Shown: piece by piece, positions 1 through 64,000 of the stretch
How positions within the stretch are numbered: the first letter of the stretch is position 1
How the letters are laid out: each line of letters starts with the position of its first letter
Assembly (NCBI GenBank): GCA_021404785.1
Contig: QWHH01000006.1
Location: 1-64,000 of the forward strand
Length of the DNA stretch: 64,000 nucleotides
Direction of reading: 5' to 3'
Source: Lysobacterales bacterium PRO7
GTDB lineage: Bacteria; Pseudomonadota; Gammaproteobacteria; Xanthomonadales; Rhodanobacteraceae
Made by a program: the position numbers and the translations under genes
The notes under the pieces: model-generated
The model's database searches: none
The model's input: only the letters and a program-made list of their open reading frames with translations
Told to the model about the DNA's origin: nothing

Positions 1-1
1 C

Positions 2-145
2 GCCGCCGCTTCCGGTCAAGCTGCCGCCGCCGGCGCGCAGGACACCGCCGCGACCGCCGCGCAGGGCGCCGCCGACGTCAAGGCCGCCGCCACCGGCGAG
101 CACCCCGCCGAAGAGCCGAAGAAGGAAGACAACGGCGGTCATTGA
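2..145 (+). CDS. C-terminal end of an unknown Ala-rich protein (partial)
   Basis: An open frame runs in from the window edge and stops with TGA at 143-145, giving 47 residues. It is very rich in Ala, Gly and Gln and ends in a charged, disordered-looking tail ([11 protein letters not shown]). A strong hairpin lies just after the stop, which supports a real gene end. The fragment is too short and too low in complexity to assign a family. In related bacteria an isovaleryl-CoA dehydrogenase often precedes liuB, but this tail does not look like one. Confidence 0.5.
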
Positions 146-168
146 TCGCTGCTGCAAATCCGAATACG

Positions 169-192
169 AATCGGCCGCGCAAGCGGCCGATT
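169..192 (+). terminator. Rho-independent terminator candidate
   Basis: A perfect 10-bp stem (AATCGGCCGC / GCGGCCGATT) closes a GCAA tetraloop and is followed by a broken T-rich stretch (TCGTTTCC). It sits 24 bases after the stop of the partial gene and about 70 bases before liuB, so it probably separates the two transcripts. Confidence 0.75.
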
Positions 193-260
193 TCGTTTCC
201 GGGATCGGAAAACACCGCCCGCATCCGATATGCTTCGGCGATTCCGATCGGATTCACGCC

Positions 261-1868
261 ATGCCCATCATCGAATCGCAGCTCGATACCCGCTCGCCCG
301 AGTTTGCCGCCAATGCCGCAACCCTGCGCGCCGCCGTCGACGATCTGAAAAAACAATTGGCAAGCACCGCTCTCGGCGGCGGCGAAAGAGCCCGCGAAAA
401 GCACACCGCGCGCGGCAAGCTGCTTCCGCGCGAACGCATCCGTGCCCTGCTCGATCCCGGTTCACCGTTCCTTGAACTCTCGGCGCTGGCCGCGCATGGA
501 ATGTATGACGATGCAGCCCCGGCCGCGGGAATCATCGCCGGCATCGGTCGCGTGCACGGCACGGAAGTCGTCGTCGTCGCCAACGACGCCACTGTGAAAG
601 GCGGTACCTATTTTCCGATCACGGTGAAAAAGCACCTGCGCGCGCAGGAAGTGGCGCTCGAGAACCGCCTGCCCTGTATTTACCTCGTGGATTCCGGCGG
701 CGCCTTCCTGCCACTGCAGGACGAAGTCTTTCCGGACAAGGAGCATTTCGGCCGCATTTTCTACAACCAGGCGCGCCTGTCCGCGCTCGGCATCCCGCAG
801 ATCGCGGTGGTGATGGGTTCATGCACCGCCGGCGGGGCCTATGTGCCGGCGATGTGCGACGAGGCAATCATCGTCAAGGGACAAGGCACGATCTTCCTCG
901 GCGGCCCGCCACTGGTGAAGGCCGCTACCGGTGAGGTCGTCGATGCCGAAACGCTCGGCGGCGCGGACGTGCATACGTCCATCTCCGGCGTCGCCGATCA
1001 TCTGGCCGAGAACGATGCGCATGCGCTGATCATCGCGCGCGACATCGTCTCCAGCTTGAACCGAAAGAAAGTGATGCCGCTGGCTTTGCGCGAACCAGCC
1101 GAGCCGAAGTATTCCGCCGACGAACTCTACGGCGTGATTCCGCAGGACACGCGCCGCCCGTTCGATATCCGCGAGGTGATTGCGCGCATCGTCGACTCTT
1201 CGCAATTCCACGAGTTCAAGGCGCGTTACGGCAAGACCCTGGTCACGGGATTTGCACATATCCATGGGTATCCGGTCGGCATTGTCGCCAACAACGGAAT
1301 TCTTTTTTCGGAAAGTGCGCTAAAGGGTGCGCATTTCATCGAGTTGTGCAACCAGCGCAACGTGCCGCTGGTATTCCTGCAGAACATCACCGGCTTCATG
1401 GTCGGCAAGAAATACGAACAGGCCGGCATCGCGAAAGATGGCGCCAAGATGGTCACGGCCGTGGCCTGTTCGCACGTTCCGAAATTCACCGTGGTGATCG
1501 GCGGCAGCTTCGGCGCCGGCAATTACGCGATGTGCGGCCGAGCCTATGGCGCAAGATTTCTGTGGATGTGGCCGAACGCACGCATCAGCGTGATGGGCGG
1601 CGAGCAGGCGGCATCTGTGCTGGCCACGGTGAAACGCGACGGCATCGAGGCCGCCGGCAAACAGTGGTCGAAGGATGAAGAGGATGCGTTCAAGGCGCCG
1701 ATTCGCGAACAATACGAAAGGCAGGGTCATCCCTACTACGCAAGCGCCCGGCTGTGGGACGACGGCATCATCGATCCCGCCGACACGCGCCGCGTACTCG
1801 GACTTGCGATCTCGGCGTCTTTGAATGCGCCGATCGAGACCGGTCGCTACGGTGTATTCCGCATGTGA
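261..1868 (+). CDS. liuB: Methylcrotonyl-CoA carboxylase carboxyltransferase (beta) subunit
   Basis: Predicted 535-residue biotin-dependent carboxyltransferase. With the biotin-carrying alpha subunit (LiuD) it would carboxylate 3-methylcrotonyl-CoA in leucine and isovalerate breakdown. The length matches the MCC-beta family. Two crotonase-type halves are visible: the N-terminal half holds [12 protein letters not shown] and the segment [20 protein letters not shown] that is typical of MCC-beta, and the C-terminal half holds [16 protein letters not shown]. liuC, liuD and liuE lie downstream on the same strand but are separated from it by about 3 kb of genes on the other strand. Propionyl-CoA carboxylase beta is the main alternative, but the neighbours favour MCC. 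Confidence 0.92.
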
Positions 1869-1873
1869 CTCGA

Positions 1874-2725
1874 TCAGGCCGTCGCCTGCGGCGCCACAGT
1901 CTGCGCCGCACGGGAGGAGGCCACATGCCCTCGCGTCATCCAGCGCATGCCGGACACAAGAACAATGACGGTAACCAGCCAGAACGCAATCTGCATGCCC
2001 GCCGGACGCGCGTCGTAGCCGACCAGGATGTGCATGGCCTTGCCGACAACCGATCCGTTGTCGAGCAAGGCCGAGGTGTTCCACACCTGGTTGTCCCAGG
2101 CCGGCAGCCAATTGGCCTGGATCAGGAAACGCGCGGCGGTCGAGGCCAGGCCCGCCGCCAGCAGGATCAGCATCCAGTTCGTCGCGCTGAAGAAATAACG
2201 CAGCGGGATTCGCAGCAGACCGAAATAGAGCGCGAAGCCGACTGCGACGCCGCCGGCGATACCGACCGGGATGCCGAGAAACAGGTCGGCCTTGCCGGCA
2301 CCACCCGCCGCCATGCCGTACAGGAAGAGCACGATTTCGGAACCTTCGCGCAGCACCGCCAGCGCGACCACCGCAAGCAGCATCGCCAGCGAACTGGATC
2401 CGGCCTTGACCGACTGGCCGACGGCCTGCATCTGCTGCGTCAGCTCGCGGCCATGGCTCGACATCCAGATTACATGCCAGCCGATCATGAGCACGGCCGC
2501 CAGCAACACGCAGGCATTGAACAGTTCCTGGCCGGATCCACCGACTGCATCGGCGATCGCACCGGCGAACAGGGCCACGATGACCGCACCGACGACACCC
2601 AGCCCGATGCCGCCGCCGATGAAGCGCGCGCGCCCGACGACGCCGCGCGTCGCTGCCGCCACGATCGTCACGATCAGAGCGGCTTCGAGCACCTCACGAA
2701 ATACCAGCAGGGCAATACCGAGCAT
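1874..2725 (-). CDS. FTR1/EfeU-family iron permease
   Basis: A 283-residue polytopic membrane protein with about seven hydrophobic segments. Two REXXE iron-binding motifs characteristic of FTR1/EfeU permeases are present: REVLE near residue 10 and REGSE near residue 126. The family moves iron across the inner membrane after oxidation or periplasmic capture. It lies 4 bases downstream of a secreted cupredoxin-like protein on the same strand, in line with an EfeUO-like pair. No haem peroxidase (EfeB) or P19-type gene is next to it. It converges on liuB with only 5 bases between the two stops. Confidence 0.88.
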   Translation of the reverse strand: MLGIALLVFREVLEAALIVTIVAAATRGVVGRARFIGGGIGLGVVGAVIVALFAGAIADAVGGSGQELFNACVLLAAVLMIGWHVIWMSSHGRELTQQMQAVGQSVKAGSSSLAMLLAVVALAVLREGSEIVLFLYGMAAGGAGKADLFLGIPVGIAGGVAVGFALYFGLLRIPLRYFFSATNWMLILLAAGLASTAARFLIQANWLPAWDNQVWNTSALLDNGSVVGKAMHILVGYDARPAGMQIAFWLVTVIVLVSGMRWMTRGHVASSRAAQTVAPQATA

Positions 2726-2729
2726 GTCA

Positions 2730-3056
2730 TCACTCCGCGATCAGGACACCCTTGCCGGTGTCCTGGTGGAAATCGTCGAAGAACTTGTAACTGCCCTTGT
2801 CGAGCGGACCGATGTACACATTGATCGTGCTGTTGGGCAACACGATCTTCTCGCGATTCATGTCGGTGCTTTCGAATTCCGACGGCGTGTTGTCGGTGTT
2901 CTTGACCAGCAGCTTGAATTTGGTATTCGCCGGCACCTTCAACTGCACCGGTTCGAAGCTCTGGTTGCGGATCGTCAACTGGAATTCGGGCATGTCCGCG
3001 GCCAGTGCGGACACGCAAACCATCAGCAGGCTGAACACGATGAGAAGGCGCAACAT
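2730..3056 (-). CDS. Periplasmic cupredoxin-like protein, FTR1 partner
   Basis: A 108-residue protein with a Sec signal peptide (cleavage likely after ALAA, about residue 20) followed by one cupredoxin-like beta-sandwich of the kind found in EfeO N-termini. The stretch NTPSEFESTDMNREK followed by LPN matches the EfeO-cupredoxin signature. It lacks the full Cys-His-Met set of a blue copper site, so it probably binds iron or copper through acidic and Met residues. It precedes the FTR1 gene by 4 bases and has a good ribosome site (GAGGAA, 7 bases before ATG). A Fur-like palindrome upstream suggests iron repression. The role is inferred from family and neighbourhood. Confidence 0.8.
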   Translation of the reverse strand: MLRLLIVFSLLMVCVSALAADMPEFQLTIRNQSFEPVQLKVPANTKFKLLVKNTDNTPSEFESTDMNREKIVLPNSTINVYIGPLDKGSYKFFDDFHQDTGKGVLIAE

Positions 3057-3082
3057 GATGCGGTTCCTCGAAAAGTACGCGT

Positions 3083-3105
3083 CAAATGATAATGGTTCGC
3101 ATTTG
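3083..3105 (-). promoter_or_regulatory. Fur-box-like palindrome
   Basis: CAAATG and CATTTG form a 6-bp inverted repeat around GATAATG, 27-49 bases upstream of the cupredoxin-FTR1 start. By hand alignment about 12 of 19 bases match the classical Fur box (GATAATGATAATCATTATC). Its position over the only available promoter space fits iron-dependent repression, but the match is imperfect. Confidence 0.5.
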
Positions 3106-3115
3106 TCTTTTCAAG

Positions 3116-4891
3116 TCAGCCGGCAACCAGGGTTGGCTCCGCATAACTTTTGGCAAGATCCTCCGCATCCGGCACGAAGCGGCCGGAGGCGTCGAGTTCG
3201 GCGAACAAGCCGCCGCGGGCAACCAGTTCAGCGTAACGTCCTTGCTCGACCAGTTCACCGTCGCGGAGCACGAGGATCAGATCCGCGTTGCGCACGGTGG
3301 AAAGCCGGTGCGCAATCACAAACGTGGTGCGATCGCGTGTCAGCGCGCCAAGCGCACGCTGGATGCGTGCCTCGGTGGCGTTGTCGAGCGCGCTGGTGGC
3401 TTCGTCCAGAATCAGGATGGGCGCATCCTTGAGCATCGCTCGCGCGATCGACAAGCGTTGGCGCTCGCCGCCGGACAGCGACTTGCCGCGCTCGGCGACC
3501 AGGGTCGAATAGCCTTCGGGTTTGACGATGATGAAATTGTGCGCCTCGGCTGCCTGTGCGGCAGCTTCAAGTTCAGCCGGCGAGGCATCCGGTTTGCCGA
3601 TCAGCAGGTTGTCGGCGATGGATCGATAAAACAAACCCGGATCCTGAAACACCACGGCGATATGCCGGCGCAGCGAGTTCAGACTGACGTCGCGAATGTC
3701 GATGCCGTCGATCGTGATGCGGCCTTCGCTCGGATCGTAAGCGCGATACAGCAAACTTAGTGCGGTGGTCTTGCCGGCGCCGGTCGGCCCGACCAGGGCG
3801 ATGGTGCTGCCAGCCTTCGCGGTGAAGGTCAGATGCTTGAGCGCCGGATGCGTCACTGCATAGCCAAACGACACGTTGTCGAACACAACATCGCCCTTTA
3901 CAACTGGCAGATCCGGCGCGCCGGGTTTTTCTTGCAAAACTTCCTTCGTATCGAGCACAGCGAAGAAATCGCTGAGCGAGTGCGTCTGGAAAAACAGGCC
4001 CGAGATGAAACTCGCGAACTGTTCGAGCCGGCCGATCAGCATCATCGCGAAACCGACGAAACTGACGATGCCGCCGACGCTGACCTCGCCCTTGCCGTTG
4101 AGCGCTGTGCCGAGCGCGAAGATCGCCACCACCGTGAGCGTGCTCGATGCGCGATTGGCCACGGTCAACCACGCCCAGCCGCGCAGCACCGGATATTGAG
4201 CGTTCAGCACCTTTTTCATCATGTCGCGGATAGCGCCGACCTCGGCGGACAGGCGCGTGAAACTCTGCACCACCAGCACGTTGCCGAACACGTCGCCGGC
4301 GCGCTCGGTGATCGCGTGATGCAGTTCCTCGACTTCGCCTTGTGCCTTCAGGGTGCGCCGCATCGCGATGGAGTTGAACACCGCAAAACTGACCATCAGT
4401 GCAATCATCAGCAGCGCCAGCTTCCAGTTCATCTTCAGCGCCAGCGGGACCATCACGACGATCGCGAGCAAGGTCGCCAGATGCTCGCGAAAAAACCCGA
4501 GCCACAGGCTGAACAGGTTGCTGGTGCCGCCGTGCATGATGCGCAGCAGGCGGCCGGTGTGATGCTGGCCGTGGAATGCCAACGGCAGCGCAACCGCATG
4601 CTCGAAGAACATGGCGATGGCGGCGAGCCTGCGCCGGTGCGCGAGACGATCGGAATACAACGACACCCACACGCTCGCCACCACGCCGCCGAAGCCGGCG
4701 CCCGCCCACCAGCCGATGTAGCGCCAGGCATCGTGCTTGGCGGCCAGCGCGTCGACGACGCGACCGAACAGCCATGGCTCGAGGAAAAACACCCCGGCGA
4801 GACCCAGATTCGCAATCGCCAACGCAATCGCCAGCCACTTTTCCGGGGCTAGCAGCGCGATGACGCGAATGTACAAACGCAATAATGGCAT
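3116..4891 (-). CDS. ABC exporter, fused permease-ATPase (ChvA/NdvA-like)
   Basis: A 591-residue half-transporter that would work as a homodimer. Residues 1-310 form a six-helix ABC exporter membrane domain. The C-terminal half is the ATPase, with Walker A GPTGAGKTT, signature LSGGERQR, Walker B ILILDEATSAL and the switch His in VIAHRLS. Overall the sequence, including the start, resembles the glucan-exporter (ChvA/NdvA) subfamily, but no cyclic-glucan synthase is in the window and the substrate is unknown. It is divergent from liuC (57 bases between starts) and ends just before the Fur-like box of the iron genes. Confidence 0.85.
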   Translation of the reverse strand: MPLLRLYIRVIALLAPEKWLAIALAIANLGLAGVFFLEPWLFGRVVDALAAKHDAWRYIGWWAGAGFGGVVASVWVSLYSDRLAHRRRLAAIAMFFEHAVALPLAFHGQHHTGRLLRIMHGGTSNLFSLWLGFFREHLATLLAIVVMVPLALKMNWKLALLMIALMVSFAVFNSIAMRRTLKAQGEVEELHHAITERAGDVFGNVLVVQSFTRLSAEVGAIRDMMKKVLNAQYPVLRGWAWLTVANRASSTLTVVAIFALGTALNGKGEVSVGGIVSFVGFAMMLIGRLEQFASFISGLFFQTHSLSDFFAVLDTKEVLQEKPGAPDLPVVKGDVVFDNVSFGYAVTHPALKHLTFTAKAGSTIALVGPTGAGKTTALSLLYRAYDPSEGRITIDGIDIRDVSLNSLRRHIAVVFQDPGLFYRSIADNLLIGKPDASPAELEAAAQAAEAHNFIIVKPEGYSTLVAERGKSLSGGERQRLSIARAMLKDAPILILDEATSALDNATEARIQRALGALTRDRTTFVIAHRLSTVRNADLILVLRDGELVEQGRYAELVARGGLFAELDASGRFVPDAEDLAKSYAEPTLVAG

Positions 4892-4947
4892 GCGCGAAGT
4901 GTACCCAAACCGCTATCATCCACACATCGTCGCCGCAGGATTCCGGC

Positions 4948-5739
4948 ATGCCAGCCTCGCTCGACATCACCATCGTCAACCGCGTCGCCCGCGTGGCGCT
5001 GGACCGCCCGCAGGTGCACAACGCGTTCGACGATGCGCTGGTGGCCGAACTGACCGAAGCGCTGGGCAAGCTCGACCGCGATTCCGGCGTACGCTTCATC
5101 GTGCTCACCGGCAACGGCAGCACGTTTTCCGCGGGTGCTGACCTGAACTGGATGCGCGGCATGGCGCACGCGTCCGAGGCCGAGAACCGCAACGACTCCG
5201 AACGCCTCGCCGCGCTGATGCGCACGCTCAATACGCTGGCCAAGCCGACGCTGGCACGCGTCAACGGCTCGGCTTACGGCGGCGGCGTCGGGCTGGTCGC
5301 GTGCTGCGACATCGCGATTGCCGCGGACAGCGCGAAATTCGGATTGACCGAGGTCAAGCTCGGTCTCGTTCCCGCCGTGATCTCGCCCTATGTCGTCGCC
5401 GCGATCGGCACGCGCCAGGCGCGGCGCTTGTTCGTCACCGCCGAAATCTTCGATGCGGATTACGCGCGGCATATCGGTCTGGTACATGACGTCGTCGAGC
5501 CGGCCAAACTCGACGAATCCGTCGATCGCGTTCTGCATTGGCTGGCCAAGGGCGGCCCACTCGCGCAACGTGAAGCCAAGCATCTGGCGCTGGAACTCGG
5601 CGGTGCGCTGGAGCGCAACAGCGGCCAGACCGACATGAAAAACGCCGCGCTGCTCGCACGCCTGCGCGTCTCGCCCGAGGGTCAGGAAGGCCTGACCGCG
5701 TTTCTGGACAAACGCCCGCCGAACTGGGCCAAGGATTGA
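4948..5739 (+). CDS. liuC: Enoyl-CoA hydratase family, probable methylglutaconyl-CoA hydratase
   Basis: A 263-residue crotonase-fold enzyme. It has the oxyanion-hole segment FSAGADLNWMRGMA and the second-site segment around GGGVGLVACCDIAIA, followed by FGLTEVKLGL. Genes placed between MCC subunits usually encode 3-methylglutaconyl-CoA hydratase, which makes HMG-CoA in leucine breakdown. The ATG at 4948 is preferred over an upstream in-frame ATG at 4885 because GCAGGA lies 7 bases upstream, the protein then begins at the family's usual point, and the longer form would overlap the divergent ABC gene. The stop is 2 bases before the liuD start. Substrate specificity is inferred from context. Confidence 0.88.
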   Translation: MPASLDITIVNRVARVALDRPQVHNAFDDALVAELTEALGKLDRDSGVRFIVLTGNGSTFSAGADLNWMRGMAHASEAENRNDSERLAALMRTLNTLAKPTLARVNGSAYGGGVGLVACCDIAIAADSAKFGLTEVKLGLVPAVISPYVVAAIGTRQARRLFVTAEIFDADYARHIGLVHDVVEPAKLDESVDRVLHWLAKGGPLAQREAKHLALELGGALERNSGQTDMKNAALLARLRVSPEGQEGLTAFLDKRPPNWAKD

Positions 5740-5741
5740 CC

Positions 5742-7742
5742 GTGTTCGAGAAAATCCTCATCGCCAATCGCGGCGAGATCGCCTGCCGTGTCATTCGGAC
5801 GTGTAGACGTCTGGGTATCCAGACTGTCGCAGTGTATTCGGAAGCCGACGCGAACGCCCAGCACGTGCGCCAGGCCGATTGTGCGTATCCGATCGGCGGG
5901 CCGCGCCCGCAGGACAGTTACCTGCGTGGCGATGCCATCATCGACGTCGCGAAAAAATCCGGTGCGCAGGCGATCCATCCCGGTTACGGATTCCTGTCCG
6001 AGAACGCCGACTTCGCCGAGGCGTGCGCAAAAGCCGGCATCGCCTTTATCGGTCCATCGGCCGAATCGATGCGCAAGATGGGATCCAAAGCCGGCGCCAA
6101 GGATCTGATGGCCGCGCACGGCGTGCCGGTAGTGCCGGGCTACACTGGCGCAGATCAGGACCCTGCGCTGCTAGCGCGCGAGGCACAGCGCATCGGTTTT
6201 CCGCTGTTGATCAAGGCCGCGTACGGCGGCGGCGGCAAAGGCATGCGCATCGTGCGCAAGCTCGAAGAATTCGCCGCCAATCTGGAATCGTGCCAGCGCG
6301 AGGCGAAGAACGCCTTTGGTCGCGATCGCGTCCTGCTTGAACGCTATATCGAAACGCCACGCCACATCGAGTTTCAGATCTTCGGCGACACGCACGGCAA
6401 CATCGTGCATTTGAACGAGCGCGAGTGTTCGGCGCAGCGCCGCTATCAAAAAGTGCTGGAAGAAACGCCATCACCGTTTCTCACTCCGGAACTGCGCACG
6501 AAGATGGGTGAAGCAGCCATCGCCGCCGGGCGCGCGCTCGGCTATGCGAATGCGGGCACGGTGGAATTCATTGTTGCGCCGAGCGGCGACTTTTACTTCA
6601 TGGAAATCAACACGCGCCTGCAGGTCGAGCATCCGGTAACGGAAATGACCTTGCATCTCGACCTTGTCGAACTGCAACTGCGCGTCGCCGCTGGCGAAGC
6701 GCTGCCCGCCTCGCTAATCCGCAACAAGGCCGTGCCGCAGGATGGCCACGCGATTGAGCTGCGCCTGTACGCCGAAGACCCGCAGGCTGGATTTCTGCCG
6801 GGTTCCGGCAAATTGCAGCGCCTGCAATTGCCCAATCCTGATGCGCATGTGCGCATCGATTCAGGCGTGATCGAAGGCGACACGGTGTCGATTTTCTACG
6901 ACCCGATGATCGCCAAGCTGATCGTCTGGGATCGCACGCGCGCCGACGCGCTCACACGCATGGGCGAGGCGCTGGCGCGATGCGACGTGATCGGGCCGAA
7001 ATCCAACATCGAGTTCCTTGAACGCCTGGTGCGCCATCCGGCGGTAGTCGAAGGCCGCATCGACACCGGCTATCTGGATCGCAATCTGGACGAATTCATC
7101 GGCGCGGAAACGCACGCCGAACCGATTGCCCCGTTCGCCGCCGCAACCGCGTGGCTGCTGCACGAGGAAGCGCGCACGCGCAACGCGGCGACCGCTTCGT
7201 CCGATCCGCACTCGCCGTGGGCGCGCGCCGATGCGTTTCGGCTTGGCCATTCGGGCAAGCGCATCGTTAAACTCGATCAGCACGAAATCTCTGCGTTCGG
7301 CGCAGCGGGCAATTACGAACTTGCGTCTGGCGAAACAAAATGCGCCGTCGCCGGCGCGCGCATCGATCACGGTATCTTGAGCGCACGCTTCGATGGCGTG
7401 TCGCACCGCTTCGCGCTCGGCATCCATGGCGACCGCATTGTCGTTCATGACGGCACGCGCCGGCGCACGTTCGTGAGTGAACCCGTTTTCGCTTTCGTCC
7501 CCAGCGAAAAAATGCATGCCGATAGCGTGCGCGCGCCCATGCCCGGCCGCATCGTCGTCGTCAAGATCAAAAGCGGCGACAAGGTCGAGCAAGGCCAGGA
7601 ATTGCTGGTCATGGAAGCAATGAAAATGGAGCTGAGCCTGAAAGCCCCGCACGCGGCGACGATCGAATTCGTCGGCGCAAAGTCCGGCGAATTCGTCGAG
7701 GCCGACGTGGTGCTGGCGCGATTCGCGGAGACGAAACAATGA
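5742..7742 (+). CDS. liuD: Methylcrotonyl-CoA carboxylase biotin-containing (alpha) subunit
   Basis: A 666-residue biotin carboxylase plus carrier protein. The N-terminus KILIANRGEIACRVI, the ATP-grasp glycine loop GGGGKGMRIV and FMEINTRLQVEHPVTEM are standard biotin-carboxylase elements. The C-terminal carrier domain has the biotinylation motif EAMKM with Lys about 628. It loads CO2 on biotin for the LiuB subunit. GTG at 5742 is chosen because AAGGA ends 6 bases before it; a TTG at 5736 would leave no room for a ribosome site. Family length and the liuB/C/E neighbours favour methylcrotonyl- over propionyl- or acetyl-CoA carboxylase. Confidence 0.92.
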   Translation: MFEKILIANRGEIACRVIRTCRRLGIQTVAVYSEADANAQHVRQADCAYPIGGPRPQDSYLRGDAIIDVAKKSGAQAIHPGYGFLSENADFAEACAKAGIAFIGPSAESMRKMGSKAGAKDLMAAHGVPVVPGYTGADQDPALLAREAQRIGFPLLIKAAYGGGGKGMRIVRKLEEFAANLESCQREAKNAFGRDRVLLERYIETPRHIEFQIFGDTHGNIVHLNERECSAQRRYQKVLEETPSPFLTPELRTKMGEAAIAAGRALGYANAGTVEFIVAPSGDFYFMEINTRLQVEHPVTEMTLHLDLVELQLRVAAGEALPASLIRNKAVPQDGHAIELRLYAEDPQAGFLPGSGKLQRLQLPNPDAHVRIDSGVIEGDTVSIFYDPMIAKLIVWDRTRADALTRMGEALARCDVIGPKSNIEFLERLVRHPAVVEGRIDTGYLDRNLDEFIGAETHAEPIAPFAAATAWLLHEEARTRNAATASSDPHSPWARADAFRLGHSGKRIVKLDQHEISAFGAAGNYELASGETKCAVAGARIDHGILSARFDGVSHRFALGIHGDRIVVHDGTRRRTFVSEPVFAFVPSEKMHADSVRAPMPGRIVVVKIKSGDKVEQGQELLVMEAMKMELSLKAPHAATIEFVGAKSGEFVEADVVLARFAETKQ

Positions 7743-8374
7743 AGCGACTGTTTTGCATCCTCGCCCTGTTGACGCTTTGCGGTTGCGTTGAAACACGCTT
7801 TGAGTCACCGCTGGGCGGCAAGCTCGAGTCCTGCGACGCACGCTGGAAAGGCTTGTGGACCAGCCCGGACCCCACCGATCGCGACGCTGCGATTTACGTC
7901 GATGCCACTTGCAAACTGTTCATCGTGGACAAACCCGCACCGGACAAACCCGTCCGCCAAGTGGAATTGCCAGTGCGCTTCGCTCAGGTCGACGGTAAGG
8001 ATTACCTCAGCATCGAGGCTGACGCATTCAACGCGCTGACCGGCCTCAAACCGCCGTATGGCATCGATCCGCCGCCCGCGCAGTCGTATTTCTTCGCGCG
8101 CTATCGCATTGACGGCAATCGCTTGGAAATCGAGCAGGTGAACAGCGAGCGTACCGCCCAACTCATCATCACTGACAAACTCGACGGCACGGTCAGCAAG
8201 ACCCATGGCGAGTTGCATGTGTTCGTGCGCGGCGATGCGGCGCGCATGCTTGAGATCGTGCGCAGCGAACCCATTTTCGATGGCAGTACGCCAACCGACT
8301 TCGTGCGCAGCAAGCAGACCCTGAAAGCCTTCGAGAGCGAACTGCAACGCGCTTCCGCCAGGAAATCCCGATGA
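7739..8374 (+). CDS. Predicted lipoprotein of unknown function
   Basis: A 211-residue protein starting with a short basic n-region, a hydrophobic stretch and the lipobox-like LCGC (Cys about 16), so it is probably a lipoprotein exported to the envelope. The rest is soluble and contains three further Cys (about 33, 60 and 17-20 region not all conserved in my view) and no motif I recognise. It overlaps the liuD stop by 4 bases (ATGA) and its own stop overlaps the next start, so it is translated inside the leucine-degradation operon. Its link to that pathway is only positional. Function unknown. Confidence 0.75.
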   Translation: MKRLFCILALLTLCGCVETRFESPLGGKLESCDARWKGLWTSPDPTDRDAAIYVDATCKLFIVDKPAPDKPVRQVELPVRFAQVDGKDYLSIEADAFNALTGLKPPYGIDPPPAQSYFFARYRIDGNRLEIEQVNSERTAQLIITDKLDGTVSKTHGELHVFVRGDAARMLEIVRSEPIFDGSTPTDFVRSKQTLKAFESELQRASARKSR

Positions 8375-9264
8375 GCCCCCTGCCCGCCCATGTCCGCGTC
8401 GTCGAAGTCGGCGCTCGCGACGGCCTGCAGAACGAAAAAACCATCGTGGCGGCGGCGGTCAAGATCGAATTGATCGATCGGCTAACCGAGACGGGCTTGC
8501 AATCCATCGAAGCTACCAGCTTCGTCAGTCCGAAATGGGTGCCGCAGCTTGCCGATGCAACGGAAGTCTTTGCCGCGATCCACAAGAAGCCGGGTGTGCG
8601 CTATCCGGTGCTGGTGCCGAACCTGCAAGGCTACGAACGCGCACGCGCTGTCGGTGCGACGGAAATTGCCGTCTTCACCGCCGCGAGCGAGGCGTTCAAC
8701 CGCAAGAACATCAATGCGTCGATCGACGAATCGATCGAGCGCTTCGAACCGGTGATGGAACGCGCAAAAACCGACGGCGTCTCCGTGCGTGGTTACGTTT
8801 CCACGGTGCTCGGCTGTCCTTACCAGGGCGAAGTCCCCGTTGCTGATGTGGTGCGCGTCGCCAAACGCCTGCATGGCCTGGGCTGCTACGAGATTTCTCT
8901 CGGCGACACCATCGGCATCGGCACGCCGGCCAAGGCGCGCGCGATGCTTTCCGCAGTTGCGGACGATGTACCGATGTCGGCGCTTGCCGTGCATTTCCAC
9001 GATACGCGCGGACAGGCGCTGGCGAACATCCTCGCCTGCCTGGAACTCGGCGTCCGCGTTGTCGACTCCGCGGTGTCCGGCGTCGGTGGCTGCCCCTACG
9101 CGCATGGCGCCACCGGCAATGTCGCCAGCGAAGATGTCGTCTACATGCTGCACGGCATGGGCATCGTCACCGGCATCGATTTGCCGAAACTGATCGATAC
9201 GGGTCGCTGGTTGAGCACGCAGCTCGCGCGCGGCAATGGCAGCAAGGTTGGCAACGCGGCATAA
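8371..9264 (+). CDS. liuE: Hydroxymethylglutaryl-CoA lyase
   Basis: A 297-residue TIM-barrel lyase that would split HMG-CoA into acetoacetate and acetyl-CoA, the last step of leucine degradation. It starts with VEVGARDGLQNE (metal and catalytic residues), contains the HFHDTRGQALAN metal-ligand segment and ends with the glycine-rich signature SGVGGCPYAHGATGN carrying the catalytic Cys. It overlaps the preceding lipoprotein by 4 bases. The gene is called mvaB or liuE in other bacteria. Confidence 0.94.
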   Translation: MSPLPAHVRVVEVGARDGLQNEKTIVAAAVKIELIDRLTETGLQSIEATSFVSPKWVPQLADATEVFAAIHKKPGVRYPVLVPNLQGYERARAVGATEIAVFTAASEAFNRKNINASIDESIERFEPVMERAKTDGVSVRGYVSTVLGCPYQGEVPVADVVRVAKRLHGLGCYEISLGDTIGIGTPAKARAMLSAVADDVPMSALAVHFHDTRGQALANILACLELGVRVVDSAVSGVGGCPYAHGATGNVASEDVVYMLHGMGIVTGIDLPKLIDTGRWLSTQLARGNGSKVGNAA

Positions 9265-9273
9265 GGACGACCC

Positions 9274-10080
9274 ATGCCAGCAAAACTCGCCCCCGACCAA
9301 TCCCGCGGTTACCTCGTGCCGCTCGGCGCAAGCGTACGCGGTGCGGGCCAGACCGGAATCTTCAAGCGCCTGTTCGCGATTCTCGGCCAGCGCCCGCGCG
9401 TGGCGATCATCGCCGCTGCCGCGGATGAAGTGCTGGCCGATGATCTCGATGCGCGGCTCATCGCCGATGGCGCGGGCCACGTGCAGCGCATCGTGCTGGC
9501 CCAGCGCGTGGACAGTGAGGCGCAAGCGGCGCTCGCGGCGGTCGAGCACGCCGATCTCGTCGTGTTGTGCGCCGAACTGCCGTTGCGGCTTTCGACTCTG
9601 CTCGGCGGCACCGCGCTGGCGCGCCTGTTGCGCCGGCGCAATGCCGACGGCATGGCCGTCGGCGGCATCGGCGGCGGCGCATCGGTTTTGCCGGAGCACA
9701 TGCTCGGTGGCAGCGCCCAGGGATCGTCTCCACGCATGGGCAACGTCACGCTGGCACCGGGACTCGGCTTGTCGAATCGCCTGCTGATCGATCAGGGCGG
9801 CGCCGGCGCGGACCGCCTCGGACGATTGCTTGGCGCACTCGCACTCAATCCGTTCGTGCTCGGCATCGGCATCGACGCGGATACCGCCGCGTTCATAGGT
9901 CCCGACAATGTGCTCGAAGTTGCCGGCGTGGGCAGCGTCACCATCGTCGATCCCACCGATGTCGGCCATTCCAACGCCGCTGATGCCGGTCCGAGCGATC
10001 CGATCAGCATCACGAACTTGCGTGTGCACGTGCTCGTGCACGGCTCGCGTTACGACCTCGACTTCCGCCGGCCATTGTGA
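9274..10080 (+). CDS. Cyanophycinase-fold (peptidase S51-like) protein lacking the catalytic triad
   Basis: A 268-residue protein that aligns by eye with the C-terminal part of cyanophycinases: GLGLSNRLLIDQ, RLGRLLGALALNP and GIGIDADTAAFIGP are the usual landmarks. All three catalytic positions appear changed. The nucleophile turn GTSAGA reads GIGGGA (Gly 133 for Ser), DQHF reads DQGG (Gly 175 for His) and GIDE reads GIDA (Ala 202 for Glu). No signal peptide is seen. No cyanophycin synthetase is in the window. It lies 9 bases after liuE and its stop overlaps the GNAT gene (GTGA). It may be a ligand-binding or regulatory pseudoenzyme; the true function is unknown. Confidence 0.75.
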   Translation: MPAKLAPDQSRGYLVPLGASVRGAGQTGIFKRLFAILGQRPRVAIIAAAADEVLADDLDARLIADGAGHVQRIVLAQRVDSEAQAALAAVEHADLVVLCAELPLRLSTLLGGTALARLLRRRNADGMAVGGIGGGASVLPEHMLGGSAQGSSPRMGNVTLAPGLGLSNRLLIDQGGAGADRLGRLLGALALNPFVLGIGIDADTAAFIGPDNVLEVAGVGSVTIVDPTDVGHSNAADAGPSDPISITNLRVHVLVHGSRYDLDFRRPL

Positions 10081-10556
10081 GCTTCGCGATCCGTCCCATC
10101 GAGCCGCGCGACGATGCCGCCATCGCCGTAATCATCCGCGCCGTGATGCCGGAATTCGGTGCAGATGGGCCGGGCTTTGCGATCCATGATGCGGAAGTCG
10201 ATGGCATGTATGCGGCTTACGCAAGGCCCGGTTGCGCGTATTTCGTCGTGGAATCGGATGGAATGGTCCGCGGCGGTGGCGGAGTCGCCCCACTCGACGG
10301 CGAGACGGGCGTGTGCGAACTGCGCAAGATGTATTTTCTGCCCGATCTGCGCGGACGCGGCGCAGGCGGCGCCGTGATGCGCCATTGCCTCGATGCGGCG
10401 CGCAAGCTCGGCTACCGGCGCTGCTATCTGGAAACCCTCACCGGCATGGATGCCGCGCAGCGGCTGTATGAGCGCCACGGATTCGCGCGCATTCCGGCAG
10501 CGCTCGGCAATACCGGACATTTCAGCTGCAACCGATTTTATTTGCTCGACCTGTAG
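10077..10556 (+). CDS. GNAT-family N-acetyltransferase
   Basis: A 159-residue acetyltransferase with the GNAT acetyl-CoA-binding motif A (FLPDLRGRGAGGAVM) and the motif B region YRRCYLETL. The substrate is unknown; the family acts on small amines, amino acids or protein termini. The GTG start at 10077 overlaps the stop of the cyanophycinase-like gene (GTGA), suggesting coupled translation and perhaps a shared substrate such as an amino acid or peptide. Confidence 0.85.
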   Translation: MSFAIRPIEPRDDAAIAVIIRAVMPEFGADGPGFAIHDAEVDGMYAAYARPGCAYFVVESDGMVRGGGGVAPLDGETGVCELRKMYFLPDLRGRGAGGAVMRHCLDAARKLGYRRCYLETLTGMDAAQRLYERHGFARIPAALGNTGHFSCNRFYLLDL

Positions 10557-10599
10557 CCGCCGGGAATCTACAATGCGCACCCCGAATTTTGGTGTGCCC

Positions 10600-11367
10600 A
10601 TGCAACTGGATCAAATCAAGGCCGTCGTAACCGGCGGCGTTTCCGGACTCGGCCTGGCCGTAGCCAGGCACCTGATCGCGCATGGCGCCAGCGTCGCGCT
10701 GTTCGACATCAACGACGAAAAAGGCGCGGCAGCGGTCGCGGAACTCGGCACGAAGTCGAGCTACCAGCGCGTGGACGTCACCAGCGAAGACGGCGTCGCG
10801 GAAGCACTCAAACAGGCCGCCGAGCGCATGGGCGGATTGAACGTGGCGATGAATTGCGCCGGCATCCTCGGCGCCGGACGCGTGCTCGGCAAGGAAGGTC
10901 CGATGCCGCTGAAGACGTTCCAGACCACGGTGATGGTGAATCTCATCGGCAGCTTCAACGTCGCCAAATCCGCCGCGGCGATCATGCAGAACAACGCGCC
11001 CGGCGAAGACGGCGAACGTGGCGTAATCGTCAATACCGCGTCGATCGCCGCCTACGAAGGCCAGATCGGACAGGCAGCGTATTCGGCCAGCAAAGGCGGC
11101 GTAATCGGCATGACCTTGCCGATGGCGCGCGAATTCGCGCGCATCGGCGTGCGCGTGATGACCGTGGCTCCGGGCGTGTTCCACACGCCGATGGTCGATG
11201 GCATGCCGCAAAATGTATACGATTCCCTTTGTGCGCAAGTCCCCTACCCGTCGCGCCTGGGCACGGCCGAGGAATTCGCCGACACGGTCGCGTTCATCCT
11301 GCAAAACCGCTACATGAACGGCAGCGTCATCCGCGTCGACGGCGCGATCAGGCTGGCACCGAAATGA
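10600..11367 (+). CDS. Short-chain dehydrogenase (3-hydroxyacyl-CoA dehydrogenase type II-like)
   Basis: A 255-residue SDR. It has the NAD-binding [16 protein letters not shown] (in MNCAGIL), the catalytic Ser in NTASIAA, and YSASKGG with the catalytic Tyr-Lys pair. It resembles bacterial and mitochondrial 17-beta-HSD type 10, which oxidises 3-hydroxy-2-methylbutyryl-CoA in isoleucine breakdown; that would fit the branched-chain catabolic genes upstream. The start at 10600 gives the usual family N-terminus and length; an ATG at 10573 is in frame but overlaps a promoter-like TACAAT at 10569-10574. Its stop overlaps efpL by 4 bases. Confidence 0.87.
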
Positions 11368-11927
11368 AAGCTTCCGAAATCAAGAAAGGCAACGTCGTCG
11401 AGCACAACGGCAAGGTTTGGCAGGTGCGCGACATCGAACGCAGTTCACCGCAGGGTCGCGGCGGCAATGTCACGTTTCGTTTCATCATGTACAGCGTGCC
11501 CGGAGCGCAAAAACTCGACCTGTCATTGCGGTCTGAAGATGAACTGCGCGAAACCGAACTTGAACGGCGCGAGGCCAATTTCTCGTACAAGGATGGCGAC
11601 GCATTCATTTTCATGGACGCCGAAAATTACACCCAATACACGCTCGGCGCAGATGCAGTCGGCGATGTCGCCGGATTCATTGCGGACGGGCTGGAAGGCT
11701 GCTATGTGCAACTGATTGAGGGCACCCCGGTTGCGCTGCAATTGCCGCCGTCAGTGACACTGGAAGTGATCGATACCGCGCCGGAATTGAAGGGCGCCAG
11801 CGCGACCAAGCGACCCAAGCCCGCCACGCTCAACACTGGCATCGAAATCCAGGTGCCCGAGTACATCACCACTGGCGAGAAGATTCTGGTCAGTACGCTG
11901 ACCGGGGAGTTTGCGGGTCGAGCGTAA
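11364..11927 (+). CDS. efpL: Elongation factor P-like protein EfpL (YeiP)
   Basis: A 187-residue, three-domain EF-P paralogue. The loop that reaches the ribosomal peptidyl-transferase centre reads SSPQGRGGN with Arg 32 at the tip. EF-P proper has PGKGQ with a modified Lys; YeiP/EfpL carries an unmodified Arg, so this is EfpL and would not need EpmA/EpmB. The family relieves stalling at polyproline and related motifs. Its ATG overlaps the SDR stop (ATGA), an unusual operon partner. A long hairpin overlaps its stop codon. The canonical EF-P and EpmB lie 44 kb away in this window. Confidence 0.92.
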
Positions 11928-11969
11928 TGCGCTTACGCGATGCGTTGAATCGCATCGCGTGCATTACGC
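11922..11969. repeat. Two-tier inverted repeat across the efpL stop codon
   Basis: GCGTAATGC (11922-11930) pairs with GCATTACGC (11961-11969), and inside it CGCGATGCG (11936-11944) pairs with CGCATCGCG (11951-11959) around a TTGAAT loop. The TAA stop of efpL is in the outer stem. There is no T-run, so it may be an RNA 3'-end stabiliser or a Rho-type end rather than an intrinsic terminator. Confidence 0.7.
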
Positions 11970-12125
11970 GAGGGTGAGGCGGGACGCCGAACGGGCTGCG
12001 TACCATGGCTGAATGATTGCTTGCGCATGGACCCTTGCCCAGTTAAATCCCCTCGCGTATGGTAGCGACGTTTTGTGCCGGATCACCGGCAAATCGTTGC
12101 CATCGATAGTCCGGGGAGGACCTCC

Positions 12126-13637
12126 ATGATCTTCTGGCGCATCAAGCCGCTCGACAAGATTCTCGAAACCGCCGAAAAGAAATCGCTCAAGCGCCAGCTT
12201 GGTCCGATCCAGTTGACATTGCTCGGCATCGGCGCGGTGATTGGCACCGGCATCTTCGTGCTCACCGCGGAAGCCGCGCAGAAGGCCGGTCCCGGCATGA
12301 TCCTCGCGTTCGTCATTGCCGCCATCGTGTGCGGTCTGGCCGCGCTCGCCTATGCGGAACTGGCGGCGATGATTCCCGTATCGGGTTCCGCCTATACCTA
12401 CAGCTACGGCGTGTTCGGTGAATTCATTGCCTGGATCGTTGGCTGGGCACTGGTGCTCGAATACGCGATCGGCGCGACGGCGGTCACCGTCGGTTGGTCC
12501 AAATACATGAATGGCTTGCTCAACAACGATTTGTTCGGTCTGGTCCCCAAGGGCTCGTTGTCCCTGCCCACCTGGTTGCAGACCGGTTATTTTTCCGGCG
12601 GCGGATTCAACCTGCTCGCCTTCCTGATCGGCATTGCCGTCACCTGGCTGCTGGTGATCGGCACGTCCAAGAGCGCACGCGTCAACGCGGTGCTGGTGGC
12701 AATAAAGATCGTCGCCCTGGCCGCGTTCATACTGCTTGCGATACCCGCCGTGAAGAATGCCAACCTGCATCCGTTCCTGCCCGGCGGTTGGGGCAACCCG
12801 GTCGGCAGCAATGGCATCGGTGTACTCGGCGCGGCGGCATCGATCTTCTTCGCCTACGTGGGCTTCGATGCCGTGTCCACCGCAGCGGAAGAAACCAAGA
12901 ATCCGAACCGCAATATCCCGATCGGCCTGATTGGCGCGCTGCTGATCTGCACTGTGTTCTACCTGCTGGTCGGCTACGGGGCTGCCGGTTCCATCGGCGC
13001 ACAGCCGATGCTCGGCGCCAATGGTATGCCGCTGGATCCTGGCACTCCCGAAATGACGGCCGCCTGCCTGAATTCGCAGGCATTGGTGTGCAGCGGCGAA
13101 CCGCTGGCACATGTGATGCGCGTGCTCGGGCACCCGGTCGTCGGCAACCTGATTGGCCTGGCCGCGGTCATCGCGCTGCCGTCGGTCATCCTGATGATGA
13201 TGTTCGGTCAGACACGCATCTTCTTCACCATGTCGCGCGACGGCCTGCTGCCGGAAGCGTTCTCTGCCGTACATCCGCGCTTCTTCACCCCGCATGTGAT
13301 CACCTATATCACCGGCATCGTGGTGTCGTTCTGCGGCGCGCTGTTCCCGGTGGGCAAACTCGCCGATACCTCCAACGCTGGAACCTTGCTGGCGTTTGCC
13401 ATGGTCGCCATCGGCGTGATGATCTTGCGCCGCCGCCAACCCGATCGCCCGCGTCCGTTCCGCACCCCGCTGGCGTGGATCGTGTGTCCGCTGGCTGTCA
13501 TCGGATGCGCCGTGTTGTTCGTCAACCTCAGTATCGTCGCCAAGAGCGTGTTCGTCGTGTGGGCACTGATCGGACTGGTGATCTATCGACTGTACGGCTA
13601 TCGCCGCAGCCAGCTCGCAAACGGGAAAGCAAGCTGA
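12126..13637 (+). CDS. APC-superfamily amino-acid permease (cationic-type), first of a tandem pair
   Basis: A 503-residue permease with about 12 membrane helices. It has the APC substrate-binding glycine motif GIGAVIGTGIFV in helix 1 and FVGFDAVSTAAEETKNP in the helix 6 region, typical of the cationic amino-acid transporter branch. Start at 12126 is set by a strong GGGGAGGA 5 bases upstream; an in-frame ATG at 12075 lacks one. It is followed after 1 base by a related permease. The roughly 200 bases upstream contain only the efpL hairpin and presumably the promoter. The exact substrate is unknown. Confidence 0.9.
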   Translation: MIFWRIKPLDKILETAEKKSLKRQLGPIQLTLLGIGAVIGTGIFVLTAEAAQKAGPGMILAFVIAAIVCGLAALAYAELAAMIPVSGSAYTYSYGVFGEFIAWIVGWALVLEYAIGATAVTVGWSKYMNGLLNNDLFGLVPKGSLSLPTWLQTGYFSGGGFNLLAFLIGIAVTWLLVIGTSKSARVNAVLVAIKIVALAAFILLAIPAVKNANLHPFLPGGWGNPVGSNGIGVLGAAASIFFAYVGFDAVSTAAEETKNPNRNIPIGLIGALLICTVFYLLVGYGAAGSIGAQPMLGANGMPLDPGTPEMTAACLNSQALVCSGEPLAHVMRVLGHPVVGNLIGLAAVIALPSVILMMMFGQTRIFFTMSRDGLLPEAFSAVHPRFFTPHVITYITGIVVSFCGALFPVGKLADTSNAGTLLAFAMVAIGVMILRRRQPDRPRPFRTPLAWIVCPLAVIGCAVLFVNLSIVAKSVFVVWALIGLVIYRLYGYRRSQLANGKAS

Positions 13638-13638
13638 C

Positions 13639-15078
13639 ATGCTCGGGCAACTGCTGGCGAAGAAAACCGATTTCACTCCGGTCGACGCGGGCAACGAGCC
13701 GAGCCTGCGGCGCACGCTAGGTCCGTGGGGACTAACCGCGCTCGGCATCGGCGCGGTGATCGGCGGCGGGATCTTCGTGATCACCGGTCAGGCGGCCGCC
13801 GAACATGCCGGCCCGGCCGTGCTGCTGTCGTTCATCATCGCCGCGGTGTGCTGCAGCTTCACCGCGCTGTGCTACGCGGAATTCGCCACGCTGATCCCGA
13901 TGTCGGGCAGTTCGTATTCGTATGCCTACGCGACGCTCGGCGAATTCGCAGCGTGGTTCATCGGCTGGAACATGGTGCTCGAGTACGGCGTTTCGGCATC
14001 GGCCGTAGCGGTGAGCTGGACCGGTTACTTCACCAGTTTCCTCGACCACTTCGGTATGCACCTGCCCGCGCAACTGACCAACGCGCCACTGGCCTTCCAG
14101 GACAACCACCTGATCGCAACCGGCGCATTCATCAACCTGCCCGCAGTGGTCATGATCCTGTTGCTGACCTGGCTGTGCTACGTCGGCATCCGCGAATCCA
14201 GCGGCGCGAACACGGCAATGGTCGCGCTGAAGGTCGCGCTGATCGTCATCGTCATCATCGCCGGTTCCCAATACGTGGATACCGCGAACTGGCATCCGTT
14301 CATTCCCGAAGCCCAGGGGCCGGAAAAATACGGCTGGGGCGGGATCATGCGCGCAGCCACGCTGGTGTTTTTCGCCTACATCGGTTTCGAGGCAACCTCG
14401 ACCGCGGCACAGGAAGCGAAGAACCCGCAGCGCGACCTGCCCATCGGCACCCTAGCCTCGCTTGCGATCTGCACCATCCTCTACATCGGCATGGCTGCGG
14501 TCTTGACCGGGCTGATTCCGTACACGGAACTCGGCACCAGCGAACCGGTGGTCACCGCAGTCAAGGCGCATCCGCAACTGGACTGGCTGCGCTGGCTGGT
14601 CGAGATCGGCGCGATGGTCGGGCTCGCCTCGGTCGTACTGGTCATGATCATCGCGCAGCCGCGCATCTTCATGATCATGGGCCGCGACGGCATGTTGCCG
14701 CCGGTGTTCGCGAAGATCCATCCGCGCTACCGCACGCCGCACATCAACACCCTGATCACGGGCGCAGGCATCGCCCTGCTCGCCGCGATCTTTCCGCTCG
14801 ATATCCTCGGCGACCTGGTGTCGATGGGCACGCTGATCGCGTTCGTGGCGGTGTGCCTGGGCGTGCTGATCCTGCGCCGCACGCGGCCGGAACTGCCGCG
14901 CACGTTCCGCGTGCCCGCGGCCACGCTGACCTGCACGCTGGGCGTGCTCAGCTGCCTCGTGCTGCTGTATTGGGAAAACTGGTACAACTGGTCGCTGATG
15001 GGGCTGTGGACACTGCTCGGCCTCGTGATCTATTTCGGTTACGGCTATCGCCACAGCAAGCTGCGCGCGCAAGCCTGA
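13639..15078 (+). CDS. APC-superfamily amino-acid permease, second of a tandem pair
   Basis: A 479-residue paralogue of the preceding gene with the same landmarks (GIGAVIGGGIFVITG in helix 1, FIGFEATSTAAQEAKNP-type segment in helix 6) and about 12 helices. It starts 1 base after the upstream stop, so the two form one operon. A strong terminator follows. The two copies differ clearly in their loops (for example around residues 135-160), which suggests an old duplication with different substrates. Confidence 0.9.
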   Translation: MLGQLLAKKTDFTPVDAGNEPSLRRTLGPWGLTALGIGAVIGGGIFVITGQAAAEHAGPAVLLSFIIAAVCCSFTALCYAEFATLIPMSGSSYSYAYATLGEFAAWFIGWNMVLEYGVSASAVAVSWTGYFTSFLDHFGMHLPAQLTNAPLAFQDNHLIATGAFINLPAVVMILLLTWLCYVGIRESSGANTAMVALKVALIVIVIIAGSQYVDTANWHPFIPEAQGPEKYGWGGIMRAATLVFFAYIGFEATSTAAQEAKNPQRDLPIGTLASLAICTILYIGMAAVLTGLIPYTELGTSEPVVTAVKAHPQLDWLRWLVEIGAMVGLASVVLVMIIAQPRIFMIMGRDGMLPPVFAKIHPRYRTPHINTLITGAGIALLAAIFPLDILGDLVSMGTLIAFVAVCLGVLILRRTRPELPRTFRVPAATLTCTLGVLSCLVLLYWENWYNWSLMGLWTLLGLVIYFGYGYRHSKLRAQA

Positions 15079-15087
15079 CATCCGCGC

Positions 15088-15118
15088 GATGCGGCGCGTT
15101 GGCGCCGCATCGGTTTTT
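15088..15118 (+). terminator. Rho-independent terminator of the permease operon
   Basis: A perfect 10-bp GC-rich stem (GATGCGGCGC / GCGCCGCATC) with a GTTG loop is followed by GG and five T. It starts 9 bases after the permease stop and ends 20 bases before the next gene. Confidence 0.9.
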
Positions 15119-15138
15119 CTCCAGCCAATGCGAACGCC

Positions 15139-16653
15139 ATGACCAATGCAATTTTGCTGGGCAAGAGCCAATTGCCCAACAACGCCACCCCTGAGATCTA
15201 CCTGCAGGCCAAATACGGCAATCGCCACGGCATGATCGCCGGCGCCACCGGCACCGGAAAATCCGTGTCGCTGATGGTGATGGCGGAAGGTTTCTCGCGC
15301 CTGGGCGTGCCGGTGTTCCTCGCCGACGTGAAGGGCGATCTGGCTGGACTGTCGCAAGCGGCAGTCGTGACCGACAAGCTGAAACCTCGTCTGGAAAAAC
15401 TCGGCATCACCAATTTCACACCGGCCGCGAATCCGGTCGTGTTCTGGGACATTTACGGCAAGCTCGGCCACCCCGTGCGCGCGACCGTTTCCGAGATGGG
15501 GCCGAACCTGTTCGCGCGCCTGCTCGAACTCAACGACGTGCAATCTGGCGTGCTCGAAGTCGTGTTCAAGGCCGCCGACGACCACGGCTGGCTGCTGCTG
15601 GATCTGAAGGATCTGCGCGCCCTGCTCGCGTTTGCGGCCGAGAAGGCGAACGCGAAAGACTTGTCCGCGAAATATGGATTGATCAGCCCGACCTCGATCG
15701 CGGCAATCCAGCGTGGCCTGTTGCAACTGGAAAACGCAGGTGGCGACCAGTTCTTCGGCGAACCGGCATTGGACCTTGCCGATTTCATGCGACAGGACAT
15801 GTCCGGCCGCGGCATCGTCAACATCCTTGCCGCCGACCAGCTTATCCTCAAGCCGCTGCTGTATTCGACATTCCTGCTCTGGCTGTTGTCGGAATTGTTC
15901 GAGCGGCTTCCCGAGGTCGGCGACCTCGATGTGCCCAAGCTGGTGTTCTTCTTCGATGAGGCGCACCTGCTGTTCGACGACTGCCCGCCTGCGCTGCAAA
16001 AACGCGTCGAGCAGGTCGTGCGCCTGATCCGCTCCAAGGGCGTCGGCGTCTATTTCTGTTCGCAAAATCCGGACGACGTGCCCGATGTCATTCTCGGCCA
16101 GATGGGCAATCGCGTGCAGCATGCGTTGCGCGCGTTCACGCCGCGCGACCAGAAAGCCGTCAATGCCGCCGCGCAGACGCTCGCGCCGAATCCGGCGCTC
16201 GGCGACATCACCACGGTCATCACCCAGCTCGGCGTCGGCGAGGCGCTGGTGTCGACCTTGCAGGATCGCGGCGTGCCGCTGCCGGTCGAGCGCGCCATGA
16301 TCGTGCCGCCGACCTGCCGCATCGGCACGATCAGCGACGACGAACGCAACGTGATCCGTTCGCGCTCGCCGGTCGGCGCCAAATACGACAACGCAGTCGA
16401 CCGCGAATCGGCCTATGAACTCCTGACCCAGCGCACGGCCGACACGGCAAGCGCGCCCGCAGGCGCTCCCGCGACAACAGCGCAGGCGCCGGCCGGATCC
16501 GGCTGGGGACAGGCAATCCGCGACGCCGTGTTCGGCACCAGCCGCCGCCAGGGCATGATCGAAACCATGGCGAAATCGGCCGTGCGCAGCGGCGGCAGCC
16601 GCATCGGCACCGTGCTGATGCGCGGCGTGCTCGGTTCGCTGATGCGCAAGTAG
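15139..16653 (+). CDS. HerA-like ATPase of the YjgR (DUF853) family
   Basis: A 504-residue P-loop ATPase. Walker A is GATGTGKS at residues 35-42 and Walker B lies in VFFFDEAHLLF; a sensor-like SQNPDD segment follows. This arrangement is that of the DUF853/YjgR branch of HerA/FtsK-like hexameric ATPases. The C-terminus carries an Ala/Pro-rich linker (about residues 434-455) and a basic tail. The cellular role of the family is not established; a role in DNA handling is assumed from fold only. It follows the terminator above as a single gene and converges on rmuC. Confidence 0.88.
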   Translation: MTNAILLGKSQLPNNATPEIYLQAKYGNRHGMIAGATGTGKSVSLMVMAEGFSRLGVPVFLADVKGDLAGLSQAAVVTDKLKPRLEKLGITNFTPAANPVVFWDIYGKLGHPVRATVSEMGPNLFARLLELNDVQSGVLEVVFKAADDHGWLLLDLKDLRALLAFAAEKANAKDLSAKYGLISPTSIAAIQRGLLQLENAGGDQFFGEPALDLADFMRQDMSGRGIVNILAADQLILKPLLYSTFLLWLLSELFERLPEVGDLDVPKLVFFFDEAHLLFDDCPPALQKRVEQVVRLIRSKGVGVYFCSQNPDDVPDVILGQMGNRVQHALRAFTPRDQKAVNAAAQTLAPNPALGDITTVITQLGVGEALVSTLQDRGVPLPVERAMIVPPTCRIGTISDDERNVIRSRSPVGAKYDNAVDRESAYELLTQRTADTASAPAGAPATTAQAPAGSGWGQAIRDAVFGTSRRQGMIETMAKSAVRSGGSRIGTVLMRGVLGSLMRK

Positions 16654-16666
16654 CGTGTGGTCGACT

Positions 16667-18046
16667 TTAGCCGTCGCCAACGCGCGGCAACGGATCGGCC
16701 GCCCGTTCGCGTGCTTCGGCGGGTAGCGCCTTGCTTGCCTTGGCGCCGAGTTCGCGCAGCATTTCGACCTGGCGCAACAGGTTTCCCGGTCCGGCGTTGA
16801 GCTTGCCGCCGGCAGCATCCAGCGCCTTGCCGGCCGCGGCGATCTTGGCGCGCACCTCATCCAGATCATCGACGAACCCGGCGAACTTGTCGTAGAGCTT
16901 GCCGGCGCGATCGGCAATTTCCTGCGCGTTCCGGTTGCGATCGGCGTTGCGCCACAAGCTCTCGACCGTGCGCAGGGTGGCGAGCAGGGTCGACGTAGTC
17001 ACGATCACGACTTGCCTTTCCAGCGCGAACGCATGCAACGCGTCGTCATTGTGCACGGCCTCGATGTAGGCCGCCTCGACCGGCACGAACATCAGCACAA
17101 ATTCCAGCGAATTCACACCGGGCAGATCGGCGTAACGCTTGTCGGCCAGTTCGCGCACATGCTTGCGCAGCGAGGTCAGGTGCGCGGACAGCTGCAGGTT
17201 GCGCTCGGCCCCGTCCGCCGCACGGCAATAACGCTCGTAGGCGGTGAGCGATACCTTGGCATCGACGATGATGTTTCGGCCTTCGGGCAGGTGCACGATC
17301 ACGTCCGGACGCGGGCGTCCGCCGGCCTCGTCGGCCAGCGTCACCTGTGTCTCGTAGCCACGCCCCTTTTGCAGACCGGAGGCTTCGAGCACGCGTTCCA
17401 GGATCATTTCGCCCCACGCACCCTGCGCTTGCGCGTCGCCCTTGAGCGCGCGCGTAAGGTTGACCGCGTCCTCGCTGATGCGCTGGTTCAGGTTCTTCAA
17501 GGTGGCGATTTCGGATTGCAGCGCACTGCGGTCCTTGTTTTCCTTGTCGTAAACCTCATCCACGCGCTTGCGGAATTCGCCGATTTGCTCACGCAGCGGA
17601 TTGAGCAATACACCGAGATTGGCCTGGTTCTGTTCGGCCAGCTTCCGGCTCTGCTGGTCGAGCAACTGGCGCGACAGCAGATCGAATTTCTCGGTGAGCG
17701 CGCGCTCGCGCTCGGCTGCCGCCAGCGTTTGTTCCTGCAGGCGTGTTGATTTCTCGGTGAGTAATTGCTCGGCACGCTGACGCGCTTCGGTCAGGCGTTG
17801 CGCTTCGCTGCGTGCCTGATCAAGTTCACGTTCAAGCAACGGCACGCGTTCCAGGCGTCCAGCCTGACCGGCCTTGTCGCGCGAAAGCGCCAACACGCTT
17901 TCGCGTTGCGCATCGAGTTCCTGTTTCGTCGCCTCGTTGTCGCGGCGCGCGCGGCGCAATGGCAACCACATCGCCGCAATGCCGAGAATGATCCCGGCCA
18001 GTGCGATGACGCACCACAGCAACAAATCATTGGTCTGGATCGGCAT
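16667..18046 (-). CDS. rmuC: DNA recombination protein RmuC
   Basis: A 459-residue protein with one N-terminal membrane helix (about residues 8-28), a long coiled coil (about 35-190) and the C-terminal RmuC nuclease-like domain, recognisable by AQGAWGEMILERVLE, RPDVIVHLPEGRNIIVDAKVSL and the VPVEAAYIEA stretch. RmuC limits inversions at short repeats in E. coli and is linked to phage defence in other work. It is divergent from mtnB with about 100 bases between starts and convergent with the HerA-like gene. Confidence 0.93.
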   Translation of the reverse strand: MPIQTNDLLLWCVIALAGIILGIAAMWLPLRRARRDNEATKQELDAQRESVLALSRDKAGQAGRLERVPLLERELDQARSEAQRLTEARQRAEQLLTEKSTRLQEQTLAAAERERALTEKFDLLSRQLLDQQSRKLAEQNQANLGVLLNPLREQIGEFRKRVDEVYDKENKDRSALQSEIATLKNLNQRISEDAVNLTRALKGDAQAQGAWGEMILERVLEASGLQKGRGYETQVTLADEAGGRPRPDVIVHLPEGRNIIVDAKVSLTAYERYCRAADGAERNLQLSAHLTSLRKHVRELADKRYADLPGVNSLEFVLMFVPVEAAYIEAVHNDDALHAFALERQVVIVTTSTLLATLRTVESLWRNADRNRNAQEIADRAGKLYDKFAGFVDDLDEVRAKIAAAGKALDAAGGKLNAGPGNLLRQVEMLRELGAKASKALPAEARERAADPLPRVGDG

Positions 18047-18150
18047 GCCTACCCCCGCAACTTCTGCTTCGCGTCATTGTGACAGGCTCGCGTCTCAGAT
18101 GGCGAGACGATCCATCGCCGTGCGAGCGCCGCATCCGGTAAGATGACGCC

Positions 18151-18792
18151 ATGACTGCGCCTCTACGTCAACCCGATCCTGCCCGTCTTGCCGCCTGCGC
18201 GAACGCCGTTGCGGCCGCGGGACGCAAGCTTGGAGCGCAGGGATTGACGCCGGCCACCAGCAGCAATTTTTCGATGCGGTTGGATGCTTCGCACATCGCT
18301 GTCACCGTGTCGGGTCGCGACAAGGGCGTGCTCACGGCCGACGATGTCATGGTCGTGGACATGTACGGCAACCCGGTTGGCACCTCGGCGCGACCATCCG
18401 CGGAAACCGCGCTGCACACGCAGATTTACGCCCGCTTTGCCGATGCGAACGCCGTGTTGCACACGCATTCGCGCACGCAGACCGTGGCGTCGCGCCTGTA
18501 TGCGAAAGCGGGCGTGGTGCGTCTTGATGGCTACGAATTGCAAAAGGCCATCGCCGGCCACACCTCGCACGAGCAGGCTATCGACTTGCCGGTATTTCCG
18601 AACACCCAGCACATGCCGGAACTGGTCGAAAAAGTTGATGCCTGGATCAAGTCCGATCGACCGCTTTACGGCTACTTGATTGAAGGCCATGGTCTGTACA
18701 CCTGGGGTCGCGACATGGCCGAGGCCGAGCGCCATGTCGAGGCGTTCGAGTTCCTGCTTGGATGCGAGATGGATTTGCGGAGGTTGCGATGA
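18151..18792 (+). CDS. mtnB: Methylthioribulose-1-phosphate dehydratase
   Basis: A 213-residue class II aldolase/adducin-family enzyme of methionine salvage. It dehydrates 5-methylthioribulose-1-phosphate. The zinc-ligand region is seen in LHTHSRT and the later His in [10 protein letters not shown]. The TSSNFSMR stretch is usual for the family. It heads mtnB-mtnD-mtnC, each overlapping or nearly abutting the next. The aminotransferase, kinase/isomerase and phosphorylase steps are not in the window, although an MTA/SAH deaminase occurs at 54.4 kb. Confidence 0.93.
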
Positions 18793-19361
18793 GTCGACTG
18801 AGAGTATTCCACGACACCGACGGTGACGAACCGGTGATGGTCACGTCGCAGCATGCGGAAATCGCGCAAGAACTGCGTGCTGCCGGCGTGCGCTTCGAAC
18901 AATGGGAAGCGTCCAAGCCGGTCACGCCCGGCGCGTCCCAGGACGAAGTCATCGCGGCCTATCGCAACGATATCGACCGGCTGATGCGCGAGGAAGGCTA
19001 CAAGACCGTCGACGTGATCAGTCTGAATCCGGACAACCCGGATCGCGCCGCGTTCCGCGCCAAATTCCTCAACGAGCACACCCATGCCGAGGACGAGGTG
19101 CGTTTCTTCGTCGCCGGCCGCGGCCTGTTCACGCTGCACATCGGCGAGCGCGTTTACGAGGTGCTGTGCGAACGCGGCGACCTGATCGGCGTGCCGGACG
19201 GCACACGACACTGGTTCGACATGAGCGAAGAGCCCTATTTCGTCGCGATCCGCCTGTTCAACAATCCCGCCGGCTGGGTTGCCGAATTCACCGGCGACGA
19301 CATCGCGCAACGCTTCCCGCGCCTCGAGGCCGCATCGAACCGCGCTGAGATCGTATCGTGA
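18789..19361 (+). CDS. mtnD: Acireductone dioxygenase
   Basis: A 190-residue cupin that oxidises acireductone to the methionine keto-acid precursor (Fe form) or to an off-pathway product (Ni form). Metal ligands are visible as [12 protein letters not shown] and the later His in GTRHWFD. The ATG at 18789 overlaps the mtnB stop (ATGA) and gives the family N-terminus MSRLRVF; an upstream ATG at 18762 is inside mtnB. Confidence 0.94.
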
Positions 19362-19368
19362 CCTTGCC

Positions 19369-20052
19369 GTGATCCGCGCGATCCTCACCGATATCGAAGG
19401 CACCACGAGCTCGATTTCCTTCGTCAAGGACGTGCTGTTTCCGTTCGCACGCGAGCGCCTGCCCGCCTTTGTCGAAACCCACGCCGACAACCCGGAAGTG
19501 CGGCACTGGCTGCACGAGGCGGCGAAGGAAGCCGGCATCATCTACGCCGAGCGCGAAGAAATCATCGAACTGCTGCAACACTGGATCGACGAAGACCGCA
19601 AGGCCACGCCGCTCAAGGCTTTGCAAGGCATGATCTGGGACGAAGGCTATCGCGACGGCAGCTTCAAGGCGCATGTGTATCCGGAAGTCGCAGCGAAACT
19701 GCGCGTGTGGAAGGCACAAGGAGTCGACCTGTACGTGTATTCTTCAGGTTCGGTCGCTGCGCAGAAACTGTTTTTCGGATTCAGCGAAGCCGGTGACCTG
19801 ACGCCGTTGTTCTCCGGCTATTTCGACACGGAAACCGGGCCCAAACGCGAAGCGGAATCCTATCGCCGCATTGCCGCCGCGATCGGAAAACCGGCGAACG
19901 AAATACTGTTCCTGTCCGACATCGCCCAGGAACTCGATGCCGCGCGTGCTGCGGGCATGCGTACGACGCAACTGGCGCGTCCGCCGGTTTCGTGCCCGAC
20001 GCATGGCACGCACCCCTGCGTGCACGATTTCGATGCGATTGCGTTGGCCTGA
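19369..20052 (+). CDS. mtnC: Acireductone synthase (enolase-phosphatase E1)
   Basis: A 227-residue HAD-family bifunctional enolase-phosphatase in methionine salvage. HAD motif I is [14 protein letters not shown] (Asp-x-Glu-Gly-Thr, as in MtnC), motif II YSSGSV and motif [17 protein letters not shown]. The start is taken as GTG at 19369, 7 bases after the mtnD stop, because the conserved N-terminus begins there; a much earlier in-frame ATG lies within mtnD. Confidence 0.93.
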
Positions 20053-20055
20053 CGC

Positions 20056-21075
20056 ATGCGTCGCGTTCTTGCCGCCATTTTCCTCCTGACTTTCGCCGCG
20101 GGTGCACTGACCGCTGCGCTGTTGATGGGGCATCATGAGCCTCGTATTCAAGCGCACGCGGTCATCGCAACGCCGACGCAGATCGCGCTGGCACCAGACT
20201 CCGCGGACGACGCAGATGATGCTGGCGGCGACAACTGGCCGGACGACGCTGACACGCCGGAACAGGTCGTCTATGCGCAACCGCAGATGTTGCGCGATGC
20301 GGTGTCGCGTCTCGCGCCGCGCGCTACCGGCAAGCCGAACCTGTATTTCATCGGTTTCGCCGGCGACTCCGAGGAAGACGTGTTCCTCAACGAGGCCGAA
20401 TACGCGCGCACCCTGTTCGCCAAGCGCTTCGCCGCAGCCGGCCATGAATTGCTGCTGGTCAACAACCCGAGCACCCTGTCGCGCTATCCGCTTGCGTCGT
20501 TGACGAACCTGGAAACTGCCGTCGATGACATTGCCGGGAAGATGGATCGCGACAACGACATCCTGTTCCTGCTGCTCACCAGCCACGGTACCGAAGATCA
20601 CCTGCTGTACGTCAACATGGATCCGCTGCCGCTGGACCAGATCGCACCGGAAGATGTCGCCGACATCTTCGCCAAGGCAAAAATCCGCTATAAGGTCATC
20701 GTGATCTCGGCCTGCTATTCGGGCGGATTTATCGATGCTTTGAAGGATGACAGCACGCTGATCATCACTGCCGCGAGCGCCGATCGTTCATCATTTGGCT
20801 GCGGAACGGATTCGGACATCACCGATTTCGGGCGTGCGTTCCTCGTTGACGGGCTCAACCACAACGACACGTTCACAGGCGCCTTCGCCGAAGCGAGCAA
20901 GCTGGTCGCGCAATGGGAAACACGTGACCACGTGGACCATTCGCAACCACAGCTGGTCACGACGCCGCGCATCGAAGCACAACTCAAACTCTGGCGCGCC
21001 GGCGCCACGCTCGGCCCGCCGGTGCCGTTCATCGCGATCAAACCGACCAGCGACGCGCTTACCGTTTCGCGTTGA
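20056..21075 (+). CDS. Exported C13-family (legumain-like) cysteine peptidase
   Basis: A 339-residue protein with an N-terminal signal or anchor helix (about residues 5-24), an acidic low-complexity linker (48-68) and a C13/caspase-like peptidase domain. The predicted catalytic pair is His 177 in LLTSHGTED and Cys 220 in VISACYSGGF, both intact. Family members cleave after Asn or Asp, and some act in GPI transfer in eukaryotes; the bacterial role is not known. It follows mtnC by 3 bases but is probably unrelated in function. Its 3' end overlaps the opposing glycerophosphodiesterase gene by 17 bases. Confidence 0.82.
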   Translation: MRRVLAAIFLLTFAAGALTAALLMGHHEPRIQAHAVIATPTQIALAPDSADDADDAGGDNWPDDADTPEQVVYAQPQMLRDAVSRLAPRATGKPNLYFIGFAGDSEEDVFLNEAEYARTLFAKRFAAAGHELLLVNNPSTLSRYPLASLTNLETAVDDIAGKMDRDNDILFLLLTSHGTEDHLLYVNMDPLPLDQIAPEDVADIFAKAKIRYKVIVISACYSGGFIDALKDDSTLIITAASADRSSFGCGTDSDITDFGRAFLVDGLNHNDTFTGAFAEASKLVAQWETRDHVDHSQPQLVTTPRIEAQLKLWRAGATLGPPVPFIAIKPTSDALTVSR

Positions 21076-21973
21076 ACCACGCCGCCCGCGCGGCGATCGC
21101 CGAATCCGGAAAATCACAGAACAACGCGTCCACGCCGAGATCGAACGCAGCCGTCAGCTCCGCTTCCGAAGACCGGAATGGTGTGCAATTTCCGTCGTTG
21201 CGGAACGTCCAGGCGTGCACCTCCAAGCCCAAGTCGTGCGCGGCCGCGACCCAGCGTGTATCGCCTCCGACCGAGTCCCACAGCATGTCCTTGCGCGGCG
21301 CCACGCCGCGAACCCAGCGCGCGAGTTCGCGCAAGCGCGGATCGCCACGCTGCCAGTCATCCTCCGGTTCCAGCAGGGCGATGCACGGATTGCCGCATCG
21401 CTCGCGCGCGCGCTGCAGGAATGCGTGATCGAAGCACTCGATCCATACCGGTGAGCGCTCCCCGGCAAGATCGTGCGACTCCAGTTCGCGCGCGAGCGCG
21501 GCGAGCACGCCGGCGTCGGGCTGCTTGATTTCGGCCTCGATCACGACTGGCGTTTCACGGTCCCGGTTGCCCTGGGCAACAAGATCGAGCAGCGCGGCGA
21601 AGCTCGCGATGCCGAATTGGCCGTCGAATCGACCGTCGCGTCCGGAATCCGGCTGCACCGCGCGCAACGCGCCGATCTCGTGCGCCTCGAAATCGCCGAT
21701 CCACCAGTCGCGTTCGCCGCCGATTTCGCGCGCGCGGGCCGCGAATTGCGCACGCGCGGCGACATCCGTGCTGCGCGACAGGCCAAAGTCGTGACGCGCG
21801 AACAGCTTGCCGTCGCGGCTGGCCACGAGATCGGGTTCGAGCATGTCCGCGCCTTGCGCCAGAGCCAGGGCGAAGGCTTCGAGCGTATGTTCCGGCCGGT
21901 ACCCGCTGGCACCTCGGTGGGCGATGATGCGCGACGGCTTGCCGTCGAGCGTCTTCCAGGATCCGTGGTTCAC
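21059..21973 (-). CDS. Glycerophosphodiester phosphodiesterase
   Basis: About 304 residues with the GDPD TIM barrel: IIAHRGASGYRPEHTLEAF at the N-terminus (first catalytic His and metal Glu) and the second catalytic His in LFARHDFGLSR. It hydrolyses phospholipid-derived glycerophosphodiesters to glycerol-3-phosphate. No signal peptide, so a cytosolic UgpQ-like enzyme is likelier than periplasmic GlpQ. The start is uncertain; GTG at 21973 lies just after the upstream gene's stop and directly before the conserved domain. Upstream starts would overlap the HAAS-domain gene. Confidence 0.85.
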   Translation of the reverse strand: MNHGSWKTLDGKPSRIIAHRGASGYRPEHTLEAFALALAQGADMLEPDLVASRDGKLFARHDFGLSRSTDVAARAQFAARAREIGGERDWWIGDFEAHEIGALRAVQPDSGRDGRFDGQFGIASFAALLDLVAQGNRDRETPVVIEAEIKQPDAGVLAALARELESHDLAGERSPVWIECFDHAFLQRARERCGNPCIALLEPEDDWQRGDPRLRELARWVRGVAPRKDMLWDSVGGDTRWVAAAHDLGLEVHAWTFRNDGNCTPFRSSEAELTAAFDLGVDALFCDFPDSAIAARAAWFNAKR

Positions 21974-21987
21974 GGCATTCTCGGCAA

Positions 21988-22902
21988 TCAATTTACCAGC
22001 AGCGCCTTGGCCAGTCCGCCCTGGAACTTGCCGATGCCTCGCGCCAGGTGCAGCAATCCGAACAACAGCGCGATGCCGAGTATGAACATAAGTGGATCGG
22101 CGAGCCACCACGGTGTCACCAGCGTATCGTTGAAATGGACGTGATCGGCCCAGTCGATCTCGACAATGCCGAGCATCCAGCCCAGATGTGCCAGCGGCGC
22201 CATGATGAAGGACAGCGACATCGCGATCCCGGTCACGGCAAACGTGAAATAGACGATGCCGAGCGGCAGCATCAGCACGAAATACAGCAGCGTCGACCAG
22301 GTACGCGGATCCTTGAACATGCCGCCGATGCGCTTGAACATCGAGCCTTCGCGCGGCGGATACAACGGCCGGCGCGGCATGCGCTCGCCGAGCATCACTT
22401 CGACGATGCGGCCTTCGACCAGAGACAGCACGCGCGTCGTGCCGAAGAACAGTATCGCGACCACGATGCCGAAGATGAGGATCGACAGGCCGAGTGACAA
22501 CGACAATCCGGTCACGGTCCAGGTGAAGTAGAAGATTCCGGTGGCCAGCGACAGCAGCATGTAGAACAGCGCCGAATACGCGCGTGGGTCAGCGCCGACG
22601 GCGAAGAAACGACCCAGCGCCGACGTGCGCGGCTGCTGTGGCGGCGGACGCAACGCCTGGCGCACGACGTTTTCCTTGTCGACGTAGATTTCCGCGACTT
22701 CTGCCGGCGCGCCGTAGCTGGCGACGATCTTCGCCAGGACTTCGGCCTCGGGTTTGCCGCGGTGTTCACGCAATTCGCCGCGCAGGTGCTCCTCGGCATC
22801 GTAGAGCGCGTCCTGGACCAGCGCAGGGTCCGCGCCGGCGAGCGCGGCGCGCAGTTGCTCAAGATATTCGGTAACGGTACGAGGTGATTTCGGAGTCGTC
22901 AT
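21988..22902 (-). CDS. HAAS-domain membrane protein, partner of PadR regulator
   Basis: A 304-residue protein. Residues 1-70 form a HAAS/DUF1700-type helical domain (TVTEYLEQLRAAL, then DALYDAEEHLRGEL). The rest carries two similar pairs of membrane helices (about 120-170 and 215-260) like bacterial 'sensor' domains, with a final helix near 275-290. HAAS proteins are commonly encoded next to PadR regulators, as here: the ATG at 22902 is 2 bases after the PadR stop. They are thought to be membrane parts of PadR-controlled stress or transport modules; exact function unknown. Confidence 0.75.
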   Translation of the reverse strand: MTTPKSPRTVTEYLEQLRAALAGADPALVQDALYDAEEHLRGELREHRGKPEAEVLAKIVASYGAPAEVAEIYVDKENVVRQALRPPPQQPRTSALGRFFAVGADPRAYSALFYMLLSLATGIFYFTWTVTGLSLSLGLSILIFGIVVAILFFGTTRVLSLVEGRIVEVMLGERMPRRPLYPPREGSMFKRIGGMFKDPRTWSTLLYFVLMLPLGIVYFTFAVTGIAMSLSFIMAPLAHLGWMLGIVEIDWADHVHFNDTLVTPWWLADPLMFILGIALLFGLLHLARGIGKFQGGLAKALLVN

Positions 22903-22904
22903 GC

Positions 22905-23261
22905 TCAATCCTCCAGAACGGAGTTCGCAAAATCGCGGGTATCGATCCAGGCCAGGCTCCATTCGCGCAACACGCGCCGGCCGAGCGGCGTGATGCGGTA
23001 ATAGCGCCGCGGCGGCCCGGTCACCGAGGGCTCGACTTCGCCCTCCAGCAAACCCGACGCAGCCAGGTTGCGCAATACGGGATAGAGCGCGCTTTGCTTG
23101 CCACTGAGCACCCCGGCGCCGGTTTCGTCCAGGCGCTTGACGATCTGGTAGCCGTACATGGGCTGCCGCGCGCGCGAAAGCACGCCGAGCAGGACCAGCG
23201 AAACGATGCCGGCGCTCAGCTCCTTCTGGAACTTCCAAAGATGGCTTTCGGTTTCGTCCAC
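22905..23261 (-). CDS. PadR-family transcriptional regulator
   Basis: A 118-residue winged-helix protein with PadR landmarks: MYGYQIVKRLDE (helix 2-3), LYPVLRNLAASGLLEGE and the wing PPRRYYRITPLGRRVL. It would repress its own operon in response to a ligand or envelope signal. A GTG at 23261 is preferred since the conserved domain starts soon after and upstream in-frame codons fall into the promoter region. A palindrome-containing element lies 31-57 bases upstream. Confidence 0.87.
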   Translation of the reverse strand: MDETESHLWKFQKELSAGIVSLVLLGVLSRARQPMYGYQIVKRLDETGAGVLSGKQSALYPVLRNLAASGLLEGEVEPSVTGPPRRYYRITPLGRRVLREWSLAWIDTRDFANSVLED

Positions 23262-23291
23262 GTTGCATCGACCTCGCCCTGACGCCAACTC

Positions 23292-23318
23292 CACTATAGT
23301 GTTGACTTGACAATAGTG
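23292..23318 (-). promoter_or_regulatory. Candidate PadR operator
   Basis: CACTATAGTG (23292-23301) is a perfect 10-bp palindrome; a second half-site-like CAATAGTG follows at 23311-23318. On the coding strand this reads as two CACTAT direct repeats 17 bases apart. It differs from the common ATGT-N8-ACAT PadR site, so the assignment rests on position and symmetry. Confidence 0.45.
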
Positions 23319-23370
23319 AATGGGCCGAAAGTCACACCGGTGCTCCGCCGGCAATGAACCGAATCCTGGA

Positions 23371-23994
23371 CTAGGCGGTTGTCGCGACGCCGTGGCGCGA
23401 GCGCAAACGATCCACGACGTCGGTCAAGGAGTTGCTGCGTGCTCGCAACAGCACGATCAGGTGGAATAGCAGGTCGGCCGACTCATCGAGCAATTCCGCG
23501 TCATCGCCGGTCGTGGCAGCAAGAGCGGTTTCCACGCCCTCCTCGCCGACTTTCTGCGCGATCCGGCGCACGCCGGATACGAACAGCTTTGTCGTGTAGC
23601 TTCCGGGTGGGCGTTCCCGCTCGCGCTGCGCGACCAATGCGTCGAGTTCGGCGAGAAACGCGAGCGGCGACGCGACCTCGCCGAAACAGCTTGGCGTGCC
23701 CAGATGGCAGGTCGGGCCTTGCGGTTCGGCCAGCACGAGAATGCTGTCGGCATCACAGTCGACATGGAGCGACTTGAACGCGAGGAAATTGCCCGAACCC
23801 TCGCCCTTGGTCCACAAGCGCTGCTTGCTGCGGCTGTAAAACGTGACCTTTCCGCCTTGCCGCGTCGCGTCCAGTGCCTCGCGATTCATGTAGCCGAGCA
23901 TCAGCACCGCACCGCTGCGCGAATCCTGCACGATCGCCGGCAGCAACCCTGCGCCCTTGTCCCAATCGAGATGGTCCACATCGAACCTCATCAT
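23371..23994 (-). CDS. hisI: Bifunctional phosphoribosyl-AMP cyclohydrolase / phosphoribosyl-ATP pyrophosphatase
   Basis: A 207-residue HisIE fusion, steps 2 and 3 of histidine synthesis. The HisI half (1-115) shows [18 protein letters not shown] and the zinc-site region DCDADS. The HisE half (120-207) has SYTTKLF and the MazG-like [10 protein letters not shown] / [13 protein letters not shown] helices. Its start overlaps the hisF stop (ATGATGA) and it is the last gene of the his operon; no clear hairpin terminator follows. Confidence 0.94.
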
Positions 23995-24761
23995 TGCCGC
24001 ACCACCACGCCGTTGCCGGCCAGCCAGTGCTTGAGATCGCCAATCGCGATGGCGCCGCTGTGGAATATGCTCGCAGCCAGTGCGCCGTCGACGTCCGCTT
24101 GAGCGAACGCATCGAGGAAATGGCGCGATTCGCCGGCGCCGCCGGAAGCGATCAGGGGTACCTGGCAGACTTCGCGCGCGCGTGCCAGTTGCTCGATGTC
24201 GAAGCCCATGCGAGTGCCATCCGCCGCCATGCAATTGAGCACGATCTCGCCGGCGCCGCGGTGCTGGACTTCCTCGATCCATTCCAACGTGTGCCGCGAC
24301 AAAGCGCGCGTCTTGTCGGGGTCGCCACCGTATTGACGCACCCGCCACCGACCGTCTGCGTCGCGCAGTGAATCGATGCCGACCACCACGCACTGCACGC
24401 CGAAGGCATCCGCAAGTTCGTCGATGAGGTCGGGGCGCTCCAGCGCCGGCGAATTGATCGAGATCTTGTCCGCGCCTGCATGCAGCACGGCACGCGCGTC
24501 GGCCACGTTGCGGATGCCGCCGGCGACGCAGAATGGAATGTCGAGTACGCTCGCCACGCGATCCACCCAGGCACGGTCCACGCACCGACCCTCGGGACTG
24601 GCGGCAATGTCGTAGAACACGAGTTCGTCCGCGCCCGCATCGCGATAGTACCGTGCCAGCTCGACAATCTCGCCGACGACGACGTGATCGCGGAAGCGCA
24701 CACCCTTGACGACTTTGCCGTCGCGCACATCCAGGCATGCAATGATGCGCCGGGTCAGCAT
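23991..24761 (-). CDS. hisF: Imidazole glycerol phosphate synthase, cyclase subunit
   Basis: A 256-residue TIM barrel. With HisH it makes imidazole-glycerol phosphate and AICAR. The catalytic Asp is in [15 protein letters not shown] near the N-terminus; the second Asp is in VVGIDS, and phosphate-binding glycines are in VAGGIRN and IASGGAGE. Its ATG overlaps the hisA stop by 7 bases. Confidence 0.95.
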
Positions 24762-25480
24762 GCCAGCGCAGCCTGCAACGTTAGGCGGCCTTCGAGCAGG
24801 CTGCGGCCGAGCACGACCGCGTCCGCCCCGACCTGGCGCAAAGCGTGCAAGTCGGCCACGTCGCGTACGCCGCCGGAGGCGATCAGCCGCAACGACGGTG
24901 CCGCAGCGGCGAGCAGTGCGTACAAATCCGCATTTGGCCCGTCCAACATGCCGTCGCGATCGATGTCCGTGCACAAGACGTGCTGTACGCCGGCCTGCGC
25001 ATAGCGCACGGCGAGCCCGACCAGGCTGCCCTCCTCCTCGCGCGTCCAGCCGGCACTGGGCAGTTTCCACCGGCCATCGGCGAAGCGCGTATCCAGAGCC
25101 ACGCACACGTGTTGCGCACCGAATTCGGCGATCCAGTCGATCACGGTGCCGGGTTCGCGCACGGCGACGCTGCCGACAACCACGCGCTCGACACCAGCAT
25201 CGAGCAGGCGCAAGACGTCCGTACGCGTGCGCACACCGCCGCCGGCCTGCACCCGCAGACGGCCGGCACTTGCGATCGCCTCGATCGTGCGCAGGTTGCC
25301 GAACGCGCCACCACGCGCACCATCGAGGTCGACCAGATGCAGCCAGCACGCGCCCGCATCGGCGTATTGCACCGCCAAATCGATCGCCGCGACGGCGTAG
25401 TGCGTCGTGCGCGCGTAGTCGCCCTGGCGCAGGCGCACGACACGCCCTTCACGCAGATCGATGGCCGGCACGATCTGCAT
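24755..25480 (-). CDS. hisA: ProFAR isomerase (HisA)
   Basis: A 241-residue TIM barrel that isomerises ProFAR to PRFAR. The first catalytic Asp is in [14 protein letters not shown] and the second in [10 protein letters not shown]. Phosphate-binding loops GGGVRT and SGGVRD are present. It starts 1 base after the hisH stop. Confidence 0.95.
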
Positions 25481-25481
25481 G

Positions 25482-26072
25482 TCACAACGCCAGAAAATTG
25501 GCCAGCAGGCGAGCGCCCACATCGGCCGAACGCTCAGGATGGAACTGTACACCGTTGAAATTTTCGCGCCGCACGGCGGCGGAAAACGCACCACCGTAAT
25601 CGCAACTGGCCAGCGTGCAGGCACCGACCGGCGCGGCGTAACTGTGTACGAAATACGCGTAGGCCCCGGCGGGGATACCGGAGAATAACGAACTCGATCG
25701 CTCCATGCGCAAGGCGTTCCAGCCCATGTGCGGCACGCGCACAGCAGTGTCATCGAATCGACACAAACGGCCGGGCAGCACGTCAAGGCACTTTGTATCG
25801 CCCTCTTCGGAATACTCGAACAGCAACTGCATTCCCAGGCACACGCCAAGCACCGGCTGCGTCAACCCGCGCACCACGCCAATCAATCCGGACTCGCGCA
25901 GGCGCCGCATGCCGGGCGCCGCCGCGCCGACACCGGGCAGGATCACGTGCGTCGCCGCGCGGATTTCCTCGGCGTCGCTCGCCAGCGATGCGTCCGCGCC
26001 AAGACGCCGCAACGCATGCCGCATCGAACCGATATTCGCGCCGCCGGCGTCGACGAGAACGACCCGTGCCAT
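25482..26072 (-). CDS. hisH: Imidazole glycerol phosphate synthase, glutaminase subunit
   Basis: A 196-residue class I amidotransferase that feeds ammonia to HisF. The triad is complete: Cys in GVCLGMQLLFE, and His and Glu in GVQFHPERS. The oxyanion region LPGVGA is normal. The start overlaps the last base of the hisB stop (TGATG). Confidence 0.95.
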   Translation of the reverse strand: MARVVLVDAGGANIGSMRHALRRLGADASLASDAEEIRAATHVILPGVGAAAPGMRRLRESGLIGVVRGLTQPVLGVCLGMQLLFEYSEEGDTKCLDVLPGRLCRFDDTAVRVPHMGWNALRMERSSSLFSGIPAGAYAYFVHSYAAPVGACTLASCDYGGAFSAAVRRENFNGVQFHPERSADVGARLLANFLAL

Positions 26073-27139
26073 CACAAGATTCCCTTCGTGCTCGGCAGAT
26101 CGCAGCCTTCGCGCCGGATCGACATGCGCAAGGCGCGCGCAATCACCTTGTAGCAGGCCTCGACCATGTGGTGCGCATTCTCGCCGCGCACGCTCAGGTG
26201 CAGGTTCGCGCCCAGCGAATTGCACAGCGAGCTGAAGAAATGCGGCACCAGTTCGGTGGGCAACCCGCCGACGCGATCGCGCGGAAAGCGGCCATCGAAA
26301 ACAAAACCGCTGCGACCGGACAAATCCAGTGCGGCGCTGGCGAGCGCCTCATCCATCGGCAGAGTGAATCCATAGCGGCCGATGCCGCGCTTGTCGCCAA
26401 GCGCTTTGCGCAGCGCCTCGCCCAGCGCAAGCGCACAGTCCTCCACGGTGTGATGTTCGTCGACCGCAAGGTCGCCACCGCAGGTCAACTGGAGCGCGAA
26501 GCCGCCATGCTTGCCGAGTTGTTCGAGCATGTGATCGAAAAAACCCAGGCCGGTTTGCACCACCGGCTCGCGCGCGCAGTCCAGATCCACCGTTACCGCG
26601 ACACGCGTCTCCCTGGTATTACGCTCGAGCGCCGCTCGACGCGGCGCATCGCATAACTCGCGCGCGATGGCCGGCCAATCCCATTCGCCCGTATCGAGGC
26701 GAAAACAGCGGATGCCCAGGTTCGCCGCGAATTGCGTATCCGTCGCGCGGTCGCCGACCATCGCCGATGCCGCGCGGCTCCAGCCGTCGTCGGCAAGATA
26801 ATGTCGCACCAGCCCCGTGCCCGGCTTGCGCGTATCGCGGCCTTCGTGCGCGAAACTCGCATCGATCAGCACTTCGCGAAATTCGATACCTTGCGAACGC
26901 AGGATTCCCAGCAGCAGTTCCTGCGGACCATCGAACGCCGCCTGCGCGAACGAATCGGTTCCCAGGCCATCCTGATTGCTGACCATGACGAGTTCGTAAC
27001 CGACCGCGCGACAGCGCTGCAAGGCCGCGATCACGCCGTCGACGAGCGCCAACTTTTCGAAGGAATCGATCTGCTGGTCCGGCGGTTCCACTATCAATGT
27101 GCCGTCGCGATCGAGGAAAAGGATTTTTTGCCTGCTCAT
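26072..27139 (-). CDS. hisB: Bifunctional histidinol-phosphatase / imidazoleglycerol-phosphate dehydratase
   Basis: A 355-residue fusion, as in enterics. The N-terminal HAD phosphatase has DRDGT at residues 10-14 and VSNQDGLGT; it removes the phosphate from histidinol phosphate. The C-terminal dehydratase has the metal-binding [17 protein letters not shown] and the later NAHHMVEA. The start at 27139 overlaps the hisC stop (ATGA) and gives the usual N-terminus. Confidence 0.95.
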
Positions 27140-28203
27140 GCCGCGGCTTTCCGCGCATCCAGCGCGCCGAGCAGCGCCGCGTTTTCTTCTGGCGTGCCGA
27201 TCGTGATGCGCAGGCAATCGGCGAGTTGCGGATACCGGCTGACGTCGCGGACCACGATGCCGCTAGCGGCAAGCCTGCGCCACGCCTTGCGTGCATCGAC
27301 AAAGCGCACGCACAGGAAATTTGCTGCCGAATCGAATACCGCGAGCACTTCGGCAAGGCCTGCCAGCGCACGCGCCATCCGCTCACGTTCGCGGCATATC
27401 GCGGTAACGCGTTGGTCGGTTGCCGCCAGCGCCGACACCGACAAGGCGGACAAGGCGGCATCCACGCTGGGCATCGGCAGCGGATACGGCGCCTGGATGC
27501 GACGCACCAGCGCAACCAGGGGCGCGGCCGCAATCAGCACGCCGACGCGCGCACCCGCCAAGGCGTGCGCCTTGGACAAGGTACGCAGCACGGCCACGTT
27601 GTCGTGGCGATCGAGCAATGTCATTGCGCTGGCTGCACCATCTGCGAATTCGATGTAAGCCTCGTCGACGACCAACACGGCGCGATCGCGCAGCGCCTGG
27701 GCAAGATGCGCCAGCATCGGCAGCGGTACGAGGCCGCCCGTCGGATTGTTCGGCGAGCAGACGAAAACGAGCTTGGTATCGGGCGTTACCGCTGCCAGCA
27801 GCGCCTTCGCGTCCAGGACGAAGCCCGGCGTCAGCGGCACCTCAGTGACGTCGGCGCCCTGGACGCGCGCGGCGACCGCGTACATGCCGAACGTGGGCGA
27901 CGCAATCGTGATCGCGTCGTATCCCGGGCGGCAGAACGCGCGCACCAGCAGGTCGATCGCCTCGTCGCTACCACGTCCGATAAGGATGTTGCCCGGCGCG
28001 ACCGCGTAAAACCCGGCCAGCGCCGCGCGCAGTGGTGCCGGTTGCGGATCGGGATAGCGATTCAGGGCCGGCGCCGTGCACGATGCCGGCCACGGCGACT
28101 CGTTCGCGTTGAGCATGGTCGCCGCAACGCCGGACTCCATGCGCGCGGACGAGTACGGTTGCAACGCGAGAATTTCCGGCCGCGCGCGTTCAAGCAGTTT
28201 CAC
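27136..28203 (-). CDS. hisC: Histidinol-phosphate aminotransferase
   Basis: A 355-residue fold-type I PLP enzyme. The PLP Lys is in [24 protein letters not shown] and the VVDEAYIEF Asp-Tyr segment are also present. The start is GTG, 14 bases inside hisD, so translation is coupled. Confidence 0.94.
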
Positions 28204-29545
28204 GTGCGCTCTCCTCGATCGCGGCCAGGCGCAGCGTCACTGCGCGCTCGTGTGCGGCCAGACCCTCGGCGCGCGCCAGGATCGCCGCGTCGGGGCCGAT
28301 CGCGCGCAAGCCGGCAGGCGACAACTCCTGCACGCTGATCTGCTTGACGAAACTCGCCACCGACACGCCGCTCAATACGCGCGCGAAACCGTAGGTCGGC
28401 AGCACATGGTTCGTGCCGCTGCAATAGTCGCCGACCGCTTCGGGCGACCAGGCACCAAGAAAGACCGAGCCCGCGCTTTCGACACGTTCCAGCCAGGTGC
28501 GCGCATCGCGCAGGTTCAAGATCAGATGTTCGGGCGCATAGGCATTGCTGATCGCCAGTGCCTCGGCGAGCGAGCCGGCCTGGATGAAACGGCTGTTAGC
28601 CAGGGACCGCAACGCGATCGACGCGCGCGGCAACGCGCCGATCTGGCGCAACAAGGCAGTGCGCACGTCGACCAGCACGCTGCGTTCGCAGGCGATCAAC
28701 AGCGCCTGCGAATCCGGCCCGTGCTCGGCCTGGGACAGCAAATCGGCCGCGACGAATCCGGGATCGGCGCTGGCATCGGCAATGACGAGCACCTCGGAAG
28801 GCCCCGCCGGCATGTCGATGGCAATCGCATCCGTCGACGTCGACACCTGGCGCTTGGCTTCGGTGACATAGGCGTTGCCCGGACCGAACAGTTTGGCGCA
28901 GGCCGGAACCGATTGCGTACCGAACGCCATCGCGGCGATCGCCTGTGCACCGCCTAACTTGAACACGCGGCGGATTCCGCAAAGCGAAGCGGCATACAGC
29001 ACCGCCGCTTCCACCGCGCCGTCCGCGTTCGGCGGCGTGCACATCACGGTCCTCGTGCAACCGGCGATCTGCGCCGGCACGCCGAGCATCAGTGCAGTGG
29101 ATGGCAAGGGCGCGCTGCCCGCAGGCACGTACAATCCGACCGGATCGATCGATCGCAGGACGCGTTCGCAATGCACGCCGGGCGCGGTATCGACTCCGAT
29201 TTCGCGTGGCCGGGTCGCCTGGTGGAATTGCTCGATGCGCGCATGCGCAGCCCGGATCGCGCGCTTGACCTGGGTATCGAGCGTACTTTCGGCGTGTGCG
29301 AATTCCGCGTCCGCGACCCCGAAGTAGGCCAGATCGCAGCCATCGAAGCGGCGCGTCAACGCACGCAGCGCCGCATCGCCATCGGCGTGCACCTGCGCGA
29401 GCAGGCGCGCGACGGTCTGCGCCAGTTGTGGCGCCTGTGCAAGCGCCGGTCGATGCAACGCGGCCGCACGTTCGCCGGGGCCCAGACCGGACCAGTCCAG
29501 AATCTCGATCTCGGGCGTTTTCACGGTGTCGATCAGGGCATTCAT
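28190..29545 (-). CDS. hisD: Histidinol dehydrogenase
   Basis: A 451-residue zinc-dependent NAD enzyme, the last two steps of histidine synthesis. It contains the family segment [19 protein letters not shown], the zinc-ligand region [12 protein letters not shown] and a second block ending [13 protein letters not shown]. Length and order agree with the family. Its ATG overlaps the hisG stop (ATGA). Confidence 0.95.
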
Positions 29546-30438
29546 GCGAGCAGCTTTTCCACCGGCAATACCAGCAACTGGCTCGCGCCGGCACGGCGCA
29601 AGTCCTCCAGATGCTGCCAGGTGACCGGCCCGTCGCAGACGGCCTGCAAGGCAACGCGGCCGTTGCCGCCCTCCACCGGGGTCACCGTTGGCAATTGCGG
29701 ATTCGGCAACAGCGCATTGATCCGATCCACACCGAAGCGGTCGATGTGCAGCATGACCAGCTTGGATTCGCGCACGCGCACCACACCGTCAATGCGACCC
29801 AGGAGCAAATGCAGGAGTTCGCCGCGCGCATCCGCGGGTGGGCTTTGCGCACCGGCGACTACGGCCTCGCTATCGAGCACCTTGAATGTCTCGCGCAACT
29901 GATTGGCCGCGAGCGTCGCCCCGCTCGATACCAGGTCGCAGATGGCATCGGCAGTGCCCAGGCGGGGTGCAATCTCCACCGAACCGGACAATTCGACGAT
30001 CGGCGCCGCCACGCCCTGTTCGGCCAGCCACGCACCGAGTAGCGCCGGATACGAGGTCGCGATGCGCAGGCCGTTCAGCTCTTGCACGGTCGCGCACGAC
30101 AGCTCCTGCGGCACTGCAATGGACAAGCGGCAGTGCGCGCTGTCCAGCGCGCGCAATTCGACGATGCCGCCGTCCTGCCGCGCGGCGGAATATTCGGCCA
30201 ACACATTGCGTCCGACGATGCCGATGTCGCACACGCCCTGTTCGATCAGGCACGGAATATCGTCGTCGCGCACGAGCAGCAGATCGACCGCCAGGCTTTC
30301 GCCGAAACAGAACAGCTTGTCGCGGCTGCGCCGGAAACCGAGTCCGCAACGCGCCAGCAGGTCCTGCGAGAACTCGGCCAACCTGCCGGATTTTTGCACC
30401 GCGATGCGCAGGCGCTCGCGATCGGTCGCAGCGCTCAT
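29542..30438 (-). CDS. hisG: ATP phosphoribosyltransferase (long form)
   Basis: A 298-residue enzyme for the first, feedback-inhibited step of histidine synthesis. [11 protein letters not shown] begins the catalytic domain and the C-terminal ACT-like regulatory domain (about 225-298) is present, so this is the long HisG that works without HisZ. ATG at 30438 overlaps the stop of the TrpR-like regulator gene (ATGA). Confidence 0.94.
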
Positions 30439-30779
30439 CGGCACTGCCTCGTCGATGCCTCGCACGCGCGTCCGCGCAAGGCGTCGTGTGCGATCGCGGC
30501 GCGGTAACCACCGCTGCCCTGCTTGAGGAAGCGCGCGACCCGACCGATGGTGGTCACGCTGACCGCGGTGTGCTCGTGGATCTCGCGGTAAGGCACGCCC
30601 TTAAGCAGATACGGCACGACCTGCCAGCGGTCGGTCAACGCCTCGAGTTCGGCCGGCGTACACAGGTCGCGCAGGAAGGCGAGTACCTGACCCGTCGTGC
30701 GCAGGGACAGCAGCGCGCGGCACAGGTCTGACTCCGCGGAGGAGGCGGATTTTTCGGGGTCGAGCTGGCGGCGTTTCAT
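30435..30779 (-). CDS. TrpR/YerC-family regulator, probable histidine-biosynthesis repressor
   Basis: A 114-residue all-helical protein of the TrpR/YerC (YecD) group. [16 protein letters not shown] followed by [23 protein letters not shown] is the TrpR-type helix-turn-helix, and a flexible N-terminus precedes it. TrpR-like proteins of this branch have been proposed by comparative genomics as HisR repressors in several groups including Xanthomonadales. It is the first gene of the his operon, with its stop overlapping hisG, and an 8-bp inverted repeat lies right upstream. There is almost no ribosome site before the ATG, so a leaderless mRNA is possible. Confidence 0.85.
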
Positions 30780-30783
30780 ATAC

Positions 30784-30811
30784 TTAATGTAATAATGCGT
30801 TGATACATTAA
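30784..30811 (-). promoter_or_regulatory. Inverted-repeat operator candidate of the his operon
   Basis: TTAATGTA and TACATTAA form a perfect 8-bp inverted repeat with a 12-base spacer, ending 5 bases before the regulator's ATG. The region is AT-rich in a GC-rich genome and must overlap the his promoter. Binding by the adjacent TrpR-like protein is an inference. Confidence 0.6.
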
Positions 30812-30895
30812 ATAGCAGAATACTCGAGCACTGCCGCCTTGGCAAGCGCCTGGCGCGAGCGCAGTCTGTGGTCGATAGGGATTGTTCTGGGTTGC

Positions 30896-32782
30896 TCAGC
30901 CGGCGAGCGTGCCGGCGGCGACCAGTTCGCAGATGGCGCGCACGTCGGCGTCCATGGCCCTATCGCGCGACACGAAGGCGATGCGTTCGCGGATTTTCGC
31001 GAATGCGGCGCGCACGGGCGCACCGGCATGGAAATCCTCACCGTGCGCGAGCGCATCCATCAACGCGCGCACTTCGCGTTCGAACTGCGCATGCTCGACA
31101 TGTTCCTTCCGCGGCGCGCCGGAAATCTTGCGCGCCAGCGCCTGCCAGTCGCCGCGTGCGGCGAGCGTGCGTGCGGCATTGAGCATCCCCTGCCGGTATT
31201 CCAGCGCTTGCGCGGCCGTGTACAACTCCAGCGCGAGCACCTCGCCGAGGTCGGCGAGCATATCGAGCACATGGCGCGCTTCGTTCGCACCCATTGAGAC
31301 GTGATCCTCGGCGTTCGCGCTGGTCGGAATCGAATACACACTGGCCGGATGCGCACGCGTGGCGAGGTCGTTGACCAGCGCCGCCGCGGTGTATTGCACG
31401 ATCATGAATCCCGAATCGGTCGCATCCTCGTTGCCGATCAGGAAGGCTGGCAGGCCGTCGTTGTTGGCCGGATCGACGAGCTTGTTCAAGCGTCGCTCTG
31501 AGATCGACGCCAACACCGGGATCGCGGCCTTGATGTAGCTCATCGCCAGCGCCAACGGCATGCCGTGGAAGTGTCCGGCCGAGATCACCTGATCCTCGAT
31601 GACCTTCGCAACTTTGGCATCCGGAAAGATCAGCGGATTGTCGGTGACGGCGTTGAGCTCGATGTCGATCACGCGCTGCGCCTGCGCCAGCGCATCGCGC
31701 ACCGCGCCATGCACCTGCGGGATGCAACGCAGGCAGTAAGCGTCCTGCGGCTGGTGCTTCTTGCCACCCTTGAACGGCAGGAAGCGCGCGTAGAACGCTT
31801 CCTTGCCATGCCGCTGCGACGGCGGCACCCAGTCCCAACCGATATCGAAGCGATACTCGCGATCGGCCGGATCGCTCCATGAATCGGTGAGCCAGGTGCG
31901 GAACTTCGGCACCAGGTGATACGGAATGTCGGCAAGGGTCGAGTCGTCGAGCAGACGTCGCAAATTGGCCGCCGTTTCCACTTGTCCCGGGTGTGGGCGC
32001 AGCGCGTGCACTTCGGGTTTGAATGCAGAGGTGCGGCCGGCAAACGCATCGAGTGTCATCGCCGCGGCAAGATCGGCGGTCGCGAGCAATTTTTCCAGTC
32101 GATCCAGCGCCAGCACGCCCATCGCCAACATCTGCGTCGTGCCGTTGTTCAGCGCGAGGCCTTCCTTGAACGACAGCTTTACCGGCGCCAATCCGGCACG
32201 CTTGATCGCTTCGGCGCCGGACATGCGTTCGCCCTGATAGAACGCTTCGCCTTCGCCCAACAGTACGATCGCCAGATGCGACAACGGCGCCAAGTCCCCA
32301 CTCGCGCCAACCGAACCTTTTTCGGGAATCACCGGAACTACGCCGCGATTGAGCAATTCGGCGAGCGCCTGCAAGGTGCTTGCGCGGATTCCGGAGTGTC
32401 CACGCATCAGCGTGTTGACGCGAATCGCCAGCATTGCGCGCACGACTTCCGTCGACATCGGTTTGCCCACGCACACCGCATGCGTGACCACGAGGTTGTG
32501 CTGCAATTCCTCCATCAACGTGCGGTCATTGCCCTGCCCTTCGCCACGCACGCGATGCGCGCCAAGCAGCTTGTCGGCGTTGCTGCCGAAGCCTGTGGTC
32601 ACGCCGTAGATCGGCTCGCCGCGCTTGACCTGTTCGGCAAGGAAATCCGCCGTGCGCTGCACTTGCGCAAGCTGGGCTGGATCGAGCCCTACGATCGCCT
32701 CGCCGCGCGCGATCTGCGCAACCTGCGGGCGCGTCAGACGCGAGCCATCGAGAAGAACGACGTGTCGGGTTTCGCCACTCAT
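30896..32782 (-). CDS. hutH: Aromatic amino-acid ammonia-lyase, histidine ammonia-lyase-like, long form
   Basis: A 628-residue MIO enzyme. The self-forming cofactor motif Ala160-Ser161-Gly162 sits in [18 protein letters not shown]-like features are Thr100-His101 at the selectivity loop and Glu in [10 protein letters not shown], where phenylalanine lyases have Gln. Typical HALs have about 510 residues; here a block of roughly 50 residues (about 290-345, rich in Trp, Lys and Arg) is inserted before [13 protein letters not shown]. No hutU, hutI or hutG is nearby. Its ATG overlaps the hisS stop (ATGA). Histidine is the likeliest substrate, but phenylalanine or tyrosine cannot be excluded. Confidence 0.82.
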
Positions 32783-34161
32783 GCCGGCATCACCTGCGCC
32801 TGCTCCAGTTCCACGCGCAGGGTTTTCACGAGATCCGCGCCGTGCACTTCGAATTGATCCTGTTTGCGCATGTCTTTCACCGCAATGGTGCCCTTGGCGA
32901 TTTCGTCGGGACCAAGCACAACGACGAAACGGATACCGGCGCGATCGGCGTACTTGAACTGCTTTCCGAGCTTGCCGGATTCCATCACGACTTCGGTAGC
33001 GATGCCGGCATGACGCAACTGCGTGGCCAGGCTAAGGCAGGCCGGCAACAGCGCCTCGTCCATCTGCGCCACCAGAACCTGCACGGTATTGCCAGCGGCC
33101 CCGAGCAGCTTCGCCTCGCGCAATTGCCAGAACAGGCGCGTCGCGCCGATGGAAATGCCAACACCAGGCAATTTCGACTTGGTGTAATTCGACGCAAGAT
33201 TGTCGTAACGCCCGCCGGAACAGATGGAACCGATCTGCGGATGTTCGTTGAGCGTGGTTTCGTAGACCGTGCCGGTGTAGTAATCAAGGCCGCGCGCGAT
33301 CGACAGGTTGATCGCGTAGTGCGTTTCCGGAACACCGAAAGCGCGGATCAGCTCCAGCGTCTGTTTTAATTCCGCTACGCCTTCGACGTAGGCGGCATTG
33401 TCCGCACCCAGCGCATCGAGCTTGGCCAACGCATCGGCATGACCGTGCGAACGGATCTGCACGAAATCGAGGATTTTCTTCGCCGCACCGGCGGACAAGC
33501 CAAAGCCTTCGCCCGTCAACGTGTCGCGCACGTAATCCGCGCCGCGCTTGTCGAGCTTGTCGACTTCGCGCAGTGCATGCGCCTGGCGTTCGGGATCGCC
33601 AATTCCGACGGACTCGAAAAATCCGCGCATCAGCTTGCGGTTGTTGAGCCAGATCGTGAACGGGCCAATGGCCAGATCGCGGAACACTGCGTAGATTACT
33701 GCCGGAATCTCGGCGTCGTAGCGGATCGACAGCGTGTCCTTGCCGATGACGTCGATGTCGCACTGATAGAACTCGCGGAAGCGCCCGCGCTGGGCGCGTT
33801 CGCCGCGGTAGACGCGCTGGATCTGGTAGCGCCGGAACGGAAAATTCAGGTCGTGCTCGTGCTCGGCCACGTAGCGCGCCAGCGGCACGGTCAAATCGAA
33901 TCGCAATGCCAGTTCAGGCAAGCCTTCGGTGGATTTTTCCAGCGCGCCGGTCGATTGCACGAAATAGACCTGGCGCTCGGTTTCGCCGCCCTGCTTGGTC
34001 AGCAACACGTCCGAAAACTCCATGACCGGTGTCTCGATGGGCAGGAAGCCGAAGCGCTCGAAATTGCGCCGCACGATGTCGAGCATGCGCTGGAAAGCAA
34101 TCTGGTCCGGCGGCAGAAGTTCCAGCGTGCCGGGCATGGTGCGGGCTTGGGTCAAGGCCAT
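32779..34161 (-). CDS. hisS: Histidine-tRNA ligase
   Basis: A 460-residue class II synthetase. Motif 2 is within [19 protein letters not shown], followed by the His-specific [12 protein letters not shown]. The HisRS peptide [12 protein letters not shown] and motif 3 GISIGATRL are present, and the C-terminal anticodon domain begins near residue 370. The start has GAGGA 4 bases upstream. Only 29 bases separate it from the terminator after tRNA-Pro, leaving little room for a separate promoter. It is followed by the ammonia-lyase gene with an ATGA overlap. Confidence 0.95.
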
Positions 34162-34190
34162 GGAATCCTCGCAAACCTGTCTGCAAAAGC

Positions 34191-34215
34191 AAAAAAACCG
34201 GCGCGCGGCCGGTTT
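34191..34215 (-). terminator. Terminator after tRNA-Pro
   Basis: On the minus strand AAACCGG pairs with CCGGTTT around a GC-rich loop and runs into seven T. It lies 14 bases after the tRNA 3' end and 29 bases before hisS, so hisS expression may rely on readthrough. Confidence 0.8.
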
Positions 34216-34228
34216 CTTGTTCGATCAT

Positions 34229-34305
<77 letters not shown>

Positions 34306-34330
34306 ACACGGAAAGCAAAACGAGCCGCGC

Positions 34331-34359
34331 ATTCTAGCGGCGCAGCTGCACTGGCGCAA
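34331..34359 (-). promoter_or_regulatory. Promoter of tRNA-Pro
   Basis: On the minus strand TTGCGC (34354-34359) and TAGAAT (34331-34336) are separated by exactly 17 bases, and the -10 box ends 25 bases before the tRNA 5' end. This is a good sigma-70 match. Confidence 0.65.
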
Positions 34360-34363
34360 GACG

Positions 34364-34391
34364 AAAACGCCCGGCGGGTGCCGGGCGTTTT
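34364..34391 (-). terminator. Terminator after the DUF3761-type gene
   Basis: A perfect 11-bp stem (AAAACGCCCGG / CCGGGCGTTTT) with a six-base loop, A-rich on one side and T-rich on the other, so it can act in both directions. It ends the minus-strand gene that stops at 34415. Confidence 0.85.
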
Positions 34392-34414
34392 GTTCACTGC
34401 CAAGAGGTTTTCGC

Positions 34415-34999
34415 TTACTTGCTGCATTCCTTGCCATGCGAAGCGTGATTGCCGGCCGCCTTGGCCGCCGCTTCGCTCATGTACGAGCCTTCTTTGGTCT
34501 TGCCGTACCACTCGTCGCCCTGGCAGTGGTAGACCTTGGAGCCGGCATTGACCCACACCAGACCTGGTCCGCCACCGGGTTTCTGCGCGATCTGCGAAGC
34601 CGGTGTCGGCGGCGTGCGCTTGGACGCAGCGGCCTTTGGCGACGGAGAGGGTGCGGCCACCGGAGATGCCGCCGGCGCGGGCGCAGCCGCCGGAGCGGTC
34701 GCTGGAGCGGCAGCTTCCGCGGCTTCGGCTTTCTTCGGCGTCTTCGATTTCTTCGCCGCCTTCGCCGGCGCAGCCGATGCGTCTTTCGCAGCGGCCGTTG
34801 ACGATCCTGCCGCGGTCGAATCGCCGTTGATCCATTCCTTCACGCCCTTATGGCCGCGACAGGCGCCCTTGTGCGTGGTGCCGGTGTAATACGTGCCGTC
34901 CTTGCAAGCCGCCGTGGCGCCAGCCGGTGCCTGGGCGTACGCGCCCGCGGTCAGCAGCATGCCAAGACCGAGTGCGGCCGAAACAAGCAATGTCTTCAT
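34415..34999 (-). CDS. Exported protein with DUF3761-like motif
   Basis: A 194-residue protein with a clear signal peptide ending AGAYAQA (about residue 23). The first domain (about 28-58) carries CKDGTYYTGTTHKGACRGHKG, typical of DUF3761. A long Ala/Pro/Lys-rich linker (about 60-140) follows, then a C-terminal block with WVNAGSKVYHCQGDEWYGKT and HASHGKEC, whose Cys may form disulfides. ATG at 34999 has GGAG 6 bases upstream and is better than an ATG 12 bases earlier. Probably a periplasmic protein; function unknown. Confidence 0.8.
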   Translation of the reverse strand: MKTLLVSAALGLGMLLTAGAYAQAPAGATAACKDGTYYTGTTHKGACRGHKGVKEWINGDSTAAGSSTAAAKDASAAPAKAAKKSKTPKKAEAAEAAAPATAPAAAPAPAASPVAAPSPSPKAAASKRTPPTPASQIAQKPGGGPGLVWVNAGSKVYHCQGDEWYGKTKEGSYMSEAAAKAAGNHASHGKECSK

Positions 35000-35135
35000 C
35001 GCAGTCTCCATTTGATGGGGGGAATCCTCTGGCGCAAACGAATGTGCGCGCCGGAGAGAATCCGCGCAAGATCATCAACTGTCAATCGTTTGCGGCAGAT
35101 CCCGGAATGCCGTTCAGCCGTTTTCGCACTCTTGT

Positions 35136-36209
35136 TCAGCTTCGTGCGATGACTTGCCAGCCATGCCGGTCGAAGACCCACAATCCCGGCATTCGACGCG
35201 CCAGTTTCACGAAACCCAGGCACCAATCCGCACAACCGGATTCGAATGTCACCGACACCCGGTTGCCGGCATGTTCGATATGCGCCACGCCAGCCGGATT
35301 TTCCTGCATTGCATCGAAAACCGGCAACTCGGCAGCGCCGGATTTCCAAGGCATCAGCAAACGGCGCGAACGCCCGCCACCATCCATGACGATGAACAGG
35401 CTCAACCCGCGTCGCGCCTGTCGCACATCGAATTCCACGCGCACGCGACCGGCACTATCGGCCTGTGCGCACAGCGGGTTGTGCATGTCCTGGGCAGCGG
35501 CAACAGTCGCCTGAAAGGCCTCGTGCGCGCCAGCATGGCGCAGGAAACGCTTGCTGCTGAGCCGCATCTGGGTGGCGTGGGCAAGAATCGCGGTGCGTTT
35601 GACTTCCTGCATCTTCGGCGTCAATTCGCACCGCACTGCGGCATCGGCGCCGCCGCCATGCACGGCGAACTCCAGCAAACGAGGAATCTTCACATCGCCA
35701 GCGTTCAGTGCCAAGCACACGAGCAAATTGGCCGCACTGTGATCCGGGTGCAGATCGGTCATGGACGGCAGCACGATCCAGCTCGGCGCGAAAGCGGCGA
35801 TCGATGCGCGCATGCGGGACAACGCCATGGGATCGGCTCGCATCAACAAGTTCGTCAGGCCAAGATCCGGCAGGCCGAAAAATTCGGCGGCGTGCTTGTC
35901 CAGACCGAGCACGAGCATGGCATTGCGCGCTTCCTCGCGCCGGCGCGCGCCCCAGCGCGCGCGCGCAACTGCGTCAATCCGCCAGCGTTTCTCGATCCAG
36001 CGCTGCGGCCAGACATTCGCATCGCCATCGGTGAGTACGACCACCCGCACGGCCGCACCGGCAACCAGCGCAGACTGGATCAGCCCGCCCGTGGCGATGG
36101 ACTCGTCGTCCGGATGCGGCGCGACGACCAAGACCCGGTCCTCCGGTTGCAACTTCAGGTTTTCGCGCACGGACCGGTTACGGTGTGATTGGCGACAGGC
36201 ATGTGGCAA
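35136..36209 (-). CDS. PIG-L family N-acetylglucosamine deacetylase-like protein with a C-terminal extension
   Basis: A 357-residue protein. The PIG-L metal site is visible as VVAPHPDDESIATGG near residue 30 and DLHPDHSAAN near residue 155. The family deacetylates GlcNAc groups on small molecules or lipids. The last 120 residues form an extra beta-rich domain (from about 235) that I do not recognise. No signal peptide is seen. It is divergent from the glycan synthase-like GT2 gene about 150 bases away, so the two may act on the same glycan. The start codon is uncertain; GTG 17 codons later is possible. Confidence 0.82.
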   Translation of the reverse strand: MPHACRQSHRNRSVRENLKLQPEDRVLVVAPHPDDESIATGGLIQSALVAGAAVRVVVLTDGDANVWPQRWIEKRWRIDAVARARWGARRREEARNAMLVLGLDKHAAEFFGLPDLGLTNLLMRADPMALSRMRASIAAFAPSWIVLPSMTDLHPDHSAANLLVCLALNAGDVKIPRLLEFAVHGGGADAAVRCELTPKMQEVKRTAILAHATQMRLSSKRFLRHAGAHEAFQATVAAAQDMHNPLCAQADSAGRVRVEFDVRQARRGLSLFIVMDGGGRSRRLLMPWKSGAAELPVFDAMQENPAGVAHIEHAGNRVSVTFESGCADWCLGFVKLARRMPGLWVFDRHGWQVIARS

Positions 36210-36356
36210 CGATAAGTCGCCACGCGCATCCCGCGCAACCCGCGTGTCTCGTTAAGCGTGGTTTAACCCCCACGCGGGAATTGTCGGGTAAGGTGCGCGC
36301 CATCGCCAACACCGCGCATTCCCGCCGGCAAGCGACAAAAACCGAGATCAGCCACC

Positions 36357-37706
36357 ATGCATTCCCAAACCCTGTCGGCAGCGCAGGCGGCAGCCGACTA
36401 TCACGAGCAACCCGGCGATACGTTCTATCGGGTTGCCATCCTGGTCGGCTTCGTCGTCGTCATCGCGGCGACCTGGCATTTGCGCGCGTTCCATGGCCTG
36501 ATCCACTCCGCGCACCAGTACGGCTGGCTGGGCTATGTCGCACGGCCGAGCCTGCTCTGGGCCGGCATGGGACTGCTGATGCTGCTGTATCGCACCCTGC
36601 TATGGTTTCGCTACCGCACCCCGCCGGTTGCCACGATGGAGGATGCGCCGTCGCTGACCGTGATCATTCCCGCCTTCAACGAAGGCGAAATGGTTGCGCG
36701 CACGATCGAATCCGTTGCCACCGCCCGCTACCCGCACGACCGACTGGAAATATTCGTCATCGACGACGGCAGCCGCGACGACACCTGGACGCACATCGAG
36801 CGTACCGCCATGCGCTTTCCCGGCCTCGTCACGACTTTGCGTTTTCCGCAGAATAGCGGCAAGCGCGCCGCGCTCGAAGCCGGTTTCCGCCGCGGCAAGG
36901 GCGAGGTGATGGTCACGATCGACTCGGACAGCGTGATCGACGCCGATACCCTGCTCGCCATGGCCGGTCCGTTCCGCGACCCGAAGGTCGGCGCGGTCGC
37001 CGGAAAGGTCAGCGTGTACAACCGCGCCGCCGGCATCATCCCGCGCATGCTCAATGTGCGCTTCGTACTGTCGTTCGACTTCCTGCGCGCGGCGCAAAGT
37101 ACCTACGGCACCGTGTACTGCTGCCCGGGCGCGCTTGCCGCCTATCGCACGCAAGCCGTGCGCCATGTGCTGGAACGCTGGGTCAGCCAGCACTTCCTCG
37201 GCGCGCGTTGCACGTTCGGCGAAGACCGCGCGATGACCAACGACATCCTCGACGCCGGCTACGACAGCGTCTACCAGCGCGCAGGCGTCGTCCATACCAT
37301 CGTGCCGGTGCAATACAAGAAACTGTGCAAAATGTTCCTGCGCTGGGATCGCAGCTACGTGCGCGAGGAAATGCGCTTCCTCGGCCGCATCGTCTGGAAG
37401 CGGCCGCGCCGCGCGCGCGCGATCGCGCTGGCCGATTCGCTGGTCACGACGACGCGCCATCCGGTCGGAATTGCCGCAATGTGCCTGCTCGTGGCGACGA
37501 TGTTCGACCATCCGGACATGCTGCTGCGCTTCGCCTGCGCCATGCTGATCGTCGCCGCGTTCAACATGCTCTACTACCTGCGCGCGGAACGTTCCTGGGA
37601 CTTCATCTACGGCATCGGCTATTCGTTCTTCTCGGTGTTCGCATTGTCGTGGATTTTTCCGTATGCGGTGTGCACGGCACGCAAGCAGGGTTGGCTCACG
37701 CGCTGA
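36357..37706 (+). CDS. Membrane GT2 glycosyltransferase (hyaluronan/chitin-synthase-like)
   Basis: A 449-residue processive-type GT2 enzyme. Two N-terminal helices (about 24-42 and 62-82) precede the catalytic domain, which has [21 protein letters not shown], the DSDS metal site, FGEDRAMTN and a QxxRW-like FLRWDRS. Three to four helices follow (about 375-440). This is the plan of NodC, hyaluronan and PNAG-type synthases. The product is unknown. It is divergent from a PIG-L deacetylase and its end overlaps argH on the other strand by 11 bases. Confidence 0.85.
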
Positions 37707-38991
37707 GTAAGTCCAGGCGCTTGCGCAGCTCATCCAGGCGCAAATCCGCATGCGCGCCGGGCGAGACACGCGCCGCAAGGCTTTGTTCCGCAGCGCGTCC
37801 TCGCCCCGCCGACGCCGCCGCTTCCGCCGCCACCCGATACGCGTCGCGGAACGGCACGCCTGCCACGGCCTGCTCGATCGCCACATCCGTCGCGTACATC
37901 TGCGGTTCAATCGCCGCGCGCATCGCATCCGCATTCCAGGTCATGCGCGCGAGCAAATCGGGAACGAGTTCCAGCGCCATCAAACCGTGGCGTACGCCGT
38001 GAAAAATCGAGCCCTTCGAAAACTGCAGGTCGCGCTGGTAACCCGACGGCAATGACAGCAATTGTTCGATTTCAGTGCGCGCAGCGGCGACGCTTGCGAA
38101 GCTCGCCCGCAGCAACTCCACGACATCCGGATTGCGCTTGTTCGGCATGATCGACGAACCGGTGGTGAATTCGTCCGGCAGCGTCACGAAGCCGAACTCG
38201 GCGGTGGTGAACAGTGACAAATCCCAGGCGAGCCGACGCAAATCGAGCAGCGCGCTGGCAAAGGCATCAAGCACCGCGATTTCGAATTTCCCGCGCGACA
38301 ACTGCGCGGCAACCGGATTGACCTGCATCCGAGCGAAGCCGAGCGCACGCGTGGTGTACTCGCGATCCAGTTTCAGGTTCACGCCGTAACCTGCAGCGGT
38401 TCCGAGCGGATTGACGTCGATCCAGGCGAGCGTGTCGCGCGCACGCCGCGCGTCATCGATGAAACTCTCGGCAAACCCGGCAAACCACATCGCCGTGGAT
38501 GACACCACCGCGCGCTGCAGGTGCGTGTAGCCCGGCAGCGGCAGCGCTTCGATTTCCGCACGATCCAGGCACACACGCGCAATGTCGCGGCAATGCGTTT
38601 GCAACCGCGCCAGATTTTCCTTCAGCCACAACCGCGTCGCTACAAGGACCTGGTCGTTACGGCTGCGACCGGTGTGCACGCGGCGTCCGGCATCGCCAAG
38701 GCGTTCGGTCAGGCGCGTCTCGATCGCGGAGTGGCTGTCCTCATATCGTTCATCCAGCACGAATTGGCCACTGCGAAAATCCTCGGCAAGTGAGTCCAGC
38801 TCGCGCGCAATGGCATCGCGTTCGTTTGGGGTCACAACGCCAATGTTCGCCAATCCATCGACATGCGCGCGGCTCGCCGCGATATCGTGCAGGAAGAACT
38901 CGCGATCGAGAATCACGTCATCGCCTGCGAGGAAGCGCATGATCTTCGCGTCGATGCGGGTAGCGGATTTTTGCCAGAGCGGTTCAGTCAT
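37696..38991 (-). CDS. argH: Argininosuccinate lyase
   Basis: A 431-residue fumarase/aspartase-family enzyme, final step of arginine synthesis. The signature [18 protein letters not shown] holds the catalytic Ser, and [10 protein letters not shown] and [10 protein letters not shown]-like segments are present. It is the last gene of the arg operon and overlaps argC by 8 bases. Confidence 0.95.
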
Positions 38992-39934
38992 GGGGAATCC
39001 CGGTCAATTCGTCGTGGCCAAGCGCACGGTTGAGGTTCTGCATGGCCTGGGTCGCGGCGCCCTTGAGCAGATTGTCCAGCGTCGCCACGATTACCACGCG
39101 CTTGCCGTCGGCGGCCAGCGTGAATCCACCGATCTGCGCGTCATGCCGGTGTGCGATGCGGCTGACCCATGGAGCCTCGTCGATTACCGTCACCAGCTTC
39201 TCGGCAGCGTACGCGGCATGGAATCGCGCAAGGATTTCTTCGCGTTTCATGGCGTGACTCAAATACAGATTCACGGTGACGGTCAGGCCGCGGAAATGCG
39301 GCGCGACATGCGGCATGAAATCCACCGGCACGCCGAGCCGGAAGCTCGCCTCCTTCTCGTGGGTGTGCCCGGTGAGCGCATACGGAATCAGGTTGTCGCG
39401 CAGTTTTTGCGGATCGTTCTTGTCCGATGGCGTGGTGCCGGCGCCGGAATAACCGGACACGCCGAAGCACGCCGGTGGCGCGGCGAGCAGATCCTTCAGC
39501 GGCGCGATTGCCAGCTGCATTGCCGTCGCATAGCAGCCGGGATTGCTGATGCGCTTCTGCCCCGCATAACCCTTGCGGGTGAGTTCCGGCAGACCGTAAT
39601 ACCAGGCGGCGTCGAAACGAAAGTCGGCGGAAAGATCGAGCACCAAAGTCTGCGGCGCGGCGACATCAATGGCTTGCACGTAAGGCACCGCCTTGCCGTT
39701 GGGCAGGGCCAGGATCACCACGTCGGCACGTTTGGCCACCACCGCGGCGGGATCGCGGTTCTCGTAGCGCAGATCGCCGGTATGGGAGTCGTTGTGCTCA
39801 CTCACGCGCTGGCCGTCGAGTTCGCGCGAAGAGACGAACACCAGTTCCAGGTCCGGATGCCGCGCGATCAACTTGATCAGTTCGGCGCCCGTGTACCCAC
39901 GTGCGCCGACAATGCCGATTCGCTGCTTGCTCAT
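38984..39934 (-). CDS. argC: N-acetyl-gamma-glutamyl-phosphate reductase
   Basis: A 316-residue NADP enzyme. The Rossmann start [14 protein letters not shown] and the catalytic Cys in [14 protein letters not shown] are intact. The ATG at 39934 overlaps the argB stop (ATGA) and has the usual start of the family; longer upstream frames fall inside argB. Confidence 0.95.
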
Positions 39935-41244
39935 GCGTCCACCAGCGTCGGCTCGCGTTGCGCACAATGCGTTGCGCAGCGTTCGATGGCGGAAAAGTCG
40001 TCGCCAAGTCCATACCAGAACGCGCGCCAGCGATCCTGCCGGATGCAGCCGTCGGCCTGTTCGTGGTAGAAGGCGTTGATGCTGTTGCGATGACGCGAGC
40101 GCCAGAACAGGCGCGGGTTTTCCGCGCGCATCACCAGCCACACTGCGCGCCCCAGACCCTCGCCCTGTGCGTCGTCGAGCACGGCGAACTTGTCCAGATA
40201 CGGCATGCCGTCTTCCAGCGTGAGGATCATCGCGGCGCGGTAGTTTTCGCTCACGTAAATGCGAAACGGCCGCGTGCGCTCGAAATACTCCGGTACCAGC
40301 TTGCGGCCGAAACTCGACTCGATCAACGCGCGCAAACGCGTGCAATCCACGGCGTTCCAGTCGTCGAAACGCTGCACTTTTTCACCACGCCGCACCAGCG
40401 TGCCCGAGCCCTTGTGGGTGAACAGTTCCTTGGCCAGTTCCGACGGCCGCGTGATTGATACCGACGAGGTCAGCGGCAGATCGTCCAACAGGTCGGCGAC
40501 CTGTTCGATCTTCAGGCGCATGCCACCTTCGATCCACGGCTGCGCCATCAGATGCGCGTATTCGGTGCTGAGGTTGATCGAGTCGATGATCCGCCCCGTG
40601 CCATCGAGCAGTCCGCCGCTGCCGGTAAGGAACACGATCTTGTATGGTTGCAACACGCGCACCAGTTCGTTCGCGGCCACGTCGGCGTTGATGTTGAGGA
40701 TCTGGCCCTCGTCGGTTTCGCCGAGGCTCGCGATCACCGGGATCGAGTTCGCGCGCAGGCTGGCTTCGATCGGCGCGAGATCGATGCGTTCCACCTTGCC
40801 GACCATGCCATAGGCGTCGCGATCGAGATAACCGGCCATGAACACGCCCGAGGGTATTGCCGTGGCGCGGGTGTCCATCGCCTGCAACGCCTCCACCAAC
40901 TTCAGGTTCTGCTGCACGAAAACGCGGCGCACGATGCCGAGCGCTTTCGGCGAGGTCACGCGCAAGCCATTCGCCGTTCGCTTCTCGATGCCGGCGGCGG
41001 AAAGTTCCGCATCGAGTTGCGGGCCGGCACCGTGCAGCACGATCGGCGTGAGTCCCACGCGCTGCAGGAAGGTCAGCGAGGAAGCAAGGTCCGCCAACTC
41101 GTCGCGCAACACCGCTCCGCCGACCTTGACCACGGCAAAGCGCTTGGCATCGAGCTGCGAGAAGCGCTTCAGATAGGCCTGGATTTCTTTCGCGCTGCCC
41201 ATGCTCGACAGCAGGCGGACGATCGTTGCGCGTACGTCACTCAT
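39931..41244 (-). CDS. argB: Bifunctional N-acetylglutamate kinase / N-acetylglutamate synthase
   Basis: A 437-residue fusion. Residues 1-285 form the amino-acid kinase domain ([34 protein letters not shown]). Residues 290-437 form a GNAT domain ([20 protein letters not shown]) with synthase activity. This NAGS-K architecture was characterised in Xanthomonas and Xylella and is typical of the order. It supplies the first two steps of the acetylated pathway. No clear ribosome site is seen before ATG; it may be coupled to the small ORF ending 13 bases upstream. Confidence 0.94.
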
Positions 41245-41257
41245 CGGCAGGTATCGT

Positions 41258-41347
41258 TCAATCGGAACACGGCGGAAGCGCCCCCCGATCGTCCATGGGG
41301 ACGGCGGTGGTCGGAGCGGGATGGCGAGCGTGCAAAAAGCGATTCAT
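41258..41347 (-). CDS. Possible 29-residue coupling peptide between argE' and argB
   Basis: A short frame starting [10 protein letters not shown] has its ATG overlapping the argE' stop (ATGA) and a GGAG 8 bases upstream. It ends at TGA 13 bases before the argB start. It has no recognisable domain and contains three Arg and three Asp. argB itself lacks a good ribosome site, so this peptide could carry ribosomes to it. It may equally be chance; comparison of homologues is needed. Confidence 0.35.
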
Positions 41348-42441
41348 GCGGTTTTCTCCAGCAGGCGACGATAGGTTCGGGCGGCGCTGTCGAGCTGTTC
41401 CAACGCCACCCATTCATCCGCCGTGTGCGCCTGGGCGATGTCGCCGGGACCGTAGACGAAGGCGGTGTAACCGGCGGCAGAGAACAGCGCGGCTTCGGTC
41501 CAGAAATCGACCGCGTTGCCGATCGGAATATCGAGCGCATCGGCGACGTCGCGCGCGGCAAGGCGGCGCGCCTCGGCGTGCGCAGTGTCGCCTGCGGGCA
41601 ATGCCGGGCCGCGAAACGTTTCGGCAAATTCCGCCGGTCGGACTTCGGCGAAACTACACAACCTCACGAGCAGATCATCGACGTCCATCGACGGCAATGA
41701 ACGCATGCCGAAGCGCAGTTCGGCGGTTGGCGCGATGACGTTTGGCTTGATCCCGCCTTCGATGCGGCCGATATTGAAGCGCAATCCGGCCAAGCCGTCG
41801 AAGTGTTCGTGGGCGAGCGATTCGACAAGACCAAGCGCGCGGCCACCCCAGCGCACGGCCTGATGCAACGCGTTGTCACCCGCCGCCTGTGCGCCTGATG
41901 CATGCCCGGCGCGTCCGGCAAAGCGTATCAACACTGAACTGATGCCGCGATGTGCGAGCACGGCTTCGCATTTTGTCGGCTCGCCAACGATGACGGCGTC
42001 GAACTTCGGTGTGCCTTGCAGGAACGCCCTGATGCAGCGCGGATCGGCGCCTTCCTCATCGGTCGTGAACAGAAAGGCGGCATCGCCCGCACTCGCCTGC
42101 GCGGCCGCGAGCAAGGCCGCCACGGCGCCCTTGATGTCGCATGCGCCGAGGCCGTTCGCGCGCGTGTCGTCGACACGCAGTTCGAACGGGCTCGCACTCC
42201 AGTGCGGCGAATCCGGGACGGTATCCAGATGCACATTGAACAGCAATTTCGGCTTGCCGCGAATGGCCAACAGGCTCACCGCGCCAGTACCATGATCGGT
42301 CAGCGAGCAATCGAAACCCGGCAGGTTCGCGCGCAGGTAATCGAAAATGCCGCCCGTGTCGATCGCGCGCGGCGGATTGCGCGTGTCGAATCCGACCAAC
42401 GCACGCAGATGCTTCAGAGTGGCATCAAGCAAGGCAGTCAT
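41344..42441 (-). CDS. argE': N-acetylcitrulline deacetylase
   Basis: A 365-residue M20 metallopeptidase-fold enzyme. Zinc-site segments [25 protein letters not shown] and [11 protein letters not shown] are all present. In this pathway the acetyl group is removed at the citrulline level, because the carbamoyltransferase next to it is the acetylornithine type. The ATG overlaps the argG stop (ATGA). Ordinary acetylornithine deacetylase is the main alternative and is less likely in this operon. Confidence 0.9.
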
Positions 42442-43628
42442 CCGCGATTGACCTGCGCCCACAGCGTCGAACTCATGCCGTAGAGCTTGATGAAGCCTTC
42501 GGCTTCGGCCACACCCCAATCGGCCGATTGCGCATAGGTCGCGCCCTTGGCATTGAGGATGTGCGGCGATTCGATGGCCACCGCATTCACGACTCCGCCA
42601 CTGGTTTCCAACACGACGTCGCCATCGACCATGCACTGGCTCGACGCGAGGAATGCTTCAAGGTCGGTTTTGAGCGGGTCGTGGAAGAAGCCCTCATAAA
42701 CGAGCTCCACCCATTTGCGCGCGACTTCGGGCTTGAAGCGGTTCTGCTGCCTGGTCAGCACGGCTTCTTCCAGCGCGCGATGTGCGGTGAGCAACGCGAT
42801 GAGGCCCGGCGCCTCGTACACGATGCGGCCCTTGAGGCCGATGGTGGTGTCGCCGGTGTAGCTGCCGCGTCCGACGCCGTACTGCGCGAACAACCCGTTG
42901 AGTTTCGCCAGCAACGTGTGGCCGGCGATCTTCTTGCCGTCGAGTGCGACCGCCTCACCGTTGGTGAACGTCAATCTCATGCGCAACGGCGCGGTCGGCC
43001 ATTCGCTGCGCGGCTTGCACCAGCCGCGCGCGCCTTCACCGGGCGCCTCCCAACGATCGATCTCGCCGCCGGACATCGTCACGCCGAGCAGGTTCTCGTT
43101 GATCGTGTATTCCTTTTGTTTGGAACGCACCGCGAAACCGCGCTCTTCCAGATACTTCTGCTCGTAGACGCGTGTTTGCGTGTGTTCCTTCTGGATTTCG
43201 CGGATCGGCGCAACGATTTCAAAATCGCCCTGCGCCTTCACCGCAAGGTCGAATCGAACCTGGTCGTTGCCCATGCCGGTGCAGCCATGCGCGATCGCGC
43301 GCGTGCCAAGCTCTGCGGCACGCCTCAGAACCGCGTCGACAATCAGGTATCGATCCGACACCAGCAGTGGATACTGGCCCTGATAGCCCTCGCCCGCCCA
43401 CACGAAGGGTTTGACGAAATCGTTCCACAGCGCCGGACCGCCGTCGATGGTTCGATGCGAGGCGGCGCCGAGTTCCTGCGCTCGCTGTTCGATGTAGGCG
43501 CACTCGCGCCCATCCACGCCGCCGGTGTCGGCGAACACGGTGTGCACGGCCCAACTGCGCTCCTTCAGATATGGCACGCAGAAACTCGTGTCGAGGCCGC
43601 CCGAAAACGCGAGGACGATGTCTTTCAT
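42438..43628 (-). CDS. argG: Argininosuccinate synthase
   Basis: A 396-residue ATP-pyrophosphatase-fold enzyme. It has the P-loop [25 protein letters not shown] and the citrulline/aspartate site around [11 protein letters not shown]. It overlaps argF' by 4 bases and also has its own GGGAG 6 bases upstream. Confidence 0.95.
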
Positions 43629-44650
43629 TGTTTGCTCCCGGATTGTGCGACCAGCGCAGCCATCACCGCCTTCTGCACATGCAGGCGGTTCTCGGCTTCG
43701 TCGATGGCGATGCAGGCCGGCGAATCCATCACCGCATCCGTCGCCTTGACGTTGCGCCGCAGCGGCAGGCAATGGCTGAACACACCACTCTCGGTCAGCT
43801 CTATCTTGGCTGCGTCGACGATGAAGTGCTTGTGTGCATCGCGGATGGGTTTCTCATCCGCCCAGCGGCCGAAATACGGCAGCGCGCCCCAGCTCTTGGC
43901 GTAGACGATATTTGCGCCGCGGTAGGCACTTTCCGGATCATGGCTTAGCGCGAACGAGCCGCCGTTTTCGGCAACGTTTCTCGCCGCGAAATCCATGTAG
44001 CGCGGATCGAGTACGTATTCCGGCGTTGGGCACAGCAAAGTCACGTCCATGCCGAAACGGGTCGCGATCTGCAACGCGGAGTTTGCGACCGCGGTGTTCA
44101 ACGGCTTGGGGTGATAGGTCCAGGTCAGCACGTATTTCTTGCCGCGCAAATCCGGCGTGCCGAAATGTTGTTGCAGCGCGAGGATGTGCGCGAGCTCCTG
44201 CATCGGATGCGTGATCGTTTCCATGTTGATGACTGGCACCGTCGCGTATTTCGCGAACGCATGGATCACGCGATCCTCGCGGTCGATGGCCCAATCCTGG
44301 AATTTCGGGAATGCACGCACGCCGATCAGGTCGACGTAGCGCGACAGCACGCGCGCGACCTCGGCGACATGCTCCTCGGCTTCGCCATCCATGACCGTGC
44401 CGACATCGAACTCGATCGGCCATGCGTCCTTGCCCGGTTGCAGCACGATCGCGTGGCCGCCAAGCTGGAATGCACCGAGCTCGAAGCTGGTGCGCGTGCG
44501 CATCGACGGATTGAAGAACAGCAGCGCGATCGACTTGCCGGCAAGTTCGCGTCCGAGCTTGTTGCGCTTGAACGCGGCCGCACTCGCGAGCAAGGCGTCG
44601 AGTTCGGCGCGGGACCAGTCCTGGGTGGAAAGAAAATGTCTTGGAATCAT
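43625..44650 (-). CDS. argF': N-acetylornithine carbamoyltransferase
   Basis: A 341-residue transcarbamylase. The carbamoyl-phosphate loop reads SMRTRTS at 49-55, whereas ornithine enzymes have STRTR. A Glu at about 92 (in GEAEEH) and the C-terminal loop [13 protein letters not shown] match the acetylornithine-specific enzyme of Xanthomonas. It makes acetylcitrulline. It heads the arg operon and is preceded by a 250-base leader containing an Arg-codon leader peptide and a terminator. Confidence 0.94.
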
Positions 44651-44732
44651 GGTGCGATGCTCTTGGTGAAAAGTCGGCCATGGATGGCCGCTTGTTCTTT
44701 GCGCGAATGGAGGCGCGCTGAAATAACGAAAC

Positions 44733-44760
44733 AAAAAACCCGGCGCAGTGGCCGGGTTTT
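44733..44760 (-). terminator. Attenuator terminator in the arg operon leader
   Basis: On the minus strand AAAACCCGGC pairs with GCCGGGTTTT around a six-base loop and runs into six T, then GTTTCG. It lies 83 bases before argF' and inside its leader, so it would stop transcription before the operon. Its 5' arm (44750-44757, ACCCGGCC on the minus strand) is exactly complementary to GGCCGGGT at 44795-44802, next to the stop of the leader peptide. Confidence 0.8.
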
Positions 44761-44792
44761 GTCGGAACGAACGAAACAAACGCGCGCGACAG

Positions 44793-44897
44793 CTACCCGG
44801 CCGGAATGATGGGTTCCGGTCGGCGCGCGCGCGAGGTCATGCCGGCGGCCATGCGGGCGCTGGTCAGGACGAGGGCGTTGGCGGAAAGATTGGGCAT
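44793..44897 (-). CDS. Predicted arginine leader peptide (34 residues)
   Basis: A short frame MPNLSANALV... ends with TAG 33 bases before the terminator stem. Arg codons occur at positions 15, 23, 25 and 26 (CGC, CGC, CGC, CGA), three of them within four codons near the 3' end. A ribosome waiting there would leave GGCCGGGT (44795-44802) free to pair with the terminator's 5' arm; one reaching the TAG would cover it. This is the usual layout of amino-acid attenuators. The ATG is at or near the predicted transcript start, so the peptide may be translated leaderless. Confidence 0.65.
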   Translation of the reverse strand: MPNLSANALVLTSARMAAGMTSRARRPEPIIPAG

Positions 44898-44904
44898 GAC
44901 GTGC

Positions 44905-44934
44905 ACGGTAGCACGAACTTCTTTTGCGATGCAA
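44905..44934 (-). promoter_or_regulatory. Candidate arg operon promoter
   Basis: On the minus strand TTGCAT (44929-44934) and TACCGT (44905-44910) are spaced by 18 bases. The -10 match is weak (3 of 6). It would start transcription within about ten bases of the leader ATG at 44897. Confidence 0.4.
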
Positions 44935-44962
44935 CAGAAAAATCGAAAGGACGTCTGGATGG

Positions 44963-45562
44963 CTATTCCGACGGAGTCACGCTCACCCGCACGCGCAGGC
45001 GGTCACCCGGATCGTACGCAAGCCGCGAGGTATAGACATCGCCGCGATACCGATACTCGACTTCGTAGGCGACCGGCTTGCGCTGGACAGAGCCGGATGG
45101 CGGGCAGTGCCGTACCGTCGAGTACTGGACATGCGCGTCGCCTGCTTCCCCGGCCGCAGCGATGTTGTTGCCAGCGACACCGCCGGCAACGGCGCCGGCA
45201 ACCGTCGCCGCCGCGCGCCCCGATCCCTTGCCGACCTGGTTGCCGAGAATGCCGCCGACCAAAGCGCCAATCGTCGTGAAAATCCCGCGTCGGTTGTGCG
45301 CGGTTTCGTCCGCCGGCGCGGACACGGGCACCTGTTCTTCGTAGCACGGCTGCGATGCGGAAGCGGATTCGTCGTTGCCATAGATCGGATCCACACGCAG
45401 CACATCGGCCCAACCGAAATGCGAATTTTCTTCCGCCGACAGGGCCGGTGGCGGCGGCACGGCAGAAAATTCCTGCGCTGCGGGCGATTCCGAATCCTGC
45501 GCGCAGGCCGCTGTCGCCAACAACAGCGCGGCAACGAATGGAAGGAATCGAACGAGTTTCAT
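44963..45562 (-). CDS. Glycine-zipper (17-kDa antigen-like) envelope protein
   Basis: A 199-residue protein with a signal peptide containing AAC (Cys about 20), which could be a lipobox. Residues about 95-130 form a glycine-zipper 2TM domain (GALVGGILGNQVGKGSGR and a second GxxxG run). The C-terminal 60 residues resemble the beta-rich tail of such proteins (YEVEYRYRGDVY). Proteins of this family sit in the outer membrane or periplasm; function is unknown. It lies just upstream of the arg promoter on the same strand. Confidence 0.82.
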   Translation of the reverse strand: MKLVRFLPFVAALLLATAACAQDSESPAAQEFSAVPPPPALSAEENSHFGWADVLRVDPIYGNDESASASQPCYEEQVPVSAPADETAHNRRGIFTTIGALVGGILGNQVGKGSGRAAATVAGAVAGGVAGNNIAAAGEAGDAHVQYSTVRHCPPSGSVQRKPVAYEVEYRYRGDVYTSRLAYDPGDRLRVRVSVTPSE

Positions 45563-45791
45563 GTCACGTCAGCATTGCATTGGCAATCGGGGAAGGAATG
45601 GGCATCCTGCCACGGGAATTTTTTGGCTGGCGACGCAGTGCCGTGCGTTGCCGGATGCGCTGAATTTAAGCACCCGCAGGCTGAATGAGACTTAAGGCAA
45701 ACCCCGTGGCGGCACGGTTTGCGGCCTGCGGTTTCCTGAATGAAGTCGGAGCCTGCGTTACAATTGCCGCATCGCAATAAATGGCCAGCCG

Positions 45792-47172
<1,381 letters not shown>

Positions 47173-47189
<17 letters not shown>

Positions 47190-47613
47190 TATCGCCAGTG
47201 GCGAATCGGCACAAGCCGCGCAGGACGCCATCGCCGAGGAATTCGCCTTTTTCGGCGACTGGACCGAGCGCTACCAGTACCTGATCGACCTCGGTCGCAA
47301 ACTGCCGCCTTTCCCCGACGCGTTGAAGCGCGACGAGTACAAGGTCAGCGGCTGCCAGTCGCAGGTCTGGCTGGTTCCCGGCGGCGACGCGCAATGCATG
47401 ACGTTCGCGGCGATCAGCGATTCGGCCATCGTCTCGGGACTGATCGCGCTACTGTTGCGAGTTTATTCCGGCCGTTCGGCGCAGGAGATCTACGATACGC
47501 CGCCGAGTTTCATCGAATCGATCGGCCTCGCCCAGCATCTTTCGCCGACGCGCAGCAATGGACTGGCAGCGATGCTGGCGAAGATCAAGGAATACACGCG
47601 AGCGGCGATCTGA
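47173..47613 (+). CDS. sufE: SufE-family cysteine-desulfurase activator
   Basis: A 146-residue SufE/CsdE-like protein that takes sulfur from a cysteine desulfurase for Fe-S cluster work. The acceptor Cys is in [11 protein letters not shown]. Other landmarks are [16 protein letters not shown] and the [11 protein letters not shown] tail. It begins 17 bases inside cysS; no other suf gene is here. Confidence 0.92.
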
Positions 47614-47649
47614 CGCCGGCGGTGAGAACGTCTGCAATATTTTTTGCTC

Positions 47650-47778
47650 GTCATTCCGGGGCCGCCGCAGGCGGAACCCGGAATCCAACGACTTTTTCCG
47701 AATCGGAATTTGCGCGAACGAGCAACAAAGTCACTGGATTCCGGATCGCGCCCGCTGCGCGGGCTTGTCCGGAATGAC
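47650..47778. repeat. Palindromic intergenic repeat, copy 1
   Basis: A 129-base element with terminal inverted repeats GTCATTCCGG / CCGGAATGAC and an inner pair CCGGAATCCA / TGGATTCCGG. It lies between the ends of sufE and dksA (convergent). A shorter relative is at 50339. Such GTCATTCCGG elements occur in many proteobacterial genomes. Confidence 0.85.
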
Positions 47779-47789
47779 AAGCAACGAAA

Positions 47790-48539
47790 TCAGTCGCCCA
47801 TCTGCTTTTGACGATGCTCCCAGCGCTCCTGCGCATCGAGACTCAACGTGGCGATCGGGCGCGCTTCGAGGCGTTCCAGGCCGATTTCCTCGTCGGTTTC
47901 CTCGCAGAAGCCGTAACGGCCTTCCTCGATGCGCTTGAGCGCCTTGTCGATCTTGGCGATCAGTTTGCGGTAGCGGTCGCGGGTACGCAGTTCGAGCGAA
48001 TTCTCGGTTTCGCGGGTGGCGCGCTCGGCTTCGTCGCCAACGTCGCGCACTTCGTCGCGCAGGTTGTCGATGGTCTGCTTGGATTCCTCAACCAGGTCCT
48101 CGCGCCATTTCTGCAACTTGGCGCGGAAATACGCGAGCTGCTTCGGCCCCATGTATTCCTCGCGCATGCCCGGCCGGTAATTGGCTGGCAGGTCGATCAC
48201 GGTGGTGCTGGGCAGTGCATAACGTCCGTCTTCGCGGGCAACAGAATCCTTGTCGGCAACAACCGGCGTTTTACCCTTTTTCGGAGCGGCGGCAGGCTTG
48301 TGCGGCGCAACTTTCTTCGCTGACTTGGCGGGCGGCGCCGGGCGCACGGCCTTCTTGGCTGCCGGCTTGTGCACCGGCTTCTTCGCAGCACTTTTCTTTG
48401 CCGGCTTCGCGGCGGATTTCGCACGTGCAGCGACCTTGGCCGCGGGTTTGTGCGCAACAGGTTTCTTGGCCTTTTGCTTGGCAGCCGGCTTCTTCGCAAC
48501 CGGTCTGGATTTGGATTTCGCCATCTTGTTCACCAACAT
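47790..48539 (-). CDS. dksA: DksA-type RNA-polymerase regulator with Lys/Ala-rich N-terminal tail, no zinc-finger cysteines
   Basis: A 249-residue protein. Residues 125-249 are DksA: the coiled-coil tip motif is D169-E172-A174 (D-x-x-E-x-A rather than D-x-x-D-x-A) and the globular part ends EIGLERLEARPIATLS. Of the four zinc Cys only Cys212 remains; the others are Thr215, Ser233 and Ala236. Single-Cys DksA is known in alphaproteobacteria. Residues about 7-92 are a Lys/Ala/Pro repeat tail like histone H1, probably DNA- or RNA-contacting. ATG at 48524 is an alternative start. It mediates ppGpp-type control of transcription. Confidence 0.9.
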   Translation of the reverse strand: MLVNKMAKSKSRPVAKKPAAKQKAKKPVAHKPAAKVAARAKSAAKPAKKSAAKKPVHKPAAKKAVRPAPPAKSAKKVAPHKPAAAPKKGKTPVVADKDSVAREDGRYALPSTTVIDLPANYRPGMREEYMGPKQLAYFRAKLQKWREDLVEESKQTIDNLRDEVRDVGDEAERATRETENSLELRTRDRYRKLIAKIDKALKRIEEGRYGFCEETDEEIGLERLEARPIATLSLDAQERWEHRQKQMGD

Positions 48540-48740
48540 TGTCCCTCAGCGGGCGCGTGTTATAGCCTAACAACCCCCTCACTTCAACCTTTGGAAACGA
48601 CGAAAGACCTGCTGCGCTCGACAACTTGCGCGCCGGCGGTGCTCGGAATCCTCATTTACAGCCGAGTAAACTCCGGTTCCTGCGCTCCGGCGACACGCAA
48701 TTTGTCTTCGCTCGCGACGGCTTTTCGAGGTTTCCTGTCC

Positions 48741-48998
48741 GTGACCCGCTTCGTCCTGTTCCTGCTCGCCGCCTACAAACGCCTGCTCAGCCCGCTGCTC
48801 GGCGCGCGCTGCCGCTTTCACCCGAGTTGCTCGGATTACGCGCGCGTCGCGGTGGCGCGCTTCGGCGCGTTGCGCGGCGGAATGCTTGCGCTGTGGCGCA
48901 TTGCGCGTTGCCAGCCACTGTGTCGTGGAGGGTTCGATCCGGTGCCGGAAACGTTTACCATGCGCCGCTGCCCGACGGGAAACCATACACATGAGTGA
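48741..48998 (+). CDS. yidD: Membrane protein insertion efficiency factor YidD
   Basis: An 85-residue protein with the YidD core YKRLLSPLLGARCRFHPSCSDYA, RIARCQPLC and GGFDPVP. It helps YidC insert membrane proteins. The GTG at 48741 is chosen since the conserved N-terminus RFVLFLLAAYKR begins there. It usually sits by rnpA and yidC but is here before a dihydroorotase, with which it overlaps by 8 bases. The 200 bases upstream, back to dksA, hold no other gene I can see. Confidence 0.85.
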   Translation: MTRFVLFLLAAYKRLLSPLLGARCRFHPSCSDYARVAVARFGALRGGMLALWRIARCQPLCRGGFDPVPETFTMRRCPTGNHTHE

Positions 48999-50325
48999 TT
49001 GGCTGATCACGAACGCCGTCATCGTCAACGAAGGCCGGCGCCTCGAAGCTGATTTGCGCGTGCGCGGCGGCCGCATCGAGGCGATTGCCCCGAATCTCGC
49101 GGCCACAGCCGGTGAACGCGTGTTCGACGCGCGCGGCCGCCTGTTGATTCCCGGCATGATCGACGACCATGTGCATTTCCGCGAGCCCGGCTACACGGCC
49201 AAGGCCGATATCGCCTCGGAATCGCGCGCGGCGGCGGCGGGCGGCGTGACCAGTTTCATCGAGATGCCGAACACGAATCCACCGACGCTGACGCATGCCC
49301 TGCTCGAAGAAAAATACGCGTTGGCAGCGCGCAGCTCCGCCATCAATCACGCGTTTTATTTCGGCGCCAGCAACGACAATCTGGATGCGATTCGCGCATT
49401 GGATCCTCGCACTGTGCCGGGCGTGAAGGTGTTCCTGTGCGAGTCGACCGGAAATCTTTGCGTCAGCGATCCGGCGACGCTCGACGGCGTGTTTCGCGAT
49501 TCGCCGGTGCTCGTCGCCGTGCATTGCGAGGACGACCGCATCGTGCACGCCAATATCGACCGCGCGAAGGAGAAATACGGCGACGACATCCCTATGCGCA
49601 TGCATGCGAACATCCGCTCGCGTCAGGCCTGTTTCGAATCGACGAAATGGGCGGTGGAAACGGCGCGGCGCCACGGCACGCGTCTGCACGTGTTGCACGT
49701 CTCCACTGCCGATGAGCTGGCGCTGTTCGAAGCAGGCCCCATTGCCGACAAACGCATCACCGCCGAGACCTGCGTGCATTTCCTGCGCTATACCGACGCC
49801 GACTATGCGACGCTCGGCGGCAAGATCAAATGCAATCCGGCGATCAAGGCCGCTTCCGACCGCGACGCGTTGATGCGCGCACTCGTGGACACGCGACTGG
49901 ACATCCTCGCCACCGACCACGCGCCACATCTGCTCGCGGAAAAAGCTTCGCCCTACACGCGCTGCCCATCCGGCATTCCGCTGATCCAGTTCGCCCTGCA
50001 ATCGGCGCTGGAACACGTGTTCGATGACAAACTCACACTCGAACGTCTCGTGGAAACGACCGCGCATGCGCCGGCCACTTTGTTTGCAATCAAGGACCGC
50101 GGCTTTCTGCGCGAAGGGTATTTTGCCGATCTCGCCCTGATCGACCTCGCAGCGCCGCAGACGGTGAAATCCAGCGACGTGATTTCCAAATGTGGCTGGT
50201 CGCCGTTCGAGGGCGATACGTTCCGCGCATCCGTCGCCGCAACCTGGGTCAACGGAAATCTGGTCTGGGGTGCCGGCAAGCACGATGGCGCATCCCGCGG
50301 ACAGCGGCTGGAGTTCAACCGGTGA
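48991..50325 (+). CDS. pyrC: Dihydroorotase (class I)
   Basis: A 444-residue amidohydrolase of pyrimidine synthesis. Metal ligands appear in DDHVHFREPG, the Lys/Asp segments VKVFLCESTG and HVSTADE, and ATDHAPHL near residue 310. It is the PyrC branch used alone rather than the CAD-like inactive form; a regulatory-type hydrolase is the main alternative. It starts 8 bases before the yidD stop. Confidence 0.9.
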   Translation: MSDWLITNAVIVNEGRRLEADLRVRGGRIEAIAPNLAATAGERVFDARGRLLIPGMIDDHVHFREPGYTAKADIASESRAAAAGGVTSFIEMPNTNPPTLTHALLEEKYALAARSSAINHAFYFGASNDNLDAIRALDPRTVPGVKVFLCESTGNLCVSDPATLDGVFRDSPVLVAVHCEDDRIVHANIDRAKEKYGDDIPMRMHANIRSRQACFESTKWAVETARRHGTRLHVLHVSTADELALFEAGPIADKRITAETCVHFLRYTDADYATLGGKIKCNPAIKAASDRDALMRALVDTRLDILATDHAPHLLAEKASPYTRCPSGIPLIQFALQSALEHVFDDKLTLERLVETTAHAPATLFAIKDRGFLREGYFADLALIDLAAPQTVKSSDVISKCGWSPFEGDTFRASVAATWVNGNLVWGAGKHDGASRGQRLEFNR

Positions 50326-51224
50326 TCGCATTTTTTTCGTCATTCCGGGGCCGCCCAAGGCGGAGCCCGGAATCCAGTTCTTTCTCTCCACCGTCGATAA
50401 AAGCCAAGAACTGGATTCCTGCTTTCGCTGGAATGACGAGCGTATTGGTCGCAGCGGCATCATTTGCGGCCGAGCCAGTCCGACTGTCCGAGCATCTGCA
50501 GCAAGGCCAACTCGTCATCGGCCACGCGCCGCCTGGTTCACGGGTCGAATTCGACGGACGAAAACTGCGCATCGGCAACGATGGCACGTTCGTGTTCGGA
50601 CTGTCGCGCGACGCCGCGCCACGCGAAGAATTGCAGATCAGTGATGCGAGTGGCAAAGCGCGCACGTTCGCCTTCGACGTCGAGCAACGCACCTACCCGA
50701 CCGAACGCGTCAACGGCCTGCCGCAGCAGACCGTCACGCCGAAACCCGAGATACTCGCGCGCATTGAACGCGAACAGGCGGCCGTGCAGGCTGCGCGCAC
50801 GCGCGACGACGCACGCGAGGATTTTCTGGACGGTTTTTCATTGCCGGTCGAAGGCGCGCGCATCAGCGGCGTCTACGGCAGCCAGCGCATCGACAATGGC
50901 GTGCCGAAAGCGCCGCACATGGGGCTGGACATGGCCGTGCCGACCGGCACACCGGTGCACGCGCCGGCCGATGGCGTGGTCAGCTTTGCCGCGAAGGATC
51001 TGTTCCTGACCGGCGGCACGGTGCTGATCGACCACGGTTACGGACTCGACTCCTCGTTCCTGCACATGAGCCGCATCGACGTGAAAGTCGGCGAGCGCAT
51101 CCGCCGCGGTCAGGTCATCGGCCTTGCCGGCATGACCGGCCGCGCGACCGGTCCGCACGTGCACTGGGGATTCAACTGGTTCGAGGTTCGCCTGGATCCC
51201 GCGCTCTTGCCGAAACCTCAGTAA
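50322..51224 (+). CDS. M23 (LytM-like) zinc metallopeptidase, with repeat-derived N-terminus
   Basis: About 300 residues if it starts at the GTG (50322) that overlaps the dihydroorotase stop; GGAG lies 8 bases upstream. The C-terminal M23 domain is complete: HMGLDMAVPTGTPVHAPADG and GPHVHWGF contain the zinc ligands. It should cleave peptidoglycan crosslinks in the periplasm. The palindromic repeat at 50339-50437 lies in frame inside the signal peptide: residues 6-38 come from it, then the hydrophobic stretch SVLVAAASFAA and a cut site follow. An ATG at 50433, from the repeat's end, is the alternative start but gives only a 13-residue signal. Confidence 0.85.
   Translation: MIAFFSSFRGRPRRSPESSSFSPPSIKAKNWIPAFAGMTSVLVAAASFAAEPVRLSEHLQQGQLVIGHAPPGSRVEFDGRKLRIGNDGTFVFGLSRDAAPREELQISDASGKARTFAFDVEQRTYPTERVNGLPQQTVTPKPEILARIEREQAAVQAARTRDDAREDFLDGFSLPVEGARISGVYGSQRIDNGVPKAPHMGLDMAVPTGTPVHAPADGVVSFAAKDLFLTGGTVLIDHGYGLDSSFLHMSRIDVKVGERIRRGQVIGLAGMTGRATGPHVHWGFNWFEVRLDPALLPKPQ
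50339..50437. repeat. Palindromic repeat, copy 2, inside the M23 gene
   Basis: A 99-base relative of the element at 47650 with ends GTCATTCC / GGAATGAC and an inner 14-bp inverted repeat, GGAATCCAGTTCTT / AAGAACTGGATTCC. It keeps the reading frame open across its whole length. Confidence 0.85.
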
Positions 51225-52147
51225 CCACCTGGCACGTTCTTCGTCGCGACCGCCACCGCGTCGTGCGCGTGCAGGCTTTCGTGATGCGCGGCGCGGATAT
51301 GGAAATCGGCGATGCGCTCATCAGCATCCAACGCCCGACGGATGCGCCGCGCGGCGTCCTCGCAAAACATCGGATTCTCGCCATTCAGGCGCGCGAAAGC
51401 CTGCTCGTCCTCGCGCTTGACAGCGGTCTGCACCGGCGTAGCGAGCGCCGTTTCGATCGCGTCGAGGAGTTCGACGACCGGCAGGTCGAACCCGGGCGCC
51501 AGGCGCACGCGCACTCGCGCCGTGCTGCGCTGGCTGTGCGGCGTGGCGCAAATTCCCTGCTGCGTTCCCAGCCAGCATTCAACGGCAACATGATCCAACG
51601 CCTTGCCGCGGGCGAAATCCGCGACAAATCGATTCTGCACAACCTGACGCGCCAGCGCAGCGGAAGCCGGACACGTGCTCGAATACTGCACATCGGCCTG
51701 CAATTCCAGCGTGAAATGGCCCTGCGCGAGCGTCGCAGTGACCTCGACCGGATACGCCTTCCAGCCGCTGTTGTCGCTCACCAGCGCAGACCGGCGCAGC
51801 AAGTGCTCGAAGGCGATACGCACCATCGCACGATCGGACAGACCCGAGTGCGAATCCAGGAATTCATGCAACAAGCGCCGCAGTGCAGCGGGCGTCAACG
51901 CTTCAGCGCCAAGCGCACGATCCAGATGCAGGTACAGCCGTGACATGTGGATGCCACGCAGCTGCGCATTCGCCAGGTTCACGAACGCGGACACGCGCGC
52001 CGCGGATTGCACGGTAGCGCCATCCGCACCGAGCAGGCGTACCGGCAGCGCGATATTTTCCATGCCGACCCAGTCCAGCGCGCCGGCGGCGTCCGTTTGC
52101 GCGGCACTGGCGACGTCAGGCAGAGAACGAATCGGATGCGTTGGCAT
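51218..52147 (-). CDS. folE2: GTP cyclohydrolase FolE2
   Basis: A 309-residue type IB GTP cyclohydrolase (COG1469), which makes the first intermediate of folate and queuosine synthesis and can use metals other than zinc. The N-terminus LPDVA..LDWVGMENIALPV, DVQYSSTCPASAAL with the metal Cys, and ENPMFCEDAARRIRRAL are diagnostic. ATG at 52147 has AGG 6 bases upstream. FolE2 is often used under zinc shortage, but no Zur site is seen. Confidence 0.92.
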   Translation of the reverse strand: MPTHPIRSLPDVASAAQTDAAGALDWVGMENIALPVRLLGADGATVQSAARVSAFVNLANAQLRGIHMSRLYLHLDRALGAEALTPAALRRLLHEFLDSHSGLSDRAMVRIAFEHLLRRSALVSDNSGWKAYPVEVTATLAQGHFTLELQADVQYSSTCPASAALARQVVQNRFVADFARGKALDHVAVECWLGTQQGICATPHSQRSTARVRVRLAPGFDLPVVELLDAIETALATPVQTAVKREDEQAFARLNGENPMFCEDAARRIRRALDADERIADFHIRAAHHESLHAHDAVAVATKNVPGGY

Positions 52148-52177
52148 GACTACCTGCAAAAAATTGAAGCGCGGATT

Positions 52178-53026
52178 TTAGCGCAATCCGGCGCTTGCCT
52201 TGTTCGCGGCGCGCGCCTCGCCCCACGTCGTGCGCAAGGTCCGCAGGCGCCCCGCATGCGGGTGTGCGGCCAGCCAGCGCAAGGGATCCGTGACGCGTAG
52301 CGCCGATGCAATGCGCTGGCGGTCGATCGCCGAGCGCACGCGCAGCGGCAGCGATCGCAGCGCGCTGACGCCGAGCGCACCGTTGCCTTCCAGCACCAAC
52401 TCGTCGAGAAAATCCTTGACCAGCATGTTGCGTTGCGGCGACTCATAGACGAGTTGCGCGCGCGTGAGCTCGTGGCGCGCGAGCAGTCCCAGCGGCAGCG
52501 GCAGGTGCGCTTCGCCATCGGCGAGGTGAGGCAACGCGCGCAGCAGATGCGACAATGTCCACAATGCAGCATCGGCTTCGATGTTGCCTGCGCCGCCGCA
52601 CAGCAGCGCGTTTTCCGCGCGCGCAACGGCGCCGAAGAACGGATCGAGCTGTTCGATCAGCGCGGACAAGGTGCCGGCGCCCGGCGCATCGAGCTGTGCC
52701 AGCGCGCCGTCGGCCAGCGCCGGCCACAACGCCGGATCGGATTCGCGCGCCCCGGCGCAGTCGAACAAGGCTTGCGTGACGGGATGGCCCGGATTTCCGA
52801 ACGCGGCGTCGGCCAGTTCCTGCCGCCACCATTCCAGTTTCGTCGTCGCGACCTGGGTTTCGTGGATATGGAACGCGGCGGACGACAATTCATGGATCAG
52901 GCAACCGAACGCGCTGGCGAGCCTGCGCTGCGTTGATGGCAGGAAGACGGCAACAATCGCGTTCTCGGGACTGGCGGCCAGCCACTTTCGCTCGAAACTG
53001 TCGAAGGATCCGGTGGTGTCTGGCAT
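52178..53026 (-). CDS. Squalene/phytoene-synthase-like protein lacking the Asp-rich motifs
   Basis: A 282-residue all-alpha protein of the trans-isoprenyl synthase class. It keeps the family marks WWRQELADA and LPLPLGLLARH. The first DxxxD motif is replaced by HELSSA (45-50) and the second by HLLRALPHLADG (160-171), so metal-diphosphate chemistry looks lost. Homologous pseudoenzymes include the mitochondrial complex I assembly factor NDUFAF6. It is in the same strand as a phosphatase, ubiG and an MTA deaminase. Function unknown, probably not a terpene enzyme. Confidence 0.78.
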   Translation of the reverse strand: MPDTTGSFDSFERKWLAASPENAIVAVFLPSTQRRLASAFGCLIHELSSAAFHIHETQVATTKLEWWRQELADAAFGNPGHPVTQALFDCAGARESDPALWPALADGALAQLDAPGAGTLSALIEQLDPFFGAVARAENALLCGGAGNIEADAALWTLSHLLRALPHLADGEAHLPLPLGLLARHELTRAQLVYESPQRNMLVKDFLDELVLEGNGALGVSALRSLPLRVRSAIDRQRIASALRVTDPLRWLAAHPHAGRLRTLRTTWGEARAANKASAGLR

Positions 53027-53029
53027 GGT

Positions 53030-53713
53030 TCAGTCCAATCCCAAAGCCGCAAGCAGGCCGGCAGGCGATTCGATCACGCAATCTGCGCCCCATGCGTGCG
53101 GATTCTCTCCATCGAGGTAGCCCCAGCCCGCTGCGATGGTACGCATGCCGGCAGCCCGACCGGCTTCAATGTCGCGCAAATCGTCACCGACGTAAATGCC
53201 GGCCGCGGCGGCGACGCCGGCGATCTCGCAGGCGCGCAGGATCGGCGCGGGATCTGGCTTCTTCAACGGCAGGCAATCGCCGGTCACCAGCGCGACGCAA
53301 CGCGTATCCAGGCGCAGCGCCGCGAGCAACGAACGCGCCAGCGCGCCGGGTTTGTTGGTCACGATGCCCCAGGGAATGCCGCGATCTTCCAGGCCTGCGA
53401 GCACATCGCCCATCCCTGGAAACAAGGTCGCATGCACGGCAATCGCGCGCGCGTACAAGTCGAGGAAGCGCGGCAGCAGCGCTTCGACACGCGCTTCGTC
53501 GGCAGCCGGAAAACCGCGTCGGATCATGGCGCGCCCGCCTTTGGAGACGACCATGCCTATCGATTCTGCGCCGTCTGCGGATTCGCCCTGTTCCACGCGC
53601 AATCGACGCATCGCCTCGACCATGTCCGGCGCGGAATCGACCAGGGTGCCGTCCAAATCGAAGAAAACGGCTTCGGGTTGCGCCGAATGCTTCACGCCCG
53701 CTTCCTCGCGCAT
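53030..53713 (-). CDS. HAD phosphatase, Gph/MupP type
   Basis: A 227-residue HAD phosphatase: [14 protein letters not shown] (motif I), IVTNKP (motif II), KKPDP and [11 protein letters not shown] (III and IV). It would be annotated phosphoglycolate phosphatase, but in pseudomonads the gene next to ubiG encodes MupP, the N-acetylmuramic acid 6-phosphate phosphatase of cell-wall recycling. Here it overlaps ubiG by 22 bases in the same order, so MupP is a good candidate. Start may be GTG at 53695. Confidence 0.85.
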
Positions 53714-54396
53714 GCAAGATAGTTTACTTGTGTACTTTTTGCGATTGCCACGCGACGCGTGAACGGGTTGTAATCGATGCCGCTCAGATCTTCGAGTTCC
53801 AATCCGCTTCCGCGCATAACGGCGGCAAGCTCGGACGGACGAATGAACTGCGCATAGTGATGCGTGCCGCGCGGAAGCAGGTTCGCGACGTATTCCGCGC
53901 CGACAATGGCCGCGCCGAAAGCCAATGGAGTGCGGTTGAGTGTGGAAAGGAACAAACGGCCGCCGGGTTTGAGCAGCGCGGCGCATGCGGCGACGACGCT
54001 GCCGGGATCGGGCACATGTTCGAGCATTTCCATGCAGGCGACCGCGTCAAATGCTGCCGGCATTTCCGTGGCCAACGCCTCGACCGCGATCTCGCGATAA
54101 TCGACTTTGAGTTGCGACTCGTGCAAGTGCAGGCGCGCGACTTCCAGTACACGTGGCGCGAGGTCGATGCCGGTCACCTGCGCGCCGGCGCGTGCCAGCG
54201 CTTCGGACAGAATGCCGCCGCCGCAACCGACATCCAGCACCCGTGCGCTCTTCAGCGCGACACGTTCGGCAATGTAGTTCAATCGCGCGGGGTTCAGATC
54301 ATGCAGCGGACGCGATTCGCCATCCTTGTCCCACCAGCGTGCCGCCACGCGATCGAACTTGGCAGTCTCGGCGCTGCTGACGTTGGCGGCGCTCAT
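53692..54396 (-). CDS. ubiG: 3-demethylubiquinol / 2-polyprenyl-6-hydroxyphenol O-methyltransferase
   Basis: A 234-residue SAM-dependent methyltransferase for two O-methylations in ubiquinone synthesis. [19 protein letters not shown] near the N-terminus, [16 protein letters not shown] (motif I), ACMEMLEHV and FLSTLNRT are standard UbiG. The start at 54396 is just after the deaminase stop. Confidence 0.95.
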
Positions 54397-54397
54397 T

Positions 54398-55714
54398 TCA
54401 GTTCGCCGCGATGCGCGCGCGCCACGCCTGCGCCTTCGCGCGCGAGGCTTCCGTGTCGATTGCACACAATGCGCCATTTTCCACTTTGCGAACTCCGGCA
54501 ATCCACACATCGCTGACCTGATGGCGGCCGGTGGCGTAGGCGAGTTGCGAAACCGGGTTGTAAACGGGTTGGGTTTCCAGCGCATCCATGCGCACGGCGA
54601 CCAGATCCGCCTGCTTGCCGGGCACGATTGAGCCGATGCGATCACCCAGGCCCAGCGCGCGCGCGCCATTGAGCGTGGCCGCCTGCAAGGCGAACGCGGC
54701 GTCGAAGGCGCTTGCGTCGTTCGCCACGCCTTTTGCGAGCAATGCCGCGGTGCGCATCTCGCCGAACATGTCCAGGTCGTTGTTGGATGCACAGCCGTCG
54801 GTGCCGATCGCGAGATTCACGCCCGCGCCACGCAGCCTTTCGGCCGGACAAAATCCGCTGGCGAGTTTCAGGTTCGATTCCGGGCAATGCACGACCGATA
54901 CACCGGCCTTTGCGCAGGCGGCGATTTCGGCCTCCGTCAGTTGCGTCATGTGCACGGCGATCAGGCGTTCGTCGATCAGGCCCAGCGCCTGCATGCGCGC
55001 GAACGGGCGCATGCCGTGCTGCTTGCGCGAGTCCTCGACCTCCTGCGCAGTTTCGTGCAAGTGCAGGTGCACCGGAATGTCGAGTTGGTCCGACAGCATG
55101 CGGATGTGCGCGAAGCTCTCGTCGGCGACCGTGTACGGCGCATGCGGCGCGAGCGATGTGGAAACCAGTTTCTCGCCCTTGAATTCATCGTGCACGGCAA
55201 GGTTCTTGTCGAAATATTCGTCGCGACTGTTCGCCCACGCGCTCGGAAACTCGATGAATGGCAGGCCGACCACGGCGCGAAAACCGTGGCGCAAGTAGGT
55301 CGCCGCCTGTACGTCCGGAAAAAAGTAATTCTCGTTGCAGCAAGTGGTGCCGCCACGAAGCATCTCGGCAATGGCCAGTTCCACGCCGTCACGCACGTAC
55401 TCCGGCCCCATGACCCGCGCTTCCGCTGGCCAGATATGCTGCTGCAACCAGATCATCAGTGGCAGGTCGTCGGCCAGGCCACGCATCAGGGTCATTGCAT
55501 TGTGCGTGTGCGCGTTGACCAGGCCCGGAATCAGCGCGTGTTCAGGCAGCTCCACGTGCTTTGCATTTGTATACTTTTGACGCGACGCCGCGATCGGCAG
55601 CACGTCGACGATCGTGTCACCAGCCAGCGCGACGGCATGCTGTTCCAGCACTGCGCCGGGCGGCTCGACCGGGATAACCCAGCGCGCTTCGAGAACCTGG
55701 TCGACGGCGCGCAT
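54398..55714 (-). CDS. mtaD: TRZ/ATZ family amidohydrolase, probable MTA/SAH deaminase
   Basis: A 438-residue amidohydrolase with metal ligands in [27 protein letters not shown] and [12 protein letters not shown]. It resembles 5'-methylthioadenosine and S-adenosylhomocysteine deaminases. In pseudomonads an MTA deaminase lies next to ubiG in the same way. It could feed the mtn pathway at 18-20 kb via methylthioinosine. It begins 6 bases after the efp stop on the same strand. Confidence 0.87.
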
Positions 55715-55719
55715 TCGGC

Positions 55720-56283
55720 TTACTTCACGCGTCCGACGTACTCGCCCGTGCGCGTGTCAACCTTGATTTTCTCGCCCTGCGGCACGAACAGCGGTACGCG
55801 CACCACGGCGCCGGTTTCCAGCGTTGCCGGCTTGCCGCCAGTGCCAGCGGTGTCGCCTTTCACGCCCGGATCGGTTTCGGTGATGAGCAGTTCCACGAAA
55901 TTCGGCGGCGCGACCGTGAGCGGCGAACCGTTCCACAGCGTGACGATGCACTCCTCGTTGCCCTTCAGCCACTTTTCCGCGTCGCCCATGGCGGTCTTGT
56001 CCGCGGCGAGTTGTTCGTGCGTTTCTTGATGCATGAAGTGCCAGAACTCGCCGTCGCTGTACAGGTATTCCATGTCCTGGTCGATGACGTCGGCCGCTTC
56101 CAGCGAATCGGTGGACTTCATCGTCAATTCGGTGGTGCGACCGTTCTTGAGATTGCGGTACTTGACGCGGGTAAAGGCCTGGCCCTTGCCGGGCTTGACG
56201 TACTCGGTATCGACGATCGTGCACGGATAGCCGTCCACGATGATCTTCATGCCGTTTTTGACGTCGTTCATACCGTAAGCCAT
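55720..56283 (-). CDS. efp: Elongation factor P
   Basis: A 187-residue EF-P. The ribosome-contacting loop reads VKPGKGQAF with Lys 33 at the tip, the residue modified by beta-lysylation through EpmA and EpmB. The epmB gene is divergent 78 bases away. It relieves polyproline stalls. The EfpL paralogue is elsewhere in the window. Confidence 0.95.
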
Positions 56284-56360
56284 GTGTAAAACTCCGTGAT
56301 TGATCGAGGAGCCGCGCCGGGAATGCGGCTAAAATGTGGGAATCGAAGGAACGGCCGCCA

Positions 56361-57368
56361 ATGATAACCGCAAGCCCCCTGCCCGCGCAGCAAAGCCGTA
56401 CCTGGCAACGTCTGTGGCGTGAGGCGATTACCGATCCGCACGAACTGCTTGACCTGCTCGACCTGGGCCACATGGCTGGCTCATTGCTGCCCGTTCGGGA
56501 CACCGGGTTCGCGATGCGGGTGCCACGCGGATTCGCCGCGCGCATGCGCGGTGGCGATCCGACCGACCCGCTGCTGCTGCAAGTACTGCCGCAGGTTGCA
56601 GAGTTGATCGAAGCGATTGGTTACAACCGGGATGCGGTCGGCGACATGGCTGCGCGCGTCGCGGACGGCGTGCTGCACAAATACGAAGGACGCGCCCTGC
56701 TGATCGCCACCGGCTCATGCGCCGTGAACTGCCGCTACTGTTTCCGCCGGCATTTTCCATACGCACGGGAAACCGCCGCCGCGAATCACTGGCATGAGGC
56801 GATGCAATACACCCGAGCCGACGCCAGCATCGAGGAAGTGATCCTGTCCGGCGGCGATCCGCTTTCGCTTTCTACGGCCAAACTTTCCGAGCTCACGGAC
56901 GCGCTGGCAGCGATTGCGCACATCAAGCGCCTGCGCATCCACACGCGCCTGCCAATCGTGCTGCCCGAGCGCGTCGATGCGGAATTGCTGGCCTGGCTAC
57001 GTCAGCTGCCGTGGCCGGTTGCCATCGTGCTGCACGCCAACCACGCGAATGAAATCGATGGCGCCGTAGTGGACGCCTGTGCACGCATGCGCGTCGCGGG
57101 CGCGACGCTGCTCAACCAATCCGTATTGCTGCGCGGCGTCAACGACGACGTTAATGCGCTGGCCGCCTTGTCGACACGCCTGTTCGATTGCGGCGTCGTG
57201 CCTTACTACCTGCACCAGCTCGACCGTGTCGCCGGTGCCGCGCATTTTGCCGTAGACGACGAGCGCGCCCGCGCCCTTGTCGAACAATTACGCGGACGTC
57301 TTTCCGGTTATCTCGTGCCACGCCTCGTGCGCGAGCTCGCGGGCGAACGCGCCAAGACTGCGCTATGA
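56361..57368 (+). CDS. epmB: EF-P beta-lysylation protein EpmB (lysine 2,3-aminomutase)
   Basis: A 335-residue radical-SAM PLP enzyme. The cluster motif is CAVNCRYCF and the body has ILSGGDPLSLS and NQSVLLRGVND. It turns lysine into beta-lysine for EF-P. ATG at 56361 has GAAGGA about 10 bases upstream; an ATG at 56334 sits in a TAAAAT promoter-like stretch. EpmA is not in the window. Confidence 0.93.
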   Translation: MITASPLPAQQSRTWQRLWREAITDPHELLDLLDLGHMAGSLLPVRDTGFAMRVPRGFAARMRGGDPTDPLLLQVLPQVAELIEAIGYNRDAVGDMAARVADGVLHKYEGRALLIATGSCAVNCRYCFRRHFPYARETAAANHWHEAMQYTRADASIEEVILSGGDPLSLSTAKLSELTDALAAIAHIKRLRIHTRLPIVLPERVDAELLAWLRQLPWPVAIVLHANHANEIDGAVVDACARMRVAGATLLNQSVLLRGVNDDVNALAALSTRLFDCGVVPYYLHQLDRVAGAAHFAVDDERARALVEQLRGRLSGYLVPRLVRELAGERAKTAL

Positions 57369-57434
57369 CCATTGGCGCTGGAAAATATGCCGGTTATCGA
57401 GTAAAAACCTAGACGGCAAAAGGAACCGCGGGCA

Positions 57435-59507
57435 ATGGGAAAACAGGAAGGCGTCATCAAGATCCTGCTGGTCGAGGACTCGGTCGAGGAAGCCGAGCAA
57501 CTGATCAGCATGCTGCGCAATGGCGGCATCGCGGTGCGTCCGGCACGCGCGGGCAGCGCCGATGAATTGCAGACCCAATTGGCGACGCAAGCTCCCGATC
57601 TGGTCCTGGTCAACCTGGCCGCGCGCGGAGTCGCGCTGAAAGATGCCGCCGCCGCCGCGAATACCACCGGCAAGGACATCGCCGTGATTGCCGTAGCCGT
57701 CAAGGTCGATGAAGACGCGGTCGCACGCGCCTTTTCCGAGGGCGCGCGCGCGCTGGCCCTGCGCAATCGCGCCGAGCATGTGCAATCGATCGTGCGCCGC
57801 GAATTCGAGGCCCTGCTGATGCGCCGCGGCGTGCGTCGCCTGGAAGCGGCGTTGCGCGAGACCGAACGCCGCTGCGAAGCGCTGCTGGATTCCTCGCGCG
57901 ACCCCATCGCCTATGTGCATGAAGGCATGCACGTGCGCGCCAACAAGGCCTATCTTGAAATCTTCGGCTTCGAGGATTTCGAGGACATCGAAGGCATGTC
58001 GATCCTGGACATGATCGCCACGGACGACGCCGATGACTTCAAGGCCCTGCTCAAGAAGCTGTCCAAGGGCGAGAAGCCACCGCAAAAGCTGAACCTCAAG
58101 GCGCAACGTGCGGACGGCAGCACATTTGACGCAACCATGGAATTCGCCGAGGCCAGCTACGAAGGCGAACCTTGCCAGCAGATCATCTTCCGCCAGCAGA
58201 CCGCCAATGTGGAACTGGCGAAAGAGCTCGATGCGCTGCGTTCCAAGGACCTGGTCACCGATCTTTTCAATCGCCAGTACTGTCTGACAGAACTCGAACG
58301 CATGGCTGGCGAGGCCGCCAAGGGCCGCAACGACCAGGCCCTGCTGCTGATCGAGCCGGACAACTTCAAGTCCCTGCTCGATACGGTTGGCCTGGGCAAC
58401 GCGGACCTGCTGCTCGGCGACATGGCCAACCTGATGCGCCGGCACCTGAAAGACGCCGATATCGCCGGGCGCTTTGGCGAACACGCGTTCGGCGTGCTGC
58501 TTGCCGGGTACAACGCCGACGCGGTACGCCAGTTGGCCGAGACGCTGCGCCATGCATTCGAGGAACGTATATTCGAAGTCGGCAAGCAGTCGGTAAATGC
58601 CAACGTCAGCATCGGCGGCACCTTGATCGGCGAGAAGAACGCCAATGCCCAGGTCATCCTCAACCAGGCCAGCACCGCGTTGCGCACGGCCCAGACCGAG
58701 GGCGGCAACCGCATCAACGTGTTCGATCCTGCCGCCAAGGACAAGGCTGACGAGGAAAAGAACAAGCACTGGCTGACCCTGATCAAGGATGCGCTAGCCA
58801 ACAACGGCTTCGTGCTGTTCTACCAGCCGATCATCAGCCTGCACGGCGCCGAGGGCGAGTTCTACGAAATCCTGCTGCGCATGAACGGTCCCAAGGGCGA
58901 GATCACGCCGAACTTCTTCATGCCGGTCGCCGAGCAGAATGGTTTGCTCGCCGCTATCGATCGTTGGGTCATCGGCGCCGCAATCAAGGCCCTGGCCGAG
59001 CGCGAAAAGGCCGGCCACAAGACGACGTTCTTCGTCAAACTCACGCCGCAGTCGCTGGACGACCAGACCCTGCTGCCATGGATCTCGCAGCAATTGAAGA
59101 ACGCGCGCCTGCGCGGTGACGCGCTGGTGTTCGAGATGCCGGAAAGCAAGGTCGTGACCAGCCTGAAGCCGGCGCGCGCCTTCGTGACCGGGCTCAAGCA
59201 ACTGCATTGCGGATTCGCGCTGGAGCAATTCGGCTCCGGGCTGAATTCGTTCCAGTTGCTCAAGCACGTCGATGCGAATTACCTCAAGCTCGACCGCAAC
59301 TACATGGCCGAACTGCCCAAGAACAAGGAGCACCAGGAAAAGATCAAGGAGCTGTGCGACCAGGCGCATCACGCCGGCAAGCTCACCGTCGCCGAGTTCG
59401 TCGAGGACGCGGCGAGCATGTCGATCCTGTTCTCGTGCGGGGTGAATTTCGTGCAGGGAAATTTCCTGCAGGAACCCGAAAAAGTGATGGCCTACGAGAC
59501 GGCATAA
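57435..59507 (+). CDS. fimX: FimX-like degenerate REC-PAS-GGDEF-EAL protein (c-di-GMP receptor)
   Basis: A 690-residue protein, the same length as Pseudomonas FimX. The N-terminal receiver (1-130) has EDS but no phospho-acceptor Asp at strand 3 (LVLVNLAA). A PAS domain (about 145-255) follows, then a GGDEF domain with GEHAF at 348-352 in place of GGDEF, and an EAL domain with EIL at 478-480. Both enzymes are predicted inactive; the EAL keeps a binding site. FimX binds c-di-GMP and controls type IV pili; Xanthomonas has an equivalent acting with PilZ. No pil gene is nearby. Confidence 0.88.
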   Translation: MGKQEGVIKILLVEDSVEEAEQLISMLRNGGIAVRPARAGSADELQTQLATQAPDLVLVNLAARGVALKDAAAAANTTGKDIAVIAVAVKVDEDAVARAFSEGARALALRNRAEHVQSIVRREFEALLMRRGVRRLEAALRETERRCEALLDSSRDPIAYVHEGMHVRANKAYLEIFGFEDFEDIEGMSILDMIATDDADDFKALLKKLSKGEKPPQKLNLKAQRADGSTFDATMEFAEASYEGEPCQQIIFRQQTANVELAKELDALRSKDLVTDLFNRQYCLTELERMAGEAAKGRNDQALLLIEPDNFKSLLDTVGLGNADLLLGDMANLMRRHLKDADIAGRFGEHAFGVLLAGYNADAVRQLAETLRHAFEERIFEVGKQSVNANVSIGGTLIGEKNANAQVILNQASTALRTAQTEGGNRINVFDPAAKDKADEEKNKHWLTLIKDALANNGFVLFYQPIISLHGAEGEFYEILLRMNGPKGEITPNFFMPVAEQNGLLAAIDRWVIGAAIKALAEREKAGHKTTFFVKLTPQSLDDQTLLPWISQQLKNARLRGDALVFEMPESKVVTSLKPARAFVTGLKQLHCGFALEQFGSGLNSFQLLKHVDANYLKLDRNYMAELPKNKEHQEKIKELCDQAHHAGKLTVAEFVEDAASMSILFSCGVNFVQGNFLQEPEKVMAYETA

Positions 59508-59523
59508 GGCTACGCGAGTCGGA

Positions 59524-59529
59524 TACAAT
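59524..59529 (+). promoter_or_regulatory. Candidate -10 box of pyrH
   Basis: TACAAT lies 32 bases before the pyrH ATG in the 54-base gap after fimX. No convincing -35 box is seen at the usual distance. Confidence 0.35.
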
Positions 59530-59561
59530 ACGGACGTTTTGCCCACACGCCGGAGCCGCGC

Positions 59562-60278
59562 ATGCCCGCCAAGATCAAGTACAAACGGATCCTGCTCAAG
59601 CTTTCCGGCGAAGCCCTGCTCGGCAAGGCCGATTACGGCATCGACCCGCAGATGATCAGCCGCCTGGCGCGCGAGACGATGGAAGTGCAGCAGGCCGGCG
59701 TCGAAGTCGGCATCGTCATCGGCGGCGGCAACATTTTTCGCGGCGAAGGCCTGGCCGCGTCCGGCATGGATCGCGTCACCGGCGATCACATGGGCATGCT
59801 CGCCACCGTGATCAACGCGCTGGCAATGCAGGACGCACTGGAAAAACTCGGCGCCAAGGTACGCGTGATGAGCGCGATCAAGATCAACGAGGTCTGCGAG
59901 GACTTCATCCGCCGCCGAGCGATCCGGCATCTGGAAAAAGGCCGCATCGCGATCTTCGCCGCCGGCACCGGCAACCCGTTCTTCACCACCGATTCCGCCG
60001 CCGCCCTGCGCGCCATCGAAATCGACGCCGACCTGCTGCTCAAGGCGACCAAGGTCGATGGCGTGTACAGCGCCGACCCGAAAAAAGACAAGAGCGCGCA
60101 GCGTTTCGAGCAACTCACCTACGATCAGGTGATCGAACGCAAGCTCGCCGTGATGGATACCGCCGCCATCGCCTTGTGCCGCGACCACAAGATTCCGCTG
60201 CGCATCTACGACATGCGCCGCGAAGGCGACCTGATGCGCATCATGCGCGGCGAACCGATCGGCACGCTGGTCAGCTGA
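59562..60278 (+). CDS. pyrH: UMP kinase
   Basis: A 238-residue amino-acid-kinase-fold enzyme, UMP to UDP. It has [13 protein letters not shown] at the start, [28 protein letters not shown] and [13 protein letters not shown]. In most gammaproteobacteria pyrH lies between tsf and frr; here neither is adjacent, and the gene stands alone after fimX. Confidence 0.95.
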
Positions 60279-60451
60279 TCGCCCCGGCGCCGCGCGGCGG
60301 CGCGCGATCCGGGTGTGTAATCCGCGCGGGCTTTTCCTGAATTGAACAGGTGAAGGCAGACCGCCTTCAACGCCAGCCGGGATGCAGACGCCATCCGCCC
60401 GCCAGCCCGTTACCGGAAGACCTGCGGCAGGCTCTCACGAGGAGTCATGTC

Positions 60452-60790
60452 ATGAAACGTTTTACTTCCATCGCGATCAGCGCCAGCCTTTTGTGCGCCG
60501 CCGCTCTGGCCAACGCCGCCGGCAACCAGCTCAGTACGGTAAGCGTGCAAGGCATCGACAAGATGTCCGCGGCCTGCACGCCGCCCGACAGCCGCGCCGT
60601 GTGTTCGGCTTGGCACGAGGAAATCCGCCGCAATTTCACGCCGCGCGAAATCGGCATGCTGTTCGGCGCGCGCACCAGCTATCCGAATTACGCTGCGTCA
60701 TTCGACCGCCTGCAGGCGCGTTACTCCGCGCTGCAAGGCCAGTTTGCCGCGACGCACGCCAAGGAGTTGAACGCCATCGCGGCCAAGTAA
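60452..60790 (+). CDS. Small secreted protein of unknown function
   Basis: A 112-residue protein with signal peptide cut likely after ALANA (about 23). The mature part has two Cys (about 42 and 50) that may form a disulfide, and a helical C-terminus (ARYSALQGQFAATHAKEL). AGGAG lies 7 bases before the ATG. A strong terminator follows 29 bases later. I do not recognise it. The 170 bases before it contain GC-rich imperfect repeats and no other gene. Confidence 0.75.
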   Translation: MKRFTSIAISASLLCAAALANAAGNQLSTVSVQGIDKMSAACTPPDSRAVCSAWHEEIRRNFTPREIGMLFGARTSYPNYAASFDRLQARYSALQGQFAATHAKELNAIAAK

Positions 60791-60818
60791 TCCACCGCTA
60801 TTCCGGTCTCCAACGTTT

Positions 60819-60844
60819 GGCCCCGCGCAAGCGGGGCCTTTTTT
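60819..60844 (+). terminator. Rho-independent terminator
   Basis: An 8-bp perfect stem GGCCCCGC / GCGGGGCC around GCAA is followed by six T. It ends the small secreted-protein transcript. Confidence 0.93.
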
Positions 60845-60953
60845 GCGTCCTGGTAATCGCAAGCGCCAATTGCCGAAATAACGATACAGTAGCCATGCGG
60901 CCCGCGGCTGCCGAAGCGGGATGCCGCGACCACATCGAACGGGAGCGATTGCG

Positions 60954-61661
60954 GTGAGTCAGTTTCAGACGACGCAATGGAGCATGGTGCTCAATGCCGG
61001 TAACGAACCGGGGCAGGCCCGGCATGCTCTGGAATCGTTGTGCCGCATGTATCGCCCGCCCGTACTTGCTTACATCCTCGGGCACCATTACACGGCCGAA
61101 TCCGCCGAAGACCTGACCCAGACGTTTTTCGCGCGTTTCATCGAACAAGGCTATTACCTGAAGGCCGATCCGCTGCGCGGCAGCTTCCGCGCCTTCCTGC
61201 TCACCGCACTCAAGCGCTTCCTCAACGACGTGCTGGATCAGGAAAAGACCATTAAACGTGGCGGCCTCACCCAGCTGCGTTCACTCGATACCATGGTTTC
61301 CGGCGACTACGCCCTGCGCGACCGGGAAACACCCGAACTCGCCTTTCACCGCGCCTGGGCGCACACCGTCGTGAAAGACGCCTTGCGCACGCTGCGCGAG
61401 GAAGCCCAGTCGGCCGGCAAGACCGAGTTGTTCGGCGAGTTGAGCGTTTTCATTGCCGAGCGCCCCGACGATGCTGATTACGAGCGCGTGGCGGCCAAAT
61501 TCGGCATGCGCCGAAACACCATTGCCGTGGCCGTGCACCGCCTGCGCCAACGCCTGCGCGAATTGATCCGCAATCAACTGGCGCAGACCGCGGCGGACAA
61601 TGACGAGCTGGAACACGAACTGGACGAACTCGGGCAATCGATCAGCTTGTTCGTTTCGTAG
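60954..61661 (+). CDS. ECF-like sigma factor, first of a pair
   Basis: A 235-residue sigma-70-like factor. Region 2 is in ESAEDLTQTFFARFIEQGYY through RFLNDVLDQEK; region 4 ends YERVAAKFGMRRNTIAVAVHRLRQRLREL. Both sigma domains are joined by an unusually long linker with no separate anti-sigma gene. The GTG at 60954 has GGGAG 8 bases upstream. It lies directly before a second paralogue and a Ser/Thr kinase, as in kinase-activated ECF groups such as Xanthomonas EcfK-PknS. Confidence 0.82.
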   Translation: MSQFQTTQWSMVLNAGNEPGQARHALESLCRMYRPPVLAYILGHHYTAESAEDLTQTFFARFIEQGYYLKADPLRGSFRAFLLTALKRFLNDVLDQEKTIKRGGLTQLRSLDTMVSGDYALRDRETPELAFHRAWAHTVVKDALRTLREEAQSAGKTELFGELSVFIAERPDDADYERVAAKFGMRRNTIAVAVHRLRQRLRELIRNQLAQTAADNDELEHELDELGQSISLFVS

Positions 61662-61745
61662 CAGACCCGAATGGGAGAGTAGACTACCGGCCGTGTAATC
61701 GTGACCGCGAAATCCCGAACTACAGGCATCAATCCGGAGATGCCG

Positions 61746-62483
61746 ATGACGAGTCTGCCACAGACGTCTCGAAACGATTTTGCCAACACGCGCTGGTCCG
61801 TGGTCATGCATCAGGCGGCCAACGACAGCAATACCGACCATGGCGCGCTTGCCGAACTGGCGCAACGTTTCTGGTATCCGGTGTACGCCTACGTGCGTCG
61901 CTGCGGGCACGCGCCGGACATCGCCAGGGATATAACCCGCAATTTCGTCCGGCAACTGTCGATCCAGTTCGACGGTGGTGACCAACGCCCGGCGCCCGGC
62001 CATTTCCGGCGGTTCCTGCTTGGCGAGCTCAACGTTTTTCTGGCTGGTGATTGGCGCGCGTCGATCGCGCGCGAGGACTCCGCACCGCTCGTTCCACCTG
62101 CTGATCTGGAAGACCGCAACCTGCGCGACAACTCCACCGCACCGAGCCCCGAGGCCGCGTATCAGCGCAGCTTCGCGATGGAAGTGCTCGAACGCGCGCT
62201 GAACAAACTCAGGACAGAAGCCCACCAAGGTGGGCATCGGGACATGTTCGAGGCCCTGCAACGCTATCTTTCGCGCGAACCGGTTGCGGGAGAATACGAG
62301 GCGATTGCGCAACGCCTGCGCATGCGGCCGATGGCCCTGGCCATGGCATTGAAGCGATTGCGCCAGCGACTGCGCGAACTGGCCGGGCGCGAGCTGGCCG
62401 ATACCGTGGCCTCACCGGACGATCTGGCCGCCGAACAGGCGGCATTGTTTTCCATACTGCACGATCCGCCGCAGCGACAATGA
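61746..62483 (+). CDS. Degenerate ECF-like sigma paralogue
   Basis: A 245-residue paralogue of the preceding gene, with the same start pattern (NTRWSVVM versus TTQWSMVL) and end RLRMRPMALAMALKRLRQRLREL. Region 2 is diverged: DIARDITRNFVRQLS replaces the usual DLTQTFF core, and region 4 has MRPMALAMALKR instead of the usual recognition helix pattern. It may be a regulator or a dead copy. GGAG 6 bases upstream sets ATG at 61746. Its stop overlaps the kinase ATG. Confidence 0.75.
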   Translation: MTSLPQTSRNDFANTRWSVVMHQAANDSNTDHGALAELAQRFWYPVYAYVRRCGHAPDIARDITRNFVRQLSIQFDGGDQRPAPGHFRRFLLGELNVFLAGDWRASIAREDSAPLVPPADLEDRNLRDNSTAPSPEAAYQRSFAMEVLERALNKLRTEAHQGGHRDMFEALQRYLSREPVAGEYEAIAQRLRMRPMALAMALKRLRQRLRELAGRELADTVASPDDLAAEQAALFSILHDPPQRQ

Positions 62484-64000
62484 ACGCCCGCACCCGGCCG
62501 GAAAGCCAGCACGACGCGACCATGACCGATCCACTGGTCAGCAGGGTGGTGGACGCCGGCGGAATCGCGGCCCTGGTCTTCGGCAACCAGACCATCGAAG
62601 TCGACCGCAACGAAGATCGCCCGCTTGCGCTGTTGTCTGCCGATGCACTGGAAGTGGATCTCTCCGATCCGCAGCAACGTCAGTTCGGCGATTACGAGCT
62701 GCTCGAGAAAATCGGCGAAGGCGGCATGGGCGTGGTCTATCGGGCGCGCCAGGCCAGCCTCGAACGCGAAGTGGCGATCAAGCTGCTGGCCGCCGGTCCG
62801 TGGGCCTCGCACGACTTCATCGAACGCTTCCGGCGCGAAGCGCAAAATGCCGCACGCATGCAGCACCCTAACATCGTGGCCATCCACGAAGTCGGCAGCG
62901 TCGACGACCTGCATTATTTCAGCATGCGCCTGGTCCACGGCGGCAGCCTGGCCGCGCTGCTCAAACGCGACGGCAAGCTCGAACCGCGCCGCGCCGCGCA
63001 ACTGCTGCGCACCATCGCCGAGGCAGTGGACTACGCACACCGACTCGGCGTGCTGCACCTGGACCTGAAACCCGCGAACGTTCTGATCGACGACAACGGC
63101 ACGGCGCATGTCGCCGATTTCGGCCTCGCCCGCCGCCTCGAGCAATGCCTGGTCGCGGATAACAACGAGATCTCCGGTACGCCGAGCTACATGGCGCCGG
63201 AGCAGGCCACGGCCGGGCCGCAGAAGATCACCCCGGCCACGGATATCTGGGGATTGGGCGCGATCGGCTACGAACTCGTCACCGGGCAGCCGCCGTATCT
63301 GGGCCAGACACCGCACGAGACATTGAAACTCGTCGTGGGCGGCCAACTGCGCAATCCGCGCCGCTACGTCCCGCAACTGCCGCGCGACCTCGAAGCGATC
63401 ATCCTCAAGTGCATGGCCTACGATACGGCGCAGCGCTATGCCAGCGCGCGGGACCTGGCCGAGGATCTGACCCGTTTCCAGAACGGCTACATGGTCAAGG
63501 CACGCCCGCTCAACACGCTCCAGCGCAGCGCACGCTGGGCGCAACGTGAGCCGAAGATCGTGGCCATCGCCCTGCTCGCCTTGTTGACGTTGCTGATCGG
63601 TCTGGTCGCCACGACCACGCAATGGCGCCGCGCCAACGCCAACGCGCAGCGCGCGGAAGCGGAGCGAGCGCTTGCCGCGAAGAGTGCGGCAATCTCCAGC
63701 GAACGTCTGTGGGACGGGCGTCGCGATACGGCAATACGCCAGATGAACGACGGCAATGGCTTCGAGGCGCTCGCGCCGCTGATCTCCAACATCGAGGAAA
63801 AGCAGGCAGCGGGCAAACCCGCCGAGTTGGAACGCCGTGAGATCGGCATGATCGAAACCCAGGGCGTTGCCCTGATCGACCGTTTCATCATTCCCGACGC
63901 CAATCCGATGGCGACCACGCTGAGTCAGGACGGCAAGCTGCTCGCGGTCACACTCAACGATCTCTCGGTGCGCTGGTTCGACACGGCTACTCTGACCGAA
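62480..64000 (+). CDS. Membrane Ser/Thr protein kinase (cut by window end)
   Basis: The first 507 residues are visible. The kinase domain (about 72-335) has the glycine loop GEGGMGVVY (79-87), Lys 101, catalytic Asp 195 in HLDLKPAN (Leu replaces the usual Arg of HRD), DFG 213-215 and APE 239-241. A membrane helix (359-378) leads to an extracytoplasmic part that starts with repeats resembling WD40 or beta-propeller blades (from about 485). The ATG overlaps the sigma paralogue's stop (ATGA). It may activate the sigma factor in cis by phosphorylation. Confidence 0.85.
   Translation, partial: MNARTRPESQHDATMTDPLVSRVVDAGGIAALVFGNQTIEVDRNEDRPLALLSADALEVDLSDPQQRQFGDYELLEKIGEGGMGVVYRARQASLEREVAIKLLAAGPWASHDFIERFRREAQNAARMQHPNIVAIHEVGSVDDLHYFSMRLVHGGSLAALLKRDGKLEPRRAAQLLRTIAEAVDYAHRLGVLHLDLKPANVLIDDNGTAHVADFGLARRLEQCLVADNNEISGTPSYMAPEQATAGPQKITPATDIWGLGAIGYELVTGQPPYLGQTPHETLKLVVGGQLRNPRRYVPQLPRDLEAIILKCMAYDTAQRYASARDLAEDLTRFQNGYMVKARPLNTLQRSARWAQREPKIVAIALLALLTLLIGLVATTTQWRRANANAQRAEAERALAAKSAAISSERLWDGRRDTAIRQMNDGNGFEALAPLISNIEEKQAAGKPAELERREIGMIETQGVALIDRFIIPDANPMATTLSQDGKLLAVTLNDLSVRWFDTATLTE

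Follow-up and report, generated by a model that had tools for sequence, protein, structure and literature searches.

Arginine synthesis is the textbook case of control by ArgR. The arg operon (argF'GE'BCH) carried by the window, by which is meant the whole stretch of 64,000 nucleotides analysed here, raises the question of how its expression is set, since ArgR control was rejected on the grounds that G000, the genome holding the window, has no match to the ArgR model (TIGR01529). The answer reached is that a ribosome-mediated transcription attenuator very probably sets the expression of this operon through the charging of a single tRNA, tRNA-Arg(ACG). This reading is built on features accessible by sequence and comparison, namely a short frame, its Arg codons, two exclusive pairings, their covariation and spacing, and the missing ArgR match.

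Layout of the arg leader

The leader region (44,735-44,934, minus strand) and the operon, whose gene names are taken from NCBIfam, can be dissected as follows.

44929..44934, minus strand: -35-like hexamer TTGCAT, read from the sequence
44905..44910, minus strand: -10-like hexamer TACCGT, 18 nt past the -35-like hexamer and ending 7 nt before the leader ATG
44793..44897, minus strand: leader peptide frame MPNLSANALVLTSARMAAGMTSRARRPEPIIPAG followed by its stop, 34 codons, probably without a 5' untranslated region
44820..44831, minus strand: putative regulatory Arg codons CGC (23), CGC (25) and CGA (26), with GCG (Ala 24) in between
44795..44802, minus strand: predicted 5' segment of the antiterminator, GGCCGGGT, its last base common to the stop codon
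44798..44822, minus strand: predicted protector (1:2-like) hairpin, CCGGAA with UUCCGG, from the fold of the window only
44735..44760, minus strand: intrinsic terminator AAAACCCGGCcactgcGCCGGGTTTT, then a T-rich tail
43625..44650, minus strand: argF', N-acetylornithine carbamoyltransferase (NF003384), first structural gene
42438..43772, minus strand: frame with argG, argininosuccinate synthase (NF003385)
41344..42636, minus strand: frame with argE', acetylornithine deacetylase (NF006439)
39931..41244, minus strand: argB, acetylglutamate kinase (NF003386)
38984..40345, minus strand: frame with argC (TIGR01850)
37696..38991, minus strand: argH (TIGR00838)

The initial annotation had described a 34-codon frame with four Arg codons, three of them within four codons near its end, which stops shortly before a terminator. 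All this can be read directly: the Arg codons occupy positions 15, 23, 25 and 26, the frame ends as SRARRP...AG and the stop, and the terminator stem (10 pairs, closed by a 6-base loop) begins 32 nt after the leader stop. The complementarity reported between the end of the frame and the terminator 5' arm is also found, GGCCGGGT (44802-44795) matching ACCCGGCC (44757-44750) at 8 of 8 positions, with the nuance that the eighth base of the match falls in the terminator loop, outside the stem.

The surroundings of the leader show some variation. A palindromic GGCCATCCATGGCCG element lies between the terminator and argF' (44659-44704, minus strand). Similar stretches can be recognized by eye before argF' in several Dokdonella-like loci, with two copies in L008 and L017; three other places in G000 match at 85-91%, and a stricter pattern retains this copy only. 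In a Dokdonella MAG (L077, 1604-2000), about 400 nt, mostly made of a repeated unit with GCAATTGCAGGCGATCGCC, separate the leader from argF'. On the other side, the upstream neighbour (44963-45562, minus strand) resembles the glycine-zipper protein family NF008437, with a score below its cut-off, and its apparent coding end also precedes the leader in some relatives, as judged by eye.

Distribution across the order

Taken by itself, the window locus is a weak case, and its layout could be a coincidence. Six of the 15 terminator-like hairpins in the window, including the arg one, come after a short frame in which a stretch of five codons includes three Arg, which corresponds to 5 of the 14 other terminators. 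The whole leader folds no better than its shuffles (z -0.76). Such figures would suit a simple explanation, in which the hairpin serves only the upstream gene (44963-45562) as its terminator and Arg codons occur by chance in GC-rich DNA. The comparison with related loci makes it exceedingly unlikely.

The families f1 to f12 follow the family numbering of the order genome set. The loci nearest to the window comprise 80 named argF' loci, the best 80 of 566 from a contig scan, labelled f1/f2 and unsorted by family, and 30 further loci from 200 order genomes, all f1 or f2 and with the window among them. The named loci span Xanthomonas, Stenotrophomonas, Lysobacter, Pseudoxanthomonas, Luteimonas, Arenimonas, Dokdonella, Rudaea, Luteibacter and others. 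The motif MTSRA[RH]R is found within 450 nt before argF' in 110 of these 110 loci (L005-L114), which represent 98 distinct leaders of 136 nt. From the nine families f3-f11, 40 loci were fetched and 39 judged from tables and by reading, L125 being too short. An Arg-cluster leader is present in 33 of the 39 (f3 3/3, f4 7/7, f5 3/3, f6 0/1, f7 2/2, f8 10/10, f9 4/4, f10 3/8, f11 1/1). The automatic Arg-cluster test gives similar counts, with 32 of 39 (L154 being missed) and 107 of 110 for L005-L114. The initial annotation had set beforehand a sequence test, according to which homologous leaders should keep the Arg codons and the complementary segment; the former are indeed retained, and so is the latter in most leaders.

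The peptides of f5-f11 have diverged (PRRRRV, RRARRTRRP, LRRRRR, VRRRRP, RRRDRRP, the weakest cases being L139 and L140) and their Arg clusters are kept, which is what codon sensing predicts. The terminator is present in 143 of the 150 loci outside f12. The leader is absent from 5 of the 8 f10 loci and from the sole f6 locus. Two f10 loci, L141 and L144, show a terminator before argF' and no leader frame was found there; this is perhaps a remnant, or a differently driven switch.

A more specific pattern, GMTSRARR, matches 78 of the 200 order genomes, once in each, versus none with the reversed control, and has no match in any f5-f12 genome. In 77 of the 78, the match lies 0.1-0.3 kb before argF' (the tables were compared by eye, and the place of argF' is not listed for G062). 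Extra leader copies before other genes were thus discarded as a candidate, the pattern being single-copy in 78 of 78 genomes. At the level of the class, MTSRARRP matches 5 of 369 genomes, all of them within the order. Outside the order, no Arg leader was found before OTC genes in 28 loci (28 of the 100 matching genomes) and a terminator-like hairpin within 400 nt before OTC in 1 of 28, a survey that is weak because OTC often lies inside an operon. The switch thus appears to be present in most sampled families of the order.

A probable leaderless start

Of 105 distinct f1-f4 leaders, 84 have a pair of hexamers resembling -35 and -10 elements whose end lies 6-10 nt ahead of the leader ATG; among shuffles, this is the case for 143 of 2100. 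A suitably placed, Shine-Dalgarno-like purine-rich 4-mer is seen in 31 of these 105. The window carries TTGCAT-18-TACCGT, which ends 7 nt ahead of the ATG; a stricter promoter scan of the window reported no promoter at this place. If transcription began 6-8 nt downstream of the -10 element, the 5' end would coincide with the leader ATG or lie close to it, and the leader frame is thus probably devoid of a 5' untranslated region.

Exclusive pairings and their covariation

The antiterminator segment, the terminator 5' arm and the 3' arm form a triplet that was surveyed in 117 of 121 f1-f4 leaders, those with a recognisable terminator core (L009, L116, L117 and L125 were dropped). It reads GCTGGGT/ACCCAGC/GCTGGGT in 57 of the 117, GCCGGGT/ACCCGGC/GCCGGGT in 27 and GCTGGGT/GCCCAGC/GCTGGGC in 16, with 17 others. 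The 7-mer pairing between antiterminator and 5' arm is fully Watson-Crick in 85 leaders, with one G-U in 19 more. Counted from the last Arg codon, the antiterminator lies at a fitted offset of 18 nt in 98 of the 117. The same spacing emerges when nothing is fitted: the 7-mer at 18 nt is 84.5% Watson-Crick with the terminator 5' arm, versus 16-40% when slid by 1-6 nt (103 distinct f1-f4 leaders). The segment lies at 17, 18 or 21 nt in 94 leaders, and among these the variable column is C-G in 32 and T-A in 60, with one T-G and one C-A. None of 2000 permutations equals the observed pairing of this column, a result inflated by the relatedness of the leaders. These pair counts were made by script; alignment A1 (58 sequences), in which the terminator arm is one column off in several rows, was left out of them. 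The antiterminator and the terminator, as predicted, are mutually exclusive and kept so by covariation in f1-f4, the window included.

Other letters are used elsewhere. In f9, TGCCAGGTT pairs with AACCTGGCA, and TCTTTGG with CCAAAGA; f7 has the pairing segment GGCTGGGT, and several f4 leaders show only weak pairing partners.

The selectivity of the complementarity depends on how it is searched. With a loose test, the best Watson-Crick match to the terminator arm anywhere in the approximately 90 nt upstream, the mean over 143 loci is 6.7 nt versus 5.1 in shuffles, and 23% of shuffles reach the observed length. A combined test involves an Arg cluster together with a match to the terminator arm located 6-45 nt past the cluster. 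Using a 7-nt match, 82 of 120 f1-f4 loci and 13 of 29 f5-f11 loci pass, versus 2 of 112 background terminators (from 505 kb, some loci overlapping); at 6 nt the corresponding values are 105 of 120, 14 of 29 and 11 of 112. Since only 13 of the 29 f5-f11 loci pass at 7 nt, the pairing is well established for f1-f4 only; at most 13 of 23 leaders in f5-f11 satisfy this test.

Conservation of the frame, fixed spacing and covariation together rule out chance, and chance Arg codons ahead of an ordinary terminator were discarded on the same grounds and on the combined test against background. The idea of a mere terminator of the upstream gene is contradicted by these three features and by the promoter-like site lying directly before most of the leaders.

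ArgR and other known regulators

ArgR had been named in the initial annotation as the usual route of arginine control. This fits the situation in the order, where 192 of 200 genomes have no match to TIGR01529; the 8 matching genomes all belong to f12, none of them above the curated cut-off. The control search gave a match in 9 of 14 known genomes. In the 8 genomes of f12, about 1.22 kb separates the ArgR match from the argF-like gene, and neither a leader nor a terminator was found (0 of 8 each) in the 450 nt before argF, which look by eye like argD coding sequence. ArgR loss and leader presence are not strictly tied, since the genomes of the f10 and f6 loci devoid of a leader have no ArgR match listed either. 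These loci possibly have another control, or none.

A riboswitch, a T-box or a protein-bound leader could in principle sense arginine without translation, as T-boxes are named as RNA-level control of arginine operons in other species in PMC1262725. Known RNA families were rejected here, since with Rfam 15 only a tRNA reaches the gathering score in the window. Moreover, the invariant columns of a 58-row alignment of near relatives are those of the coding block, the antiterminator segment and the terminator, which makes sensing without translation a most improbable explanation.

An invariant CGA codon

In 98 of 98 distinct leaders the Arg cluster ends with CGA, a codon that represents 1.0% of the 1547 Arg codons of argF' (80 named loci). 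The other two cluster positions are CGC or CGT, apart from one His codon in L006, and CGG is never used at the cluster positions of the 98 leaders, though its share among Arg codons in argF' is 9.7%. The clusters of L126 and L152, from f5 and f9, hold no CGA, so the fixed CGA belongs to f1/f2-type leaders.

G000 has 41 tRNA matches, and Arg is represented among them by three anticodons, ACG, TCT and CCG, each found once. The first anticodon base of tRNA-Arg(ACG) is read as inosine. Given this set of anticodons, CGC, CGU and CGA presumably share tRNA-Arg(ACG). In Salmonella, CGA in the his leader is described as causing strong de-attenuation and more stalling, and the tRNAs that it shares with CGU and CGC as decoding it less well than those two (PMC4046918). 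Codon choice as a setter of attenuation sensitivity is discussed in PMC1183508, and the invariant CGA would offer a clean test of this idea. The neighbouring codons behave similarly: the leader Ser is TCG and the Pro CCG, each in 96 of 98 leaders (38% TCG and 75% CCG in argF'), which suggests that some codon-level constraint exists there too. A tRNA-Pro(CGG) gene found at 34232-34305 (minus strand) would supply the tRNA for the CCG that comes after the Arg cluster.

Selection on the leader peptide

The leader peptide itself is also constrained. The ratio pN/pS, calculated on samples of 60 of 91 leaders and 50 of 77 argF' sequences, is 0.095 for the A-x-G-M-T-S codons, 0.015 for RARR and 0.234 for the block A-x-M-A-x-G-M. 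It reaches 1.33 in the flanking leader codons before the block and 0.87 in those after it, and is 0.246 in a core stretch of argF'. In the 98 distinct leaders, the Gly, Thr and two Ala positions vary in codon with the residue fixed, and near relatives conserve the residues upstream of the putative stall site with free synonymous sites. The conserved block stops where the Arg cluster stops, even in the near-tailless f4 leaders L120 and L123. The AxGMTS stretch is thus, by these substitution patterns, under purifying selection. Since the classical mechanism makes no demand for peptide conservation beyond Arg, either the nascent chain takes part or the peptide would have another role. More generally, this conservation raises the question of whether the peptide of a classical attenuator can influence the very ribosome that makes it.

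The chain A-[AS]-G-M-T-S-R-A-R-R might act from within the exit tunnel to arrest or slow the ribosome, either by itself or with free arginine or ornithine as its ligand, the Arg codons then mattering mainly as residues. The low pN/pS of A-x-G-M-T-S relative to argF' and to the flanks, the residues fixed despite varying codons and the end of the block at the Arg cluster all speak for such a sensor. Three observations are at odds with it: the GMTS block is missing from the f5-f11 leaders read, in which the Arg clusters remain; the invariant CGA is a constraint on the codon, not on the residue; and an arrest induced there by arginine would leave the antiterminator free, so that expression would go up, which is the wrong sign. 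As a full explanation it is therefore rather unlikely; in f1-f4, nascent-chain sensing could also be an element superimposed on the codon-sensing switch.

Selection on the peptide would equally be expected of a small protein acting in trans, to which the attenuator layout would be secondary, and peTrpL, a leader peptide described as acting in trans (PMC7298713), provides a precedent. Nevertheless, both ends of the peptide are free (pN/pS about 1), some f4 frames stop almost directly after the Arg cluster, and the motif is single-copy and, in the 77 genomes with a listed place for argF', located shortly before that gene. A role in trans is thus quite improbable.

For comparison with other attenuators of the order, the regions before hisG were analysed in 30 loci, drawn from 61 genomes, and in the window. 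Short frames with three His among six codons occur in 3 of these 31 regions (L225, L237 and L239), none of which is leader-like, and terminators precede hisG in 1 of 30 loci and ilvG in 0 of 30. In the window, no His-run leader was found ahead of hisG (29857-30411, minus strand); the adjoining upstream frame resembles, by eye, a TrpR-type repressor.

Proposed mechanism

The codon-sensing attenuator can be described in terms of three masked folds. With the ribosome at Arg26, where the RNA is available from 44807 on, assuming CGA 26 in the A site and 12 nt covered beyond, the antiterminator is predicted. With the ribosome at the stop codon (fold from 44790), the terminator is predicted. Without a ribosome (fold from 44822), the CCGGAA/UUCCGG hairpin would hide part of the antiterminator arm, together with formation of the terminator. 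These models give the outcomes expected by the initial annotation, in which a stall at the Arg codons frees the antiterminator and a ribosome at the stop blocks it. Low Arg-tRNA should thus let transcription through, and plenty of it, or no translation, should end transcription. The spacing is consistent with this behaviour: with 18 nt in 98 of 117 leaders, and in the masked folds, a ribosome at the regulatory codons spares the antiterminator, and one at the stop covers it.

From these features, we infer the transcription start, the translation of the frame, the stalling and the response to arginine. Transcription would begin at the leader ATG or only a few bases away from it, with the ribosome trailing RNA polymerase. 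When Arg-tRNA is scarce, the ribosome would stall within Arg 23-26, above all on CGA, which is poorly decoded; GGCCGGGT would then be free to pair with ACCCGGCC, no terminator would form, and argF'GE'BCH would be transcribed. When Arg-tRNA is ample, the ribosome would reach the stop codon and cover GGCCGGGT, so that the terminator would form and transcription would end about 165 nt from its start.

A more elaborate version can be put forward tentatively, with some doubt. The leaderless mRNA, the conserved chain and the obligatory CGA would jointly tune pausing in a composite sensor, with a sharp response to the charging of one tRNA, and this device would have taken the place of ArgR across most of the order. 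If true, it would join codon-sensing and tunnel-sensing leader peptides, which are usually treated as separate. The invariant CGA, the selection on the peptide and the probable lack of a 5' untranslated region were all absent from the initial annotation.

Most sampled families of the order, to which Xanthomonas, Stenotrophomonas, Lysobacter and Dokdonella belong, seem to use translation-coupled termination and not ArgR. The order also provides a natural experiment, with families having the GMTS block, families having Arg clusters only, families without the leader, and one with ArgR.

Comparison with known systems

No arginine attenuator of a bacterial arg operon was found among the titles and abstracts listed for open-licence papers, nor in Rfam 15; subscription papers may hold a prediction. 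A survey of proteobacterial attenuators was reportedly made by Vitreschak and colleagues in 2004. In the main text of PMC2965389, the words 'arginine' and 'argF' are absent.

Several systems are partly comparable. ArgR control serves the same physiological end through a protein repressor that binds arginine. The fungal arginine attenuator peptide is likewise an upstream peptide linked to arginine synthesis; it differs in that free arginine arrests the ribosome and blocks eukaryotic translation, with no terminator involved. The cysS uORFC-8-2 motif of Rhodobacterales was likewise predicted by comparative genomics inside a single order and also combines tandem regulatory codons with ribosome-mediated attenuation, but it concerns cysteine and a tRNA synthetase gene (PMC8632094). 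By analogy of its working, the nearest relative is the Salmonella orf34-speF leader, which also has a 34-codon frame with consecutive Arg codons and reads arginine supply by ribosome speed. It controls, however, a polyamine gene by way of Rho, of decay by RNase G and of how accessible the ribosome-binding site is, and its authors report having found no intrinsic terminator there (PMC6386406).

The arg leader is a classical attenuator by design, for an amino acid without such an attenuator found in open-licence papers. It shares with the his, trp, leu and thr attenuators of Proteobacteria, as presented in PMC1183508, a short frame with codons for the end product, an antiterminator competing with an intrinsic terminator, and an operon for the same amino acid. 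What sets it apart from them is that arginine would be sensed, together with three features suggested by the sequences: a last regulatory codon fixed as CGA in the f1/f2-type leaders, a peptide block under selection, and a predicted leaderless start.
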